From an uncultured Sphingosinicella sp. (GTDB lineage: Bacteria > Pseudomonadota > Alphaproteobacteria > Sphingomonadales > Sphingomonadaceae): a stretch of DNA of 43,059 nt. Of this stretch, positions 1-43,059 are shown piece after piece; positions within the stretch are counted from its first letter, which is position 1, and each line of letters opens with the position of its first letter. Where the stretch lies: contig NZ_CADCWD010000079.1 in NCBI RefSeq assembly GCF_902806315.1, positions 1 to 43,059 of the forward strand, given 5' to 3'. The notes below the pieces were generated by a model. It did no database searches. It saw nothing but the letters and a program-made list of their open reading frames with translations, and had not been told where the DNA came from. A program made the translations under genes and the position numbers.

Positions 1-593
1 GGGATATGCGCCTGGTTCGGAATGAGGACTTTGCCGCGGGGATGGCCGCATTTCTTCTCGCTCGCGAGCTGGTCCTCGAAGTGAACGCCGGCCGCGCCCG
101 CCTCGATATAGGCCTTCATGATCTCGAAGCAGTTGAGCGGCCCGCCGAAGCCGGCCTCCGCGTCGGCGACGATGGGGACGAACCACTCGCGCTGCGCGCC
201 GCCCTCGGCATGCTCGATCTGATCCGCGCGTTGCAGCGTGCGGTTGATCTTGCGGCACAGCTCCGGCCCGGCATTGGCGGGGTAGAGCGACTGATCCGGA
301 TACATGGCTCCGGCGGTGTTGGCGTCGGCGGCGACCTGCCAGCCGCTGAGATAGATCGCCTTGAGCCCGGCGCGGACCATCTGCATCGCCTGGTTGCCGC
401 TCAAAGCGCCGAGCGCGTTGATATAGTCCTCGCTCTTCAAGAACTCCCAGAGGCGCTGGGCGCCGCGTTTGGCGAGCGTGTGCTCGATCGGGAGCGAGCC
501 CCGCAGGCGCTCCACTTCGGCCAGGTCATAAGGGCGGTTGATGCCTTGGAAGCGGTCCGCGGGAGCTGGGACGACGCTGCTGAAATCGTTCAT
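1..593 (-). CDS. aceA: Isocitrate lyase, N-terminal part (cut by window edge)
   Basis: Isocitrate lyase splits isocitrate into succinate and glyoxylate, the first step of the glyoxylate shunt used for growth on acetate and fatty acids. About 197 codons are visible and the C-terminus lies outside the window. The protein begins [15 protein letters not shown] and carries the family segments [20 protein letters not shown] and [10 protein letters not shown]. The catalytic KKCGH motif is at residues 180-184, with the active-site cysteine at 182, so this is isocitrate lyase rather than methylisocitrate lyase (inferred from the motif context). The ATG at 593 is preceded by a GGGG stretch about six bases upstream. 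The gene is divergent from the ScfR-type regulator at 725 and the two share a 131-base intergenic region with palindromes, which suggests control by that regulator. Confidence 0.95.
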
Positions 594-671
594 GTGAAAC
601 CCCGTTTGGTTTTGTTCTCGTGGACCCAGTGAACACCAGAAGGGGCGGCGAGGGAGCAGCGAAAAGGGTCG

Positions 672-682
672 CTGTGTCACAG
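672..682. promoter_or_regulatory. Palindrome CTGTGTCACAG, possible operator
   Basis: The sequence is a perfect 5-base inverted repeat around one central base. It lies between aceA and the divergent ScfR-type regulator and shares the CTGTG/CACAG half-site with the longer palindrome at 706-722. Inferred operator; the binding protein is not shown by the sequence. Confidence 0.45.
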
Positions 683-705
683 CTCGACTTGCGACACCTG
701 TAAAT

Positions 706-722
706 CTGTGACAGCTTCACAG
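706..722. promoter_or_regulatory. Palindrome CTGTGA-N5-TCACAG abutting the regulator start codon
   Basis: This is a perfect 6-base inverted repeat with a 5-base spacer. It ends two bases before the GTG start of the ScfR-type regulator, so a protein bound here would cover the regulator's own transcription or translation start. It fits an autoregulatory operator also acting on aceA (inference). Confidence 0.5.
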
Positions 723-724
723 AT

Positions 725-2134
725 GTGGCTGCCGATCGAAAACTGTTCCTCGGAGGGCGCCTCCGCCGGCTGAGACGGGAACTCGGCGTCAACCAGAGCG
801 CGATGGCGGCGGAGCTTGGGATGAGCCCGAGCTATCTCAATCATCTCGAGCGCAATCAGCGGCCGGTGACCGCTCAAGTGCTGCTGCGGCTGGCCCAGGC
901 CTACGACGTCGATCTCAAGAGCCTCACCGCGGAAGGTGAGGGCACGGGCATGGAGGATCTTGCCGAGATTTTCGCCCACCCGATGTTCGCCGACATCGGC
1001 ATCCCCCGCTACGAGCTGCTGGAGGTGGCCGACAACGCTCCGTCCGTGGCCGACGCGATCTCACGGCTTTACGCTGCGCTGCTCGACCGGCGGCAGGCTC
1101 CCGAAGGAATCGAGCCCGACGAGGAGAAACGACTGATCCCGCCCGAAAACTGGGTGCGCGACTATATCCAGGCGCAACGCAACCATTTTCCCTACATCGA
1201 AGAGGCCGCGGAGACGCTGGCGGGAGCACTTGGCGAGCCGGTTTTTTTGTTCGCCTCGCTGCGCAAGCGGCTGAAGGAGGGGTTCGGCGTCGACACGCGA
1301 ATCGTCCCCCCGGAGACGCTGGAGGCGACCAGCCAGCATTACGATTATCACCGCAAGCGGCTGATGCTCTCGTCGCTGCTTCGGCCGGAGAGCCGCACCT
1401 TTGCGGTCGCGTATCAAGTCGCCCTGTTCGAGTTCAGGCCGCTTTTGGCCAAGATGCTGGATGCCGCCGCGCCACCCGACACGCCGAGCCGGCGCCTCCT
1501 CCACATGTCGCTCGCCAACTATGCGGCGGGGGCGATTATCATGCCCTATGCGCAGTTCCTCGCGGCCGCCGAGGCGCACCGCTACGATATCGACCGGCTC
1601 TGCGCGGAGTTCGGCGCCAGCGTCGAGCAGGTGTCGCACCGGCTTACCACCCTCAACCGCAGCGGCGCCCGCGGCATCCCCTTCTTCATGCTGCGCGTCG
1701 ACGCGGCGGGAAACATCTCCAAGCGCTTCGCGGGAGAGAGTTTCCCCTTCTCTCGTTTCGGAGGCACCTGCCCCCGCTGGAACCTGCACAGCGCCTTCCG
1801 GACCCCCGAGCGCGTCGTAACGCAGGTCGTCGAAACGCCCGACGCTCAGCGTTTCTTCACCCTCTCTCGCACCGTCGACCGCGCCGTGCGGCTCGATCCG
1901 CGGGAGAACAGCCAACTCGCGGTCGGCCTTGGCTGCGACGTGAAGCATGCCGGCAGGATCGTCTATTCGGACGGCCTCGACCTCGCCGAGCCGCTCGTCA
2001 CCCCGATCGGCCCCGCCTGCACGATCTGCCCCCGCATGCGCTGCCCCCAGCGCGCCGCCGCCCCGGCCGGCCGGACTTTGATGGTGAACGAGATGCAGAA
2101 AACCATCTCGCCTTATCCGTTTCTAGGCGGCTGA
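725..2134 (+). CDS. ScfR-family (XRE/HTH) regulator of short-chain acyl metabolism
   Basis: The protein has 469 residues. An N-terminal XRE-type helix-turn-helix (about residues 10-65, with SAMAAELGMSPSYLNHLERN) is followed by a long middle region and a C-terminal domain ending in a cysteine cluster, CTICPRMRCPQR. This architecture matches the short-chain fatty acyl regulator family (RamB, MccR, PccR), whose members control glyoxylate-shunt or propionyl/acetyl-CoA genes. Its position divergent from aceA supports regulation of isocitrate lyase. The GTG at 725 is chosen because the domain starts only about 10 residues later and no in-frame alternative fits. No Shine-Dalgarno sequence precedes it, since a palindrome occupies that space, so the message may be leaderless or poorly translated. 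Confidence 0.88.
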   Translation: MAADRKLFLGGRLRRLRRELGVNQSAMAAELGMSPSYLNHLERNQRPVTAQVLLRLAQAYDVDLKSLTAEGEGTGMEDLAEIFAHPMFADIGIPRYELLEVADNAPSVADAISRLYAALLDRRQAPEGIEPDEEKRLIPPENWVRDYIQAQRNHFPYIEEAAETLAGALGEPVFLFASLRKRLKEGFGVDTRIVPPETLEATSQHYDYHRKRLMLSSLLRPESRTFAVAYQVALFEFRPLLAKMLDAAAPPDTPSRRLLHMSLANYAAGAIIMPYAQFLAAAEAHRYDIDRLCAEFGASVEQVSHRLTTLNRSGARGIPFFMLRVDAAGNISKRFAGESFPFSRFGGTCPRWNLHSAFRTPERVVTQVVETPDAQRFFTLSRTVDRAVRLDPRENSQLAVGLGCDVKHAGRIVYSDGLDLAEPLVTPIGPACTICPRMRCPQRAAAPAGRTLMVNEMQKTISPYPFLGG

Positions 2135-2162
2135 TCCCGGGGCCCGACTTTGATGGTTAACG
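2074..2162 (+). repeat. Pair of 17-base direct repeats, GACTTTGATGGTKAACG
   Basis: Copies lie at 2074-2090 (inside the last codons of the regulator) and 2146-2162 (downstream intergenic), 72 bases apart, and differ at one base. The second copy contains ATGGTTAA. No further copies were noticed in the window. Function unknown; it may be a chance or small local duplication. Confidence 0.5.
2153..2160 (-). promoter_or_regulatory. CtrA half-site-like motif (TTAACCAT on minus strand)
   Basis: ATGGTTAA on the plus strand is the reverse complement of TTAACCAT, a half-site recognised by the alphaproteobacterial cell-cycle regulator CtrA. It lies about 120 bases upstream of the PilZ-domain gene. A single 8-base match is weak evidence. 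Confidence 0.25.
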
Positions 2163-2281
2163 CGAAAAGAGGCAGCGAAAAGTAAGAAGTTCGCAACTCG
2201 CGCGGCCGTATGAATCACCCACTGGCCCGGCCCGATTGACCGGTGCGCCGATCGCTTGGTCGGCTTTCAGGGGAGAAACTA

Positions 2282-2800
2282 ATGGCCGGCGTCCTGGCTC
2301 AGGTGGAACAAGGTGGCTTCAGCATCGACCTGACGGCCCGCGGCTATCAGGTCCTTTTCAGGGCAAATGAAGCGAACCACTGCCCGGGCTGCGGCCGTGC
2401 TCAGTGGATCGTCGGTCGCCTCACCGCCGAATGCGTTTTCTGCGGAACCGCGTTGCCGCTTGCCGAAGCGCATTGGAGCGAAAGCGGGGCCACGACGCCG
2501 CGCTTCACGCCAGTCGAGCCGGTCGATTGGTCCGACCGCCGCCGCTACGAGCGCAAGACCGGCGATGGCCGCGTCCTGCAGCTGGTGGTCGACGGCGAGA
2601 AGCATTCGTTCAAGGTGCACGACATCTCGGTCGGGGGCCTCAAGGGCGACGGTTTCGTCGATCTCTCCGACGCCAAGTCGGTGGAGGTCGTGTTCGAAGG
2701 CGGACGCACCGTGCCGGCCAAGGTCCGTTGGACCGAGGGCGGCCTTGCGGGTCTCTCCTTCACCGGGCCGGTGCTGATCGACCTCACCCGCCCCGTCTAA
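2282..2800 (+). CDS. Zinc-ribbon plus PilZ domain protein (probable c-di-GMP receptor)
   Basis: The protein has 172 residues. An N-terminal zinc ribbon is suggested by two cysteine pairs, C34/C37 (CPGC) and C51/C54 (CVFC). A C-terminal PilZ domain has both c-di-GMP contact motifs: RxxxR at 87-91 (RRYER) and DxSxxG at 114-119 (DISVGG). PilZ domains bind the second messenger c-di-GMP and often control motility, surface polysaccharide or cell-cycle outputs; the target here is unknown. The ATG at 2282 is preferred over an upstream in-frame GTG at 2243 because GGGGAG lies just before it. It stands alone upstream of pheST on the same strand, with a small hairpin between. Confidence 0.82.
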   Translation: MAGVLAQVEQGGFSIDLTARGYQVLFRANEANHCPGCGRAQWIVGRLTAECVFCGTALPLAEAHWSESGATTPRFTPVEPVDWSDRRRYERKTGDGRVLQLVVDGEKHSFKVHDISVGGLKGDGFVDLSDAKSVEVVFEGGRTVPAKVRWTEGGLAGLSFTGPVLIDLTRPV

Positions 2801-2807
2801 CGCCAAG

Positions 2808-2822
2808 AGGGGCTTCGCCCCT
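2808..2822 (+). terminator. Small GC hairpin between the PilZ gene and pheS
   Basis: AGGGGC-TTC-GCCCCT forms a perfect 6-bp stem with a 3-base loop inside the 57-base gap before pheS. No T-run follows, so it could be a weak terminator, an attenuator element or only a processing hairpin. Confidence 0.35.
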
Positions 2823-2857
2823 TCCAATCTGCCGCGCTCCTCCTCTAGAGGCGGCGC

Positions 2858-3946
2858 ATGGCGACGAATACTGACACCATCGATAGCTTAAGCGGCGACT
2901 GGCTGGCCCGGGTCGAGGCTGCGACCGACCTCCCGAGCCTTGAGGCCGAGCGCGTTGCTGCGCTGGGCAAGCAGGGCGCGATCACTCAGCTCCTGAAGTC
3001 GCTCGGCGGCATGTCGCCGGAGCAACGCCAGGCCGAGGGGCCGCGCATCCACGCGCTTCGGGAAAACGTCACGGCGGCGATCGCCGAACGCAAGGCTACG
3101 CTGGAGCGGGCGGAGCTCGACCGGCGGCTTGCAACCGAGACGCTGGACATGAGCCTGCCCGTTCCGCTTGGCGAGCAGGGCAGCGTTCACCCGGTTAGCC
3201 AGGTGATGGACGAGCTCGCCGAAATCTTTGCGGACCTGGGCTTCTCCGTCGCGACCGGGCCGGAGATCGAGGAGCAATGGTATAATTTTACGGCGCTAAA
3301 CATGCCGGAAAGCCATCCGGCGCGGGCGATGCACGACACCTTCTACCTTCGCGCCGCCGAGGGCGAGGAAGCAAAGGTGCTGCGGACGCACACCTCGCCG
3401 GTGCAGATCCGCACCATGATGTCGCAAAAGCCGCCGATCCGCATCATCGCGCCCGGCCGCACCTATCGATCGGACAGCGACGCGACGCATACGCCGATGT
3501 TCCACCAGGTGGAGGCTCTGGTCATCGACCGCGGCATCCACATGGGCCATCTCAAATGGACGCTGGAAACCTTCCTGAAGGCCTATTTCGAGCGCGAGGA
3601 CATCGTGCTGCGCCTCCGTCCCAGCTACTTTCCCTTCACCGAGCCTTCGGCCGAGATCGATGTCGGCTATACGGTCGTGAACGGCCGCCGGGTGCTCGGC
3701 GGGGCCGAAGGGTTCATGGAGCTTGGCGGCTCCGGGATGGTGCACCCGCGCGTCATCGCCAATTGCGGGCTGGACCCGGACGAGTGGCAGGGCTTCGCCT
3801 TCGGCTGCGGCATCGACCGGCTGGCTATGCTCAAATACGGCATGGACGACCTGCGCGCCTTCTTCGACGGCGACCTCAGGTGGCTGCGCCATTACGGCTT
3901 CAGGAGTCTGGACGTGCCGACGCTCAGCGGGGGAGTGGGCGCATGA
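2858..3946 (+). CDS. pheS: Phenylalanine--tRNA ligase alpha subunit
   Basis: This is the catalytic alpha subunit of the alpha2-beta2 phenylalanyl-tRNA synthetase, which attaches phenylalanine to tRNA-Phe. It has 362 residues, close to the usual bacterial length. An N-terminal coiled-coil tRNA-binding arm (about residues 15-90) precedes the class II core. Visible core segments include [51 protein letters not shown] and the [13 protein letters not shown] segment near the C-terminus, which is motif 3. The ATG at 2858 leads directly into the arm. The stop codon overlaps the pheT start as ATGA, so the two subunits are translationally coupled. Confidence 0.97.
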
Positions 3947-6318
3947 AGTTCACTCTCTCCTGGCTGAAGGAGCATCTTGAGACGGAGGCTTCGCTTGACG
4001 AGATCGTCGAGACGCTGACCCGGATCGGGCTGGAGGTGGAAGGAATTGAGAATCCTGCCGCCAAGCTCGCGCCCTTCACCATCGCGCACGTGCTGACGGC
4101 CGAGCGGCATCCGCAGGCGGACAAGCTGCAGGTGCTGACGGTCGATGCCGGCACGGGGGAGCAGATCCAGGTGGTCTGCGGCGCCCCCAATGCACGCGCG
4201 GGCATGAAAGGCGTTTTCGGCGCTCCTGGCGCTTATGTGCCGGGCAGCGACATCACGCTGAAGGTGGCGGCGATCCGCGGGGTCGAGAGCCGCGGCATGA
4301 TGTGCTCGATCCGCGAGCTGGAGCTTGGCGAGGAGCATGACGGCATCATCGTGCTCTCCGATGAAGCGCCGGTCGGAGAGAGCTACGCGCAATGGGCCGG
4401 GCTCGACGATCCGGTCATTGACGTCGCGATCACGCCCAACCGGCAGGACGCGATGGGGGTTCAAGGCATCGCGCGGGATCTCGCGGCCGCGGGGCTCGGC
4501 ACGCTGAAGCGCATCGAAGTTCGCGACACAGCCGGCAGCTTCCCCTGCCCTATCGAAATCCGCATCGATGACCCGGAGGGCTGCCCCGCCTTTTTCGGTC
4601 GCGGCGTGCGCGGCGTCAGCAATGGTCCGTCGCCTGCCTGGCTCCAGCAGCGGCTGAAGGCCGTGGGCCAGCGGCCGATCAGCGCGCTGGTCGACATGAC
4701 CAACTACATCATGCTGAGCTACGGGCGACCGCTCCACGTCTACGATCTCGCCAAGCTGACGGGCGGCATCCGCGCGCGCCGCGCGGTGGAACGCGAGGAA
4801 GTGCTCGCGCTCAACGGCAAGACCTACCGCCTCGATGCCAGCATGACCGTGATCGCCGATGACGCGGCCGTGCACGATATCGGCGGCATCATGGGCGGCG
4901 AGCATTCGGGCGTGACGGAAGACACGACCGACATCCTGATCGAATGCGCCTACTTCACGCCCAAGCATATCGCTCGCACCGGCCAGAAGCTGGCGCTGAC
5001 CTCGGACGCGCGCAGCCGTTTCGAGCGGGGAGTGGACCCCGCATTCCTAGAGACCGGGCTGGCGCTTGCGACGCAACTGGCGGTCGAGCTTGCCGGCGGA
5101 GAGGCGTCCCAGATTGTGCGAGCGGGCTCGCCGCCGCTCGACACACTTACGGTGGAATATGATCCGCGTCGCGCCGGCGAACTGGGTGGGCTTGCGGTGG
5201 ATGAGGATCGGCAGCGGCAAATTCTGGAGCGGCTCGGCTTCGAGGTTCGGATCGGACTTCCGTGGAAAATCAACGTTCCGACGTGGCGTCGTGACGTCAT
5301 GGGGCCGGCCGACATTGTCGAGGAAGTGATACGGATCGAGGGGCTCGACAAGGTGCCCTCAACGCCGCTTGAGCGGGTGCCGGGCGTCGCGCGCCCAACC
5401 GCCACGCCCGACCAATTGCTGGAGCGCAAGGTTCGTCGCACCGCCGCTTCGCGCGGGCTGAACGAGGCCGTGACCTGGAGCTTCATCTCCGAAGCCGAAG
5501 CCGAGCCGTTCGGCGCAGGCGCATGGGTTCTCGCGAATCCGATCAGCGAGGAGATGAAGGCGATGCGGCCTTCGCTGCTGCCGGGCCTCCTGGCGGCTGC
5601 GCGGCGCAACATCGCGCGCGGGGCTACGAGCGTGCGGCTGTTCGAGGTCGGGCGTCGCTATCTCTCCGACAGCGAGCGGCCGACCCTCGGCGTCGTGCTC
5701 GCAGGAGACCGGCTCGGCCGGCACTGGCGGACCGGCAAGGCGCAGGCGTTTGACGCTTTCGACGCCAAGGCGGAAGCGCTGGCGATCCTGGCCGCGGCCG
5801 GTGCGCCCGTCGACAACCTCCAGGTGCTCGGCGGCGCGTCGGACGTCTACCATCCAGGCCGTTCGGGTCGCCTGAGCCTCGGCCCCAAGAACGTGCTCGC
5901 CGAATTCGGCGAACTTCACCCGGCGGCGCTCAAGGCGTTCGACCTGTCAGGACCTGCAGTCGCCGCCGAGATCTACCTGGACGCAGTGCCGCAGAAGCGG
6001 TCGAGCGGCCACATGCGCGAGCGCTACGCTCCGCCCCCGCTCCAGGCGGTAAAGCGCGACTTTGCCTTTCTGGTGCCCGTCGGTTTGGCGGCCGACGCGC
6101 TGCTTCGGGCTGTGCGTGGCGCGGACAAGGGGGCGATCACGGGCGCGACCCTGTTCGACGTCTTCACCGGGCAGGGCGTGCCGGAGGGAAGGAAGTCGCT
6201 TGCCGTCGAAGTGACGCTTCAGCCTGGCGAGAAGAGCTTCAGCCATGACGAGCTGGAGGCGATTTCCGCCCGCATCGTCGCCGCTGCGACCAAACTCGGC
6301 GCGGAGCTTCGCGGCTAG
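3943..6318 (+). CDS. pheT: Phenylalanine--tRNA ligase beta subunit
   Basis: This is the beta subunit of phenylalanyl-tRNA synthetase, 791 residues and full length for the family. An N-terminal tRNA-binding EMAP-like domain (about residues 40-150, [15 protein letters not shown]) is followed by the B3/B4 editing domain, the B5 domain, the inactive catalytic-like core and a C-terminal ferredoxin-like anticodon-binding domain ([10 protein letters not shown] to the end). The B3/B4 domain hydrolyses mischarged Tyr-tRNA-Phe. The start [12 protein letters not shown] is the conserved family N-terminus, which fixes ATG 3943, overlapping the pheS stop by four bases. The gene ends in a 4-base convergent overlap with the plsC-like gene on the other strand. 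Confidence 0.97.
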
Positions 6319-7001
6319 GGTTCCAACGCGTTGATGGCAGCGTGGACGCGCGCTTCCATTTCCTTGCGTGGAAGGCCCGGAGGTATCGCATCGCCGACCT
6401 GGATGGTGACGACGCCCGGCTTCTTTGCGAAGCTGTGGCGCGGCCAGAGGCGGCCGCTGTCCAGGGCGACGGGCACCACCGGAATGCCGAGCGATTTGTA
6501 AAGGCCGGCGAAGCCCGGCTGGAGCTCCGGCCGTTCACCGACGGGCACACGCGTGCCCTCGGGAAAGATGAGGATCGGCCGCCCCGCCGCGACCGCCGCC
6601 TGCGCAGCCTTGAGCATGCGGCGAAGTGCGGCCGCGCCGCCCTCGCGATCGACGGGTATTACGCCATATTCCCGCGCGATGCGGCCCCAGCCGGGCATGT
6701 CAGCAAGCTCCCGCTTGAGCACAACGGCCGGACGGTCGAGCAGCAGCAGGAAATCGATCGTTTCGAACATCGACTGGTGCTTGGCCGCGACCAGCACCGC
6801 GCCCGTCGGCAACCTGCCCTCCACCTGCGACTTCACTCCGAGCAGCACCCGCGCGCACCAGCGATGATAGCGCGCCCAGCGATGCGTGGCGTCGACCAGC
6901 GCCTCCTGGTGGAGTGCGCTCGCAATCATGCCGGCGAGCACCGCCACTACGGTGCCGGGATAGAAGAAGACGGCGAACAGCGCCGAGCGGAGCGCGTTCA
7001 T
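6315..7001 (-). CDS. 1-acyl-sn-glycerol-3-phosphate acyltransferase (PlsC-like)
   Basis: This inner-membrane enzyme of 228 residues should transfer an acyl chain to lysophosphatidic acid during phospholipid synthesis. An N-terminal hydrophobic stretch (about residues 5-28) is followed by the acyltransferase motif block. The usual HX4D motif reads HQSMFE, that is HX4E, a conservative change that I believe is seen in other alphaproteobacterial members. The glycerol-phosphate binding motif FPEGTR is intact, and PVVPVALDSGRLW matches the later family block. It is the last gene of the overlapping ftsE-ftsX-ydcF-plsC operon, and its start overlaps the ydcF stop by one base. A chromosome may carry several PlsC paralogues, so no symbol is given. 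Confidence 0.9.
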   Translation of the reverse strand: MNALRSALFAVFFYPGTVVAVLAGMIASALHQEALVDATHRWARYHRWCARVLLGVKSQVEGRLPTGAVLVAAKHQSMFETIDFLLLLDRPAVVLKRELADMPGWGRIAREYGVIPVDREGGAAALRRMLKAAQAAVAAGRPILIFPEGTRVPVGERPELQPGFAGLYKSLGIPVVPVALDSGRLWPRHSFAKKPGVVTIQVGDAIPPGLPRKEMEARVHAAINALEP

Positions 7002-7528
7002 CAGATGCCGACGAAGGCCGCGGCCTGACGCAGAATATATTTGTTATATTCGAGAAATAGCGTGCGGAAGCTCGGCTTGCTCTGGATCGCGTCGGTGATG
7101 ACAGTGAGGCCCTCAGTCTGGCGGCGCAGCTCGAAGCTCGCCCGCGGCATGTGCCAGTCTGTTGTTACTAGGCGAATGCTCTTGAATTTGTGCCGCTTGA
7201 TCCAGCTGGCCGTCTCCTCCGCGTTCGACCGCGTGTCGACAGCTTCGCGGCCGAGATCGACGCAGCATTCGAACAGCTTCTCTTCCTTGCCGTAGCGGGT
7301 TGCGAGCTCGATCGGCCGCACCGTTCTTTCCACTCCCGAGATGAGCATGCGCTGCGCTTGCTTCCGCTCAAGCAGGTCGAGGCCGCGCTCCAGCCGCTTG
7401 GCTCCGCCGGTCAGCACCACGATGCCGTCGGTCCGGCTTTCCCCGGCCACTTCGGGGAGCAGCACCACGAAGGCCGCGTAGCCAAGCGCGTAAAGCAAAA
7501 GCAGCAAGGCGAGGATGCGCGTGATCAT
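7001..7528 (-). CDS. YdcF/SanA-like DUF218 membrane-anchored protein
   Basis: This is a 175-residue protein with an N-terminal transmembrane anchor (about residues 3-25) and a DUF218 domain. Visible family segments are DGIVVLTGGAKRLERGLDLL, TRSNAEETASWI and LVTTDWHMPRASFELRR. DUF218 proteins such as SanA, YdcF and ElyC act in envelope maintenance in other bacteria, but no precise reaction can be assigned. It lies between ftsX and plsC with overlaps of four bases and one base, so it is made together with cell-division and phospholipid proteins. That context supports an envelope role (inference). Confidence 0.88.
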   Translation of the reverse strand: MITRILALLLLLYALGYAAFVVLLPEVAGESRTDGIVVLTGGAKRLERGLDLLERKQAQRMLISGVERTVRPIELATRYGKEEKLFECCVDLGREAVDTRSNAEETASWIKRHKFKSIRLVTTDWHMPRASFELRRQTEGLTVITDAIQSKPSFRTLFLEYNKYILRQAAAFVGI

Positions 7529-8421
7529 AGAAGCTTACCCAATGCCCGCAAAATCGTGGTCCGGGCAACCAAAGTCGCGAGCACCACGCCCGCGACCGGC
7601 AGAGCGATGAGCACGAGCCAGCTGAACAGCGGCAGTCCCGCCGAGCCGAGCAGCTCGGATCCAAGCGCGCCGACCCGGTTGCCGATCACGAGCAGCACCA
7701 AAGACCCGGCCACCAGGCCCACGACCCCTCCGAACAGGGCGTCAAGGGCGATGCGGCGCTGGAAGAGCCGCGCCACCTGCACGTCGGTCGCACCCATCAG
7801 GTGCAGCACCTCGATCGTGCCGCGGTGGGTGTCGAGGGCAGCGCGGGCGGCGAGCACCACGGTGGCTGCCGTGGCGCCGACCATCAGCACCACGAGACCG
7901 CCGGCGAGCAGCTCCAGCGCGTCGATCAGCTTGGCGAGCGGGGCGAGCCACTGCGCATTGTCGTCGACGCGGGCAGAAGGCGCGACTTCGCGCACGGCGG
8001 CGCGAATGACGTCGAGGCGTCCATATGCGTCCGCCGTGAGCTCGGCGTCGATGATCACCGGCACCGGCAAATCGGCTTCCAACCCGCCCTCCCCGAGCCA
8101 AGGCTCGAGCAATTCCTTCATCTCCTCCGCGCTCAGCCGGCGCACGGACTGGACTCCTGCCAGTTTCTGCAGCTCGGAAGCAGCGATCCGCGCCTGCGCC
8201 TCGCGGAAGTCCGGGTTGGCCTCGACGATCTGGACGGTGATGCGGTTGCCGATCTCGGAATCGAGACCGCGCGCCGCGTTGCCGAGCCCCAGCCCGGCGG
8301 CGGCGGCGAGCACCGTCAGGAACATCATGATTGCAAGCACCCAGGGCATCGGCCCGGTTAGCCGGCCTTCCGGCAGCAGGCCGCGATCGGCCGCTCCGAA
8401 CTTGCGCTTGTTCGCCTTCAC
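7525..8421 (-). CDS. ftsX: Cell division protein FtsX (ABC permease-like)
   Basis: FtsX is the integral membrane partner of FtsE. The FtsEX complex couples ATP hydrolysis to activation of septal peptidoglycan hydrolases. The protein has 298 residues. A cytoplasmic N-terminus is followed by TM1 (WVLAIMMFLTVLAAAAGLGL), a large periplasmic domain (about residues 55-165) and three further membrane segments in the C-terminal half. The start overlaps the ftsE stop by four bases, and its own stop overlaps the ydcF-like start by four bases. The topology is the usual FtsX pattern. Confidence 0.92.
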   Translation of the reverse strand: MKANKRKFGAADRGLLPEGRLTGPMPWVLAIMMFLTVLAAAAGLGLGNAARGLDSEIGNRITVQIVEANPDFREAQARIAASELQKLAGVQSVRRLSAEEMKELLEPWLGEGGLEADLPVPVIIDAELTADAYGRLDVIRAAVREVAPSARVDDNAQWLAPLAKLIDALELLAGGLVVLMVGATAATVVLAARAALDTHRGTIEVLHLMGATDVQVARLFQRRIALDALFGGVVGLVAGSLVLLVIGNRVGALGSELLGSAGLPLFSWLVLIALPVAGVVLATLVARTTILRALGKLL

Positions 8422-9134
8422 CGGCCGGGCTTGCGCGGTGGGTGGCGCAGCGCGCCGGTGGGATCGGAGATCTGCCCCTTGTCGAGCCGCAGCATCTCGG
8501 ACCGGGCGATGCGCGCGATGAGGTGGATGTCGTGGGTCGCGACGACGATGGTGGTGCCAAGCTTGTTCAGCGCATCGAACAAATGCAGGAGGCGGGCCGC
8601 CATTTCGGGATCGACGTTGCCGGTCGGCTCGTCCGCCACGAGCAGCTCGGGCCGGGCGATGACCGCGCGCGCGATCGCGACGCGCTGCTGCTCACCGCCC
8701 GACAGCGTCGCCGGCCGGGCCGTCGAGCGGTGGCTGAGTCCCACCCAGTTCAGCATTTCGGTCACTGGCGTCATGAGGTCGCGATCTTCGACGCCGGCAA
8801 CCCGCAGGGGTAGTGCGACATTGTCGAAGACGGAGAGGTGCCGGACGAGCCGGAAATCCTGGAACACGACGCCGATCCGCCGCCGGAAGCCGGGTAGGCG
8901 CTTCCTGGACATCGTCACGATATCCTCGCCGAACAATTTAATGAGGCCGCGGCTCGGGCGCTGGGCGCAGTAAAGCAGCTTCAGAAGCGACGTCTTGCCC
9001 GCTCCAGACGGACCCGTCAGGAAGTAGAATCCGCCCTCCCGAAGCGAGAAGGTGAGGTCGGAAAGCGTCTCCGTCCCGGTGCCATAGCGCAGGCCCACAT
9101 TCTCGAACTGGACGATCGTACCACCGGCGTTCAG
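8418..9134 (-). CDS. ftsE: Cell division ATP-binding protein FtsE (probable CTG start)
   Basis: FtsE is the ABC ATPase of the FtsEX division complex. With the start proposed here it has 238 residues: Walker A GPSGAGKTS at 41-49, signature LSGGEQQ at 144-150 and Walker B LLVADEP at about 164-170. The first in-frame conventional start is the GTG at 9098, but that would delete the first beta strand (TIVQFENV), which is conserved in the family. Upstream there is only an in-frame CTG at 9134. A GGAGG lies exactly five bases before it, and an in-frame stop lies further upstream. CTG initiation is therefore the most economical reading. The gene heads the ftsE-ftsX-ydcF-plsC operon and is divergent from a zinc-ribbon membrane protein. 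Confidence 0.9.
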   Translation of the reverse strand: MNAGGTIVQFENVGLRYGTGTETLSDLTFSLREGGFYFLTGPSGAGKTSLLKLLYCAQRPSRGLIKLFGEDIVTMSRKRLPGFRRRIGVVFQDFRLVRHLSVFDNVALPLRVAGVEDRDLMTPVTEMLNWVGLSHRSTARPATLSGGEQQRVAIARAVIARPELLVADEPTGNVDPEMAARLLHLFDALNKLGTTIVVATHDIHLIARIARSEMLRLDKGQISDPTGALRHPPRKPGR

Positions 9135-9139
9135 ACCCG

Positions 9140-9144
9140 CCTCC
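9140..9144 (-). promoter_or_regulatory. Shine-Dalgarno GGAGG placing the ftsE start at CTG
   Basis: On the minus strand GGAGG is followed by CGGGT and then CTG at 9134, a five-base spacing. No ATG, GTG or TTG occurs in frame between the upstream stop codon and GTG 9098. Confidence 0.6.
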
Positions 9145-9207
9145 GCTCATTTTGGCCCACCGCAGCCATGGCATGGCGAAACCCCTTCGGTAAAGCGTGG
9201 CAATTGC

Positions 9208-9237
9208 TTGCAAGAAAGGGGCTTCACGTGCTTAGAT
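9208..9237 (+). promoter_or_regulatory. Possible sigma-70 type promoter for the zinc-ribbon gene
   Basis: TTGCAA at 9208-9213 and TTAGAT at 9232-9237 are separated by 18 bases, about 35 bases before the start codon of the zinc-ribbon protein. Weak, read by eye. Confidence 0.3.
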
Positions 9238-9272
9238 TCACCATACGCCAATAGGGGGCCTGTGCTTCACCG

Positions 9273-10064
9273 ATGATCCTTTCCTGTCCCGCCTGCGACA
9301 CCCGATATGTGGTTCCGGACAGCGCCGTCGGCGCGAGCGGTCGCCAGGTCCGTTGCGCCGCCTGCAAGACCAGCTGGTTCCAGGAGCCGGCGGAAGCGAA
9401 GGAGCCCGAAATGGCGATGGCGGGCGGCGCCCCGCCGCCGCGGGCGGCCCGCGCCTCCGCACCCGCTGCTCCCGTTGCCCAGGCGTCCACCCGGCCTGTC
9501 GAAGCGCCGCCCGCGCCGCCAACGCTGGAGGAGCGCGAACCGCCAACGCCGACGCGTCCGACCCGGGACTATATCGGTCCCGACCCGGTGGCAGCGACAG
9601 CAAGCTACGACGCCTTCGCCCACGAGCCGCCTTTTCGTGCCCGCCGAAATCCGGCGAAAATATGGACCCGGGCGGCAATCGCTTTCGCCGCTGTGGTGAC
9701 GCTGGCAATCCTCGCCATCTCTTATTTCGGGCTGCCGACCATGGGCTCCGGCACCGCGACCGCTCAGGTCACGACCCCGTTGGTGCTCGAGCTCACCCGC
9801 AAGCCGGAGCGGCGGATGATGGAAAGCGGCAACGAATTGTTCGCGCTGTCCGGCCGGATCCTAAACCCGACCGAGAACGTCCAGCGGGTGCCGCAGATCC
9901 AGGCGCTGCTTCGCGATTCCCAGGGCCGCGTGGTCTATGACTGGTCGATCTCGGCGCCCGTCACCGAGCTCCAGCCGGGCCAGAGCGCCAGCTTCAACAG
10001 CGCCGAAGTGGATGTTCCCCGCACCGCCCACGCGCTCAGCGTCAAGTTCGGCCGGCTTTCCTAA
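9273..10064 (+). CDS. Zinc-ribbon, single-pass membrane protein (MJ0042-type N-terminus)
   Basis: The protein has 263 residues. It begins with an MJ0042-type zinc ribbon with C5/C8 (CPAC) and C28/C31 (CAAC). A proline/alanine-rich, probably disordered linker follows (about residues 40-125), then one transmembrane segment (about 131-153) and a C-terminal domain of about 100 residues ([19 protein letters not shown] onward) resembling DUF3426. The zinc ribbon should face the cytoplasm and the C-terminal domain the periplasm. Function unknown. It is divergent from ftsE; I recall this neighbourhood from other sphingomonads, which hints at an envelope or division role but does not prove it. The stop is five bases before the phosphofructokinase start. 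Confidence 0.82.
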
Positions 10065-10069
10065 CAAAG

Positions 10070-11167
10070 ATGCGCATCGGCATCCTGACCGGCGGCGGTG
10101 ACGTTCCCGGCCTCAACGCCTGCATCCGCTCAGTAACCCTCAACGCCGACGATCTCGGCTGGGAAGTGGTGGGCTTCCGCCGCGGCTGGCAGGGGGTCCT
10201 CGAAATCGACCCGAGCGATCCCGCGTCCGTGGCGGCGAACAGCCTCCCACTGACCCGCGAAGGCGTGCGCGGCATCGACCGGATGGGCGGCACGATCCTG
10301 CACACCTCCCGCACCGATCCGCGCACCCGCGCGGAGGGCGACCGCACCGAACAGGTGCTGCACGTGCTGAACGCATTGGGCATCGATGGCATGGTCACGC
10401 TCGGCGGCGACGGGACGTTGCGCTTCTCGGCCCACCTGTCCAGCCGCGGCGTGCCGGTGGTCTCCGTTCCCAAGACGATGGACAATGACGTCTTCGGCAC
10501 AGATTATTGCATCGGCTTCTCGACCGCCGTCAGCCGGTCCGTGGAAGCGATCAACGCGCTCCGCACCACCGTCGAGAGCCACGAGCGGATCGGGATCGTC
10601 GAGCTGTTCGGCCGCCGGAGCGGCGAGACCGCGCTTCTTGCCGGCTTTCTCGCGCAGGTCGATCGCACGATCATTGCCGAGGTTCCTGCCGATCTCGACC
10701 AGCTGATGCCGCTGCTCGCCGAAGACGTCGCGACCAATCCGGCACGCTACGCCATGTGCGTCATCTCCGAAGGCGCGTCGATCCAGGGTGAAAGCAAGGA
10801 AGACGACCTCTCCAAGCCGGCCTCGCAGCGCAGCGAGCTCGGCGTCGGCCATCGCCTCGGCCGCGTTGTCGAAGAGCGGATTGGCTGCGGAGCGGTCGTG
10901 CAGGAGCTCGCCTACCTGATGCGCGCGGGCGAGCCCGACGCAATGGACCGGATGGTCGGCTTCGCCTTCGGCGCCCTCGCCGTTCAGCTTCTGCAGCGAC
11001 AGGAAAGCGGCCGCATGGTCGCGTTAAAGAACGGCAATTACGATCACGTGCCGATCGACACCCTGCTCGGCGGCAAGAAGGTCGTGGACGTCGGCGGTCT
11101 CTACGATGCTGCCAACTACAGGGCTCGACTGATGCGGGTCGAGGGAATGCCGATGTTCCTCTATTGA
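10070..11167 (+). CDS. 6-phosphofructokinase, group III-like
   Basis: The enzyme phosphorylates fructose 6-phosphate to fructose 1,6-bisphosphate. It has 365 residues, with MRIGILTGGGDVPGLNACIR at the N-terminus, LGGDGT at 111-116, PKTMDND at 134-140 (catalytic Asp at 138) and GRRSGETALLAGF. Glycine at position 115 (the GGDG motif) usually marks ATP users, whereas lysine at 135 (PKT) is typical of pyrophosphate-dependent and group III enzymes. ATP is the more likely donor, but this should be treated as open. Many sphingomonads rely on the Entner-Doudoroff route, so a phosphofructokinase is notable. It starts five bases after the zinc-ribbon gene. Confidence 0.88.
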   Translation: MRIGILTGGGDVPGLNACIRSVTLNADDLGWEVVGFRRGWQGVLEIDPSDPASVAANSLPLTREGVRGIDRMGGTILHTSRTDPRTRAEGDRTEQVLHVLNALGIDGMVTLGGDGTLRFSAHLSSRGVPVVSVPKTMDNDVFGTDYCIGFSTAVSRSVEAINALRTTVESHERIGIVELFGRRSGETALLAGFLAQVDRTIIAEVPADLDQLMPLLAEDVATNPARYAMCVISEGASIQGESKEDDLSKPASQRSELGVGHRLGRVVEERIGCGAVVQELAYLMRAGEPDAMDRMVGFAFGALAVQLLQRQESGRMVALKNGNYDHVPIDTLLGGKKVVDVGGLYDAANYRARLMRVEGMPMFLY

Positions 11168-11218
11168 TTCCGTGCTAGCTTCCACCCCGGGGATGCGACT
11201 CACCTTGGGGGTTGAGGG

Positions 11219-12469
11219 ATGCGCACGCTTGCCCTTTTTCTAGCTGGAACTGCTCTTCTGGTGGGCGCAGCGCCCGCTTCGGCCGACACCGTTTGCGAAT
11301 GGATCGAATATGGCGAGGCGATAAGCACCGCCGCGGCACCGCCGCCCGACGCACCGCGCACCGGCGAGCATGACAGGGCACGCACTCAGATGGCGATTGC
11401 CATGTTCGAGGCGCTGAACGCGATCGACCGCAAATATGAAAGTTACCTCGGCATGGCAGCAGCGGAAGCCGGGGCTTCGCAGGATGCAGCGGCTGCAACC
11501 GCGGCGTATCGCGTGCTCATCACTCATTTTCCGGGTCAGAAAGCCGGCCTGGACGACAGCTACAACGTGACGATGCTCGGCATTGCCGACAAGGATGCCC
11601 GCGAGAAGGGGAAGGCTGTTGGCGAAGCAGCCGCAAAGCTCGCGCTCACGTCCGGCGGGATGGATTCCAAGATCGCGTTGAAGCATTACCGGCCGCGCAC
11701 GGCCGCGGGCGTCTGGACCGCAACCGCCCTTCCGGTGTTCCAGCCCTATATCTTCACGTTCAAGCCGTGGGTGCTTCCCTCCTTCGACGCCGTGAGGCCG
11801 GCACCGCCGCCAGCGCTCAGCAGTGAGCGTTGGGCCAGGGATTTAGACGAGATCAAGCGGATTGGGGGGCGCAACAGCCCCGCGCGAACGCCCGAACAGT
11901 CGCTGATGGCCAAATATCGCATCACGCCGAACATGACGCCAAGCCTGCGCCTCATCGCCGATGCGCCGGGCCGCGCGCCGGTGCAGAACGCACGCATGTT
12001 CGCGCTTCTGGCGATGGTGAGCGACGATACCGGGGTCGCGACCGGCGAGGCCAAGATGCACTATAATTTCTGGCGGCCGATCACCGCGATCCGCAATGCC
12101 GAGGATGACGGCAACAAGGCTACGGCCGCCGACCCTGCCTGGGAACCGCTGATCGGCACGCCCAATCACCCCGAATATCCCTGCGCCCATTGCAGCGGTG
12201 CGGCGGCCATAGCGACTGTCCTGAAGGGTGAGGTCGGCGATGCTCCTCCCGGCGGGGTCCGCGTCGCCTCACGCTCCGTGCCGAACAGCATCGTACAGGT
12301 GATCCCGTCGCTCGATGGCTGGGTGAAGGAGGTCTCCGCCTCCCGCATCTATGGGGGCGTCCATTACCGCTTCTCGAACGAAGCGGGCGAGGAGATGGGC
12401 CGCAAAGTCGCAGCGATGGCGCTCTCCAAGGTGATGCGCCCGCTGCCGCAGCAGAGCGCCGCTCGCTAG
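11219..12469 (+). CDS. Exported vanadium haloperoxidase/PAP2-superfamily protein
   Basis: The protein has 416 residues with a Sec signal peptide (MRTLALFLAGTALLVGAAPASA, cleavage near residue 22). The three active-site blocks of the vanadium haloperoxidase/PAP2 phosphatase fold can be traced: KxxxxxxRP at 279-287 (KMHYNFWRP), a central block at 319-327 that reads EYPCAHCSG, and SRxxxGxH at 375-382 (SRIYGGVH). The central block normally reads PSGH; here serine and glycine are replaced by Cys322 and Ala323 while His324 is kept. It may be a phosphatase, a haloperoxidase or a diverged relative; the substrate is unknown. GGGGG lies just before ATG 11219. A strong inverted repeat follows the stop. 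Confidence 0.85.
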   Translation: MRTLALFLAGTALLVGAAPASADTVCEWIEYGEAISTAAAPPPDAPRTGEHDRARTQMAIAMFEALNAIDRKYESYLGMAAAEAGASQDAAAATAAYRVLITHFPGQKAGLDDSYNVTMLGIADKDAREKGKAVGEAAAKLALTSGGMDSKIALKHYRPRTAAGVWTATALPVFQPYIFTFKPWVLPSFDAVRPAPPPALSSERWARDLDEIKRIGGRNSPARTPEQSLMAKYRITPNMTPSLRLIADAPGRAPVQNARMFALLAMVSDDTGVATGEAKMHYNFWRPITAIRNAEDDGNKATAADPAWEPLIGTPNHPEYPCAHCSGAAAIATVLKGEVGDAPPGGVRVASRSVPNSIVQVIPSLDGWVKEVSASRIYGGVHYRFSNEAGEEMGRKVAAMALSKVMRPLPQQSAAR

Positions 12470-12475
12470 GTTCAC

Positions 12476-12514
12476 CGGATCGGGGGCCAGAGCGGCATTG
12501 CGCCCCCCGATCCG
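12476..12514 (+). terminator. Perfect 11-bp inverted repeat after the haloperoxidase-like gene
   Basis: CGGATCGGGGG at 12476-12486 pairs exactly with CCCCCGATCCG at 12504-12514 across a 17-base loop. It begins seven bases after the stop codon and is followed by a short CTTTGCT stretch. It probably ends the upstream transcript before the tRNA gene. Confidence 0.6.
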
Positions 12515-12573
12515 CTTTGCTAGAGGCGCCCTCCTGCCAGCCCGGAGCAAGGCTTTCGGGATCAATCAAATGT

Positions 12574-12660
12574 GCGGTCGTGGCGGAACTGGTAGACGCG
12601 CAACGTTGAGGTCGTTGTGGGCGAAAGCCCGTGGAAGTTCGAGTCTTCTCGACCGCACCA
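12574..12660 (+). tRNA. tRNA-Leu (anticodon GAG)
   Basis: The full cloverleaf can be folded by eye. The acceptor stem is GCGGTCG/CGACCGC, the D stem GCG/CGC, and the anticodon stem CAACG/CGTTG encloses the loop TTGAGGT, giving anticodon GAG at 12608-12610. A long variable arm (GGGC-GAAA-GCCC) marks it as a class II leucine tRNA. The T arm contains TTCGAGT. The discriminator is A and CCA is encoded in the gene (12658-12660). It reads CUC and CUU codons, frequent leucine codons in this GC-rich genome. It lies alone between the haloperoxidase-like gene and the PBP1A gene. Confidence 0.97.
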
Positions 12661-12672
12661 TTTGACCCGCGC

Positions 12673-12689
12673 GTGAGGCCAAGCCTCGC
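12673..12689 (+). terminator. Small hairpin downstream of tRNA-Leu
   Basis: GTGAGGC and GCCTCGC pair (7 bp with one G-T pair) around a CAA loop, 12 bases after the tRNA. There is no T-run. It may be a weak terminator or a tRNA 3' processing element. Confidence 0.3.
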
Positions 12690-12808
12690 CGCGGTTGGGC
12701 TAACAGCAGCTCTGCCGGAAAAGTCGCGCCAGACGACTTGCACCCGCGACTCGCGGCCATCCGGGACTCTTGTGGGGTTGCCCCGCTGGCCTTATCCCTT
12801 GTTAGGCA

Positions 12809-14923
12809 ATGGCCAGTAAACCGTCCTCGCCGCTAAAGCGGACCTTCTTCACCGTGCTCAAGATCGGCATTTACGGCTCGATCCTCGCCCTGATCGCGCT
12901 CGTGGTCGCGGTCGGCGTCGCGATGAACTCGCTGCCGAGCTACCAGGAGCTCGTTCGCCGCGACGATCTCGGCCAGATGATCCGCGTCCGGGCCGCGGAC
13001 GGCACCGTGGTGCTCGCGCTCGGACCGAGCTTCGGCGAGTGGCTGAGCTACCAGGAAATCCCACCGGTGATGAAGGACGCGATGATCGCCGTCGAGGACC
13101 GGCGATACCGCTCCCATCCCGGCGTCGACCCGATCGGCTTCGCCCGCGCGGTCAAGGTTCGGATCGACCGGGGCCGCTGGAGCCAGGGTGGATCGACCAT
13201 CACCCAGCAGCTCGCGCGCAACATCTTCCTCACCAATACCCGCACCTTCGGCCGCAAGGTCCGGGAGGCGATCCTCGCGCTCGCGCTGGAACGTCGCTTC
13301 AGCAAGGATCAGATCCTCGAACTCTACCTCAACCGCGTGTATTTCGGCGGCGGTGCCTACGGCATCGATGCGGCATCGAGGCGCTTCTTCGGCCACAGCG
13401 CGCAGCGGCTCAGCCTGTCGGAAGCCGCGATCATCGCCGGCCTCGTCAAGGCACCGTCGAACTATTCGCCGACCGCCGATGCCGAGGCCGCCCGGGGACG
13501 CGCAGGCGTCGTCATTCAGTCGATGCGCGAATATGGTTTCGTCAGCGCTGCCGAGGCTGCCGCAGCCGAACCGGCCGACGTGAAGCTCGTGCCCACGCCC
13601 AAGCAGAACAGCGTGCGCTACTTTACTGACTGGGTCTTGCCGCAGCTCGACACATTGATCGACGAGAGCGTCGACCCGATCGACGTCTGGACCACGCTCG
13701 ACCTCAACATGCAGCGCGCCGGCGACGCGGCGATCAACGCCAACACGCCCGGCAAGCTGCAGGGCGCCCTAGTCTCGCTCGATCGCGACGGTGCGGTGCG
13801 GGCGATGGTCGGCGGCAAGGATTACGTCACCTCGCTCTACAATCGCGCCACGCAGGCGACGCGCCAGCCCGGCTCGGCCTTCAAGCTGTTCGTCTACCTG
13901 GCTGCGCTCGAAAACGGCCACACTCCCGACGAGACCATTGTCGATGCGCCGGTGACGATCAGCGGCTGGAGTCCCCGCAACAGCACGCGCAGCTTTCTGG
14001 GAGCGGTGACGATCCGGCAGGCTTTCGCGCAGTCGATCAACACCATCTCCGCCAAGCTGGGTCAGGAGGTCGGCTTCCGCACGGTTGCGGACATGGCGCA
14101 GCGCTTCGGCATCACGACGCAGGTCAACACGCACCCGTCGATGGTGCTGGGCACGTCGGACGTGCGGCTGATCGACATGACCCGCGCCTATGCCGCCGTC
14201 GCTCGGAAGGGTGTGGCGGTGACGCCCTACGGCATACGCCGCGTAACTCGCTCCGACGGCGAGGTGCTTTACCAGCACGAAGCCGATGAGTCGCGCGTGC
14301 TCGTCGCTCCCTGGGTTGCGGCGCAAATGACCGATCTTCTCCAGGCAGCCGTGATGACCGGCACCGGCCGCGCCGCCGCGCTCGGCCGGCCGGTCGCGGG
14401 GAAGACCGGCACCACCAGCTCCTACAAGGACGGCTGGTTCATCGGCTTCTCCAGCGGCATCACGACCGGTGTCTGGATGGGCCGCGACGATGCGCGCGCC
14501 ATTCCGGGACTCCAGGGCGGCCGCGCGCCGGCCCAGGCGTTCCACGATCATATGGTGAGGGCCGTCGCCAGCCGCCCCGTCGAGCAATTCGAAATCCAGG
14601 TGAAGCTGCCCGAATGGCAGCTCGAGCCGGACGAGGAGGCCTGGTACACGGAGCCCGGCGACAATGGCATGATGGTCGATGCGGACGGCAACCCCATCGC
14701 TCGGCCAGATCAGGGCTTTGGCGACCCGCTGCCGGAAGGCGGCGCTCCGCCGCCCGCGGCGCCTCCGCCCAGCCGCGGAGAGGTGCGCCCCAGCGAGGAG
14801 CGGCTCGATCAGGAGTGGATCGACAATGCCACGCGCCGGCGGCCACGTCAGCCAGAGCCGCAGGAGGAGGAGCCGCTACAGCCCCCGCCCGAAGCGGTGG
14901 AGACGAGCGCCCTCGCGGCGTAG
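12809..14923 (+). CDS. Class A penicillin-binding protein, PBP1A family
   Basis: This bifunctional peptidoglycan synthase polymerises lipid II and cross-links the strands. It has 704 residues: a short cytoplasmic tail, a TM anchor (about residues 15-38), then a GT51 transglycosylase domain with EDRRYRSHPG (catalytic Glu96), GGSTITQQLARN and RRFSKDQILELYLNRVYFG. The transpeptidase domain carries all three signature motifs: SAFK at 356-359, SIN at 409-411 and KTGT at 532-535. The C-terminal tail (about residues 625-704) is proline- and glutamate-rich and likely disordered. The last 48 bases overlap the antisense metallopeptidase gene. Active at the division or elongation site in the periplasm; which of these is not decided by sequence. 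Confidence 0.94.
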   Translation: MASKPSSPLKRTFFTVLKIGIYGSILALIALVVAVGVAMNSLPSYQELVRRDDLGQMIRVRAADGTVVLALGPSFGEWLSYQEIPPVMKDAMIAVEDRRYRSHPGVDPIGFARAVKVRIDRGRWSQGGSTITQQLARNIFLTNTRTFGRKVREAILALALERRFSKDQILELYLNRVYFGGGAYGIDAASRRFFGHSAQRLSLSEAAIIAGLVKAPSNYSPTADAEAARGRAGVVIQSMREYGFVSAAEAAAAEPADVKLVPTPKQNSVRYFTDWVLPQLDTLIDESVDPIDVWTTLDLNMQRAGDAAINANTPGKLQGALVSLDRDGAVRAMVGGKDYVTSLYNRATQATRQPGSAFKLFVYLAALENGHTPDETIVDAPVTISGWSPRNSTRSFLGAVTIRQAFAQSINTISAKLGQEVGFRTVADMAQRFGITTQVNTHPSMVLGTSDVRLIDMTRAYAAVARKGVAVTPYGIRRVTRSDGEVLYQHEADESRVLVAPWVAAQMTDLLQAAVMTGTGRAAALGRPVAGKTGTTSSYKDGWFIGFSSGITTGVWMGRDDARAIPGLQGGRAPAQAFHDHMVRAVASRPVEQFEIQVKLPEWQLEPDEEAWYTEPGDNGMMVDADGNPIARPDQGFGDPLPEGGAPPPAAPPPSRGEVRPSEERLDQEWIDNATRRRPRQPEPQEEEPLQPPPEAVETSALAA

Positions 14924-15583
14924 CCAGTCGCGGGCCGGCTTGGGATCGGCCTCGAACAGCCGCGCCACCAGCGCGTGGAAATCGGGGCCATGGTTCATGT
15001 GCACGCGGTGAGCGACTTCGTGCGCGACGGTCGCGCGGCGGACATGATCAGGCGCGAGGATGAGACGCCAGCTGTAGCGGATCGTGCCGCTCGACGAGCA
15101 GCTTCCCCAGCGCGAGAGCGGGTCACCCACCCCGACCCGGCTCACCGTCACGCCTGCCTTGGCGGCATATTCCTCCGTTTCGCGGCTGAGGACGGCCAGG
15201 GCGTGCTGCTTGAGCCAGCGGAGCAGGCGGGTGGGCAGCGTCTCGGCCGGGCCGCCGACCAGGATGCGGTCGTCTATCAACTTGGGCGTCCGGGCCTGCT
15301 TCGGCTCCCAGGCAATCGGGTGCGGCCGCCCGTAGAGCGGCACCGCGCTGTTCGGGCCGATCTCGTCAGGCGGCGTAATGTCGGCCAAGGCGGCTTCGAT
15401 CCAGGCGCGCTGGCCCGCGGCCCAGGCGAGCGCCCGCCTCTGCGAGACCCGCGGCGGCACCGTCAGCACGACCGCGCCGGTGCGCGGATCGACCCGGAGG
15501 CGCATCACCCGCGCTCGGGGCGACGGCCGGAGGGTCAGGGTGGCGCTCGTGGTTCCGCCCTGGAAACTCAGCTCAGAGGTCAC
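14876..15583 (-). CDS. YgjP-like metallopeptidase (M48 superfamily, SprT-like fold)
   Basis: The protein has 235 residues from the chosen start. The zinc motif HEVAH is at about 188-192, with a probable third ligand in MNHGPDF (His about 198). The segment DPLSRWGSCSSSGTIRYSWRL is typical of the YgjP/DUF45 family, whose substrates are not established. The GTG at 15583 is preferred because it overlaps the upstream YcgN stop by only 11 bases. An ATG at 15619 would add 12 residues and lengthen the overlap to 47 bases. The 3' end overlaps the PBP1A gene tail-to-tail by 48 bases, so one or both C-termini have shifted. It is the last gene of the SCO1-ycgN group. Confidence 0.85.
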   Translation of the reverse strand: MTSELSFQGGTTSATLTLRPSPRARVMRLRVDPRTGAVVLTVPPRVSQRRALAWAAGQRAWIEAALADITPPDEIGPNSAVPLYGRPHPIAWEPKQARTPKLIDDRILVGGPAETLPTRLLRWLKQHALAVLSRETEEYAAKAGVTVSRVGVGDPLSRWGSCSSSGTIRYSWRLILAPDHVRRATVAHEVAHRVHMNHGPDFHALVARLFEADPKPARDWLRREGARLHRFGRGL

Positions 15584-16004
15584 GCTCGACCAGATGGTGC
15601 TCGATCGGGCCGGCTTCATCCTCTCCGATCGTCCAGCCGCGCACCGATTCCCCAGCCTGGTGCACCGTCTCGCGGTCGCCGGTCTTCAGATAATGCCATT
15701 CCGGCAGCGGCTTCCCCTCGGCGCGCAGGCGATAGGCGCAGGTGGAAGGCAGCCAGGCATAGCGCTCCAGATTGGCGGACGTGAGCCTAATACAATCGGG
15801 CACAAAGGCGCGACGTCCGCGGTAGGAGGAGCAGCGGGCGCTATGCCTGTCGAGCAGGCGGCAGGCGACGTTGGTCGCGAATACCTCGCCCGTATCGGCG
15901 TCCTCCACCTTGTGCAGGCAGCATTTTCCGCAGCCGTCGCAAAGCGACTCCCATTCGGCGCGGCTCAATTGCTCGAGCGGCTTCTCCCAGAATGGGTTGG
16001 TCAT
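15573..16004 (-). CDS. YcgN-type cysteine cluster protein (UPF0260)
   Basis: The protein has 143 residues and a cysteine-rich N-terminal half containing LCDGCGKCCLHK, later cysteines in ACRLLD, RCSSY and DCI, and STCAYRL, the arrangement of the YcgN/UPF0260 family. The cluster suggests binding of iron-sulfur or another metal, but the family has no settled function. The ATG at 16004 overlaps the SCO1 stop as ATGA and is preferred over a TTG three codons upstream. Its place after a copper chaperone gene suggests metal-related expression (inference). Confidence 0.88.
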   Translation of the reverse strand: MTNPFWEKPLEQLSRAEWESLCDGCGKCCLHKVEDADTGEVFATNVACRLLDRHSARCSSYRGRRAFVPDCIRLTSANLERYAWLPSTCAYRLRAEGKPLPEWHYLKTGDRETVHQAGESVRGWTIGEDEAGPIEHHLVERDL

Positions 16005-16606
16005 CGCACCCAACGCCTGAGCTCGGCCGCGATCGCGTCCGCGCCCTTTTCGTGCGGCAGCAATGCCATCGGCTCGCCCTTCGGGCCGAACAGCAGGGCT
16101 ACGCGGCTGTGGTTGACAAGATAACCCCCATTGGCCGATTTCTCGCCTTTCATGCCGTAAGCGCCATGTTGCTTCGATACGGCGGCGATCTCCTCCGACG
16201 AGCCGGTGAGGCCGATGAGGCGCGGGTGAAAGGCCGCGACATATTCCTTCATCACCTTCGGCGTGTCGCGCTCCGGATCGGTGGTAATGAAGATCGGCTG
16301 CACGCGACCGGCGAGGTCAGGATCATCCCTCTCCAGCTTCTTCATGGCGAGGCCGATCTGCTGCAGGTCGACCGGACAGATGTCGGGGCAATACGTGTAG
16401 CCAAAATAGACGAGCCGGTATTTGCCGTCGAAGGCGTCGCTGCTAACCCTTTGCCCTTCCTGATTGGTGAGCGTGAACGGGCCGCCGATCTTTGCGCCCT
16501 GCAGGGGCGGGGTTTCCCCGGCGCCGGCTTGCGTGCACGCCGCCAGCAGCATGGCCGCAAGTAGCGGGAGGAGTGAGGAAAAGAAGGTTTGACCGGTTTC
16601 GTTCAT
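16001..16606 (-). CDS. SCO1/SenC/PrrC copper chaperone lipoprotein
   Basis: This 201-residue thioredoxin-fold protein delivers copper to the CuA site of cytochrome c oxidase or acts as a periplasmic redox sensor. A signal sequence ends in the lipobox LLAAC with Cys24, so it should be a lipoprotein. The copper ligands are all present: Cys73 and Cys77 (CPDIC) and His166 (NHSR). The first gene of the SCO1-ycgN-ygjP group, it is divergent from an exported ankyrin-repeat protein, with only 62 bases between the start codons. Confidence 0.93.
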   Translation of the reverse strand: MNETGQTFFSSLLPLLAAMLLAACTQAGAGETPPLQGAKIGGPFTLTNQEGQRVSSDAFDGKYRLVYFGYTYCPDICPVDLQQIGLAMKKLERDDPDLAGRVQPIFITTDPERDTPKVMKEYVAAFHPRLIGLTGSSEEIAAVSKQHGAYGMKGEKSANGGYLVNHSRVALLFGPKGEPMALLPHEKGADAIAAELRRWVR

Positions 16607-16668
16607 GGCGCCGGCAGCCTTGCTTTGCTATGAGCGCCCGATCAAGTCGAGACTGGTGGGGAAAAGAC

Positions 16669-17277
16669 GTGCGGAGCAGCTTCGGTAGCGCTTTATTGGC
16701 AGCAACCTTCCTGGCAGTAGCGGCCGCGCCCGCCGGCGCGCAGATGAACTTCTCCAATTCCTACACTTTCATCAAAGCGGTGAAGGATCGCGACGGCCAG
16801 AAGGTCACCGACCTGCTGGCCTCGCCAGCTTCGACCGTCATCAACACCAAGGAAAGCGGTACTGGCAACGGCGCGCTGCACATGGTGGCGCGCGAGCGGG
16901 ACATCACCTGGCTCAACTTCCTGCTGACAAAGGGGGCCAAAGCCGATCTCCAGAATAGCGGCGGCGACACGCCATTGCTTGTCGCCGCCCAGATCGGCTG
17001 GGCCGAAGGCGCCGACGTGCTGCTGCGCCGCGGCGCCAACGTCGAACTCGCAAATGGCCGCGGCGAGACGCCGCTCATCCTGGCCGTGCAGAATCGCGAC
17101 TTGGCGATGGTTCGGCTGCTCCTTGCGAAAGGCGCCAATCCAAAGCGCACCGACAGCGTCGCCGGCTATTCAGCGCTGGATTACGCCAAGCGTGACAATC
17201 GTGCGGCCGCGATCCTGAAGCTGCTAGAAGCTCCGCCTGCCAAGTCTGCGCGCGAAGTGGCGGGCCCCAAGCTTTAA
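16669..17277 (+). CDS. Exported ankyrin-repeat protein
   Basis: The protein has 202 residues from GTG 16669, which follows a GGGG stretch and begins a clear Sec signal peptide (RSSFGSALLAATFLAVAAAP, cleavage after AGA). About four ankyrin repeats follow from residue 45 to 185, recognisable by GNGALHMVARERDITWLNFL, GDTPLLVAAQIGW, GETPLILAVQN and GYSALDYAKR. Ankyrin repeats bind other proteins; the partner is unknown. Longer readings starting further upstream would destroy the signal peptide. Divergent from SCO1. Its stop codon overlaps the end of mmcB by four bases in convergent orientation. Confidence 0.88.
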   Translation: MRSSFGSALLAATFLAVAAAPAGAQMNFSNSYTFIKAVKDRDGQKVTDLLASPASTVINTKESGTGNGALHMVARERDITWLNFLLTKGAKADLQNSGGDTPLLVAAQIGWAEGADVLLRRGANVELANGRGETPLILAVQNRDLAMVRLLLAKGANPKRTDSVAGYSALDYAKRDNRAAAILKLLEAPPAKSAREVAGPKL

Positions 17278-17783
17278 TCGAACGCCAGCAGGTCGGAATC
17301 GACCTCTCCGGTCAACCGCCGCGCCGCACGACGGGCGAAACGTAACGTCTCCGCCTTCCGGCGCGCTCCAGAGAGTTTTCGCACGGGTGCCTCGCGGACG
17401 ATCGCCGCGTCATATTTGTCGGCCACGATCAGTCCGCAGCAGTCCGGCTTGAAGTTCTCGCCCTCGAACGGGTCCAGCGAAAAGCCGGCCGGCACGGCCC
17501 AGAAGAAGCGGTCGCAAAAATCGAGGTAGTCGGGCCATTTATGGTCGCCCATCAGGTCAGCACGGGACACCTTGATCTCGACGATTGTCAGCATGCCCTT
17601 TCCGCAAATGGCCATCATGTCCGCCCGCCGGCCGTTCGGAAGCGGCACCTCGCACATAGCGAACAGATCCTGCCGGAAAAACAGCCGGGTCACTCCGCGC
17701 GCGACATCCTGCGCCACCAAAGGCGCATCGGCAAAGCATTCGAGCTCTGGGCTGGGGGCAAGGGGACTCGGGATCGTCGCCAT
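17274..17783 (-). CDS. mmcB: MmcB family DNA repair protein (predicted endonuclease)
   Basis: The protein has 169 residues and belongs to the MmcB family (formerly DUF1052), which in Caulobacter is linked to ImuA/ImuB/DnaE2 damage-induced mutagenesis. A PD-(D/E)XK nuclease core can be read as RRAD with Asp55, then VEIK with Glu69 and Lys71, followed by DLMGDHKWPDYLDFCDRFFW. The reaction on DNA is inferred from the fold. No LexA box was seen close to the start. The gene follows sleB after a terminator and is expressed separately from it. Confidence 0.88.
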   Translation of the reverse strand: MATIPSPLAPSPELECFADAPLVAQDVARGVTRLFFRQDLFAMCEVPLPNGRRADMMAICGKGMLTIVEIKVSRADLMGDHKWPDYLDFCDRFFWAVPAGFSLDPFEGENFKPDCCGLIVADKYDAAIVREAPVRKLSGARRKAETLRFARRAARRLTGEVDSDLLAFD

Positions 17784-17795
17784 GCCGCGGAACTA

Positions 17796-17838
17796 GAATG
17801 AAAAGAGAACAGGGGGAAGAGCCAAGCTCTCCCCCCTG
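17796..17838 (-). terminator. Rho-independent terminator after sleB
   Basis: On the minus strand a 13-bp stem with one mismatch (17810-17822 with 17826-17838) has a 3-base loop and is followed by TTCTCTTTTCATTC. This is a convincing intrinsic terminator for the sleB transcript. Confidence 0.75.
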
Positions 17839-17866
17839 CCTTGAGATCGACCGCTTCGACGCGGGA

Positions 17867-18517
17867 TCAGCGGTAGAAGATGTGGTTCCCCACCGCCGCG
17901 ATCCGGGTGAGGCCGCGCCAGCGCGGAGACACATATTTCGCGTGGAAGAACATCGCCTTGGCTGCGCGGCTGTCGGCGAGGTCCTGAAGCGCGATGTGGG
18001 CGATCGCCACGGCCTTGCGCCAAGCGGCGGTGCTGCGCTGGATCGGCGGGAATTGGCCGGCGCGGATGAAGGAGAATTGGTGACGCTGCTTGATCACGCC
18101 GCACAGGGTCTTGGGATATTTGCCCGACTGGGCGCGGTTGATCACAACCTCGGCGACCGCGAGTTGGCCTTCGAGCGGCTCGCCCTTCGATTCGAAGTAG
18201 ATGGCGCCGGCGAGGCACTCCTGCTCGGTGTCGCGGATGCGGGCCACATCGTCATGCGCATCGACCAGATCGACGAGCGAGCGGCTCTTCGGCTGGATCA
18301 CCGGAACCCGCGCGGGTGAAGAGAAATCGGTTTGCACCGTCGCGAGCGCTTCCACCTTGTCGGCGAGCTGCTGGTCGGCTGCGAGGTTCGCCAGATGGTG
18401 CGCGGCCACTGGGGCGCTGGCGAGATCCATGGCGTGGGAGGGAGTAGCGAAGGCCGCACTGAGAGTGACGGCCAGAGATGCCGCGGCAAAGGCCGCAGCC
18501 CGTGTGAAACGGAACAT
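17867..18517 (-). CDS. SleB-type cell wall hydrolase
   Basis: The exported protein has 216 residues. A signal peptide (cleavage near residue 29, ATPSHA) is followed by a spacer and a C-terminal Hydrolase_2/SleB domain (about residues 100-216) with CLAGAIYFESKGEPLEGQLA; Glu109 is the expected catalytic acid. SleB in Bacillus is a spore-cortex lytic transglycosylase. In alphaproteobacteria the same domain is a general cell wall hydrolase, which is the meaning here. There are 166 bases of non-coding sequence upstream, which must hold its promoter, and a strong terminator downstream. Confidence 0.9.
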   Translation of the reverse strand: MFRFTRAAAFAAASLAVTLSAAFATPSHAMDLASAPVAAHHLANLAADQQLADKVEALATVQTDFSSPARVPVIQPKSRSLVDLVDAHDDVARIRDTEQECLAGAIYFESKGEPLEGQLAVAEVVINRAQSGKYPKTLCGVIKQRHQFSFIRAGQFPPIQRSTAAWRKAVAIAHIALQDLADSRAAKAMFFHAKYVSPRWRGLTRIAAVGNHIFYR

Positions 18518-18683
18518 GCATTCACTTGACTATGCGGTTGGTCGATCCCCTGAAGATGCTAAAAACGCCGCATCCCCCCGATCTTCCCCCCGTCTCGCGC
18601 GGTCGCTGCCCACTGGGCTTACTGTGCGACCCCCCGCTCTCGGAAACTGATGAGCAAGGGCTACGGGGCGGCGACGGACGGTG

Positions 18684-19025
18684 TCAAACTTCCGAGTTCA
18701 TTTCAGCGGCGAACCGTTCGGCAGATACGACGTCCAGTTCAATTAACCAGATATCTGGATCGAATTTGCGGCGTTTACCAAGGAACTTTTCCAATTCCGC
18801 TTCGTTTGCAAGCGCTTGCTGTCCTACGTCCCTCCACACGTAGCATTCGCCCCTCTCCAGCAGTCGCTCCAAAATCCTAACTTTTCTGCCGCGTTCGGCC
18901 AGAATCACCATCACCGCGCCCGAAGTCGGGTCGCCTTTGGCGAGGATCGCGGCGAACCCTCCACCCGATTCGGCACGCCGCTGCAGCGCGTTCACCAGGA
19001 TCGAGCTTTGAAGCCGCGCCTCCAT
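18684..19025 (-). CDS. DUF1491 family protein
   Basis: The protein has 113 residues with DUF1491 features (ILVNALQRRAESGGGFAAIL, RILERLLERGECYVW, FDPDIWLIELDVVSAERFAA). This family is found in alphaproteobacteria and has no known function. No signal peptide or membrane segment is visible, so it is probably cytoplasmic. The ATG at 19025 overlaps the stop of the upstream thioesterase gene by one base and is preferred over a TTG one codon further upstream. It is the last gene of the coaE-dnaQ-hpf-ptsN series before the sleB promoter region. Confidence 0.85.
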   Translation of the reverse strand: MEARLQSSILVNALQRRAESGGGFAAILAKGDPTSGAVMVILAERGRKVRILERLLERGECYVWRDVGQQALANEAELEKFLGKRRKFDPDIWLIELDVVSAERFAAEMNSEV

Positions 19026-19501
19026 CAAGCGCCTGGGCGATAGCCGTGCAGGCTGGAGAGCGGGATGCGACTGCGCATGAAGGTGCCCGTCCCCCGCGCG
19101 GCCTCTTCACCCTCGCCATCGATCAGCCGCGCCTCTCCGATCAGCACGCGCCGGCGTCCGCTTGCCCAGCGTCCCTCCGCGATCACCGGTCCTGCCTTGA
19201 GCGGCCGAGTGAACAGCAGGTTGAAGGCAGTGGTGAGCAGGAAGCGGTCGGTGACAAGGCTGTTGCAGGCGTAGAAAGCCGCATCATCCATCATCTTGAA
19301 GTAAAGCGTGCCGTGTGCCGCGCCAGCCGCGTGGAACGCGCCCTCCTCCACCTCGAAGCGAATCCGGGCGAAGCCGCTTTCCACAATATCGAGTTCCGAC
19401 CGAAAGAAGCCGTTGATCGGGGCGCTTCGATAAAGCGATTCGAGTGCCCTGAAATGCGCGGCGGCACCCGAAGACGCGACCGCCGTCTCCTTAGGCGGCA
19501 T
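19025..19501 (-). CDS. PaaI-like hotdog-fold thioesterase
   Basis: The protein has 158 residues. The hotdog fold is indicated by GAFHAAGAAHGTLYFKMMDDAAFYACNSL, the central helix and HGT loop of PaaI/YiiD-type acyl-CoA thioesterases, and by the later strands ITERPLK-like LLFTRPLKAGPVIAEGRW and RVLIGEARLIDGEGEEAARG. The substrate is unknown. ATG 19501 overlaps the ptsN stop by 11 bases; a further upstream start at 19540 would lengthen that overlap, so ATG 19501 is chosen. Probably cytoplasmic and cotranscribed with ptsN and the DUF1491 gene. Confidence 0.82.
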   Translation of the reverse strand: MPPKETAVASSGAAAHFRALESLYRSAPINGFFRSELDIVESGFARIRFEVEEGAFHAAGAAHGTLYFKMMDDAAFYACNSLVTDRFLLTTAFNLLFTRPLKAGPVIAEGRWASGRRRVLIGEARLIDGEGEEAARGTGTFMRSRIPLSSLHGYRPGA

Positions 19502-19958
19502 GAACCGTTTCAACTCCCGCCAGAAGCGCGAAGATCGCATCCTTCGATCGCGCGCCCCTTAGCTTGGCCGCGGTCTGGCGGTCGCGCAGCGCCCGGCTGA
19601 CGCTCGCCAGTGCCTTGAGATGATCCGCGCCGGCATCCGGCGGGGACAGGAGCAGAAAAACGAGGTCGACGGGCATATTGTCCACGGCGTGAAAATCCAC
19701 CGGCTGCGCGAGCCGTGCAAAATAGCCGAACACCCGCGACAGGCCCGGAATCTTGCCGTGTGGAATGGCAACACCGCTGCCAAAGCCCGTCGAGCCCAGC
19801 CGCTCCCGCTCGTTCAGCGCAGCTACGATTGCCTTGGAACTCAGCCCCGTCTGCTTGGACGCGGCGAGCGCCAGTTGCTGAAACAAGCCTTTTTTGTTCG
19901 ACACAGACAAAGACGCGGTCACGTCATTGATAGAAAGGATGCCACTGAGGTCGGTCAT
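19491..19958 (-). CDS. ptsN: Nitrogen-regulatory PTS IIA protein (PtsN/EIIA-Ntr)
   Basis: The protein has 155 residues and is the terminal phosphate acceptor of the nitrogen PTS, which controls potassium, nitrogen and carbon responses by protein contacts rather than by sugar transport. The phosphorylated histidine lies in AIPHGKIPG (about residue 67). The ATG at 19958 gives the normal length; longer in-frame starts upstream have no family support. It follows hpf, the order found in many rpoN-hpf-ptsN clusters, although rpoN is not here. A 6-bp GC hairpin lies in the hpf-ptsN gap. Confidence 0.92.
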   Translation of the reverse strand: MTDLSGILSINDVTASLSVSNKKGLFQQLALAASKQTGLSSKAIVAALNERERLGSTGFGSGVAIPHGKIPGLSRVFGYFARLAQPVDFHAVDNMPVDLVFLLLSPPDAGADHLKALASVSRALRDRQTAAKLRGARSKDAIFALLAGVETVHAA

Positions 19959-19973
19959 GGGGAAAGCACCATA

Positions 19974-19990
19974 GGGGCGCCAGACGCCCC
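19974..19990 (-). other. GC hairpin between hpf and ptsN
   Basis: GGGGCG and CGCCCC form a perfect 6-bp stem around CCAGA. No T-run follows on the minus strand, so partial termination or RNA processing between hpf and ptsN is more likely than full termination. Confidence 0.35.
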
Positions 19991-20023
19991 GAAACTGGAA
20001 GAAAGCGAGAGGCCGAGCGAGGC

Positions 20024-20602
20024 TCAGTCGCGCTGCGGCTCGACCCAACCGATCGTGCCATCGCCTCGTCGGTAGACCATGTTGAACTTACCGGTGCCGC
20101 TGTTGCGGAAGAGCAAAGCGTTGGTGTTCCGGAGGTCGAGCAGCATCACGGCGTCGGACACGCTCGCGTCGGGGATGTCGACCTTAGTCTCGGCAATAAT
20201 CGCCGGGTTCTCGGACGGCTCTTCCTCGTCACCGGGAGCCTCGAACACGGTATAACCAGCATCGGCCGGAGCCTCTTCAAGCGCCTGCACGAGCCCGACG
20301 CCGTGGCGATCCTTCAGGCGACCGGTATAGCGCCGAAGCTGCTTCTCGATCCGCTCCGCGGCTTGGTCGAACGCCGGATGCGCGTCGGATGCCTGAGCCG
20401 AGCCTTTAAGGATCACGCCCTGGCTGACGTGGGCGACAATGTCGCATGTGAAATTATGATCGTGCGGACCCTTGCCGAAGGTTACATGCGCCGAAATCGC
20501 CCGGGAGAAGAACCGGTCTGCCATGCCGGTCAGTCGGTCCCGAACATGGCTCCTCAGAGCCTCACCCGTATCGACGCGATGACCAGAGACCCGGACGTCC
20601 AT
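20024..20602 (-). CDS. hpf: Long-form ribosome hibernation-promoting factor
   Basis: The protein has 192 residues, the length of long HPF. An N-terminal ribosome-binding domain (about residues 1-100, MDVRVSGHRVDTGEALR, HVTFGKGPHDHNFTCDI) and a C-terminal dimerisation domain (about 135-192, SVSDAVMLLDLRNTNALLFR, ending MVYRRGDGTIGWVEP) are separated by an acidic linker. Long HPF joins two 70S ribosomes into inactive 100S dimers in stationary phase or stress. It lies downstream of dnaQ with a 54-base gap and upstream of ptsN. Confidence 0.95.
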   Translation of the reverse strand: MDVRVSGHRVDTGEALRSHVRDRLTGMADRFFSRAISAHVTFGKGPHDHNFTCDIVAHVSQGVILKGSAQASDAHPAFDQAAERIEKQLRRYTGRLKDRHGVGLVQALEEAPADAGYTVFEAPGDEEEPSENPAIIAETKVDIPDASVSDAVMLLDLRNTNALLFRNSGTGKFNMVYRRGDGTIGWVEPQRD

Positions 20603-20656
20603 CTTCTTCTCCAGCTGGTTTCAGCCCGCCGGACTAGGCTTCGCCGTTCACTTTCG

Positions 20657-21370
20657 TCAACGGGTGGCCTCCAGCCGTGTCCATATAGGATCGACGAGCG
20701 TCGCTACAAATGCGGCGTGCCGCTCCAACTCTTCGTCGGTGGGTGCGTGCGGCCGGGGAGGGCGCACCACCAGCTTGATCGGAGCCATTCCTGAGCGGAC
20801 GTGGCCGGGTTTGGGCACCGCATCGGCGGCGGTGATGGACGCGAGCGACAGGCCGATCTGCCGGCCGCCCGTCAGTTCGACATAGCATTGGGCGAGAAGC
20901 TGCGCATCGATCAGCGCGCCGTGCTTCACGCGCAGGCTTCGATCCACGCCGAAGCGGCTGCAAAGCGCGTCGAGGCTGTGCTTGGCGCCCGGATGCCGCT
21001 GCCGAGCCAAGGCAAGCGTGTCCCGCATCCGCGTCAGGCAGACGAGCGCACGACCGCACGCGCCGAGCTCGTGATTGAGAAAGCCGAAGTCGAAGCTGGC
21101 ATTGTGAGCGACCAGGGGGGCGTCGCCGATGAACTCGAGAAGGTCCTCGCAAACGTCGCCGAACCGCGGTTTGTCGGCCAGGAAAGCGTCGGAAAGCCCG
21201 TGCACCATCTGCGCTTCAGTGGGCATCGGCCGGCCCGGATTGTAATAAGCGTGGAAGGTGCGGCCGGTCTCGACCCGGTTGATCAGCTCGACACAGCCGA
21301 TCTCGACCATACGGTCGCCGTTCAAAGGGCTGAGCCCCGTGGTCTCGGTGTCGAATACGATTTCGCGCAT
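20657..21370 (-). CDS. dnaQ: DNA polymerase III epsilon subunit (3'-5' exonuclease)
   Basis: This is the proofreading subunit of the replicative polymerase, 237 residues. The exonuclease motifs are visible: Exo I FDTETTG at the N-terminus, Exo II HNASFDFGFLNHEL and Exo III KHGALIDAQLLAQCYVEL. The C-terminal tail (RPPRPHAPTDEELERHAAFV) should carry the polymerase-alpha contact. It follows coaE by seven bases, the conserved coaE-dnaQ order of alphaproteobacterial origin regions. No secB gene follows, unlike in some relatives. Confidence 0.95.
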   Translation of the reverse strand: MREIVFDTETTGLSPLNGDRMVEIGCVELINRVETGRTFHAYYNPGRPMPTEAQMVHGLSDAFLADKPRFGDVCEDLLEFIGDAPLVAHNASFDFGFLNHELGACGRALVCLTRMRDTLALARQRHPGAKHSLDALCSRFGVDRSLRVKHGALIDAQLLAQCYVELTGGRQIGLSLASITAADAVPKPGHVRSGMAPIKLVVRPPRPHAPTDEELERHAAFVATLVDPIWTRLEATR

Positions 21371-21377
21371 GGGAAGA

Positions 21378-21971
21378 CTATGAATCGAGAGGCTTCTTCA
21401 GTCCAGCGATGATCTCGCGAACCGCCGCTCGCGTTGCCTCGATCCCGATTTCGGTGGGGATAACATAGTCGGCCCGCGCCCGCTTCTCCGCGTCGGGAAA
21501 TTGCAAGGCCAGGATCCGCTCGAACTTCTCCTCGGTCATGCCCGGTCGCGCGAGAACGCGCTCGCGCTGCACGTCGGGGGGAGCCGAGACGACAACGATC
21601 TTGTCGACCTGGTCCCAGCCTCCCTTTTCGAACAGCAGAGGGATATCGAGAAGCACGAGCCATGCTTCCGCATGCGCCTGGAAAAACGCCTCACGCTCCC
21701 GTGCGACGGCCGGATGGATCAGTGCTTCCAGATTCTGCAGAGCCTCTCGCTCGCCAAGAACCCGCTCCGCCAGCACGCTGCGATCGACGCCCTTTAGACC
21801 CGTGGTGCCGGGAAAGCGGGATTCGATCTCCCTCACCAGCTCACCCTCGGGCCCTTGCAGCCGGTGCACAGCGGCGTCCGCATCGAACACCGGCACGCCC
21901 TCGTCAGCGAACATCTTCGCCACCGTCGACTTGCCCATGCCGATGGAGCCGGTGAGCCCGAGCTTGATCAT
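21378..21971 (-). CDS. coaE: Dephospho-CoA kinase
   Basis: The enzyme phosphorylates the ribose 3'-OH of dephospho-CoA, the last step of coenzyme A synthesis. It has 197 residues with the P-loop GSIGMGKST at about residues 8-16, the substrate-binding segment VPVFDADAAVHRL and the lid region near RERVLARPGMTEEKF. Family length is normal. It starts 19 bases after the maf stop. In many alphaproteobacteria aroE sits between maf and coaE; it is absent here. Confidence 0.95.
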   Translation of the reverse strand: MIKLGLTGSIGMGKSTVAKMFADEGVPVFDADAAVHRLQGPEGELVREIESRFPGTTGLKGVDRSVLAERVLGEREALQNLEALIHPAVAREREAFFQAHAEAWLVLLDIPLLFEKGGWDQVDKIVVVSAPPDVQRERVLARPGMTEEKFERILALQFPDAEKRARADYVIPTEIGIEATRAAVREIIAGLKKPLDS

Positions 21972-21990
21972 TGAACGAGCCGCGCAGGCT

Positions 21991-22584
21991 TCATGCCCTC
22001 AACATCCCCCTCGTTCGAAGAAAGCTGAGCAGAGGCAGAAGCGGCAAGCCTTGCACCGCAAAGTGACTCCCCTCGATGCGTTCGAAAAGCTGCGCTCCCA
22101 TCCCCTCCACATGGTAGCCGCCGACACTCCAGCGCACCGTTTCGTACTGCCGCTCGACATAGTCCTGCAGAAATCCGGTGCCGAGCGATCGCACATGCAT
22201 CGCTACAGTTTCGGTGGCGCTCCAGACCGGCTGGCCGCCTTCCACGACAACCGCGGCAGAATGGAGCCTGTGCGACCCGCCGCTAAGCCGCCCGAGCTGC
22301 TCCACCAGCTCCTCGCGTGAAGCAGGCTTGTCGAGCATCGAGCCGTCATCGAGCTCGAGCGTCTGATCAGAGCCAAGCACGAGATCGTTGTCAGCAGCAG
22401 TTACTGCCAGCGCCTTTGCTCGGGCGAGGCTCACCGCAAGTTCCGCATCGCGGACACCCCGGGCACGAAGCGACGCCTTGACGTCATTCTCCTCGATCTT
22501 CGCGTCTACCACCTGGAACGGCACCCCCGCCGCCTCGAGCATGTGGCGGCGCGCAGCGCTCCTGGACGCGAGCAGGAGCCTCAC
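21991..22584 (-). CDS. maf: Maf family nucleoside triphosphate pyrophosphatase
   Basis: The protein has 197 residues. Maf proteins hydrolyse non-canonical or specific NTPs to NMP and PPi and have been linked to septum control in Bacillus. The N-terminal LLLASRSAARRHMLEAAGVPF, then LGSDQTL and DKPASREELVEQLGRLSGGSHRLHSA are the conserved blocks; the usual nucleotide-contact residues S-R-S and K are present. Substrate preference is not decided here. The start overlaps the ppsR stop by four bases, so it is translationally coupled to it. Confidence 0.92.
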   Translation of the reverse strand: MRLLLASRSAARRHMLEAAGVPFQVVDAKIEENDVKASLRARGVRDAELAVSLARAKALAVTAADNDLVLGSDQTLELDDGSMLDKPASREELVEQLGRLSGGSHRLHSAAVVVEGGQPVWSATETVAMHVRSLGTGFLQDYVERQYETVRWSVGGYHVEGMGAQLFERIEGSHFAVQGLPLLPLLSFLRTRGMLRA

Positions 22585-23402
22585 GCCTCTGCCGCGTCCG
22601 ATCGCTCGCTACAGAGCTTGACGATCGCCGCGGCGGTTTCCTCGATCGAGCGGCGGGTGACGTCGATGACAGGCCAGTCATTGTCCGCGAACAGCCGCCG
22701 GGCATAAGCCAGCTCTGCATTCACCGCCTCGAGGTCCACATAGTCGGTCTCCGGCGCCTGGTTCAGCGAAAGGAGACGGTTGCGGCGTATCTGGATCAGG
22801 CGATCGGGGTTGGTGGTGAGGCCGACGACCATCGGGTGCTTCAGCGAAAAAAGTGTCGGCGGCGGCGGCGCTTCCGGCACCAGCGGGATGTTGGCGACCT
22901 TGAAGCCGCGATTGGCGAGATAGATGGACGTCGGCGTCTTGGAGGTGCGCGACACGCCCGCCAGGACCACGTCGGCCTCCTCCCAATTGTCGGAACCCAC
23001 GCCATCGTCATGAGCGATCGTGAACTGGATGGCGTCGACACGAGCGAAATAAGCGGCGTCCAGCGCATGCTGGCGGCCCGGCCGCGCCTTGGCCTCCTGG
23101 CCCAGAACGGCGGACAAGGCATCCACGACCGGATCCAGCGCCGACACAGCGTTGATACCCCGCCGCCTGCACTTCTGCTCGAGCTCGCGTCGGATATTGC
23201 TGTTCACCAACGTGTAGAGAACGAGCCCCGGCCGGCGCTCGATATCGTCGAGCACGCGATCGAGATGCCCTTCCGATCGAACCATTGGCCAGAGGTGCCG
23301 CACCGCCTCGACATCGTCGAACTGGGCAAGGCAGGACTTCGCGATGACCTCCAGCGTCTCCCCGGTGGAATCGGACAGCAAATGAAGATGGAGGCGACTC
23401 AC
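22581..23402 (-). CDS. ppsR: Pyruvate, phosphate dikinase/PEP synthase regulatory protein (DUF299)
   Basis: This bifunctional ADP-dependent kinase and phosphorylase switches PEP synthase or pyruvate phosphate dikinase off and on by threonine phosphorylation. It has 273 residues, with LHLLSDSTGETLEVIAKSCL at the N-terminus and the P-loop-like GVSRTSKTPTSIYLANRGFK at about residues 148-167, both diagnostic for DUF299. Whether the target is the synthase or the dikinase is not decided here. It is the first gene left of the proposed replication origin, transcribed away from it, and is divergent from hemE as in Caulobacter and Rickettsia. Confidence 0.93.
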   Translation of the reverse strand: MSRLHLHLLSDSTGETLEVIAKSCLAQFDDVEAVRHLWPMVRSEGHLDRVLDDIERRPGLVLYTLVNSNIRRELEQKCRRRGINAVSALDPVVDALSAVLGQEAKARPGRQHALDAAYFARVDAIQFTIAHDDGVGSDNWEEADVVLAGVSRTSKTPTSIYLANRGFKVANIPLVPEAPPPPTLFSLKHPMVVGLTTNPDRLIQIRRNRLLSLNQAPETDYVDLEAVNAELAYARRLFADNDWPVIDVTRRSIEETAAAIVKLCSERSDAAEA

Positions 23403-23442
23403 GACTGATCCTGGAAAGAGACCGGTCTGGTCCGAAATGCCC

Positions 23443-23451
23443 TGTGGAAAA
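23443..23451 (-). promoter_or_regulatory. DnaA-box-like site (TTTTCCACA)
   Basis: TGTGGAAAA on the plus strand reads TTTTCCACA on the minus strand, one mismatch from TTATCCACA. Confidence 0.55.
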
Positions 23452-23521
23452 CCATGGGGAAATCGCTAGCGGAACCCTTGGGAGCGATTCAAGAAAAGCT
23501 TTCCTCCCCGTTCTTCGAATT

Positions 23522-23530
23522 CGATCCACA
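23522..23530 (+). promoter_or_regulatory. DnaA-box-like site (CGATCCACA)
   Basis: CGATCCACA keeps the ATCCACA core of the DnaA box with two mismatches at the 5' end. Confidence 0.45.
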
Positions 23531-23565
23531 GTTTGACAAAGAGTGAAAAGGTTCCTGGTCTCGCC

Positions 23566-23574
23566 TGTGGATTG
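23566..23574 (-). promoter_or_regulatory. DnaA-box-like site (CAATCCACA)
   Basis: TGTGGATTG reads CAATCCACA on the minus strand, again with the ATCCACA core and two mismatches. Confidence 0.5.
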
Positions 23575-23590
23575 CGGGGAAAAGTCTTCC

Positions 23591-23599
23591 GAATCCACG
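23591..23599 (+). promoter_or_regulatory. Weak DnaA-box-like site (GAATCCACG)
   Basis: GAATCCACG keeps ATCCAC with three mismatches overall. It also contains a GANTC site (GAATC). Weak by itself; counted because of the cluster. Confidence 0.25.
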
Positions 23600-23684
23600 G
23601 GCCGCCGTGGGCCCCTTCAAGTCAAGCTGTTTGCAAAAAGGGGCGGAGGGAATAAACCCCGCCAATCGACGGCCTACTACCTTC

Positions 23685-23723
23685 AACAGACTCTTCTCTA
23701 ATAAGACTCTATAGATAAGAGAG
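23685..23723. repeat. AT-rich segment with short direct repeats, possible unwinding element
   Basis: AGACTCT occurs at 23688-23694 and 23704-23710, and ATAAGA at 23701-23706 and 23715-23720. The segment is much richer in AT than the surroundings. It could be the DNA unwinding element of the origin, the hemE promoter, or both. Confidence 0.4.
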
Positions 23724-23742
23724 CGGGGACCAGACGACTTTC

Positions 23743-24768
23743 ATGCCCGGCCCGGACAAGCCCCTGCTCAGCGTGCTTCGCGGGCAAAAAGCCGAGAAAA
23801 CTCCCATTTGGCTGATGCGTCAGGCAGGGCGCTACCTGCCTGAATATCGTGCGCTCCGGGCCGAGAAGGGCGGCTTCCTGAACCTGGTCTACGACCCCGA
23901 TGCCGCGGCCGAAATCACGCTTCAGCCGATCCGCAGGTTCGGCTTCGATGGGGCCATATTGTTCTCTGATATCCTGATCGTACCCTATGCGCTGGGTCAG
24001 GACCTGCGTTTCGAGGCCGGCGAGGGTCCGCGACTCTCGCCACCGCTGGTGGATGCCGCCCTGGCCGGCCTGGAGGCCGTACCAGGCCGTCTAGAGCCCA
24101 TCTACAGGACGGTGGATAAGGTGAAGGCGGCTTTGCCCCCTAAGACCACCTTCCTGGGCTTTGCGGGCAGCCCATGGACCGTCGCGACCTACATGGTGGC
24201 GGGCCAGGGCAGCAAGGAACAGGCCGAAGCGCGGCGCTACGCTTATCGCGATCCGGTCGCCTTTCAGGAGATCCTCGACGCCATCGCTTCGATGACGGTC
24301 GATTACCTCTCCGGGCAGGTGCGCGCCGGCGTGGAAGCGGTGCAACTGTTCGACAGTTGGGCTGGGAGCCTTTCGCCTCAGCAATTCGAGCAATGGGTAG
24401 TCGCGCCCAATGCGCGCATCGTGTCCGACTTCAAGAGCCGCCACCCCGACGTGCCGGTGATCGGCTTTCCCAAAGGCGCGGGCGGCAAGCTTGCGGCTTA
24501 TGCGCGCGGCGTGGGGGTGGACGCGATCGGGCTCGACGAGACGGTGGACCCCGCCTGGGCCGCGGCCGAACTTCCAGACGGTCTCCCCGTGCAGGGCAAT
24601 CTCGATCCCCTGGCCCTCATCGCCGGCGGCGCTGCGCTTGAATCCGCAGTCGCCCGCATCATATCCGCGTTCGGGGAGCGTCCGCACATCTTCAATCTTG
24701 GCCACGGCATCTTGCAGGACACGCCGATCGCGCATGTTGAGCAGCTGCTGAAGCTGGTGCGGCAATGA
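23743..24768 (+). CDS. hemE: Uroporphyrinogen decarboxylase
   Basis: The enzyme removes four carboxyl groups from uroporphyrinogen III to give coproporphyrinogen III in haem synthesis. It has 341 residues, a normal length. The substrate-binding WLMRQAGRYLPEYRALR near the N-terminus, FDGAILFSDILIVPYALG and FAGSPWTVATYMV are conserved family blocks. The ATG at 23743 begins directly after the AT-rich part of the proposed origin. It is translationally coupled to hemJ by a four-base overlap, so two haem enzymes are made together at the origin. Confidence 0.97.
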   Translation: MPGPDKPLLSVLRGQKAEKTPIWLMRQAGRYLPEYRALRAEKGGFLNLVYDPDAAAEITLQPIRRFGFDGAILFSDILIVPYALGQDLRFEAGEGPRLSPPLVDAALAGLEAVPGRLEPIYRTVDKVKAALPPKTTFLGFAGSPWTVATYMVAGQGSKEQAEARRYAYRDPVAFQEILDAIASMTVDYLSGQVRAGVEAVQLFDSWAGSLSPQQFEQWVVAPNARIVSDFKSRHPDVPVIGFPKGAGGKLAAYARGVGVDAIGLDETVDPAWAAAELPDGLPVQGNLDPLALIAGGAALESAVARIISAFGERPHIFNLGHGILQDTPIAHVEQLLKLVRQ

Positions 24769-25226
24769 GCCTCGGCTATGAACTGGGAAATGCTCTCACT
24801 TTGACATACGCCTGGATCAAGGCCGCGCACGTCATCTTCGTGATCTTCTGGATCGCGGGCCTGTTCATGCTCCCGCGTTACTATGTCTATCACCAAGAAG
24901 CGCCGCCCGGGTCCGCCGAGGAAAAGAAGTGGGTGGAGCGCGAGCGCAAGCTCCGCAACATCATCATCACTCCCGCAATGGCGCTCGTCTGGGTCCTCGG
25001 CCTCACGCTGGCCTGGATCACGGGTGCGTGGTCGGAAGGTTGGCTCCATGCCAAACTCCTGATCGTGATCGCGCTCAGCGGCTACCACGGCTATATGGTT
25101 GGCTACGGCAAGAAGCTTGCGCAAGGGCTCCGACCAGTGAGCGGCAAGGCGCTTCGGATGATGAACGAGGTGCCCGGCATCGCGACGGTGATCATCGTGA
25201 TCCTCGTCATCGTGAAGCCTTTTTGA
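24765..25226 (+). CDS. hemJ: Protoporphyrinogen oxidase HemJ
   Basis: This integral membrane protein of 153 residues oxidises protoporphyrinogen IX to protoporphyrin IX. Four transmembrane segments can be read: AHVIFVIFWIAGLFML, IIITPAMALVWVLGLTLAW, AKLLIVIALSGYHGYMVGYG and GIATVIIVILVIV. The conserved histidine in KAAHVIFVIFW (His22) and the WLHAKL segment fit HemJ, as does coupling to hemE. An alternative label is CopD-like, but the gene context favours HemJ. The start overlaps hemE by four bases. Confidence 0.93.
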   Translation: MSLGYELGNALTLTYAWIKAAHVIFVIFWIAGLFMLPRYYVYHQEAPPGSAEEKKWVERERKLRNIIITPAMALVWVLGLTLAWITGAWSEGWLHAKLLIVIALSGYHGYMVGYGKKLAQGLRPVSGKALRMMNEVPGIATVIIVILVIVKPF

Positions 25227-25258
25227 AGTTTCGCGACCGCTAACCTATATTTCCTTCG

Positions 25259-25287
25259 TTGACTTGATTTTCGGCGGAGCTTAACGC
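25259..25287 (+). promoter_or_regulatory. Possible promoter of rho
   Basis: TTGACT at 25259-25264 and TAACGC at 25282-25287 have a 17-base spacer. This would give a leader of about 90 bases before the rho start codon, compatible with the known autogenous control of rho through its leader (inference). Confidence 0.4.
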
Positions 25288-25386
25288 GCCCCCAAGTCGT
25301 TAGCCCGCCGTCCGAGTGGGAAATCCAAATCACCGCAGCCTCCCCTGAGCGCTCCGCGACGACCTAATCTCTCCGAGTAATCCTCC

Positions 25387-26643
25387 ATGCATCTTAAAGA
25401 TCTCAAGAAACAATCACCCGCCGACCTCGTGGCGATGGCCGAAGGACTCGGCATCGAGGGCGCCTCCACGCTTCGCAAGCAGGAGCTGATGTTCTCCATC
25501 CTCAAGGTCCAGGCCGAGAATGGCGAGGAGATCATGGGTATGGGCACCATCGAGGTGCTGCCGGACGGCTTCGGCTTTCTCCGTTCGCCCGAAGCGAACT
25601 ACCTTGCCGGCCCCGACGACATTTATGTCGCGCCCAATCAGGTCCGCAAGTTCGGCCTGCGGACCGGCGACACGGTTGAAGGCGAGATCCGCGGGCCCCG
25701 CGACGGCGAGCGCTATTTCGCGCTGACCCGCCTCAGCCTGGTGAATTACGACGATCCCGACGCCGTCCGCCACCGCGTCAACTTCGACAATCTGACGCCG
25801 CTTTATCCCGACGAGAAGCTGACGCTCGACACGCAGGACCCGACTGTCAAAGACAAGTCGGCGCGGGTGATCGACATCGTCTCGCCACAAGGCAAGGGCC
25901 AGCGCGCACTGATCGTCGCGCCGCCGCGGGTCGGCAAGACCGTGCTGCTCCAGAACATCGCCAAGGCGATCACCGACAATCACCCGGAAGTCTTCCTGAT
26001 CGTGCTGCTGATCGACGAGCGGCCGGAAGAAGTCACCGACATGCAGCGCTCGGTGAAGGGCGAGGTCGTCTCCTCCACCTTCGACGAGCCCGCGCAGCGC
26101 CACGTCCAGGTCGCCGAAATGGTGATCGAAAAGGCGAAGCGCCTAGTTGAGCACAAGAAGGACGTCGTGATCCTCCTGGACTCGATCACGAGGCTCGGCC
26201 GCGCCTACAACACGGTGGTGCCGAGCTCGGGCAAGGTACTGACCGGCGGCGTCGATGCAAACGCGCTGCAGCGCCCGAAGCGCTTCTTCGGCGCGGCCCG
26301 CAACATCGAGGAAGGCGGCTCTCTCTCGATCATTGCCACCGCTCTGATCGACACCGGCTCCAAGATGGACGAGGTCATCTTCGAAGAGTTTAAGGGCACC
26401 GGCAATTCCGAGATCGTGCTCGACCGCAAGGTGGCCGACAAGCGCATCTTCCCGGCGCTCGACGTCGGCAAGTCCGGCACCCGCAAGGAAGAGCTGCTGG
26501 TGGACGCCGCCAAGCTCTCCAAGATGTGGGTCCTGCGCCGGATCCTGATGCAGATGGGCACGATCGACGCGATGCAGTTCCTGCTCGACAAGATGAAGGA
26601 CGCGAAGTCGAACGACGACTTCTTTGCTTCCATGAACCAATAA
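25387..26643 (+). CDS. rho: Transcription termination factor Rho
   Basis: Rho is a hexameric RNA helicase that ends transcription at untranslated, unstructured RNA. It has 418 residues, the common length. The N-terminal helix bundle [19 protein letters not shown] is followed by the RNA-binding OSB fold ([23 protein letters not shown]) and the ATPase domain with a P-loop VAPPRVGKT at about 177-185, then [20 protein letters not shown] and the Q- and R-loop region. The gene stands between hemJ and a TerC-family gene, as in Caulobacter origin regions. The 160-base gap upstream holds a candidate promoter and leader. Confidence 0.97.
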
Positions 26644-26667
26644 TCGAACAAAGGCGTTCGCGGGCAC

Positions 26668-27399
26668 ATGCTTGATATCCTCATGACCCTTTCCGCCGCC
26701 GCGGCGCCTGCTTTGGGCGAAGGCGGCCTCGGCGGCATCTGGAATGCGATCGTCACCGATCTCTCCAACCTCGACAAAGCCTCGGCCTGGCTCGCCTTCG
26801 GCCAAGTGCTGATGATCGACATCATGCTGGCCGGCGACAATGCGATCGTGGTCGGCGCGCTCGCGGCCGGCCTACCCCCCGAACAGCGCAAGAAGGTGAT
26901 CCTGATCGGCATCATCGCCGCTCTGGTTCTCCGCATCTTCTTCGCGCTTCTCGTCACGCAGCTGATGCAGATCGTCGGCCTGATCTTCGCCGGCGGTCTT
27001 CTCCTCCTCTGGGTGAGCTGGAAGATGTACCGTGAGCTCCAGCATGCCGGCCCGGCCGGCGGCTCGCCGGAGGTCGACGGCGACGAGCATTCCGGCCTGA
27101 AGCCCGCCAAGAGCTTCGCCGGCGCGGCCTGGGCAGTGGCCGTTGCCGACGTTTCGATGAGCCTCGACAACGTGCTGGCAGTCGCTGGTGCGGCGCGTGA
27201 CCATCCCGGCATCCTGATCATCGGCCTGCTGCTTGCCGTCGCCCTGATGGGCGTCGCCGCCAACATCCTCGCCCGCTATATCGAGCGCTACCGCTGGATC
27301 GCGTGGGTCGGCCTCATCGTCATCATCTACGTCGCCGGCAAGATGATCTACGAGGGCTATGTCGACCCGAACGTCGGAGTGACCACGATCTTCGCCTGA
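26668..27399 (+). CDS. TerC family integral membrane protein (YjbE-like)
   Basis: The protein has 243 residues and about seven membrane segments. The two TerC signature acidic motifs are present: LAGDNAIVVGALAAGLP near residue 55 and VSMSLDNVLAVAGAA near residue 170. TerC-family proteins have been connected with manganese export and metal loading of exported proteins. The YjbE subgroup is annotated as putative metal transport, but the ion has not been shown for this one. It follows rho by 24 bases, so it may be cotranscribed. An in-frame Met at residue 6 is an alternative start. Confidence 0.9.
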   Translation: MLDILMTLSAAAAPALGEGGLGGIWNAIVTDLSNLDKASAWLAFGQVLMIDIMLAGDNAIVVGALAAGLPPEQRKKVILIGIIAALVLRIFFALLVTQLMQIVGLIFAGGLLLLWVSWKMYRELQHAGPAGGSPEVDGDEHSGLKPAKSFAGAAWAVAVADVSMSLDNVLAVAGAARDHPGILIIGLLLAVALMGVAANILARYIERYRWIAWVGLIVIIYVAGKMIYEGYVDPNVGVTTIFA

Positions 27400-27402
27400 C
27401 CC

Positions 27403-28383
27403 TCACGGGATCAGGATGGTGGAACCGGTCGTCTGCCGCGCCTCGAGCGCGCGGTGGGCATCGGCGGCCTCCAGCAGAGCATGTTGTGCGCCGATCCTCA
27501 CCTGGATGGCGCCACTCCCAATCATATCGAACAGCCTTGCTGCCGATGCCCGCATCGCTTCGGCCGTGTCTATATAATCGAACAGCGTTGGGCGGGTGAC
27601 AAAGATCGAGCCCGCGCGCAGCAGGTCGAGCGCGGTGAAGGCCGGCACCGGGCCCGATGCATTGCCGTACGTGACGATCAGCCCCTTGCGCGCCACCGAG
27701 CCGAGTGAGGCGTCCCAGCTTGCGGCGCCTACGCCGTCCAGCACCACTGACACGCCCTTGCCGTCGGTGAGGGTTCGCACCTGTCCTGCCAACTCGTCCA
27801 TTGGGCAGCTGAGCGCGTGGTCCGCGCCGAGTTCTCCCGCCAGCTCCGCCTTCTTGCCGGTGCCGGCATGAGCGATGACGATCGCGCCGATCGCCTTTAG
27901 CCAAGGGACCAAGATAGAACCCACGCCGCCCGCGGCGGCATGCACGAGCACCGTCTCTCCCGCTTCGATCCTGGCGCAGCGCTCGATCAGGAACTCGGCC
28001 GTGCAGCCCTTCAACATGACGGCGGCCGCAGCTTCGCTGCTGACCTCCTCCGAAAGTTTCACAACCCGCTCTGCGTCGATCACCCGGTGCGTCGCGTAGG
28101 AACCCAGCGGGCCCGAGAAATAACCGACGCGGTTCCCCACCTGAACGCCGTCCACACCGGACCCGACCCCCTCCACCACTCCGGCCGCTTCGTTGCCCAA
28201 CCCCGACGGTAGCGGCAGCGGGTACAATCCGGATCGGTGATAAGTGTCGATGAAGTTGAGCCCGACTGCTTCGTGACGGATCAGCAATTCGCCCTCGCCC
28301 GGAGCGGGTACGTCGATCATCTCAGCTTCGAGGACTTCCGGGCCGCCAGTCCGCCGAAGAATGAAGCGGTAAGGATCGGTCAC
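27403..28383 (-). CDS. Quinone oxidoreductase, MDR superfamily
   Basis: The protein has 326 residues of the zinc-free medium-chain dehydrogenase/reductase type. An N-terminal GroES-like domain (GEGELLIRHEAVGLNFIDTYHRSG) is followed by an NADPH-binding Rossmann fold with AAAGGVGS at about residue 150. The lack of the zinc-ligand motifs of alcohol dehydrogenases favours an NADPH:quinone reductase (qor-like). The substrate is not known. It lies on the minus strand, head-on to the rightward fork and facing the terC-like gene; only three bases separate their ends. It is divergent from the small membrane protein at 28468. Confidence 0.9.
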   Translation of the reverse strand: MTDPYRFILRRTGGPEVLEAEMIDVPAPGEGELLIRHEAVGLNFIDTYHRSGLYPLPLPSGLGNEAAGVVEGVGSGVDGVQVGNRVGYFSGPLGSYATHRVIDAERVVKLSEEVSSEAAAAVMLKGCTAEFLIERCARIEAGETVLVHAAAGGVGSILVPWLKAIGAIVIAHAGTGKKAELAGELGADHALSCPMDELAGQVRTLTDGKGVSVVLDGVGAASWDASLGSVARKGLIVTYGNASGPVPAFTALDLLRAGSIFVTRPTLFDYIDTAEAMRASAARLFDMIGSGAIQVRIGAQHALLEAADAHRALEARQTTGSTILIP

Positions 28384-28467
28384 AGACTGCTCCCGCGAAA
28401 CTGGCTGAGGCTTTCAATGCGTCCGCGTCGGCTGCTAAGCTTTGTGCGACAGAGGAGACCTACCATC

Positions 28468-28668
28468 GTGACCAGCAAATTATCAACGGGCACCGTCCTA
28501 CTTCCGGTCGGAATCTCACTCGTCGTCCTTGGCAATATCGTCGGGCGCAGCGAAGCCGAAGTGCTTGGTCTGTCGTCCAGATTCTGGTCGGGCTTCATGA
28601 TTGGCATGGCCATCGTGGTCCTTCTGCTCTCCATCGTCCAGAACGCCCGAAAGAAGAAGCCGAGCTAG
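28468..28668 (+). CDS. Small membrane protein of unknown function (66 residues)
   Basis: The start is the GTG at 28468, about ten bases after AGGAG. The protein is 66 residues long, with two hydrophobic segments (TVLLPVGISLVVLGNIV and FWSGFMIGMAIVVLLLSIV) and a basic tail ending RKKKPS. The loop between them contains GRSEAEVLGLSSR. I do not recognise the family. The Shine-Dalgarno spacing and the two clean membrane segments make it a credible gene. It stands alone between a divergent oxidoreductase gene and the DUF6489 gene. Confidence 0.65.
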   Translation: MTSKLSTGTVLLPVGISLVVLGNIVGRSEAEVLGLSSRFWSGFMIGMAIVVLLLSIVQNARKKKPS

Positions 28669-28795
28669 GCCTCGCTTCGGCCCGCTGGAGCCGACCTCCC
28701 CGCGGCATCCCGATGACGTTGGGTTCCTCTCACCTTGCGGGGGCTGTCATAAGGATACACATTCGACGGCTGTAACCGCCGAGGATCGAGCCGAT

Positions 28796-29029
28796 ATGAA
28801 ATTCACCGTCGACGTCGACTGCACGCCCGAGGAGGCCCGTCGTTTTCTAGGTCTTCCGGACCTGTCGCCCGTCCATCAGGTTTACGTGGACAAGCTGCAA
28901 CGGATGGTGAGCGACGGCATCAGCCCCGATATGGCCGGCGAGATGATGAAGAGCTGGGGTCCCATGTCGGACGCCGGCATGAACATGTGGCGTCAGATGT
29001 TCGAGCAGATGAGCGGCGCCAAGAGGTGA
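28796..29029 (+). CDS. DUF6489 family small protein
   Basis: The protein has 77 residues, starting MKFTVDVDCTPEEARRFLGL, and fits the DUF6489 pattern of sphingomonads (TPEEARxFLGLPD near the N-terminus and a C-terminal amphipathic helix, here MNMWRQMFEQMSGAKR). Function is unknown. A GAGGA lies about ten bases before the ATG. Its stop overlaps the GTG start of mnmE as GTGA, so it is translationally coupled to mnmE and perhaps needed in step with it. Confidence 0.8.
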   Translation: MKFTVDVDCTPEEARRFLGLPDLSPVHQVYVDKLQRMVSDGISPDMAGEMMKSWGPMSDAGMNMWRQMFEQMSGAKR

Positions 29030-30315
29030 GCCGAGGCGACACGATCTACGCTCTCTCGTCCGGTAATCCTCCAGCAGCCATAGCTGTCGTCCGCATCAGC
29101 GGGCCCGCCGCCGATCCGGCGCTCGCCGCGCTTGCCGGTGGCTTGCCCGAACCACGCCGGGCGGCGCTGCGGGATTTGCGAGACCCTGTAACGGGCGAGG
29201 CTCTCGACGCTGCATTGGTGCTCCGCTTTCCAGGCCCGAACAGTGCCACTGGAGAGGATTTGGCTGAGCTCCATCTGCACGGCGGCCGCGCTGTTGTGGC
29301 GGGGGTGCTCGAGGCATTTTCCACCATAGAAGGACTCCGGCCTGCGGAAGCCGGCGAGTTCACCCGCCGCGCCTTTGAGAATGGCCGCATCGATCTTACC
29401 GAGGCCGAGGGGTTGGCCGATCTGCTCACCGCCGAGACCCAGTCGCAGCGTCGCGCATCGCTGACTATGGCCGGCGGCGCGCTCGGCCGTCGCGTCTCCG
29501 GCTGGCAGACGCAACTGCTTCGTCTCAGCGCGGAGCTTGAGGCACTGCTCGATTTCTCGGACGAGGGAGATGTCGGGGATGAGCTGCCGGCGAGCTGGCG
29601 TGGTTCGCTCGGTCAGCTTGTCGACGAGATCGGCTCCATCTTGCGAAGTCCACCAATCGAGCGCCTGCGCGACGGCATCCGCGTCGTCATCGCCGGGCCT
29701 CCCAATGCCGGCAAATCGAGCCTGCTCAATTCGTTGGCAGGCCGTCGGGCGGCAATTACATCCGCCATTGCGGGCACGACCCGTGATATCGTGGAAGCGC
29801 CGACAGCGATTGGCGGGCAGCCCTTCCTCTTGGTGGACACGGCGGGCCTCCGGGAGAGTCAGGATGAGATCGAGGCCGAAGGGGTCGAGCGGGCGCGGCA
29901 AAGTCTCGATGCGGCGGATCTCATTCTCTGGCTGGGCGCGCCAAGCGAATGCCCGGACCGCGAACGCTCATTGGTTGTCCAGTCCAAGATCGACCTCGTC
30001 GATACTCCAGATCCTGGAGTAGAGATCGCCGTCTCATCCGAAACCGGGCAAGGCATGGACGCGCTCGTTTCCACGCTGATCGAACGCGCCAAGTCCCTTC
30101 TGCCGCAAGAAGGCGATGTCGCAATCAACGCTCGCCATCGTGCCGCCTTGGGTGCGGCGTTGCGGCATCTGGAAGAAGCGGGGGCCACTACAGATCATCT
30201 CATTGCAGCGGAGGCACTCCGGCTTGCTCGGGTGGAGCTTGACCGAGTCACCGGACGCGCGGGAGTCGAACACATGCTCGACGCGCTTTTCGGCGGCTTC
30301 TGCATCGGCAAATAG
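29026..30315 (+). CDS. mnmE: tRNA uridine-5-carboxymethylaminomethyl modification GTPase MnmE
   Basis: Together with MnmG, MnmE makes the 5-carboxymethylaminomethyl group at wobble U34 of several tRNAs, using GTP hydrolysis. It has 429 residues. The N-terminal folate-binding domain (DTIYALSSGNPPAAIAVVRISG) precedes the central helical domain and the GTPase domain with G1 GPPNAGKSS, G3 DTAG and the G4-like SKID. The C-terminal CIGK motif with the catalytic cysteine is intact at 426-429. The start GTG 29026 overlaps the DUF6489 stop by four bases; longer in-frame readings upstream have no family support. Confidence 0.95.
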   Translation: MSRGDTIYALSSGNPPAAIAVVRISGPAADPALAALAGGLPEPRRAALRDLRDPVTGEALDAALVLRFPGPNSATGEDLAELHLHGGRAVVAGVLEAFSTIEGLRPAEAGEFTRRAFENGRIDLTEAEGLADLLTAETQSQRRASLTMAGGALGRRVSGWQTQLLRLSAELEALLDFSDEGDVGDELPASWRGSLGQLVDEIGSILRSPPIERLRDGIRVVIAGPPNAGKSSLLNSLAGRRAAITSAIAGTTRDIVEAPTAIGGQPFLLVDTAGLRESQDEIEAEGVERARQSLDAADLILWLGAPSECPDRERSLVVQSKIDLVDTPDPGVEIAVSSETGQGMDALVSTLIERAKSLLPQEGDVAINARHRAALGAALRHLEEAGATTDHLIAAEALRLARVELDRVTGRAGVEHMLDALFGGFCIGK

Positions 30316-30316
30316 A

Positions 30317-30332
30317 TGTTCCACGTGAAACG
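30317..30332 (+). promoter_or_regulatory. parS-like site 1 (TGTTCCACGTGAAACG)
   Basis: This matches the ParB-binding consensus TGTTTCACGTGAAACA at 14 of 16 positions. It lies in the 74-base gap between mnmE and mnmG, about 6.6 kb from the proposed origin and 3.3 kb from parB. It shares TCCACGTGAAAC with the sites at 32288 and 36162. Confidence 0.85.
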
Positions 30333-30389
30333 CACCTGGCTCTCGCAGAGGTGGTGAAAGCTGCTTGCTTCGTCTAGAGCCGCGTAATC

Positions 30390-32243
30390 GTGAACAGCTT
30401 CGACGTCATTGTAGTTGGCGGCGGCCACGCCGGCTGTGAGGCCGCGGCGGCTGCGGCGCGCATGGGCGCCTCCGTGGCGCTGGTCAGCTTCAGCAGAGAG
30501 TCAATTGGCGCCATGTCCTGCAACCCCGCCGTTGGCGGTTTAGGCAAGGGGCACCTCGTCCGGGAGGTCGACGCGTTCGACGGGATCATCGCTCGAGCGG
30601 CCGATCACGCGGCCATTCACTATCGCATGCTCAACGCCAGCAAGGGAGCGGCGGTCCGTGGCCCGCGGGTGCAGGCGGACCGACGACGATTCAAGACAGC
30701 GATCCACCGCATGCTCGACGAGCAGGATGGGCTCACGATCGTTGAGGGAGAAGCGGCTGCGCTCCGACTGGAAGGCAGACGTGTCCGAGGGCTGGATCTG
30801 GCCGGCGGCAGGAGCCTGATGGCGCCAGCCGTGGTTCTCGCCACCGGGACTTTCCTGAACGGCAAGCTCCACTTCGGCATGACCAGTTGCGTCGGCGGCC
30901 GCGTCGGCGAACGTGCTGCGATCACCCTGGCGGACCAGCTCCGCACGCTGGGTCTTCCGATTGCCCGCCTCAAGACCGGCACACCGCCGCGTCTCGACGG
31001 GCGCACGATCGATTGGGCTGCGCTCGAGCGGCAACCGTCGGACGATGGTGACTGGACCATGTCGTCGATGACCAAGCGCCGCGAGGCTCCCCAACTCTTC
31101 TGCGCCATCACCCGCACGAACGCCCGCACTCATCAGATCATCCGGGCGTCGCTGGATCGGTCACCTCTCTTTGCCGGCGAGATCGAAGGGGTGGGCCCCC
31201 GCTACTGCCCGTCCATTGAGGACAAGGTCCATCGCTTCGGCGATCGAGACGGCCACCAGATCTTCCTCGAGCCGGAGGGGATCGACGATAGCAGCGTCTA
31301 TCCGAACGGCATCTCGACTTCGCTTCCGGCGGATGTCCAGCTGGAGATGGTCCGTTCGATGTCCGGGCTTTCGCGCGTCGAGATCACGCAGCCCGGCTAT
31401 GCCGTGGAATATGATCATGTCGATCCCCGGGTGCTGGAGCCGACGCTTGCTGTCCGCTCCGGCATTGTGGAAGGACTTTATCTGGCTGGCCAGATCAATG
31501 GCACGACGGGTTACGAGGAGGCTGCAGCCCAAGGCCTGGTGGCGGGCCTCAATGCAGCCGCCCGGGTGGCCGGTAAGAACCCGATCATCTTCGATCGAAG
31601 CGACAGCTACATTGGCGTCATGGTGGACGATCTCGTGCTCCAGGGCGTCACCGAACCTTATCGGATGCTTACAGCCAGGGCGGAATACCGGCTCCGACTC
31701 AGAGCCGACAATGCCGGGGCGAGGCTGACCCCCATCGCTATTGCGGCGGGTTGCGTGGGCGAGGAGCGGCGAGGGCAGTTCGAGCGCTCACGACAGGAAC
31801 GTGCTCGCGTGGAAGATATGCTACGCCAGTGCGTCTCAGGATCGGATCTCGTGAGGGCCGGGATGCCGGTTCGCGATGATGGCGTGCGGCGCTCGCTCTC
31901 AGACTGGCTGCGCTTTCCGGAGGTGGACAGGGAAGGGCTCGTGCGCCTCGACCCTGCCTTGGGTCTGGTCGGGCTGGCCGAGTTGGACGAAGCGATCCAG
32001 GACCACCGCTATGCTCCTTATATCGCTCGGCAGCAGAGCGAGGTCGCCAGGCTCCGGTCTGACGAGAATGTCCGCATCCCGGTGGATCTGGAATATTCCC
32101 GGATTGCGGGTCTGTCGAACGAGATGGCCGAGCGCCTCTCAGCGGCCTTGCCGAGCACGTTAGGTGCGGCTTCGCGTATTCGCGGGATCACTCCCGCTGC
32201 GCTCGCGGCGATCCTCGTCCACGCCCGTCGCAAGGCGGCGTGA
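30390..32243 (+). CDS. mnmG: tRNA uridine-5-carboxymethylaminomethyl modification enzyme MnmG
   Basis: MnmG (GidA) is the FAD-dependent partner of MnmE in U34 tRNA modification. It has 617 residues. The dinucleotide-binding motif [19 protein letters not shown] is at the N-terminus. The conserved CNPAVGG at about residues 46-52, [11 protein letters not shown] and the C-terminal helical tRNA/MnmE-binding domain are present. The GTG start at 30390 gives the conserved N-terminus [13 protein letters not shown] parS-like site lies 58 bases upstream. The stop is immediately followed by the rsmG start. Confidence 0.96.
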
Positions 32244-32888
32244 ATGGAAGAAGCCAAAGCCCGCTTATGGCTGGAGCAGGAGCTCGGCGTTCCACGTGAA
32301 ACAATGGAGCGACTCGGCGCTTTCGTGGAACTTCTCAGACGAGAGAATGAGGTGCAGAACCTCGTCTCCAAAATCACGCTCGATCAGATCTGGACGAGGC
32401 ACATCGTAGACTCCGCGCAACTGCTCCGCCTCGCCTCGGGTGAGGGACCACGCTGGCTGGATCTCGGCACCGGCGCCGGCTTTCCAGGATTGGTGATCGC
32501 CCTTCTATATGGGGGCGAGGTCACGATGGTGGAGGCGAGAAGGCTCCGGGTCGATTTCCTTTCTCGTGCCGCTCAAGTGCTCCAGCTTCAGCCGTCCACC
32601 CAAATTCTTTGTGCAAAGGTCGAGCGGCTCGAAGAAGTGTCTTTCGGCGTCATCAGCGCCCGCGCCTTCGCACCTCTCGACCGACTCCTCAGCCTTGGTG
32701 AACGGTTCGCCTCACCGGAGACTCGCTGGGTCTTGCCAAAGGGCCGAAACGCCAAGTCGGAGCTAGAAGATGCGCGCGCTTCATGGCAGGGTGATTTCCG
32801 TCTCGAACAGAGCCTCACCGACCCCGATGCGTGGATCATCGTCGCTGAGAATGTTCGGCGCAGGGTGAAAGGGAAGCGGGGGAAATGA
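32244..32888 (+). CDS. rsmG: 16S rRNA (guanine-527-N7)-methyltransferase RsmG
   Basis: RsmG (GidB) methylates G527 of 16S rRNA with S-adenosylmethionine; its loss can cause low-level streptomycin resistance in other bacteria. It has 214 residues, with the SAM-binding segment RWLDLGTGAGFPGLVIALL at about residues 70-88. The codons for GVPRETM near the N-terminus contain a parS-like site (32288-32303). ATG 32244 directly follows the mnmG stop, and the gene end overlaps parA by four bases. Confidence 0.95.
   Translation: MEEAKARLWLEQELGVPRETMERLGAFVELLRRENEVQNLVSKITLDQIWTRHIVDSAQLLRLASGEGPRWLDLGTGAGFPGLVIALLYGGEVTMVEARRLRVDFLSRAAQVLQLQPSTQILCAKVERLEEVSFGVISARAFAPLDRLLSLGERFASPETRWVLPKGRNAKSELEDARASWQGDFRLEQSLTDPDAWIIVAENVRRRVKGKRGK
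32288..32303 (+). promoter_or_regulatory. parS-like site 2, inside rsmG
   Basis: CGTTCCACGTGAAACA matches the ParB consensus TGTTTCACGTGAAACA at 14 of 16 positions. It encodes residues of the GVPRETM segment of RsmG, so one sequence serves both the protein and chromosome segregation. Confidence 0.85.
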
Positions 32889-33657
32889 TCCGGATTGCAG
32901 TGGCCAATCAGAAGGGCGGCGTCGGCAAGACCACGACGGCGATCAATCTCGCCACCGCCCTTGCCGCGACCGGATGGCGCGTCCTCCTCATCGACCTCGA
33001 CCCTCAAGGAAATGCTTCGACCGGCCTCGGTGTCGCCCACTCGCAGCGGGAATATTCGAGCTACGAGCTGCTGACGGGTCAGTGCACCATGGAGCAAGCG
33101 GTCGTATCGACGCGAGTGCCGCGTCTCGATCTGGTGTCCGCAACCGTGGATCTCTCCGGCGCAGAGATTGAGCTCGTCGAGTTCGAGGATCGGACGCATC
33201 GCCTGGACAAGGTGGTGGCGGATAACGGCCGCTGGGACGTCTGCCTGATCGACTGCCCGCCGTCGCTTGGCCTGCTGACGATCAATGCGCTCGTCGCATC
33301 GCGTTCCGTCCTCGTCCCGCTCCAGGCGGAATTCTTCGCGTTGGAGGGGCTCAGCCAGTTGCTGCAAACGGTTGAGCGGATCCGGGTTCGCTTCAACCCG
33401 GAGCTTTCCATTCTGGGCGTGGCGCTGACGATGTTCGATCGCCGCAACAATCTCTCCTCGCAAGTCGCGGACGATGTTCGCGCCTGCCTCGGCAAGGTCG
33501 TGTTCCAGACGGTCATTCCGCGGAACGTGCGCCTGTCCGAGGCCCCCAGCCACGGCGTTCCCGCATTGATTTACGACCACCGTTGTTCCGGATCGGAGGC
33601 TTACATGTCGCTTGCGCGTGAACTGATCGGGCGGCTGCCCAAGCCGGCGGCTGCGGC

Positions 33658-33661
<4 letters not shown>
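32885..33661 (+). CDS. parA: Chromosome partitioning ATPase ParA
   Basis: ParA is a Walker-type ATPase that binds DNA non-specifically and moves ParB-parS complexes to separate newly copied origins. It has 258 residues. The deviant Walker A KGGVGKTTT is at residues 10-18, followed by LLIDLDPQGNASTGLG and the Walker B segment VCLIDCPPSLGLLTINAL. The absence of an N-terminal DNA-binding domain indicates a chromosomal (Ib-like) ParA. Overlaps of four bases with rsmG and parB show tight coupling in the mnmG-rsmG-parA-parB operon. Confidence 0.96.
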
Positions 33662-34539
<878 letters not shown>

Positions 34540-34543
34540 GACG

Positions 34544-35560
34544 CTACCGCAGCCGCGCGGCCTGGCGACAGATCGCGAACAGCTCCTCGTCGACGGCGAG
34601 CGGGCCGAGGCCACCCGAGGCTTTCACCTGCCGCTCGGCTTCAAGCAGCCGGCTCATGCTCTTGGCGATCAGGTCCGACGACCAGCGTGAAAGCTGGGCA
34701 GCGACTGCGTCCTTCTCCTTCCAGAAGATCGCCTTGCCCTGAGTGGCCATCACGCTGTCGACGCTGTTCCCGCGTTCGACTTCTCCTCGGAGCTTGGCGA
34801 GCAGCGTCATTCGCCTCAGCATAGCACGGATCAGCGGAATGCCTTCGATGCCTTCGCTCGACAGGCGCACCAGCTCGGAGCGCAACGTCTTGACGTCACC
34901 CCCGCTTGCGCTCTCGACCAACCGGCTGAGATCGCCCTCCTCATTGGCGGCCCCGACCGCATCCACGGTGTCGGCTTCGATCTGCTTCGGCCGCTCGGGC
35001 GCGGCATCGAGAAAGAGTGCGAACTTGGCGAGTTCCTGAGCGATCACCGCCCGGTTGCCGGCAGCGGAGTCGGCGATGCGGCGGGCAAGGTCCGGCCGGA
35101 CCCCGAGCCCCTGCTCGCGCGCGAGCTCCATCACCAGCTTAGGCGCGTCGCGCGCGTCCGGCACATAGCTCGCAAAGGCGAGTGCGCACGGGGCTGTCTG
35201 CGCCAGCTTGAGCAGCTTGGAAGTGGGCTTCAGCGCCCCCGCGACAATGGCGACCGGGTTCCCCGCAGCCGGCGCTTCGATCAACGCCTCTACCGCAGGC
35301 AGCGTCTCATCGCCCGCAGGCTCGACGATGATCACCCGCGGCCCGCCAAAGAGTGAGATGGCGGCAGCCTCATCGGCGAGCCGAGCAGGGTCATTCTTGA
35401 GTTCGGCCCCGCTGAGCTCGATCCGCTCGGCGTCCGCCGGCCCCAGCATCTTCATCAGCGCCCGCGATCCGGATTCGTCGGGGCCGTAGAGGAGGAAGAA
35501 GCGTATGTCGGCCGGAGGCGATTTCAGAGCGCGCTCGAGCTGCGACTTGTTCGCCTTCAC
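34544..35560 (-). CDS. holA: DNA polymerase III delta subunit
   Basis: Delta opens the beta sliding clamp and forms part of the clamp loader. It has 338 residues. The N-terminal beta-binding domain ([31 protein letters not shown]) is followed by a AAA-like fold and a C-terminal helical collar domain. The N-terminal LYGPDESG segment resembles a P-loop but lacks the lysine, as is usual for delta. It is the last gene of the DUF3576-leuS-lptE-holA operon; its start overlaps the lptE stop by four bases. holA next to parB on the opposite strand is a feature of alphaproteobacterial origin regions. Confidence 0.93.
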   Translation of the reverse strand: MKANKSQLERALKSPPADIRFFLLYGPDESGSRALMKMLGPADAERIELSGAELKNDPARLADEAAAISLFGGPRVIIVEPAGDETLPAVEALIEAPAAGNPVAIVAGALKPTSKLLKLAQTAPCALAFASYVPDARDAPKLVMELAREQGLGVRPDLARRIADSAAGNRAVIAQELAKFALFLDAAPERPKQIEADTVDAVGAANEEGDLSRLVESASGGDVKTLRSELVRLSSEGIEGIPLIRAMLRRMTLLAKLRGEVERGNSVDSVMATQGKAIFWKEKDAVAAQLSRWSSDLIAKSMSRLLEAERQVKASGGLGPLAVDEELFAICRQAARLR

Positions 35561-36057
35561 TGCGCCGTTCCGGTCCTCGAAGCGTAGAGCGCCAGGCGCG
35601 TGACGATCTGGTCCGCGACTTCGCGCGAGAGTCGCTCCAACGCCGTCTGCTCAGCCGCGACCGTCGCATATTCGGAGCTCACCACGTCGATGCCAGCATC
35701 GGAGCCGGCAGTGGCGTCGAGCAGCACGGTGCCAAGCGAAACATCGACGAGCCGGTAACGCGCACGAAGCGTCCGCCGCTCGCGCGTGACCGCGTCGTCG
35801 GAGCGAATGCCGAAGCCGGTGATGTCGTCGTCCAGCTCGACCTCGAGCCGGTAACGGGCCTGGCTGGGCTGTGAATTTCCGAGCCGGTCCTGGAGCGCGG
35901 TACGGACCATCCAGCCGGAGCGGCCGCCGTCTATCGGTGCCACTTCAACCGACCGGAGTGTCTGGGCGACGTTGCCGCCGCTCCCGCCGCTGTAGAGCGG
36001 CCGCAAGCCGCAGGCAGAGACCATGAGTGCGGCAGCGATGATGAGGGCGCGTTTCAT
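35557..36057 (-). CDS. lptE: LPS-assembly lipoprotein LptE
   Basis: LptE plugs the outer-membrane LptD barrel and helps place lipopolysaccharide in the outer leaflet. It has 166 residues with a lipoprotein signal peptide and the lipobox VSAC (Cys at about residue 16), followed by GLRPLYSGG, a sequence typical of alphaproteobacterial LptE. The rest is low in recognisable motifs. It overlaps leuS upstream and holA downstream by four bases each; the leuS-lptE-holA order is conserved in many proteobacteria. Confidence 0.9.
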
Positions 36058-38573
36058 GCGACCAGGTTTACCAGGCGATCGGGAACGACGATGACCTTCC
36101 GCGGGCTCTTTCCTTCGAGGATCTTGACGACCTTCTCGGACGAGAGCGCCATTTCCTGGAGTGTTTCACGTGGAGCACCCTTGGGCGCGGTCAGCGTGTC
36201 CCTCAGCTTGCCATTGACCTGAACCGCGATGGTGACTTCATCCTCCACCAGAAGTGCCGGATCGGCTTCGGGCCAGGACGCGTCAGCAGCCAGGCCTGTC
36301 TTCCCAGCGGCGCTCCATGCCTCCTCGGCAACGTGAGGCACCATCGGCGAGACGAGCAGCAGCAGGGCTTCGGCCGCTGTGGAGCGAGACCGTGAAGGCG
36401 GCGCCTTCTCAATAGCGGTAGCGAGCTCGTAGATGTTGGCCACCGCCTTGTTGAAGGCGAGCGCCTCGATATTCGCGCCGACCGCGGCGATGGTCTGGTG
36501 GAGCTTTCGGTCGAGCGCCCGGTCCTCGCCCTCTCCCGCAGCGTGCTCCTGGGAGAGCCGCCACAGTCGCTGCACGAAGCGCCATGAACCTTCGATCCCG
36601 GCCTCGCTCCACGGCAGGTCCCGCTCCGGCGGGCTGTCGGAAAGCATGAACCAGCGCACCGCATCGGCGCCATACTGGTCGACGATCGGCTCGGGATCGA
36701 CCGTGTTCTTCTTCGACTTGGACATCTTCTCGACCCGCCCGGGGGTCACCGGCTGCCCGTTCTCGATGTGGACCCAGTCGTCGCCGTCCCGCTTGACCTC
36801 GTCGGGGCTGAGCCAGCTTCCGTCGCCAGCCTTATAGGTCTCGTGCGTCACCATGCCCTGCGTGAACAGGCCTTGGAACGGCTCCTCGACGTCGAGCCGC
36901 CCAATCCGCTTCAGCGCGCGCGTCCAGAAGCGCGCGTAAAGGAGGTGCAGGATCGCATGCTCGACACCCCCGATATATTGGCCGACCGGCAGCCAGCTTT
37001 CCGCATCCGTCTTGTCGAACGGCCGGTCTCCGGGCTGGCTTGCGAAACGGATGAAATACCAGCTTGAGTCCACGAATGTGTCGAGCGTGTCGGTCTCCCT
37101 GCGCGCCGCCGCGCCGCAGCGCGGGCAGTCGACTTTCGTCCAGCTCGCGTGACGATCAAGCGGGTTGCCGGGCTGGTCGAAGCTGACATCCTCCGGAAGC
37201 ACGACTGGCAACTGCTCCTTCGGCACGGCCACTGGACCGCAGCTCTCGCAATGGATGATCGGGATCGGTGTCCCCCAGTAACGCTGGCGCGAAACGCCCC
37301 AGTCGCGCAGCCGCCAGACCGTGGTTCCCTGCCCCCAGCCTTCCGCTTCCGCGCGGGCGATCACCGCCGCCTTTGCGCCCTCCACGTCCATGCCGTCGAG
37401 GAAGCCCGAATTGACGATCACGCCGCCGCCGCTCTCGGCCTCGTTCGCGATCGGCTTGTCCGCCTCGTCGAGCGACGACGCGACGACGCGGTTGATCGGC
37501 AGCCCGTATTTGCTGGCGAACTCGAAGTCACGCTGGTCGTGGCCGGGCACGCCGAAGGTGGCGCCGGTGCCGTAATCCATGAGAACGAAGTTGGCGATGT
37601 AGAGCGGCAGCTTCCACTCGGCATCAAGCGGATGGAGAACCTTGAGGCCGGTGTCGAAGCCCTTCTTCTCGGCGGTCTCCAGCTCGGCCGCGGTGGTCCC
37701 GCCTCGCTTGCAGTCGGCGATGAACTCGGCGACTTCGGGTTGGGCTTCGGCAAGTTCCAGCGCGATCGGATGATCGGGCGAAACGGCAACAAAGCTGGAG
37801 CCGAAGATCGTATCGGGCCGGGTCGTGAAGACCTCCAGCTTGGTCAGCCCCGCCGCAGGCTGCTCCAGCCGGAAGCTGAAGCGCATACCGACACTCTTGC
37901 CGATCCAGTTCTCCTGCATCAGCCGCACCTTGTCGGGCCACTGGTCGAGCGTGCCGAGGCCCTCGAGCAGCTCCTCGGCGAAATCGGTAATCTTCAGGAA
38001 CCACTGGCTGAGCTTGCGCCGCTCGACCAATGCACCCGATCGCCAGCCGCGGCCGTCGATCACCTGCTCGTTGGCGAGCACGGTCATGTCGACGGGATCC
38101 CAGTTCACTTCGCTCTGCTTGCGGTAGACCAGGCCCGCTTCATACAGATCGAGGAACAGCGCCTGCTCATGCCCATAATAATCGGGCTCGCAGGTGGCGA
38201 GCTCGCGACTCCAGTCGAGCGCGAAGCCCAGGCGCTTCAGCTGCGCTTTCATCGTGGCGATGTTCTCGCGGGTCCATTCGCCGGGATGGACTTTCTTCTC
38301 CATCGCCGCATTCTCGGCCGGCATCCCGAAGGCGTCCCAGCCCATCGGGTGGAGCACTTCGAAGCCCTTCATCCGCCGGTAGCGGGCAAGCACGTCGCCC
38401 ATCGTATAGTTGCGGACATGGCCCATGTGGATGCGCCCCGACGGATAGGGGAACATCTCCAGGACGTAGCTCTTGGGCTTCGAGCTGTCGTTGGAGGCGT
38501 GGAAAGTCCCACGCTCCTCCCAGAGCTCCTGCCACCGCGCATCGGCCGCGAGCGGGTTGAATCGCGACGCCAT
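36054..38573 (-). CDS. leuS: Leucine--tRNA ligase
   Basis: Leucyl-tRNA synthetase is a class I enzyme with an editing domain. It has 839 residues. The HIGH-type motif is HMGH ([18 protein letters not shown]) near residue 50, and the KMSKS motif reads [15 protein letters not shown]. The inserted CP1 editing domain (about residues 225-420) contains the threonine-rich segment [22 protein letters not shown] parS-like site lies inside its 3' part (36162-36177). The gene is on the minus strand, head-on to the rightward replication fork, and follows a DUF3576 lipoprotein gene by 11 bases. Confidence 0.97.
36162..36177 (-). promoter_or_regulatory. parS-like site 3, inside leuS
   Basis: On the minus strand the sequence reads TGCTCCACGTGAAACA. 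It matches the ParB consensus at 14 of 16 positions and has the same TCCACGTGAAAC core as the sites at 30317 and 32288. It lies within the leuS coding region near the 3' end. Confidence 0.8.
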
Positions 38574-38584
38574 GTGGGAAATTC

Positions 38585-39058
38585 TTAGCCGGCGACGGCG
38601 CTGCGGCGGAGGTCACGCGCCTTGGTGAGGATGATCTCTTCCAGCTTCTGCACGGTCGCCGCGGCGACGGGCGCCTCGACCCACTGGCCGTTCTGCATCA
38701 CCTGGCGCGAAGCGGCGACGCGGAGCGCGTCAGCGCGCAGATCGGCGTCGAGAATGGTCGCGGTCACCTTCATCCGCTCGCCCGGCGAATTGGGGTTCGC
38801 ATACCAGTCGGTCACGATCACGCCGCCGGCCGAATCGGTCTGGGCGAGGGGAGCGAAGGAGAGCGTGTCGAGCGCGGCGCGCCATAAATAGGAGTTCACC
38901 CCGATCGTGGTGATCTGCGAGGCGGCAAGATCAGCCTGGCGGACGCGGTCGGCGGTGTTCCGTCCGAGTGTCGCGTTGATGTCGTCGCGGATGAAATCGC
39001 AGCCGGACAGTGACGTCGCGGACACGATCGTCAGAAAAAAGATAACAGCGCGGGACAT
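38585..39058 (-). CDS. DUF3576 domain-containing lipoprotein
   Basis: The protein has 157 residues with a signal peptide and lipobox LSGC (Cys at about residue 20), then the DUF3576 domain ([40 protein letters not shown]). DUF3576 proteins are alphaproteobacterial lipoproteins of unknown function. It is the first gene of the DUF3576-leuS-lptE-holA operon, and a promoter-like pair lies 38 bases upstream. Its link with lptE hints at a role in outer-membrane assembly (inference). Confidence 0.88.
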
Positions 39059-39095
39059 CTCTCACATTCCTCGAAACTACAGGGAGCTGTTCGCC

Positions 39096-39123
39096 GTTAT
39101 AGATGAAGGTGCACAGGCGGCAA
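39096..39123 (-). promoter_or_regulatory. Probable promoter of the DUF3576-leuS-lptE-holA operon
   Basis: On the minus strand TTGCCG (39123-39118) and TATAAC (39101-39096) are 16 bases apart, and the start codon is at 39058. This is a good match to a vegetative promoter. Confidence 0.5.
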
Positions 39124-39303
39124 GCGTCTGCGGGCCTGGTTTGCGTTCAGGGAGAGCTAACCAGATTTGTTGCAGATGCATTCACGTTCCTTGATCAGGT
39201 TCGAGGATTGTGGAGAAGATGCAACAGCACTCCGGGATTCAGGCCGCAATGTCAGGGCGCGGGTGGTCTCTGCTGGAGAGTCCCCCTACAGCCAACTCGT
39301 TAC

Positions 39304-39308
39304 GGGAG
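39304..39308 (+). promoter_or_regulatory. Shine-Dalgarno GGGAG for the GTG start at 39315
   Basis: GGGAG lies six bases before GTG 39315, where a signal peptide begins. This supports that start over the in-frame GTG at 39210. Confidence 0.5.
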
Positions 39309-39314
39309 TCGCAA

Positions 39315-40031
39315 GTGCTACGGCCGGGTGGGATCATCGCGATAGGGGGAACGGCGCTATGCTCGCTGGCGCTCCTGCTTGCGCCTGCCACGGCGGCCTC
39401 CAATCAGCAGCAGCAGAAAAAGCGCTCGGGGCCTTCGCTCAGCATTGGCAGCTTCACTCCCGCAGTCGCCGATCCGCGGCTTGCGGCTGAATTCGCTCGC
39501 CGCGGTTTCCAGCCCGGCAGCTTCCGCTTCACTCCGTCCGCGGCGTCGGGCGACAAGAGCAAGGCGGTCCGCGTGGCCGTTCGGGCGCGCACCGCGGCTC
39601 CGGCTGCTGCCGTGGCGGTCGCTGCGCGCGAGCCTTCGGCGACCGCGGTCACCGCGATCACGCCGGCAGCCTATAATCTTGGTCTGTCGGTCGGATGGAA
39701 GCGCTTTGCTATCTCCGGGGACGTCGCCAAGGTGCAGGGCGGACCGGTTCCGGGCGGCCGTGAGGCGGCCGAAGTGGGCATCAGCTATGCCGGCAAGAAG
39801 TTTACCGGCCGCGTCAGCGCCGGCGCCGATCGCCGCGACGGCGTGATCGCGCCGATCGATCCGATCGAGAGCAGCTATTCGCTCGATGTCGGCGGCTCCT
39901 ATCGCCTGGGCCGCAACGTCGATGTGACCGGCGGCCTGCGCTACAAGATCCAGAACGACCGCCTCGAGCCGCTGGCCGACCAGCGCCGCGACAGCCAGGC
40001 CGTCTACATTGGAACCGCCTTCCGCTTCTAA
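39315..40031 (+). CDS. Exported protein with outer-membrane-like C-terminus
   Basis: The protein has 238 residues from GTG 39315. A signal peptide (residues 1-28, VLRPGGIIAIGGTALCSLAL then LLAPATAAS) is followed by a low-complexity QQQQKKRSG stretch and an alanine-rich linker. The last 110 residues form alternating strands (LGLSVGWKRFAISGDVAKV, SYSLDVGGSYRLGRNVDVTG, AVYIGTAFRF). The final residue is phenylalanine after an aromatic pattern, as in outer-membrane beta barrels. I do not recognise the family. The longer reading from GTG 39210 would add 35 residues in front of the signal peptide and is disfavoured. Confidence 0.72.
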   Translation: MLRPGGIIAIGGTALCSLALLLAPATAASNQQQQKKRSGPSLSIGSFTPAVADPRLAAEFARRGFQPGSFRFTPSAASGDKSKAVRVAVRARTAAPAAAVAVAAREPSATAVTAITPAAYNLGLSVGWKRFAISGDVAKVQGGPVPGGREAAEVGISYAGKKFTGRVSAGADRRDGVIAPIDPIESSYSLDVGGSYRLGRNVDVTGGLRYKIQNDRLEPLADQRRDSQAVYIGTAFRF

Positions 40032-40537
40032 CGCGTCCAGGCGTCGATTCCCGCCCATCCATAAGCGCCGCGCAAAGTGCGCGCCTTGCTTTCGTCCATG
40101 CCGCCCAGTGCGATCACCGGCACCTTTGCCTGATGGGCTATAAGTGCGAAGCGGCGCGGGCCTAAGGGTCGGTGTCCCGGATGCGACCGCGTGGGGTAGA
40201 CCGCCGAGAGAAAGACGAGATCGGCGCCTGCACGCTCGGCTGCCTTGAGTTCGCGCAGGTTATGCGCGGAGGCGCTTCTGAGGCCACGTCCAGGTCGGCC
40301 ATGCGTCCCGTCGGCGCCAGGGAAAGGAGCCCCCGCCACCAAAAGCGTCAGGCGCCGGTCTCTCGCCACTTTTCGGACTCGGTCGAAGAGCCTCCGCCGT
40401 TCGGTTGGCAAGAGGCTGTAGTGGCGGAACACGATGCCCGAACCCCGCGGCAGACGCTCAAGCGCGGTCCATAGGTCATCGCCCTGCCGCTCGTCGGTCA
40501 TCAGCCAGGTGCGCGGGAGAGGGTGGCGGCGCTTCAT
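40028..40537 (-). CDS. TenI/thiamine phosphate synthase-like protein
   Basis: The protein has 169 residues. The TIM-barrel ThiE/TenI family is indicated by LPRTWLMTDERQGD at the N-terminus, SAHNLRELKAAERAGADLVF and VIALGGMDESKARTL. It is shorter than typical ThiE, and the ThiE phosphate and pyrimidine motifs (such as HVGQ) are not seen, so TenI-like or another relative is more likely than a true thiamine phosphate synthase. The ATG at 40537 is 22 bases from the divergent yggS start. The stop overlaps the upstream gene's end by four bases, tail to tail. Confidence 0.75.
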   Translation of the reverse strand: MKRRHPLPRTWLMTDERQGDDLWTALERLPRGSGIVFRHYSLLPTERRRLFDRVRKVARDRRLTLLVAGAPFPGADGTHGRPGRGLRSASAHNLRELKAAERAGADLVFLSAVYPTRSHPGHRPLGPRRFALIAHQAKVPVIALGGMDESKARTLRGAYGWAGIDAWTR

Positions 40538-40559
40538 CGCGGTTCCTATAGCAGCGCCG

Positions 40560-41228
40560 ATGGCGAGCACAGCACCTGCCGAGCGGCTGAATGAAGTCAA
40601 AGAAAGGATCGCGCGCGCGGCCGCTCTGGCTCGGCGTTCGCCGGATGAGGTGACGCTGATCGCCGTGTCCAAAACGCACCCGCCGGAAGCCATCGCGCCT
40701 CTGATCGAGTCGGGGCAGCGCGTGTTCGGAGAGAACCGGGTGCAGGAAGCGCAGGCGAAATGGCCCGAGCTTCGCGAGCGTTTTCCCGACATTGGACTCC
40801 ATCTGATCGGGCAGCTCCAGTCGAACAAAGCCGACGAGGCGGTCGTGCTGTTCGACGCGATCCATTCGGTGGATCGGCTCTCGCTCGTGACGGCGCTCGG
40901 CAAGGCGATGGACAAAGCCGGGCGGCGGCCGGCCTGCTTCATCCAGGTCAATATCGGCGACGAACCTCAGAAGGGCGGCTGCGCCGTGAGCGAGGTTGAA
41001 GCGCTCGTGGCGGCTTGCCGGGCGGCGGGGCTGCCGCTCGCGGGCCTGATGTGCATCCCGCCCGCCGACGTGGAGCCTGCCCCCTATTTCGCGCTGCTCA
41101 GCAAGCTTGCGCGGCGTCATGGCGTCAGCGGGATCAGCATGGGCATGTCTTCCGATTACGAGACGGCCGTAACGGTTGGCGCCACGCATGTGCGCGTCGG
41201 CACCGCCTTGTTCGGAGAGCGGAGCTGA
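40560..41228 (+). CDS. yggS: YggS/PLPBP family pyridoxal phosphate homeostasis protein
   Basis: This protein has 222 residues and a type III PLP-binding TIM barrel without known catalytic activity; it balances PLP and amino-acid pools. The PLP lysine is expected in IAVSKTHP (Lys38). FGENRVQEAQAKWPELRERF and LHLIGQLQSNKADEAV are diagnostic, as is the phosphate-binding GMSSDYETAVTVGATHVRVG. Start ATG 40560. Its TGA overlaps the CTG start of the HAD gene as CTGA. Confidence 0.93.
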   Translation: MASTAPAERLNEVKERIARAAALARRSPDEVTLIAVSKTHPPEAIAPLIESGQRVFGENRVQEAQAKWPELRERFPDIGLHLIGQLQSNKADEAVVLFDAIHSVDRLSLVTALGKAMDKAGRRPACFIQVNIGDEPQKGGCAVSEVEALVAACRAAGLPLAGLMCIPPADVEPAPYFALLSKLARRHGVSGISMGMSSDYETAVTVGATHVRVGTALFGERS

Positions 41229-41887
41229 GGTTCGACGGGCTCATCTTCGATTTCGACGGCGTGCTGGTGGAAAGCGAGTATGTCGGCAACAAGCAGATCG
41301 CCGATTATCTGTGCTCGATCGGCCATCCCACCAGCGTCGAAGACTCGATGGGCAACTTCATGGGCCTGTCCGGGCGCGACTTTCTTGACGCGATCGAACG
41401 CTGGATCGGGAGGAGCCTGCCCGCGGATTTCCACACCGTCCGTGCAGCGGAGGATGCCCGGATCCTGCGGGAGGGCATCGAAGCGGTGGCGGGCGCCGTT
41501 GCCTTCATCGAAAGCCTGCCTCCAGAGCTGCCGAGGGCGATCGCCTCGTCGAGCTCGATGGAATGGATCGGGACGCACCTCGACCATCTCGGCCTGAGGG
41601 AGCGCTTCGAACCGAACATCTTCAGCGGCAAGGAACATGTGGCGCGCGGCAAGCCGGCGCCGGACATCTACCTTCACGCCGCGGCGGCGATCGGGGTGCC
41701 GATCGAGCGCGTCGCCGTGATCGAGGATTCACCCGTTGGCGTGAGGGGTGCCGTCGCTTCCGGAGCCTATGTGATCGGGCTCGCGGCCGGCAGTCATTGC
41801 TTCGATGGTCATGGCGAGCGGCTCCGCGCGTTGGGCGCGCATGCGACCGCCCATAGCTTCGACGAGGTGGCAGCCGCGCTCGCCTAG
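41225..41887 (+). CDS. HAD superfamily phosphatase, beta-phosphoglucomutase-like (probable CTG start)
   Basis: The protein has 220 residues. The HAD nucleophile motif DFDGVLVESE is at 9-18 (Asp9 and Asp11), motif II is IASSSS, motif III includes KPAPDIYLHAA, and motif IV is VIEDSPVGVRGAVASG. The substrate is unknown; sugar phosphates are typical for this subgroup. No ATG, GTG or TTG is in frame near the expected N-terminus. CTG 41225 gives MRFDGLIFDFDGVLVESE, the normal family start. It overlaps the yggS stop as CTGA and has GGAG seven bases before it. Probably translationally coupled to yggS. Confidence 0.87.
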   Translation: MRFDGLIFDFDGVLVESEYVGNKQIADYLCSIGHPTSVEDSMGNFMGLSGRDFLDAIERWIGRSLPADFHTVRAAEDARILREGIEAVAGAVAFIESLPPELPRAIASSSSMEWIGTHLDHLGLRERFEPNIFSGKEHVARGKPAPDIYLHAAAAIGVPIERVAVIEDSPVGVRGAVASGAYVIGLAAGSHCFDGHGERLRALGAHATAHSFDEVAAALA

Positions 41888-42933
41888 AGCTGGTGGCCGC
41901 TCCTGAGCCGCTTCGTGTCGAGATAAGCCTGGTTGAAGCTGTTGGCGCCACTCCTCAGCGGCACGCGTTCGGCAACCCTGATGCCTGCCGCTTCAAGCGC
42001 CTCGACCTTACGAGGGTTGTTGGTGAGGAGCCGCACATCGTTCTGCGCGAGCGCCTTGAGCATGCCGGCAGCGACACCGAAGCTGCGTTCGTCGTCCCCG
42101 AAGCCGAGGCGCAGGTTCGCATCCACCGTATCGAAGCCCTGATCCTGCAGCGCATAAGCGCGCAGCTTGTTGACCAGGCCGATGCCGCGCCCCTCCTGCC
42201 GGAGATAGAGGAGGATGCCCCATCCGGACGCGGTGATGGCGGCGAGCGCGTCGGAGAGCTGCGGGCCGCAGTCGCATTTCAGCGAGCCGAGCACATCGCC
42301 CGTCAGGCACTCGCTGTGGAGGCGGACCAGCGGCGGCGCACCGGTCGGCTGGCCGATCAGCAGCGCGACATGCTCGATGCCATCCTCATGCGAGCGGAAG
42401 GCGACGATCTCGCCGCCTTCGGCATGTCGTGTCGGGAGCTTGGCTCGCGAGGCGATTGAAAGGGAGGGAGAGAGGCTCGCCTGCCGGACCTTGTCCCCCG
42501 AAATCGATAGAGCCGCTTGGGCCTTGTCTCCGCCGATGAAAAAGGCCGGCAGCAGGCCTGCGAGCCGGGCGAGCCTCAGGGCTGCCAGAGCAGTCTCCGG
42601 CGGGTCCACCGGGACGGTTCGGAAGGGCCCCTTGAGCGGCGTTGCGAGATCCAGCGCAGGGTCAGCGATGGCGGTGGCGCCGGCGAGATCCGTCCAATGC
42701 GCTCGCTCGATCCGAACCGGACCGGTGGGCACCGCCTCGCGCTGGTTGGCAAGCTTCAGAGTGACGGCGCGATTTCCCGAGATGAGGATGTCGGCGGGAC
42801 CGCCAGTGGCAAAGGCTGCCAGGCCGGCTTCATCGGCGGTTTCGATGGCGAGGAATGCGGTGCCGTCGATCAGCACGGGCCAGCCCCGACGCAGCGCATC
42901 GATGGCGCGAACGACGTCGCGCCCGTCGCTCAA
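41884..42933 (-). CDS. ribA: GTP cyclohydrolase II with degenerate RibB-like N-terminus (TTG start)
   Basis: The enzyme opens the imidazole ring of GTP, starting riboflavin synthesis. The protein has 349 residues from TTG 42933. The C-terminal cyclohydrolase domain (about residues 160-349) is complete: HSECLTGDVLGSLKCDCG holds the zinc-binding cysteines, and QEGRGIGLVNKLRAYALQD is the catalytic segment. The N-terminal 150 residues resemble DHBP synthase (RibB) in outline (AIDALRRGWPVLIDGTA) but lack its acidic EDREN-type and HGRG motifs, so that part is probably inactive. TTG 42933 overlaps the xthA stop as TTGA. The 3' end overlaps the HAD gene by four bases in convergent orientation. Confidence 0.9.
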   Translation of the reverse strand: MSDGRDVVRAIDALRRGWPVLIDGTAFLAIETADEAGLAAFATGGPADILISGNRAVTLKLANQREAVPTGPVRIERAHWTDLAGATAIADPALDLATPLKGPFRTVPVDPPETALAALRLARLAGLLPAFFIGGDKAQAALSISGDKVRQASLSPSLSIASRAKLPTRHAEGGEIVAFRSHEDGIEHVALLIGQPTGAPPLVRLHSECLTGDVLGSLKCDCGPQLSDALAAITASGWGILLYLRQEGRGIGLVNKLRAYALQDQGFDTVDANLRLGFGDDERSFGVAAGMLKALAQNDVRLLTNNPRKVEALEAAGIRVAERVPLRSGANSFNQAYLDTKRLRSGHQL

Positions 42934-43059
42934 ATGTCGAACTCGGTGACGAGCGGCACATGGTCGGAGGGGCGGGTCCAGTTGCGGCAAGGCTCGTGGA
43001 CATGGTGTGCGACCGCGAGAGCCGCGACGTCCTTCGTCGCCCACATATGGTCTAGCCTG
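42930..43059 (-). CDS. xthA: Exodeoxyribonuclease III, C-terminal end (cut by window edge)
   Basis: Only about 42 codons of the C-terminus are visible. They read RLDHMWATKDVAALAVAHHV followed by HEPCRNWTRPSDHVPLVTEF and end in DI. The SDHVP motif with the catalytic histidine is the signature end of exonuclease III/AP endonucleases, which remove nucleotides from 3' ends and cut at abasic sites. It is joined to ribA by a TTGA overlap. Confidence 0.85.
   Translation of the reverse strand, partial: RLDHMWATKDVAALAVAHHVHEPCRNWTRPSDHVPLVTEFDI

What the first reader, a model, noticed from the sequence alone, without database searches (positions are those of the whole stretch)
23403..23742. Probable chromosomal replication origin between ppsR and hemE
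The sequence shows the longest non-coding gap in the window, four near-matches to the DnaA box in 160 bases (sharing ATCCAC or TTCCACA), an AT-rich stretch with short repeats, and a switch of transcription direction. Known biology: in Caulobacter and Rickettsia the origin lies beside hemE with the same neighbours. The step from these to an active origin is inference.
Basis: partly seen in the sequence, partly recalled or inferred. Interest (0 to 1): 0.75.

Follow-up and report, generated by a model that had tools for sequence, protein, structure and literature searches.

The report
Sphingomonad chromosome replication origin beside hemE
The short gap between ppsR and hemE is very probably where this sphingomonad starts copying its chromosome: an ordinary alphaproteobacterial type of origin, with the unusual detail that one DNA-methylation site in it is kept in all 26 congeners aligned.

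Summary
The reading holds: 23403-23742 is very probably the chromosomal origin (oriC). The window's own GC skew does not show it and the genome is in 97 contigs, so relatives were tested. In three single-contig congeners sampled GC skew switches sign near hemE (best fits 5-122 kb away) and has the wrong sign at dnaA. In six congeners a dif-like site lies 94-99% of the way to the antipode of hemE, but 10-41% from dnaA. parS lies 4.6-9.4 kb beyond the hemE start in 12 congeners. Aligning 26 congeners resolves three DnaA-box positions, promoter-like pairs facing ppsR and hemE, an AT-rich stretch and GANTC (CcrM) sites. Genus gaps hold four times the GANTC expected from composition. Exact CtrA boxes are absent. 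The location was already predicted for most Sphingomonadaceae (PMC4741004): a new member of a known kind; the fixed methylation site is the added detail. No replication experiment supports it yet.

The parts
23403..23742 (.). Predicted oriC: gap between ppsR and hemE
   Evidence: 340 bp, 47.6% A+T against 34.7% for the window; same neighbours in 57 of 60 genomes and 74 of 80 named loci
22581..23402 (-). ppsR (COG1806/DUF299), left flank gene
   Evidence: NF003742 2.5e-101
23743..24768 (+). hemE, right flank gene
   Evidence: TIGR01464 5.3e-118
23443..23451 (-). DnaA box 1, TTTTCCACA
   Evidence: only exact match in the window; TGTGGAAAA or TGTGGATAA in 25 of 26 congeners, own included
23465..23470 (-). 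Putative ppsR -10 element (GCTAGC)
   Evidence: GCTA invariant in 26 of 26, no indel to the -35 part; inferred, the pair is not rare in genomes
23488..23493 (-). Putative ppsR -35 element (CTTGAA)
   Evidence: CAAG on + strand invariant in 26 of 26; inferred
23522..23530 (+). DnaA box 2, CGATCCACA, resembling the Caulobacter G-box
   Evidence: CCACA invariant in 26 of 26
23566..23574 (-). DnaA box 3, CAATCCACA
   Evidence: TGTG on + strand invariant in 26 of 26
23576..23580 (-). TCCCC element beside box 3, resembling the Caulobacter W-box (W-box letters recalled)
   Evidence: GGGGA on + strand invariant in 26 of 26
23591..23595 (.).
   Evidence: GAATC 17, GACTC 9; about 5 changes at N, none at G, A, T, C
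23630..23635 (+). Putative hemE -35 element (TTTGCA)
   Evidence: TGTTKGCAA in 26 of 26; with the -10 part once per genus genome
23652..23657 (+). Putative hemE -10 element (ATAAAC)
   Evidence: fixed 16-bp spacing from the -35 part in 26 of 26; inferred
23680..23724 (.). AT-rich stretch, putative duplex unwinding element
   Evidence: 58% A+T at 23661-23720; role by analogy
23689..23693 (.). GANTC site in the AT-rich stretch
   Evidence: 19 of 26
23705..23709 (.). GANTC site in the AT-rich stretch
   Evidence: 12 of 26
23486..23490 (.). GANTC site, poorly conserved
   Evidence: 4 of 26
30317..30332 (+). parS-like site between mnmE and mnmG, 1 mismatch
32288..32303 (+). parS-like site in rsmG, 1 mismatch, 1971 bp from the first
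   Evidence: exact pairs in 11 congeners are 1908-1982 bp apart
36162..36177 (+). Third parS-like site, in leuS, 1 mismatch
32885..34539 (+). parA and parB
   Evidence: ParA-family matches and parB_part 1.4e-59

Best explanation
The gap is the chromosomal replication origin. DnaA binds the exact box at 23443 and two weaker boxes of opposite orientation (23522 +, 23566 -), assembles towards hemE and opens the AT-rich stretch at about 23680-23724, where helicase is loaded; forks leave in both directions, and the par genes and parS-like sites about 7-11 kb to the right segregate the new origins. Two promoters flank it: one firing left into ppsR, one firing right through the AT-rich stretch into hemE, which could help opening. 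CcrM methylates GANTC sites in it, so the origin is hemimethylated after each initiation. Shown by sequence: boxes, promoter-like pairs, GANTC conservation, gene order, parS-like sites; in relatives, skew switch and dif-like site. Inferred: DnaA binding, unwinding, helicase loading, promoter activity, methylation here and any effect of it.
For: Skew sampled in G020, G010, G008: GC-skew difference at hemE 0.0202, 0.0169, 0.0238 (permutation p 0.003, 0.045, 0.0245), negative at dnaA in all three. dif-like site at 0.944-0.989 of the half contig from hemE in six congeners, 0.10-0.41 from dnaA. Exact parS in 54 of 60 genomes, 4.6-9.4 kb beyond the hemE start in the 12 congeners measured. DnaA-box positions conserved in 26 congeners; boxes enriched over shuffles at up to 2 mismatches. 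GANTC 137 in 26 genus gaps against 31.9 expected from base composition; controls GTNAC 8, CANTG 12, CTNAG 9. RAMA domain typical of CcrM in the own genome (G000:C33), GcrA (G000:C16). Prior prediction at hemE for most Sphingomonadaceae (PMC4741004, section read).
Against: The window's own cumulative GC skew has its minimum at 38377, not at the gap. TA skew alone is not significant in G010 (p 0.39) and G008 (p 0.10), and in G010 it is higher at dnaA (0.0097) than at hemE (0.0032). For the window's own gap, four GANTC are not more than dinucleotide shuffles give (mean 2.2, 182 of 1000 reach four). Family-level dif-like matches in G034 and G027 lie at only 0.78 and 0.76, and none was found in G016. 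Only one box is an exact match. The gap as a whole is only slightly more alike between congeners than ppsR third codon positions (0.626 against 0.587). Exact CtrA boxes and a full IHF consensus are absent. The sigma-70 consensus scan found no promoter.
Confidence: 0.93

Rival explanations
1. The gap is only a divergent promoter region for ppsR and hemE, with DnaA acting as transcription regulator; the origin lies elsewhere nearby.
For: Both sides carry conserved promoter-like pairs with fixed spacing; these account for two of the most conserved blocks. Skew sampling cannot exclude another site within about 100 kb.
Against: Promoters alone do not explain three conserved DnaA-box positions or why skew, parS and dif-like sites point here.
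Confidence: 0.05
2. The origin is next to dnaA, as in many bacteria.
For: dnaA-linked origins are common (established knowledge). Outside the family dnaA can be near hemE: 0.04-0.05 of the half contig in G058 and G053. TA skew in G010 is higher at dnaA than at hemE.
Against: In the six congeners measured dnaA lies 0.62-0.95 of the half contig from hemE and 0.10-0.41 from the dif-like site; GC skew has the wrong sign at dnaA in all three sampled. PMC8116508 (passages) also reports dnaA not conserved near ori in Sphingomonadales.
Confidence: 0.01

Closest known systems
Caulobacter crescentus Cori
   Same: Lies between hemE and COG1806 (PMC1914354 passages); weak G- and W-type DnaA boxes and parS within 8 kb (PMC4468827 passages); GANTC motifs in the origin (PMC3973325 section 15).
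   Different: No exact TTAA-N7-TTAA CtrA site in any of 57 gaps, whereas Cori has five; an exact-type DnaA box is kept here in 25 of 26 congeners.
Predicted Sphingopyxis and other Sphingomonadaceae oriC (Ori-Finder, DoriC)
   Same: Beside hemE, with DnaA boxes and a putative DUE in the intergenic region (PMC4741004, section read).
   Different: That section does not mention GANTC sites, promoters or the terminus; the paper's supplementary alignment was not seen.
Wolbachia, Rickettsia and relatives' hemE-linked ori
   Same: hemE as boundary gene and DnaA boxes used as criteria (PMC1914354 passages).
   Different: Those are called with CtrA and IHF sites as well, which are not found here in full form.

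Membership tests
hemE-type alphaproteobacterial chromosomal origin | Gap between hemE and COG1806/DUF299 (ppsR) | tested here: met
   Own window, 57 of 60 genomes, 74 of 80 named loci
hemE-type alphaproteobacterial chromosomal origin | Several DnaA boxes | tested here: met
   1 exact and 6 with two mismatches against 1.8 in shuffles; three conserved positions
hemE-type alphaproteobacterial chromosomal origin | AT-rich stretch | tested here: met
   Gap 47.6% A+T against 34.7%; unwinding itself not testable
hemE-type alphaproteobacterial chromosomal origin | Chromosome skew switch at the site | tested here: met
   In three congeners for GC skew, sampling 14-24% of the contig; not testable in the own 97-contig genome, and not visible in the window alone
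hemE-type alphaproteobacterial chromosomal origin | parABS close by | tested here: met
   parA, parB, parS-like sites, exact parS in 12 congeners measured
hemE-type alphaproteobacterial chromosomal origin | Drives initiation in the cell | not testable with these tools
   Needs marker frequency or plasmid replication
Caulobacter-type CtrA-controlled origin (Cori sub-type) | CtrA boxes TTAA-N7-TTAA | tested here: not met
   0 exact in 57 gaps; no TTAA in the window gap; mismatched sites not searched
Caulobacter-type CtrA-controlled origin (Cori sub-type) | IHF site | tested here: inconclusive
   Full consensus in 0 of 26 genus, 0 of 9 family and 0 of 74 named gaps; core TCAANNNNTT in 25 of 26 genus and 38 of 74 named gaps

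The most novel reading that the evidence does not exclude
In sphingomonads the methylation state of the conserved GANTC at 23591-23595, lying between the DnaA boxes and the hemE promoter, times re-initiation (a CcrM-based counterpart of Dam/SeqA control) in a lineage whose origin lacks exact CtrA boxes.
Probability: 0.15. Interest if true: 0.7.

Novelty: new member of a known kind. Interest (0 to 1): 0.33.

Why it matters
It fixes the replication axis of this genus: in the six congeners measured dnaA, from which at least one record (G020) is numbered, lies in the terminus half of the chromosome. It gives a base-level map of a compact origin. The methylation site whose four letters are fixed while its free base drifts turns an open question, whether CcrM has any role in initiation, into a one-site test; in Caulobacter loss of CcrM did not change initiation control (PMC3973325, section 15 read).

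Tried and rejected
GC skew of the window alone: no use, minimum at 38377. RNA families: none at gathering score. Conserved hairpin in the AT-rich stretch: single sequences fold, but the alignment gives no consensus structure, not claimed. DnaA-trio: lag-3 repetition (0.381) is hardly above lag 7 (0.373) and lag 4 (0.344) in the 26 segments, not claimed. CtrA control: no exact boxes. IHF: full consensus absent; my pattern for the GTCAAGCTGTT block was wrongly written and its counts for that block are void; done again. ORF 28237-28668 as a gene: no Pfam match; its inner 83 residues had no match in three relatives' samples. One pattern for the DnaA module misses 6 of 26 genus genomes and hits one unrelated place in G005. 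First dif pattern: no match in the nine genus and family genomes, four in the order; loosened. Literature searched for GANTC in sphingomonad origins: passages of PMC9836097 report a GANTC increase around ori in four alphaproteobacterial orders; I found no base-level description in what I read, which is not proof of absence.

Full report
What is there. The window is one whole contig (G000:C79) of a 2.69-Mb genome in 97 contigs. The hemE scan of named genomes returns mostly Sphingomonas and allied genera, besides MAGs with broad names, so it is a sphingomonad. Left of the gap dnaQ, coaE, maf and ppsR read away from it; right of it hemE, hemJ and rho, and further on mnmE, mnmG, rsmG, parA and parB read away in the other direction, with qor, holA and leuS opposed. 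The gap 23403-23742 is 340 bp.

Is the observation more than chance. The exact box TTWTCCACA occurs once in 43 kb, in this gap. With up to two mismatches the gap has seven matches against 1.8 in dinucleotide shuffles (2 of 1000 reach seven); with up to one mismatch the gap is not unusual (173 of 1000). So the evidence from this one sequence is moderate. The comparative evidence is stronger: in an alignment of 26 congeners, own included, 67 of 258 core columns never change on a hemE tree, and they fall into short blocks. Mean pairwise identity over the whole gap is only 0.626 against 0.587 for third codon positions of ppsR: conserved blocks in a drifting background.

The blocks. (a) TGTGGAAAA or TGTGGATAA at 23443 in 25 of 26. 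(b) GCTA at 23465 and CAAG at 23490, with no indel between them in 26 of 26: on the minus strand CTTGAA, 17 bp, GCTAGC, which looks like an alphaproteobacterial housekeeping promoter (consensus recalled) for ppsR; such pairs are not rare (19 in 800 kb of G020), so this is inference. (c) CCACA of box 2 at 23526 and (d) TGTG of box 3 at 23566 followed by GGGGA at 23576, all invariant. (e) GANTC at 23591. (f) TGTTKGCAA, 15 bp, ATAARCCCC: exactly one match in each of the 26 genus genomes, each just upstream of hemE and each with the same spacing though 12-22 was allowed; one more match in the family (G035), none in the other 33 genomes or with the reversed control. In 38 of 74 named gaps TGTTKGC is found, and in 35 of these TAA stands at the same place. 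Two fixed words at fixed spacing with a free spacer suggest a promoter, here for hemE, reading through the AT-rich stretch. The generic sigma-70 scan found no promoter.

GANTC. The gaps of the 26 genus genomes hold 137 GANTC against 31.9 expected from base composition, nine other family members 47 against 11.5, and 22 gaps of other families of the order 48 against 32.4, of which 26 come from two genomes of one genus, G039 and G051. Patterns of the same make-up are few: GTNAC 8, CANTG 12, CTNAG 9 in the genus. Against this, the window's own four are not significant by dinucleotide shuffles (mean 2.2; 182 of 1000 reach four); shuffles were not run for the relatives. The 74 named gaps hold 347 against 95 expected, at least three in 67 of 74 and none without; named loci and G genomes may overlap. 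In the samples of G020, G010 and G008 the densest 340-bp stretch is at the origin (9, 7 and 6 sites; tied with one other place in G008). The site at 23591 is in 26 of 26; N is A in 17 and C in 9, about five changes on the tree, while its four fixed letters never change. Other columns: 23689 (19 of 26), 23619 (17 of 26, lost in this window), 23705 (12 of 26). The own genome has a RAMA domain, in the control genomes found only in Caulobacter, and GcrA (57 and 58 of 60 genomes); that the RAMA protein is CcrM is inferred. GANTC is methylated in Sphingomonas sp. AAP5 and in Zymomonas by long-read data (PMC8067484, PMC8088579; passages). Passages of PMC9836097 report a rise of GANTC around ori in four orders. 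That these sites serve GcrA-dependent transcription of hemE rather than replication is not excluded.

Is it the origin. The own genome cannot show a chromosome-wide skew. In G020, G010 and G008, sampled by 40, 20 and 20 stretches of 20 kb, the best GC-skew origin is 95, 122 and 5 kb from hemE; permutation p for hemE is 0.003, 0.045 and 0.0245; at dnaA the sign is reversed. TA skew agrees in G020 (p 0.011) but not significantly in G008 (0.10) or G010 (0.39), and in G010 it is higher at dnaA than at hemE. A dif-like sequence, found with a recalled consensus at three mismatches, is the same 22-mer, or one base off, in seven of eight congeners searched, none in G016; the reversed control hit once, in G001. 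In six it is on the contig of hemE at 0.944-0.989 of half its length, against 0.10-0.41 from dnaA; G001, G018 and G025 have more than one contig, so contig length stands for chromosome length. In G006 it is on another contig. Four single-contig genomes of other families give 0.925-0.987, and there dnaA is nearer hemE (0.04-0.23); the family members G032, G034 and G027 give 0.921, 0.780 and 0.763 with different sequences. Exact parS is in 54 of 60 genomes; in the 12 congeners measured it starts 4.6-9.4 kb beyond the hemE start, pairs 1908-1982 bp apart in 11 of them. This genome has no exact parS, but three single-mismatch sites at 30317, 32288 and 36162, the first two 1971 bp apart. Together these place the origin at or close to this gap; the DnaA boxes single out the gap itself.

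Compared with what is known. The hemE/COG1806 position is that of Cori and Rickettsia (PMC1914354 passages) and was predicted for most Sphingomonadaceae (PMC4741004, section read). That dnaA is not conserved near ori in Sphingomonadales is in print (PMC8116508 passages). What differs from Cori is the absence of exact CtrA boxes (0 in 57 gaps), in keeping with ctrA being dispensable in S. melonis, though the same passage says that an influence of CtrA on replication was shown there. I file it as a member of the hemE-type origins and not of the CtrA-controlled sub-type.

Verdict. The corrected detail, a CcrM-type site where a fourth DnaA box was read, is the part worth a bench test; in Caulobacter deletion of ccrM left initiation control unchanged, which speaks against a large effect.

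Noticed in passing
window 30317-30332, 32288-32303, 36162-36177: The own genome has no exact parS, only single-mismatch sites, two of them spaced like the exact pairs of congeners; G003 and G021 also have no exact site.
   Followed up: partly
L133 (G051) and L135 (G039), gap before hemE: These two genomes of one genus in another family carry 13 GANTC each in a gap of about 470 bp, while family mates G045 and G056 have 1 and 0.
   Followed up: no
window 28384-28795: 412 bp between qor and a DUF6489 match with only unsupported ORFs, one of them a possible small membrane protein; may be longer than the origin gap.
   Followed up: partly
G048 contig C1, end: hemE starts about 0.5 kb from the end of this single-contig record, so the record may have been opened at the predicted origin.
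   Followed up: no
G020:C1:254605, G010:C1:2471883, G008:C1:691080 and four more congeners: A 22-bp dif-like sequence, CCGATAATATACATTATGTAAA or one base off, occurs once in each of seven congeners.
   Followed up: partly
L186, L187, L195, L204, L212: In these Novosphingobium/Erythrobacter-like gaps an extra NWTCCACAG-type box stands directly before the AT-rich stretch, where the window's genus has none, and ATAAACCACGGGA or a close form stands where the genus has GCTAGC.
   Followed up: no
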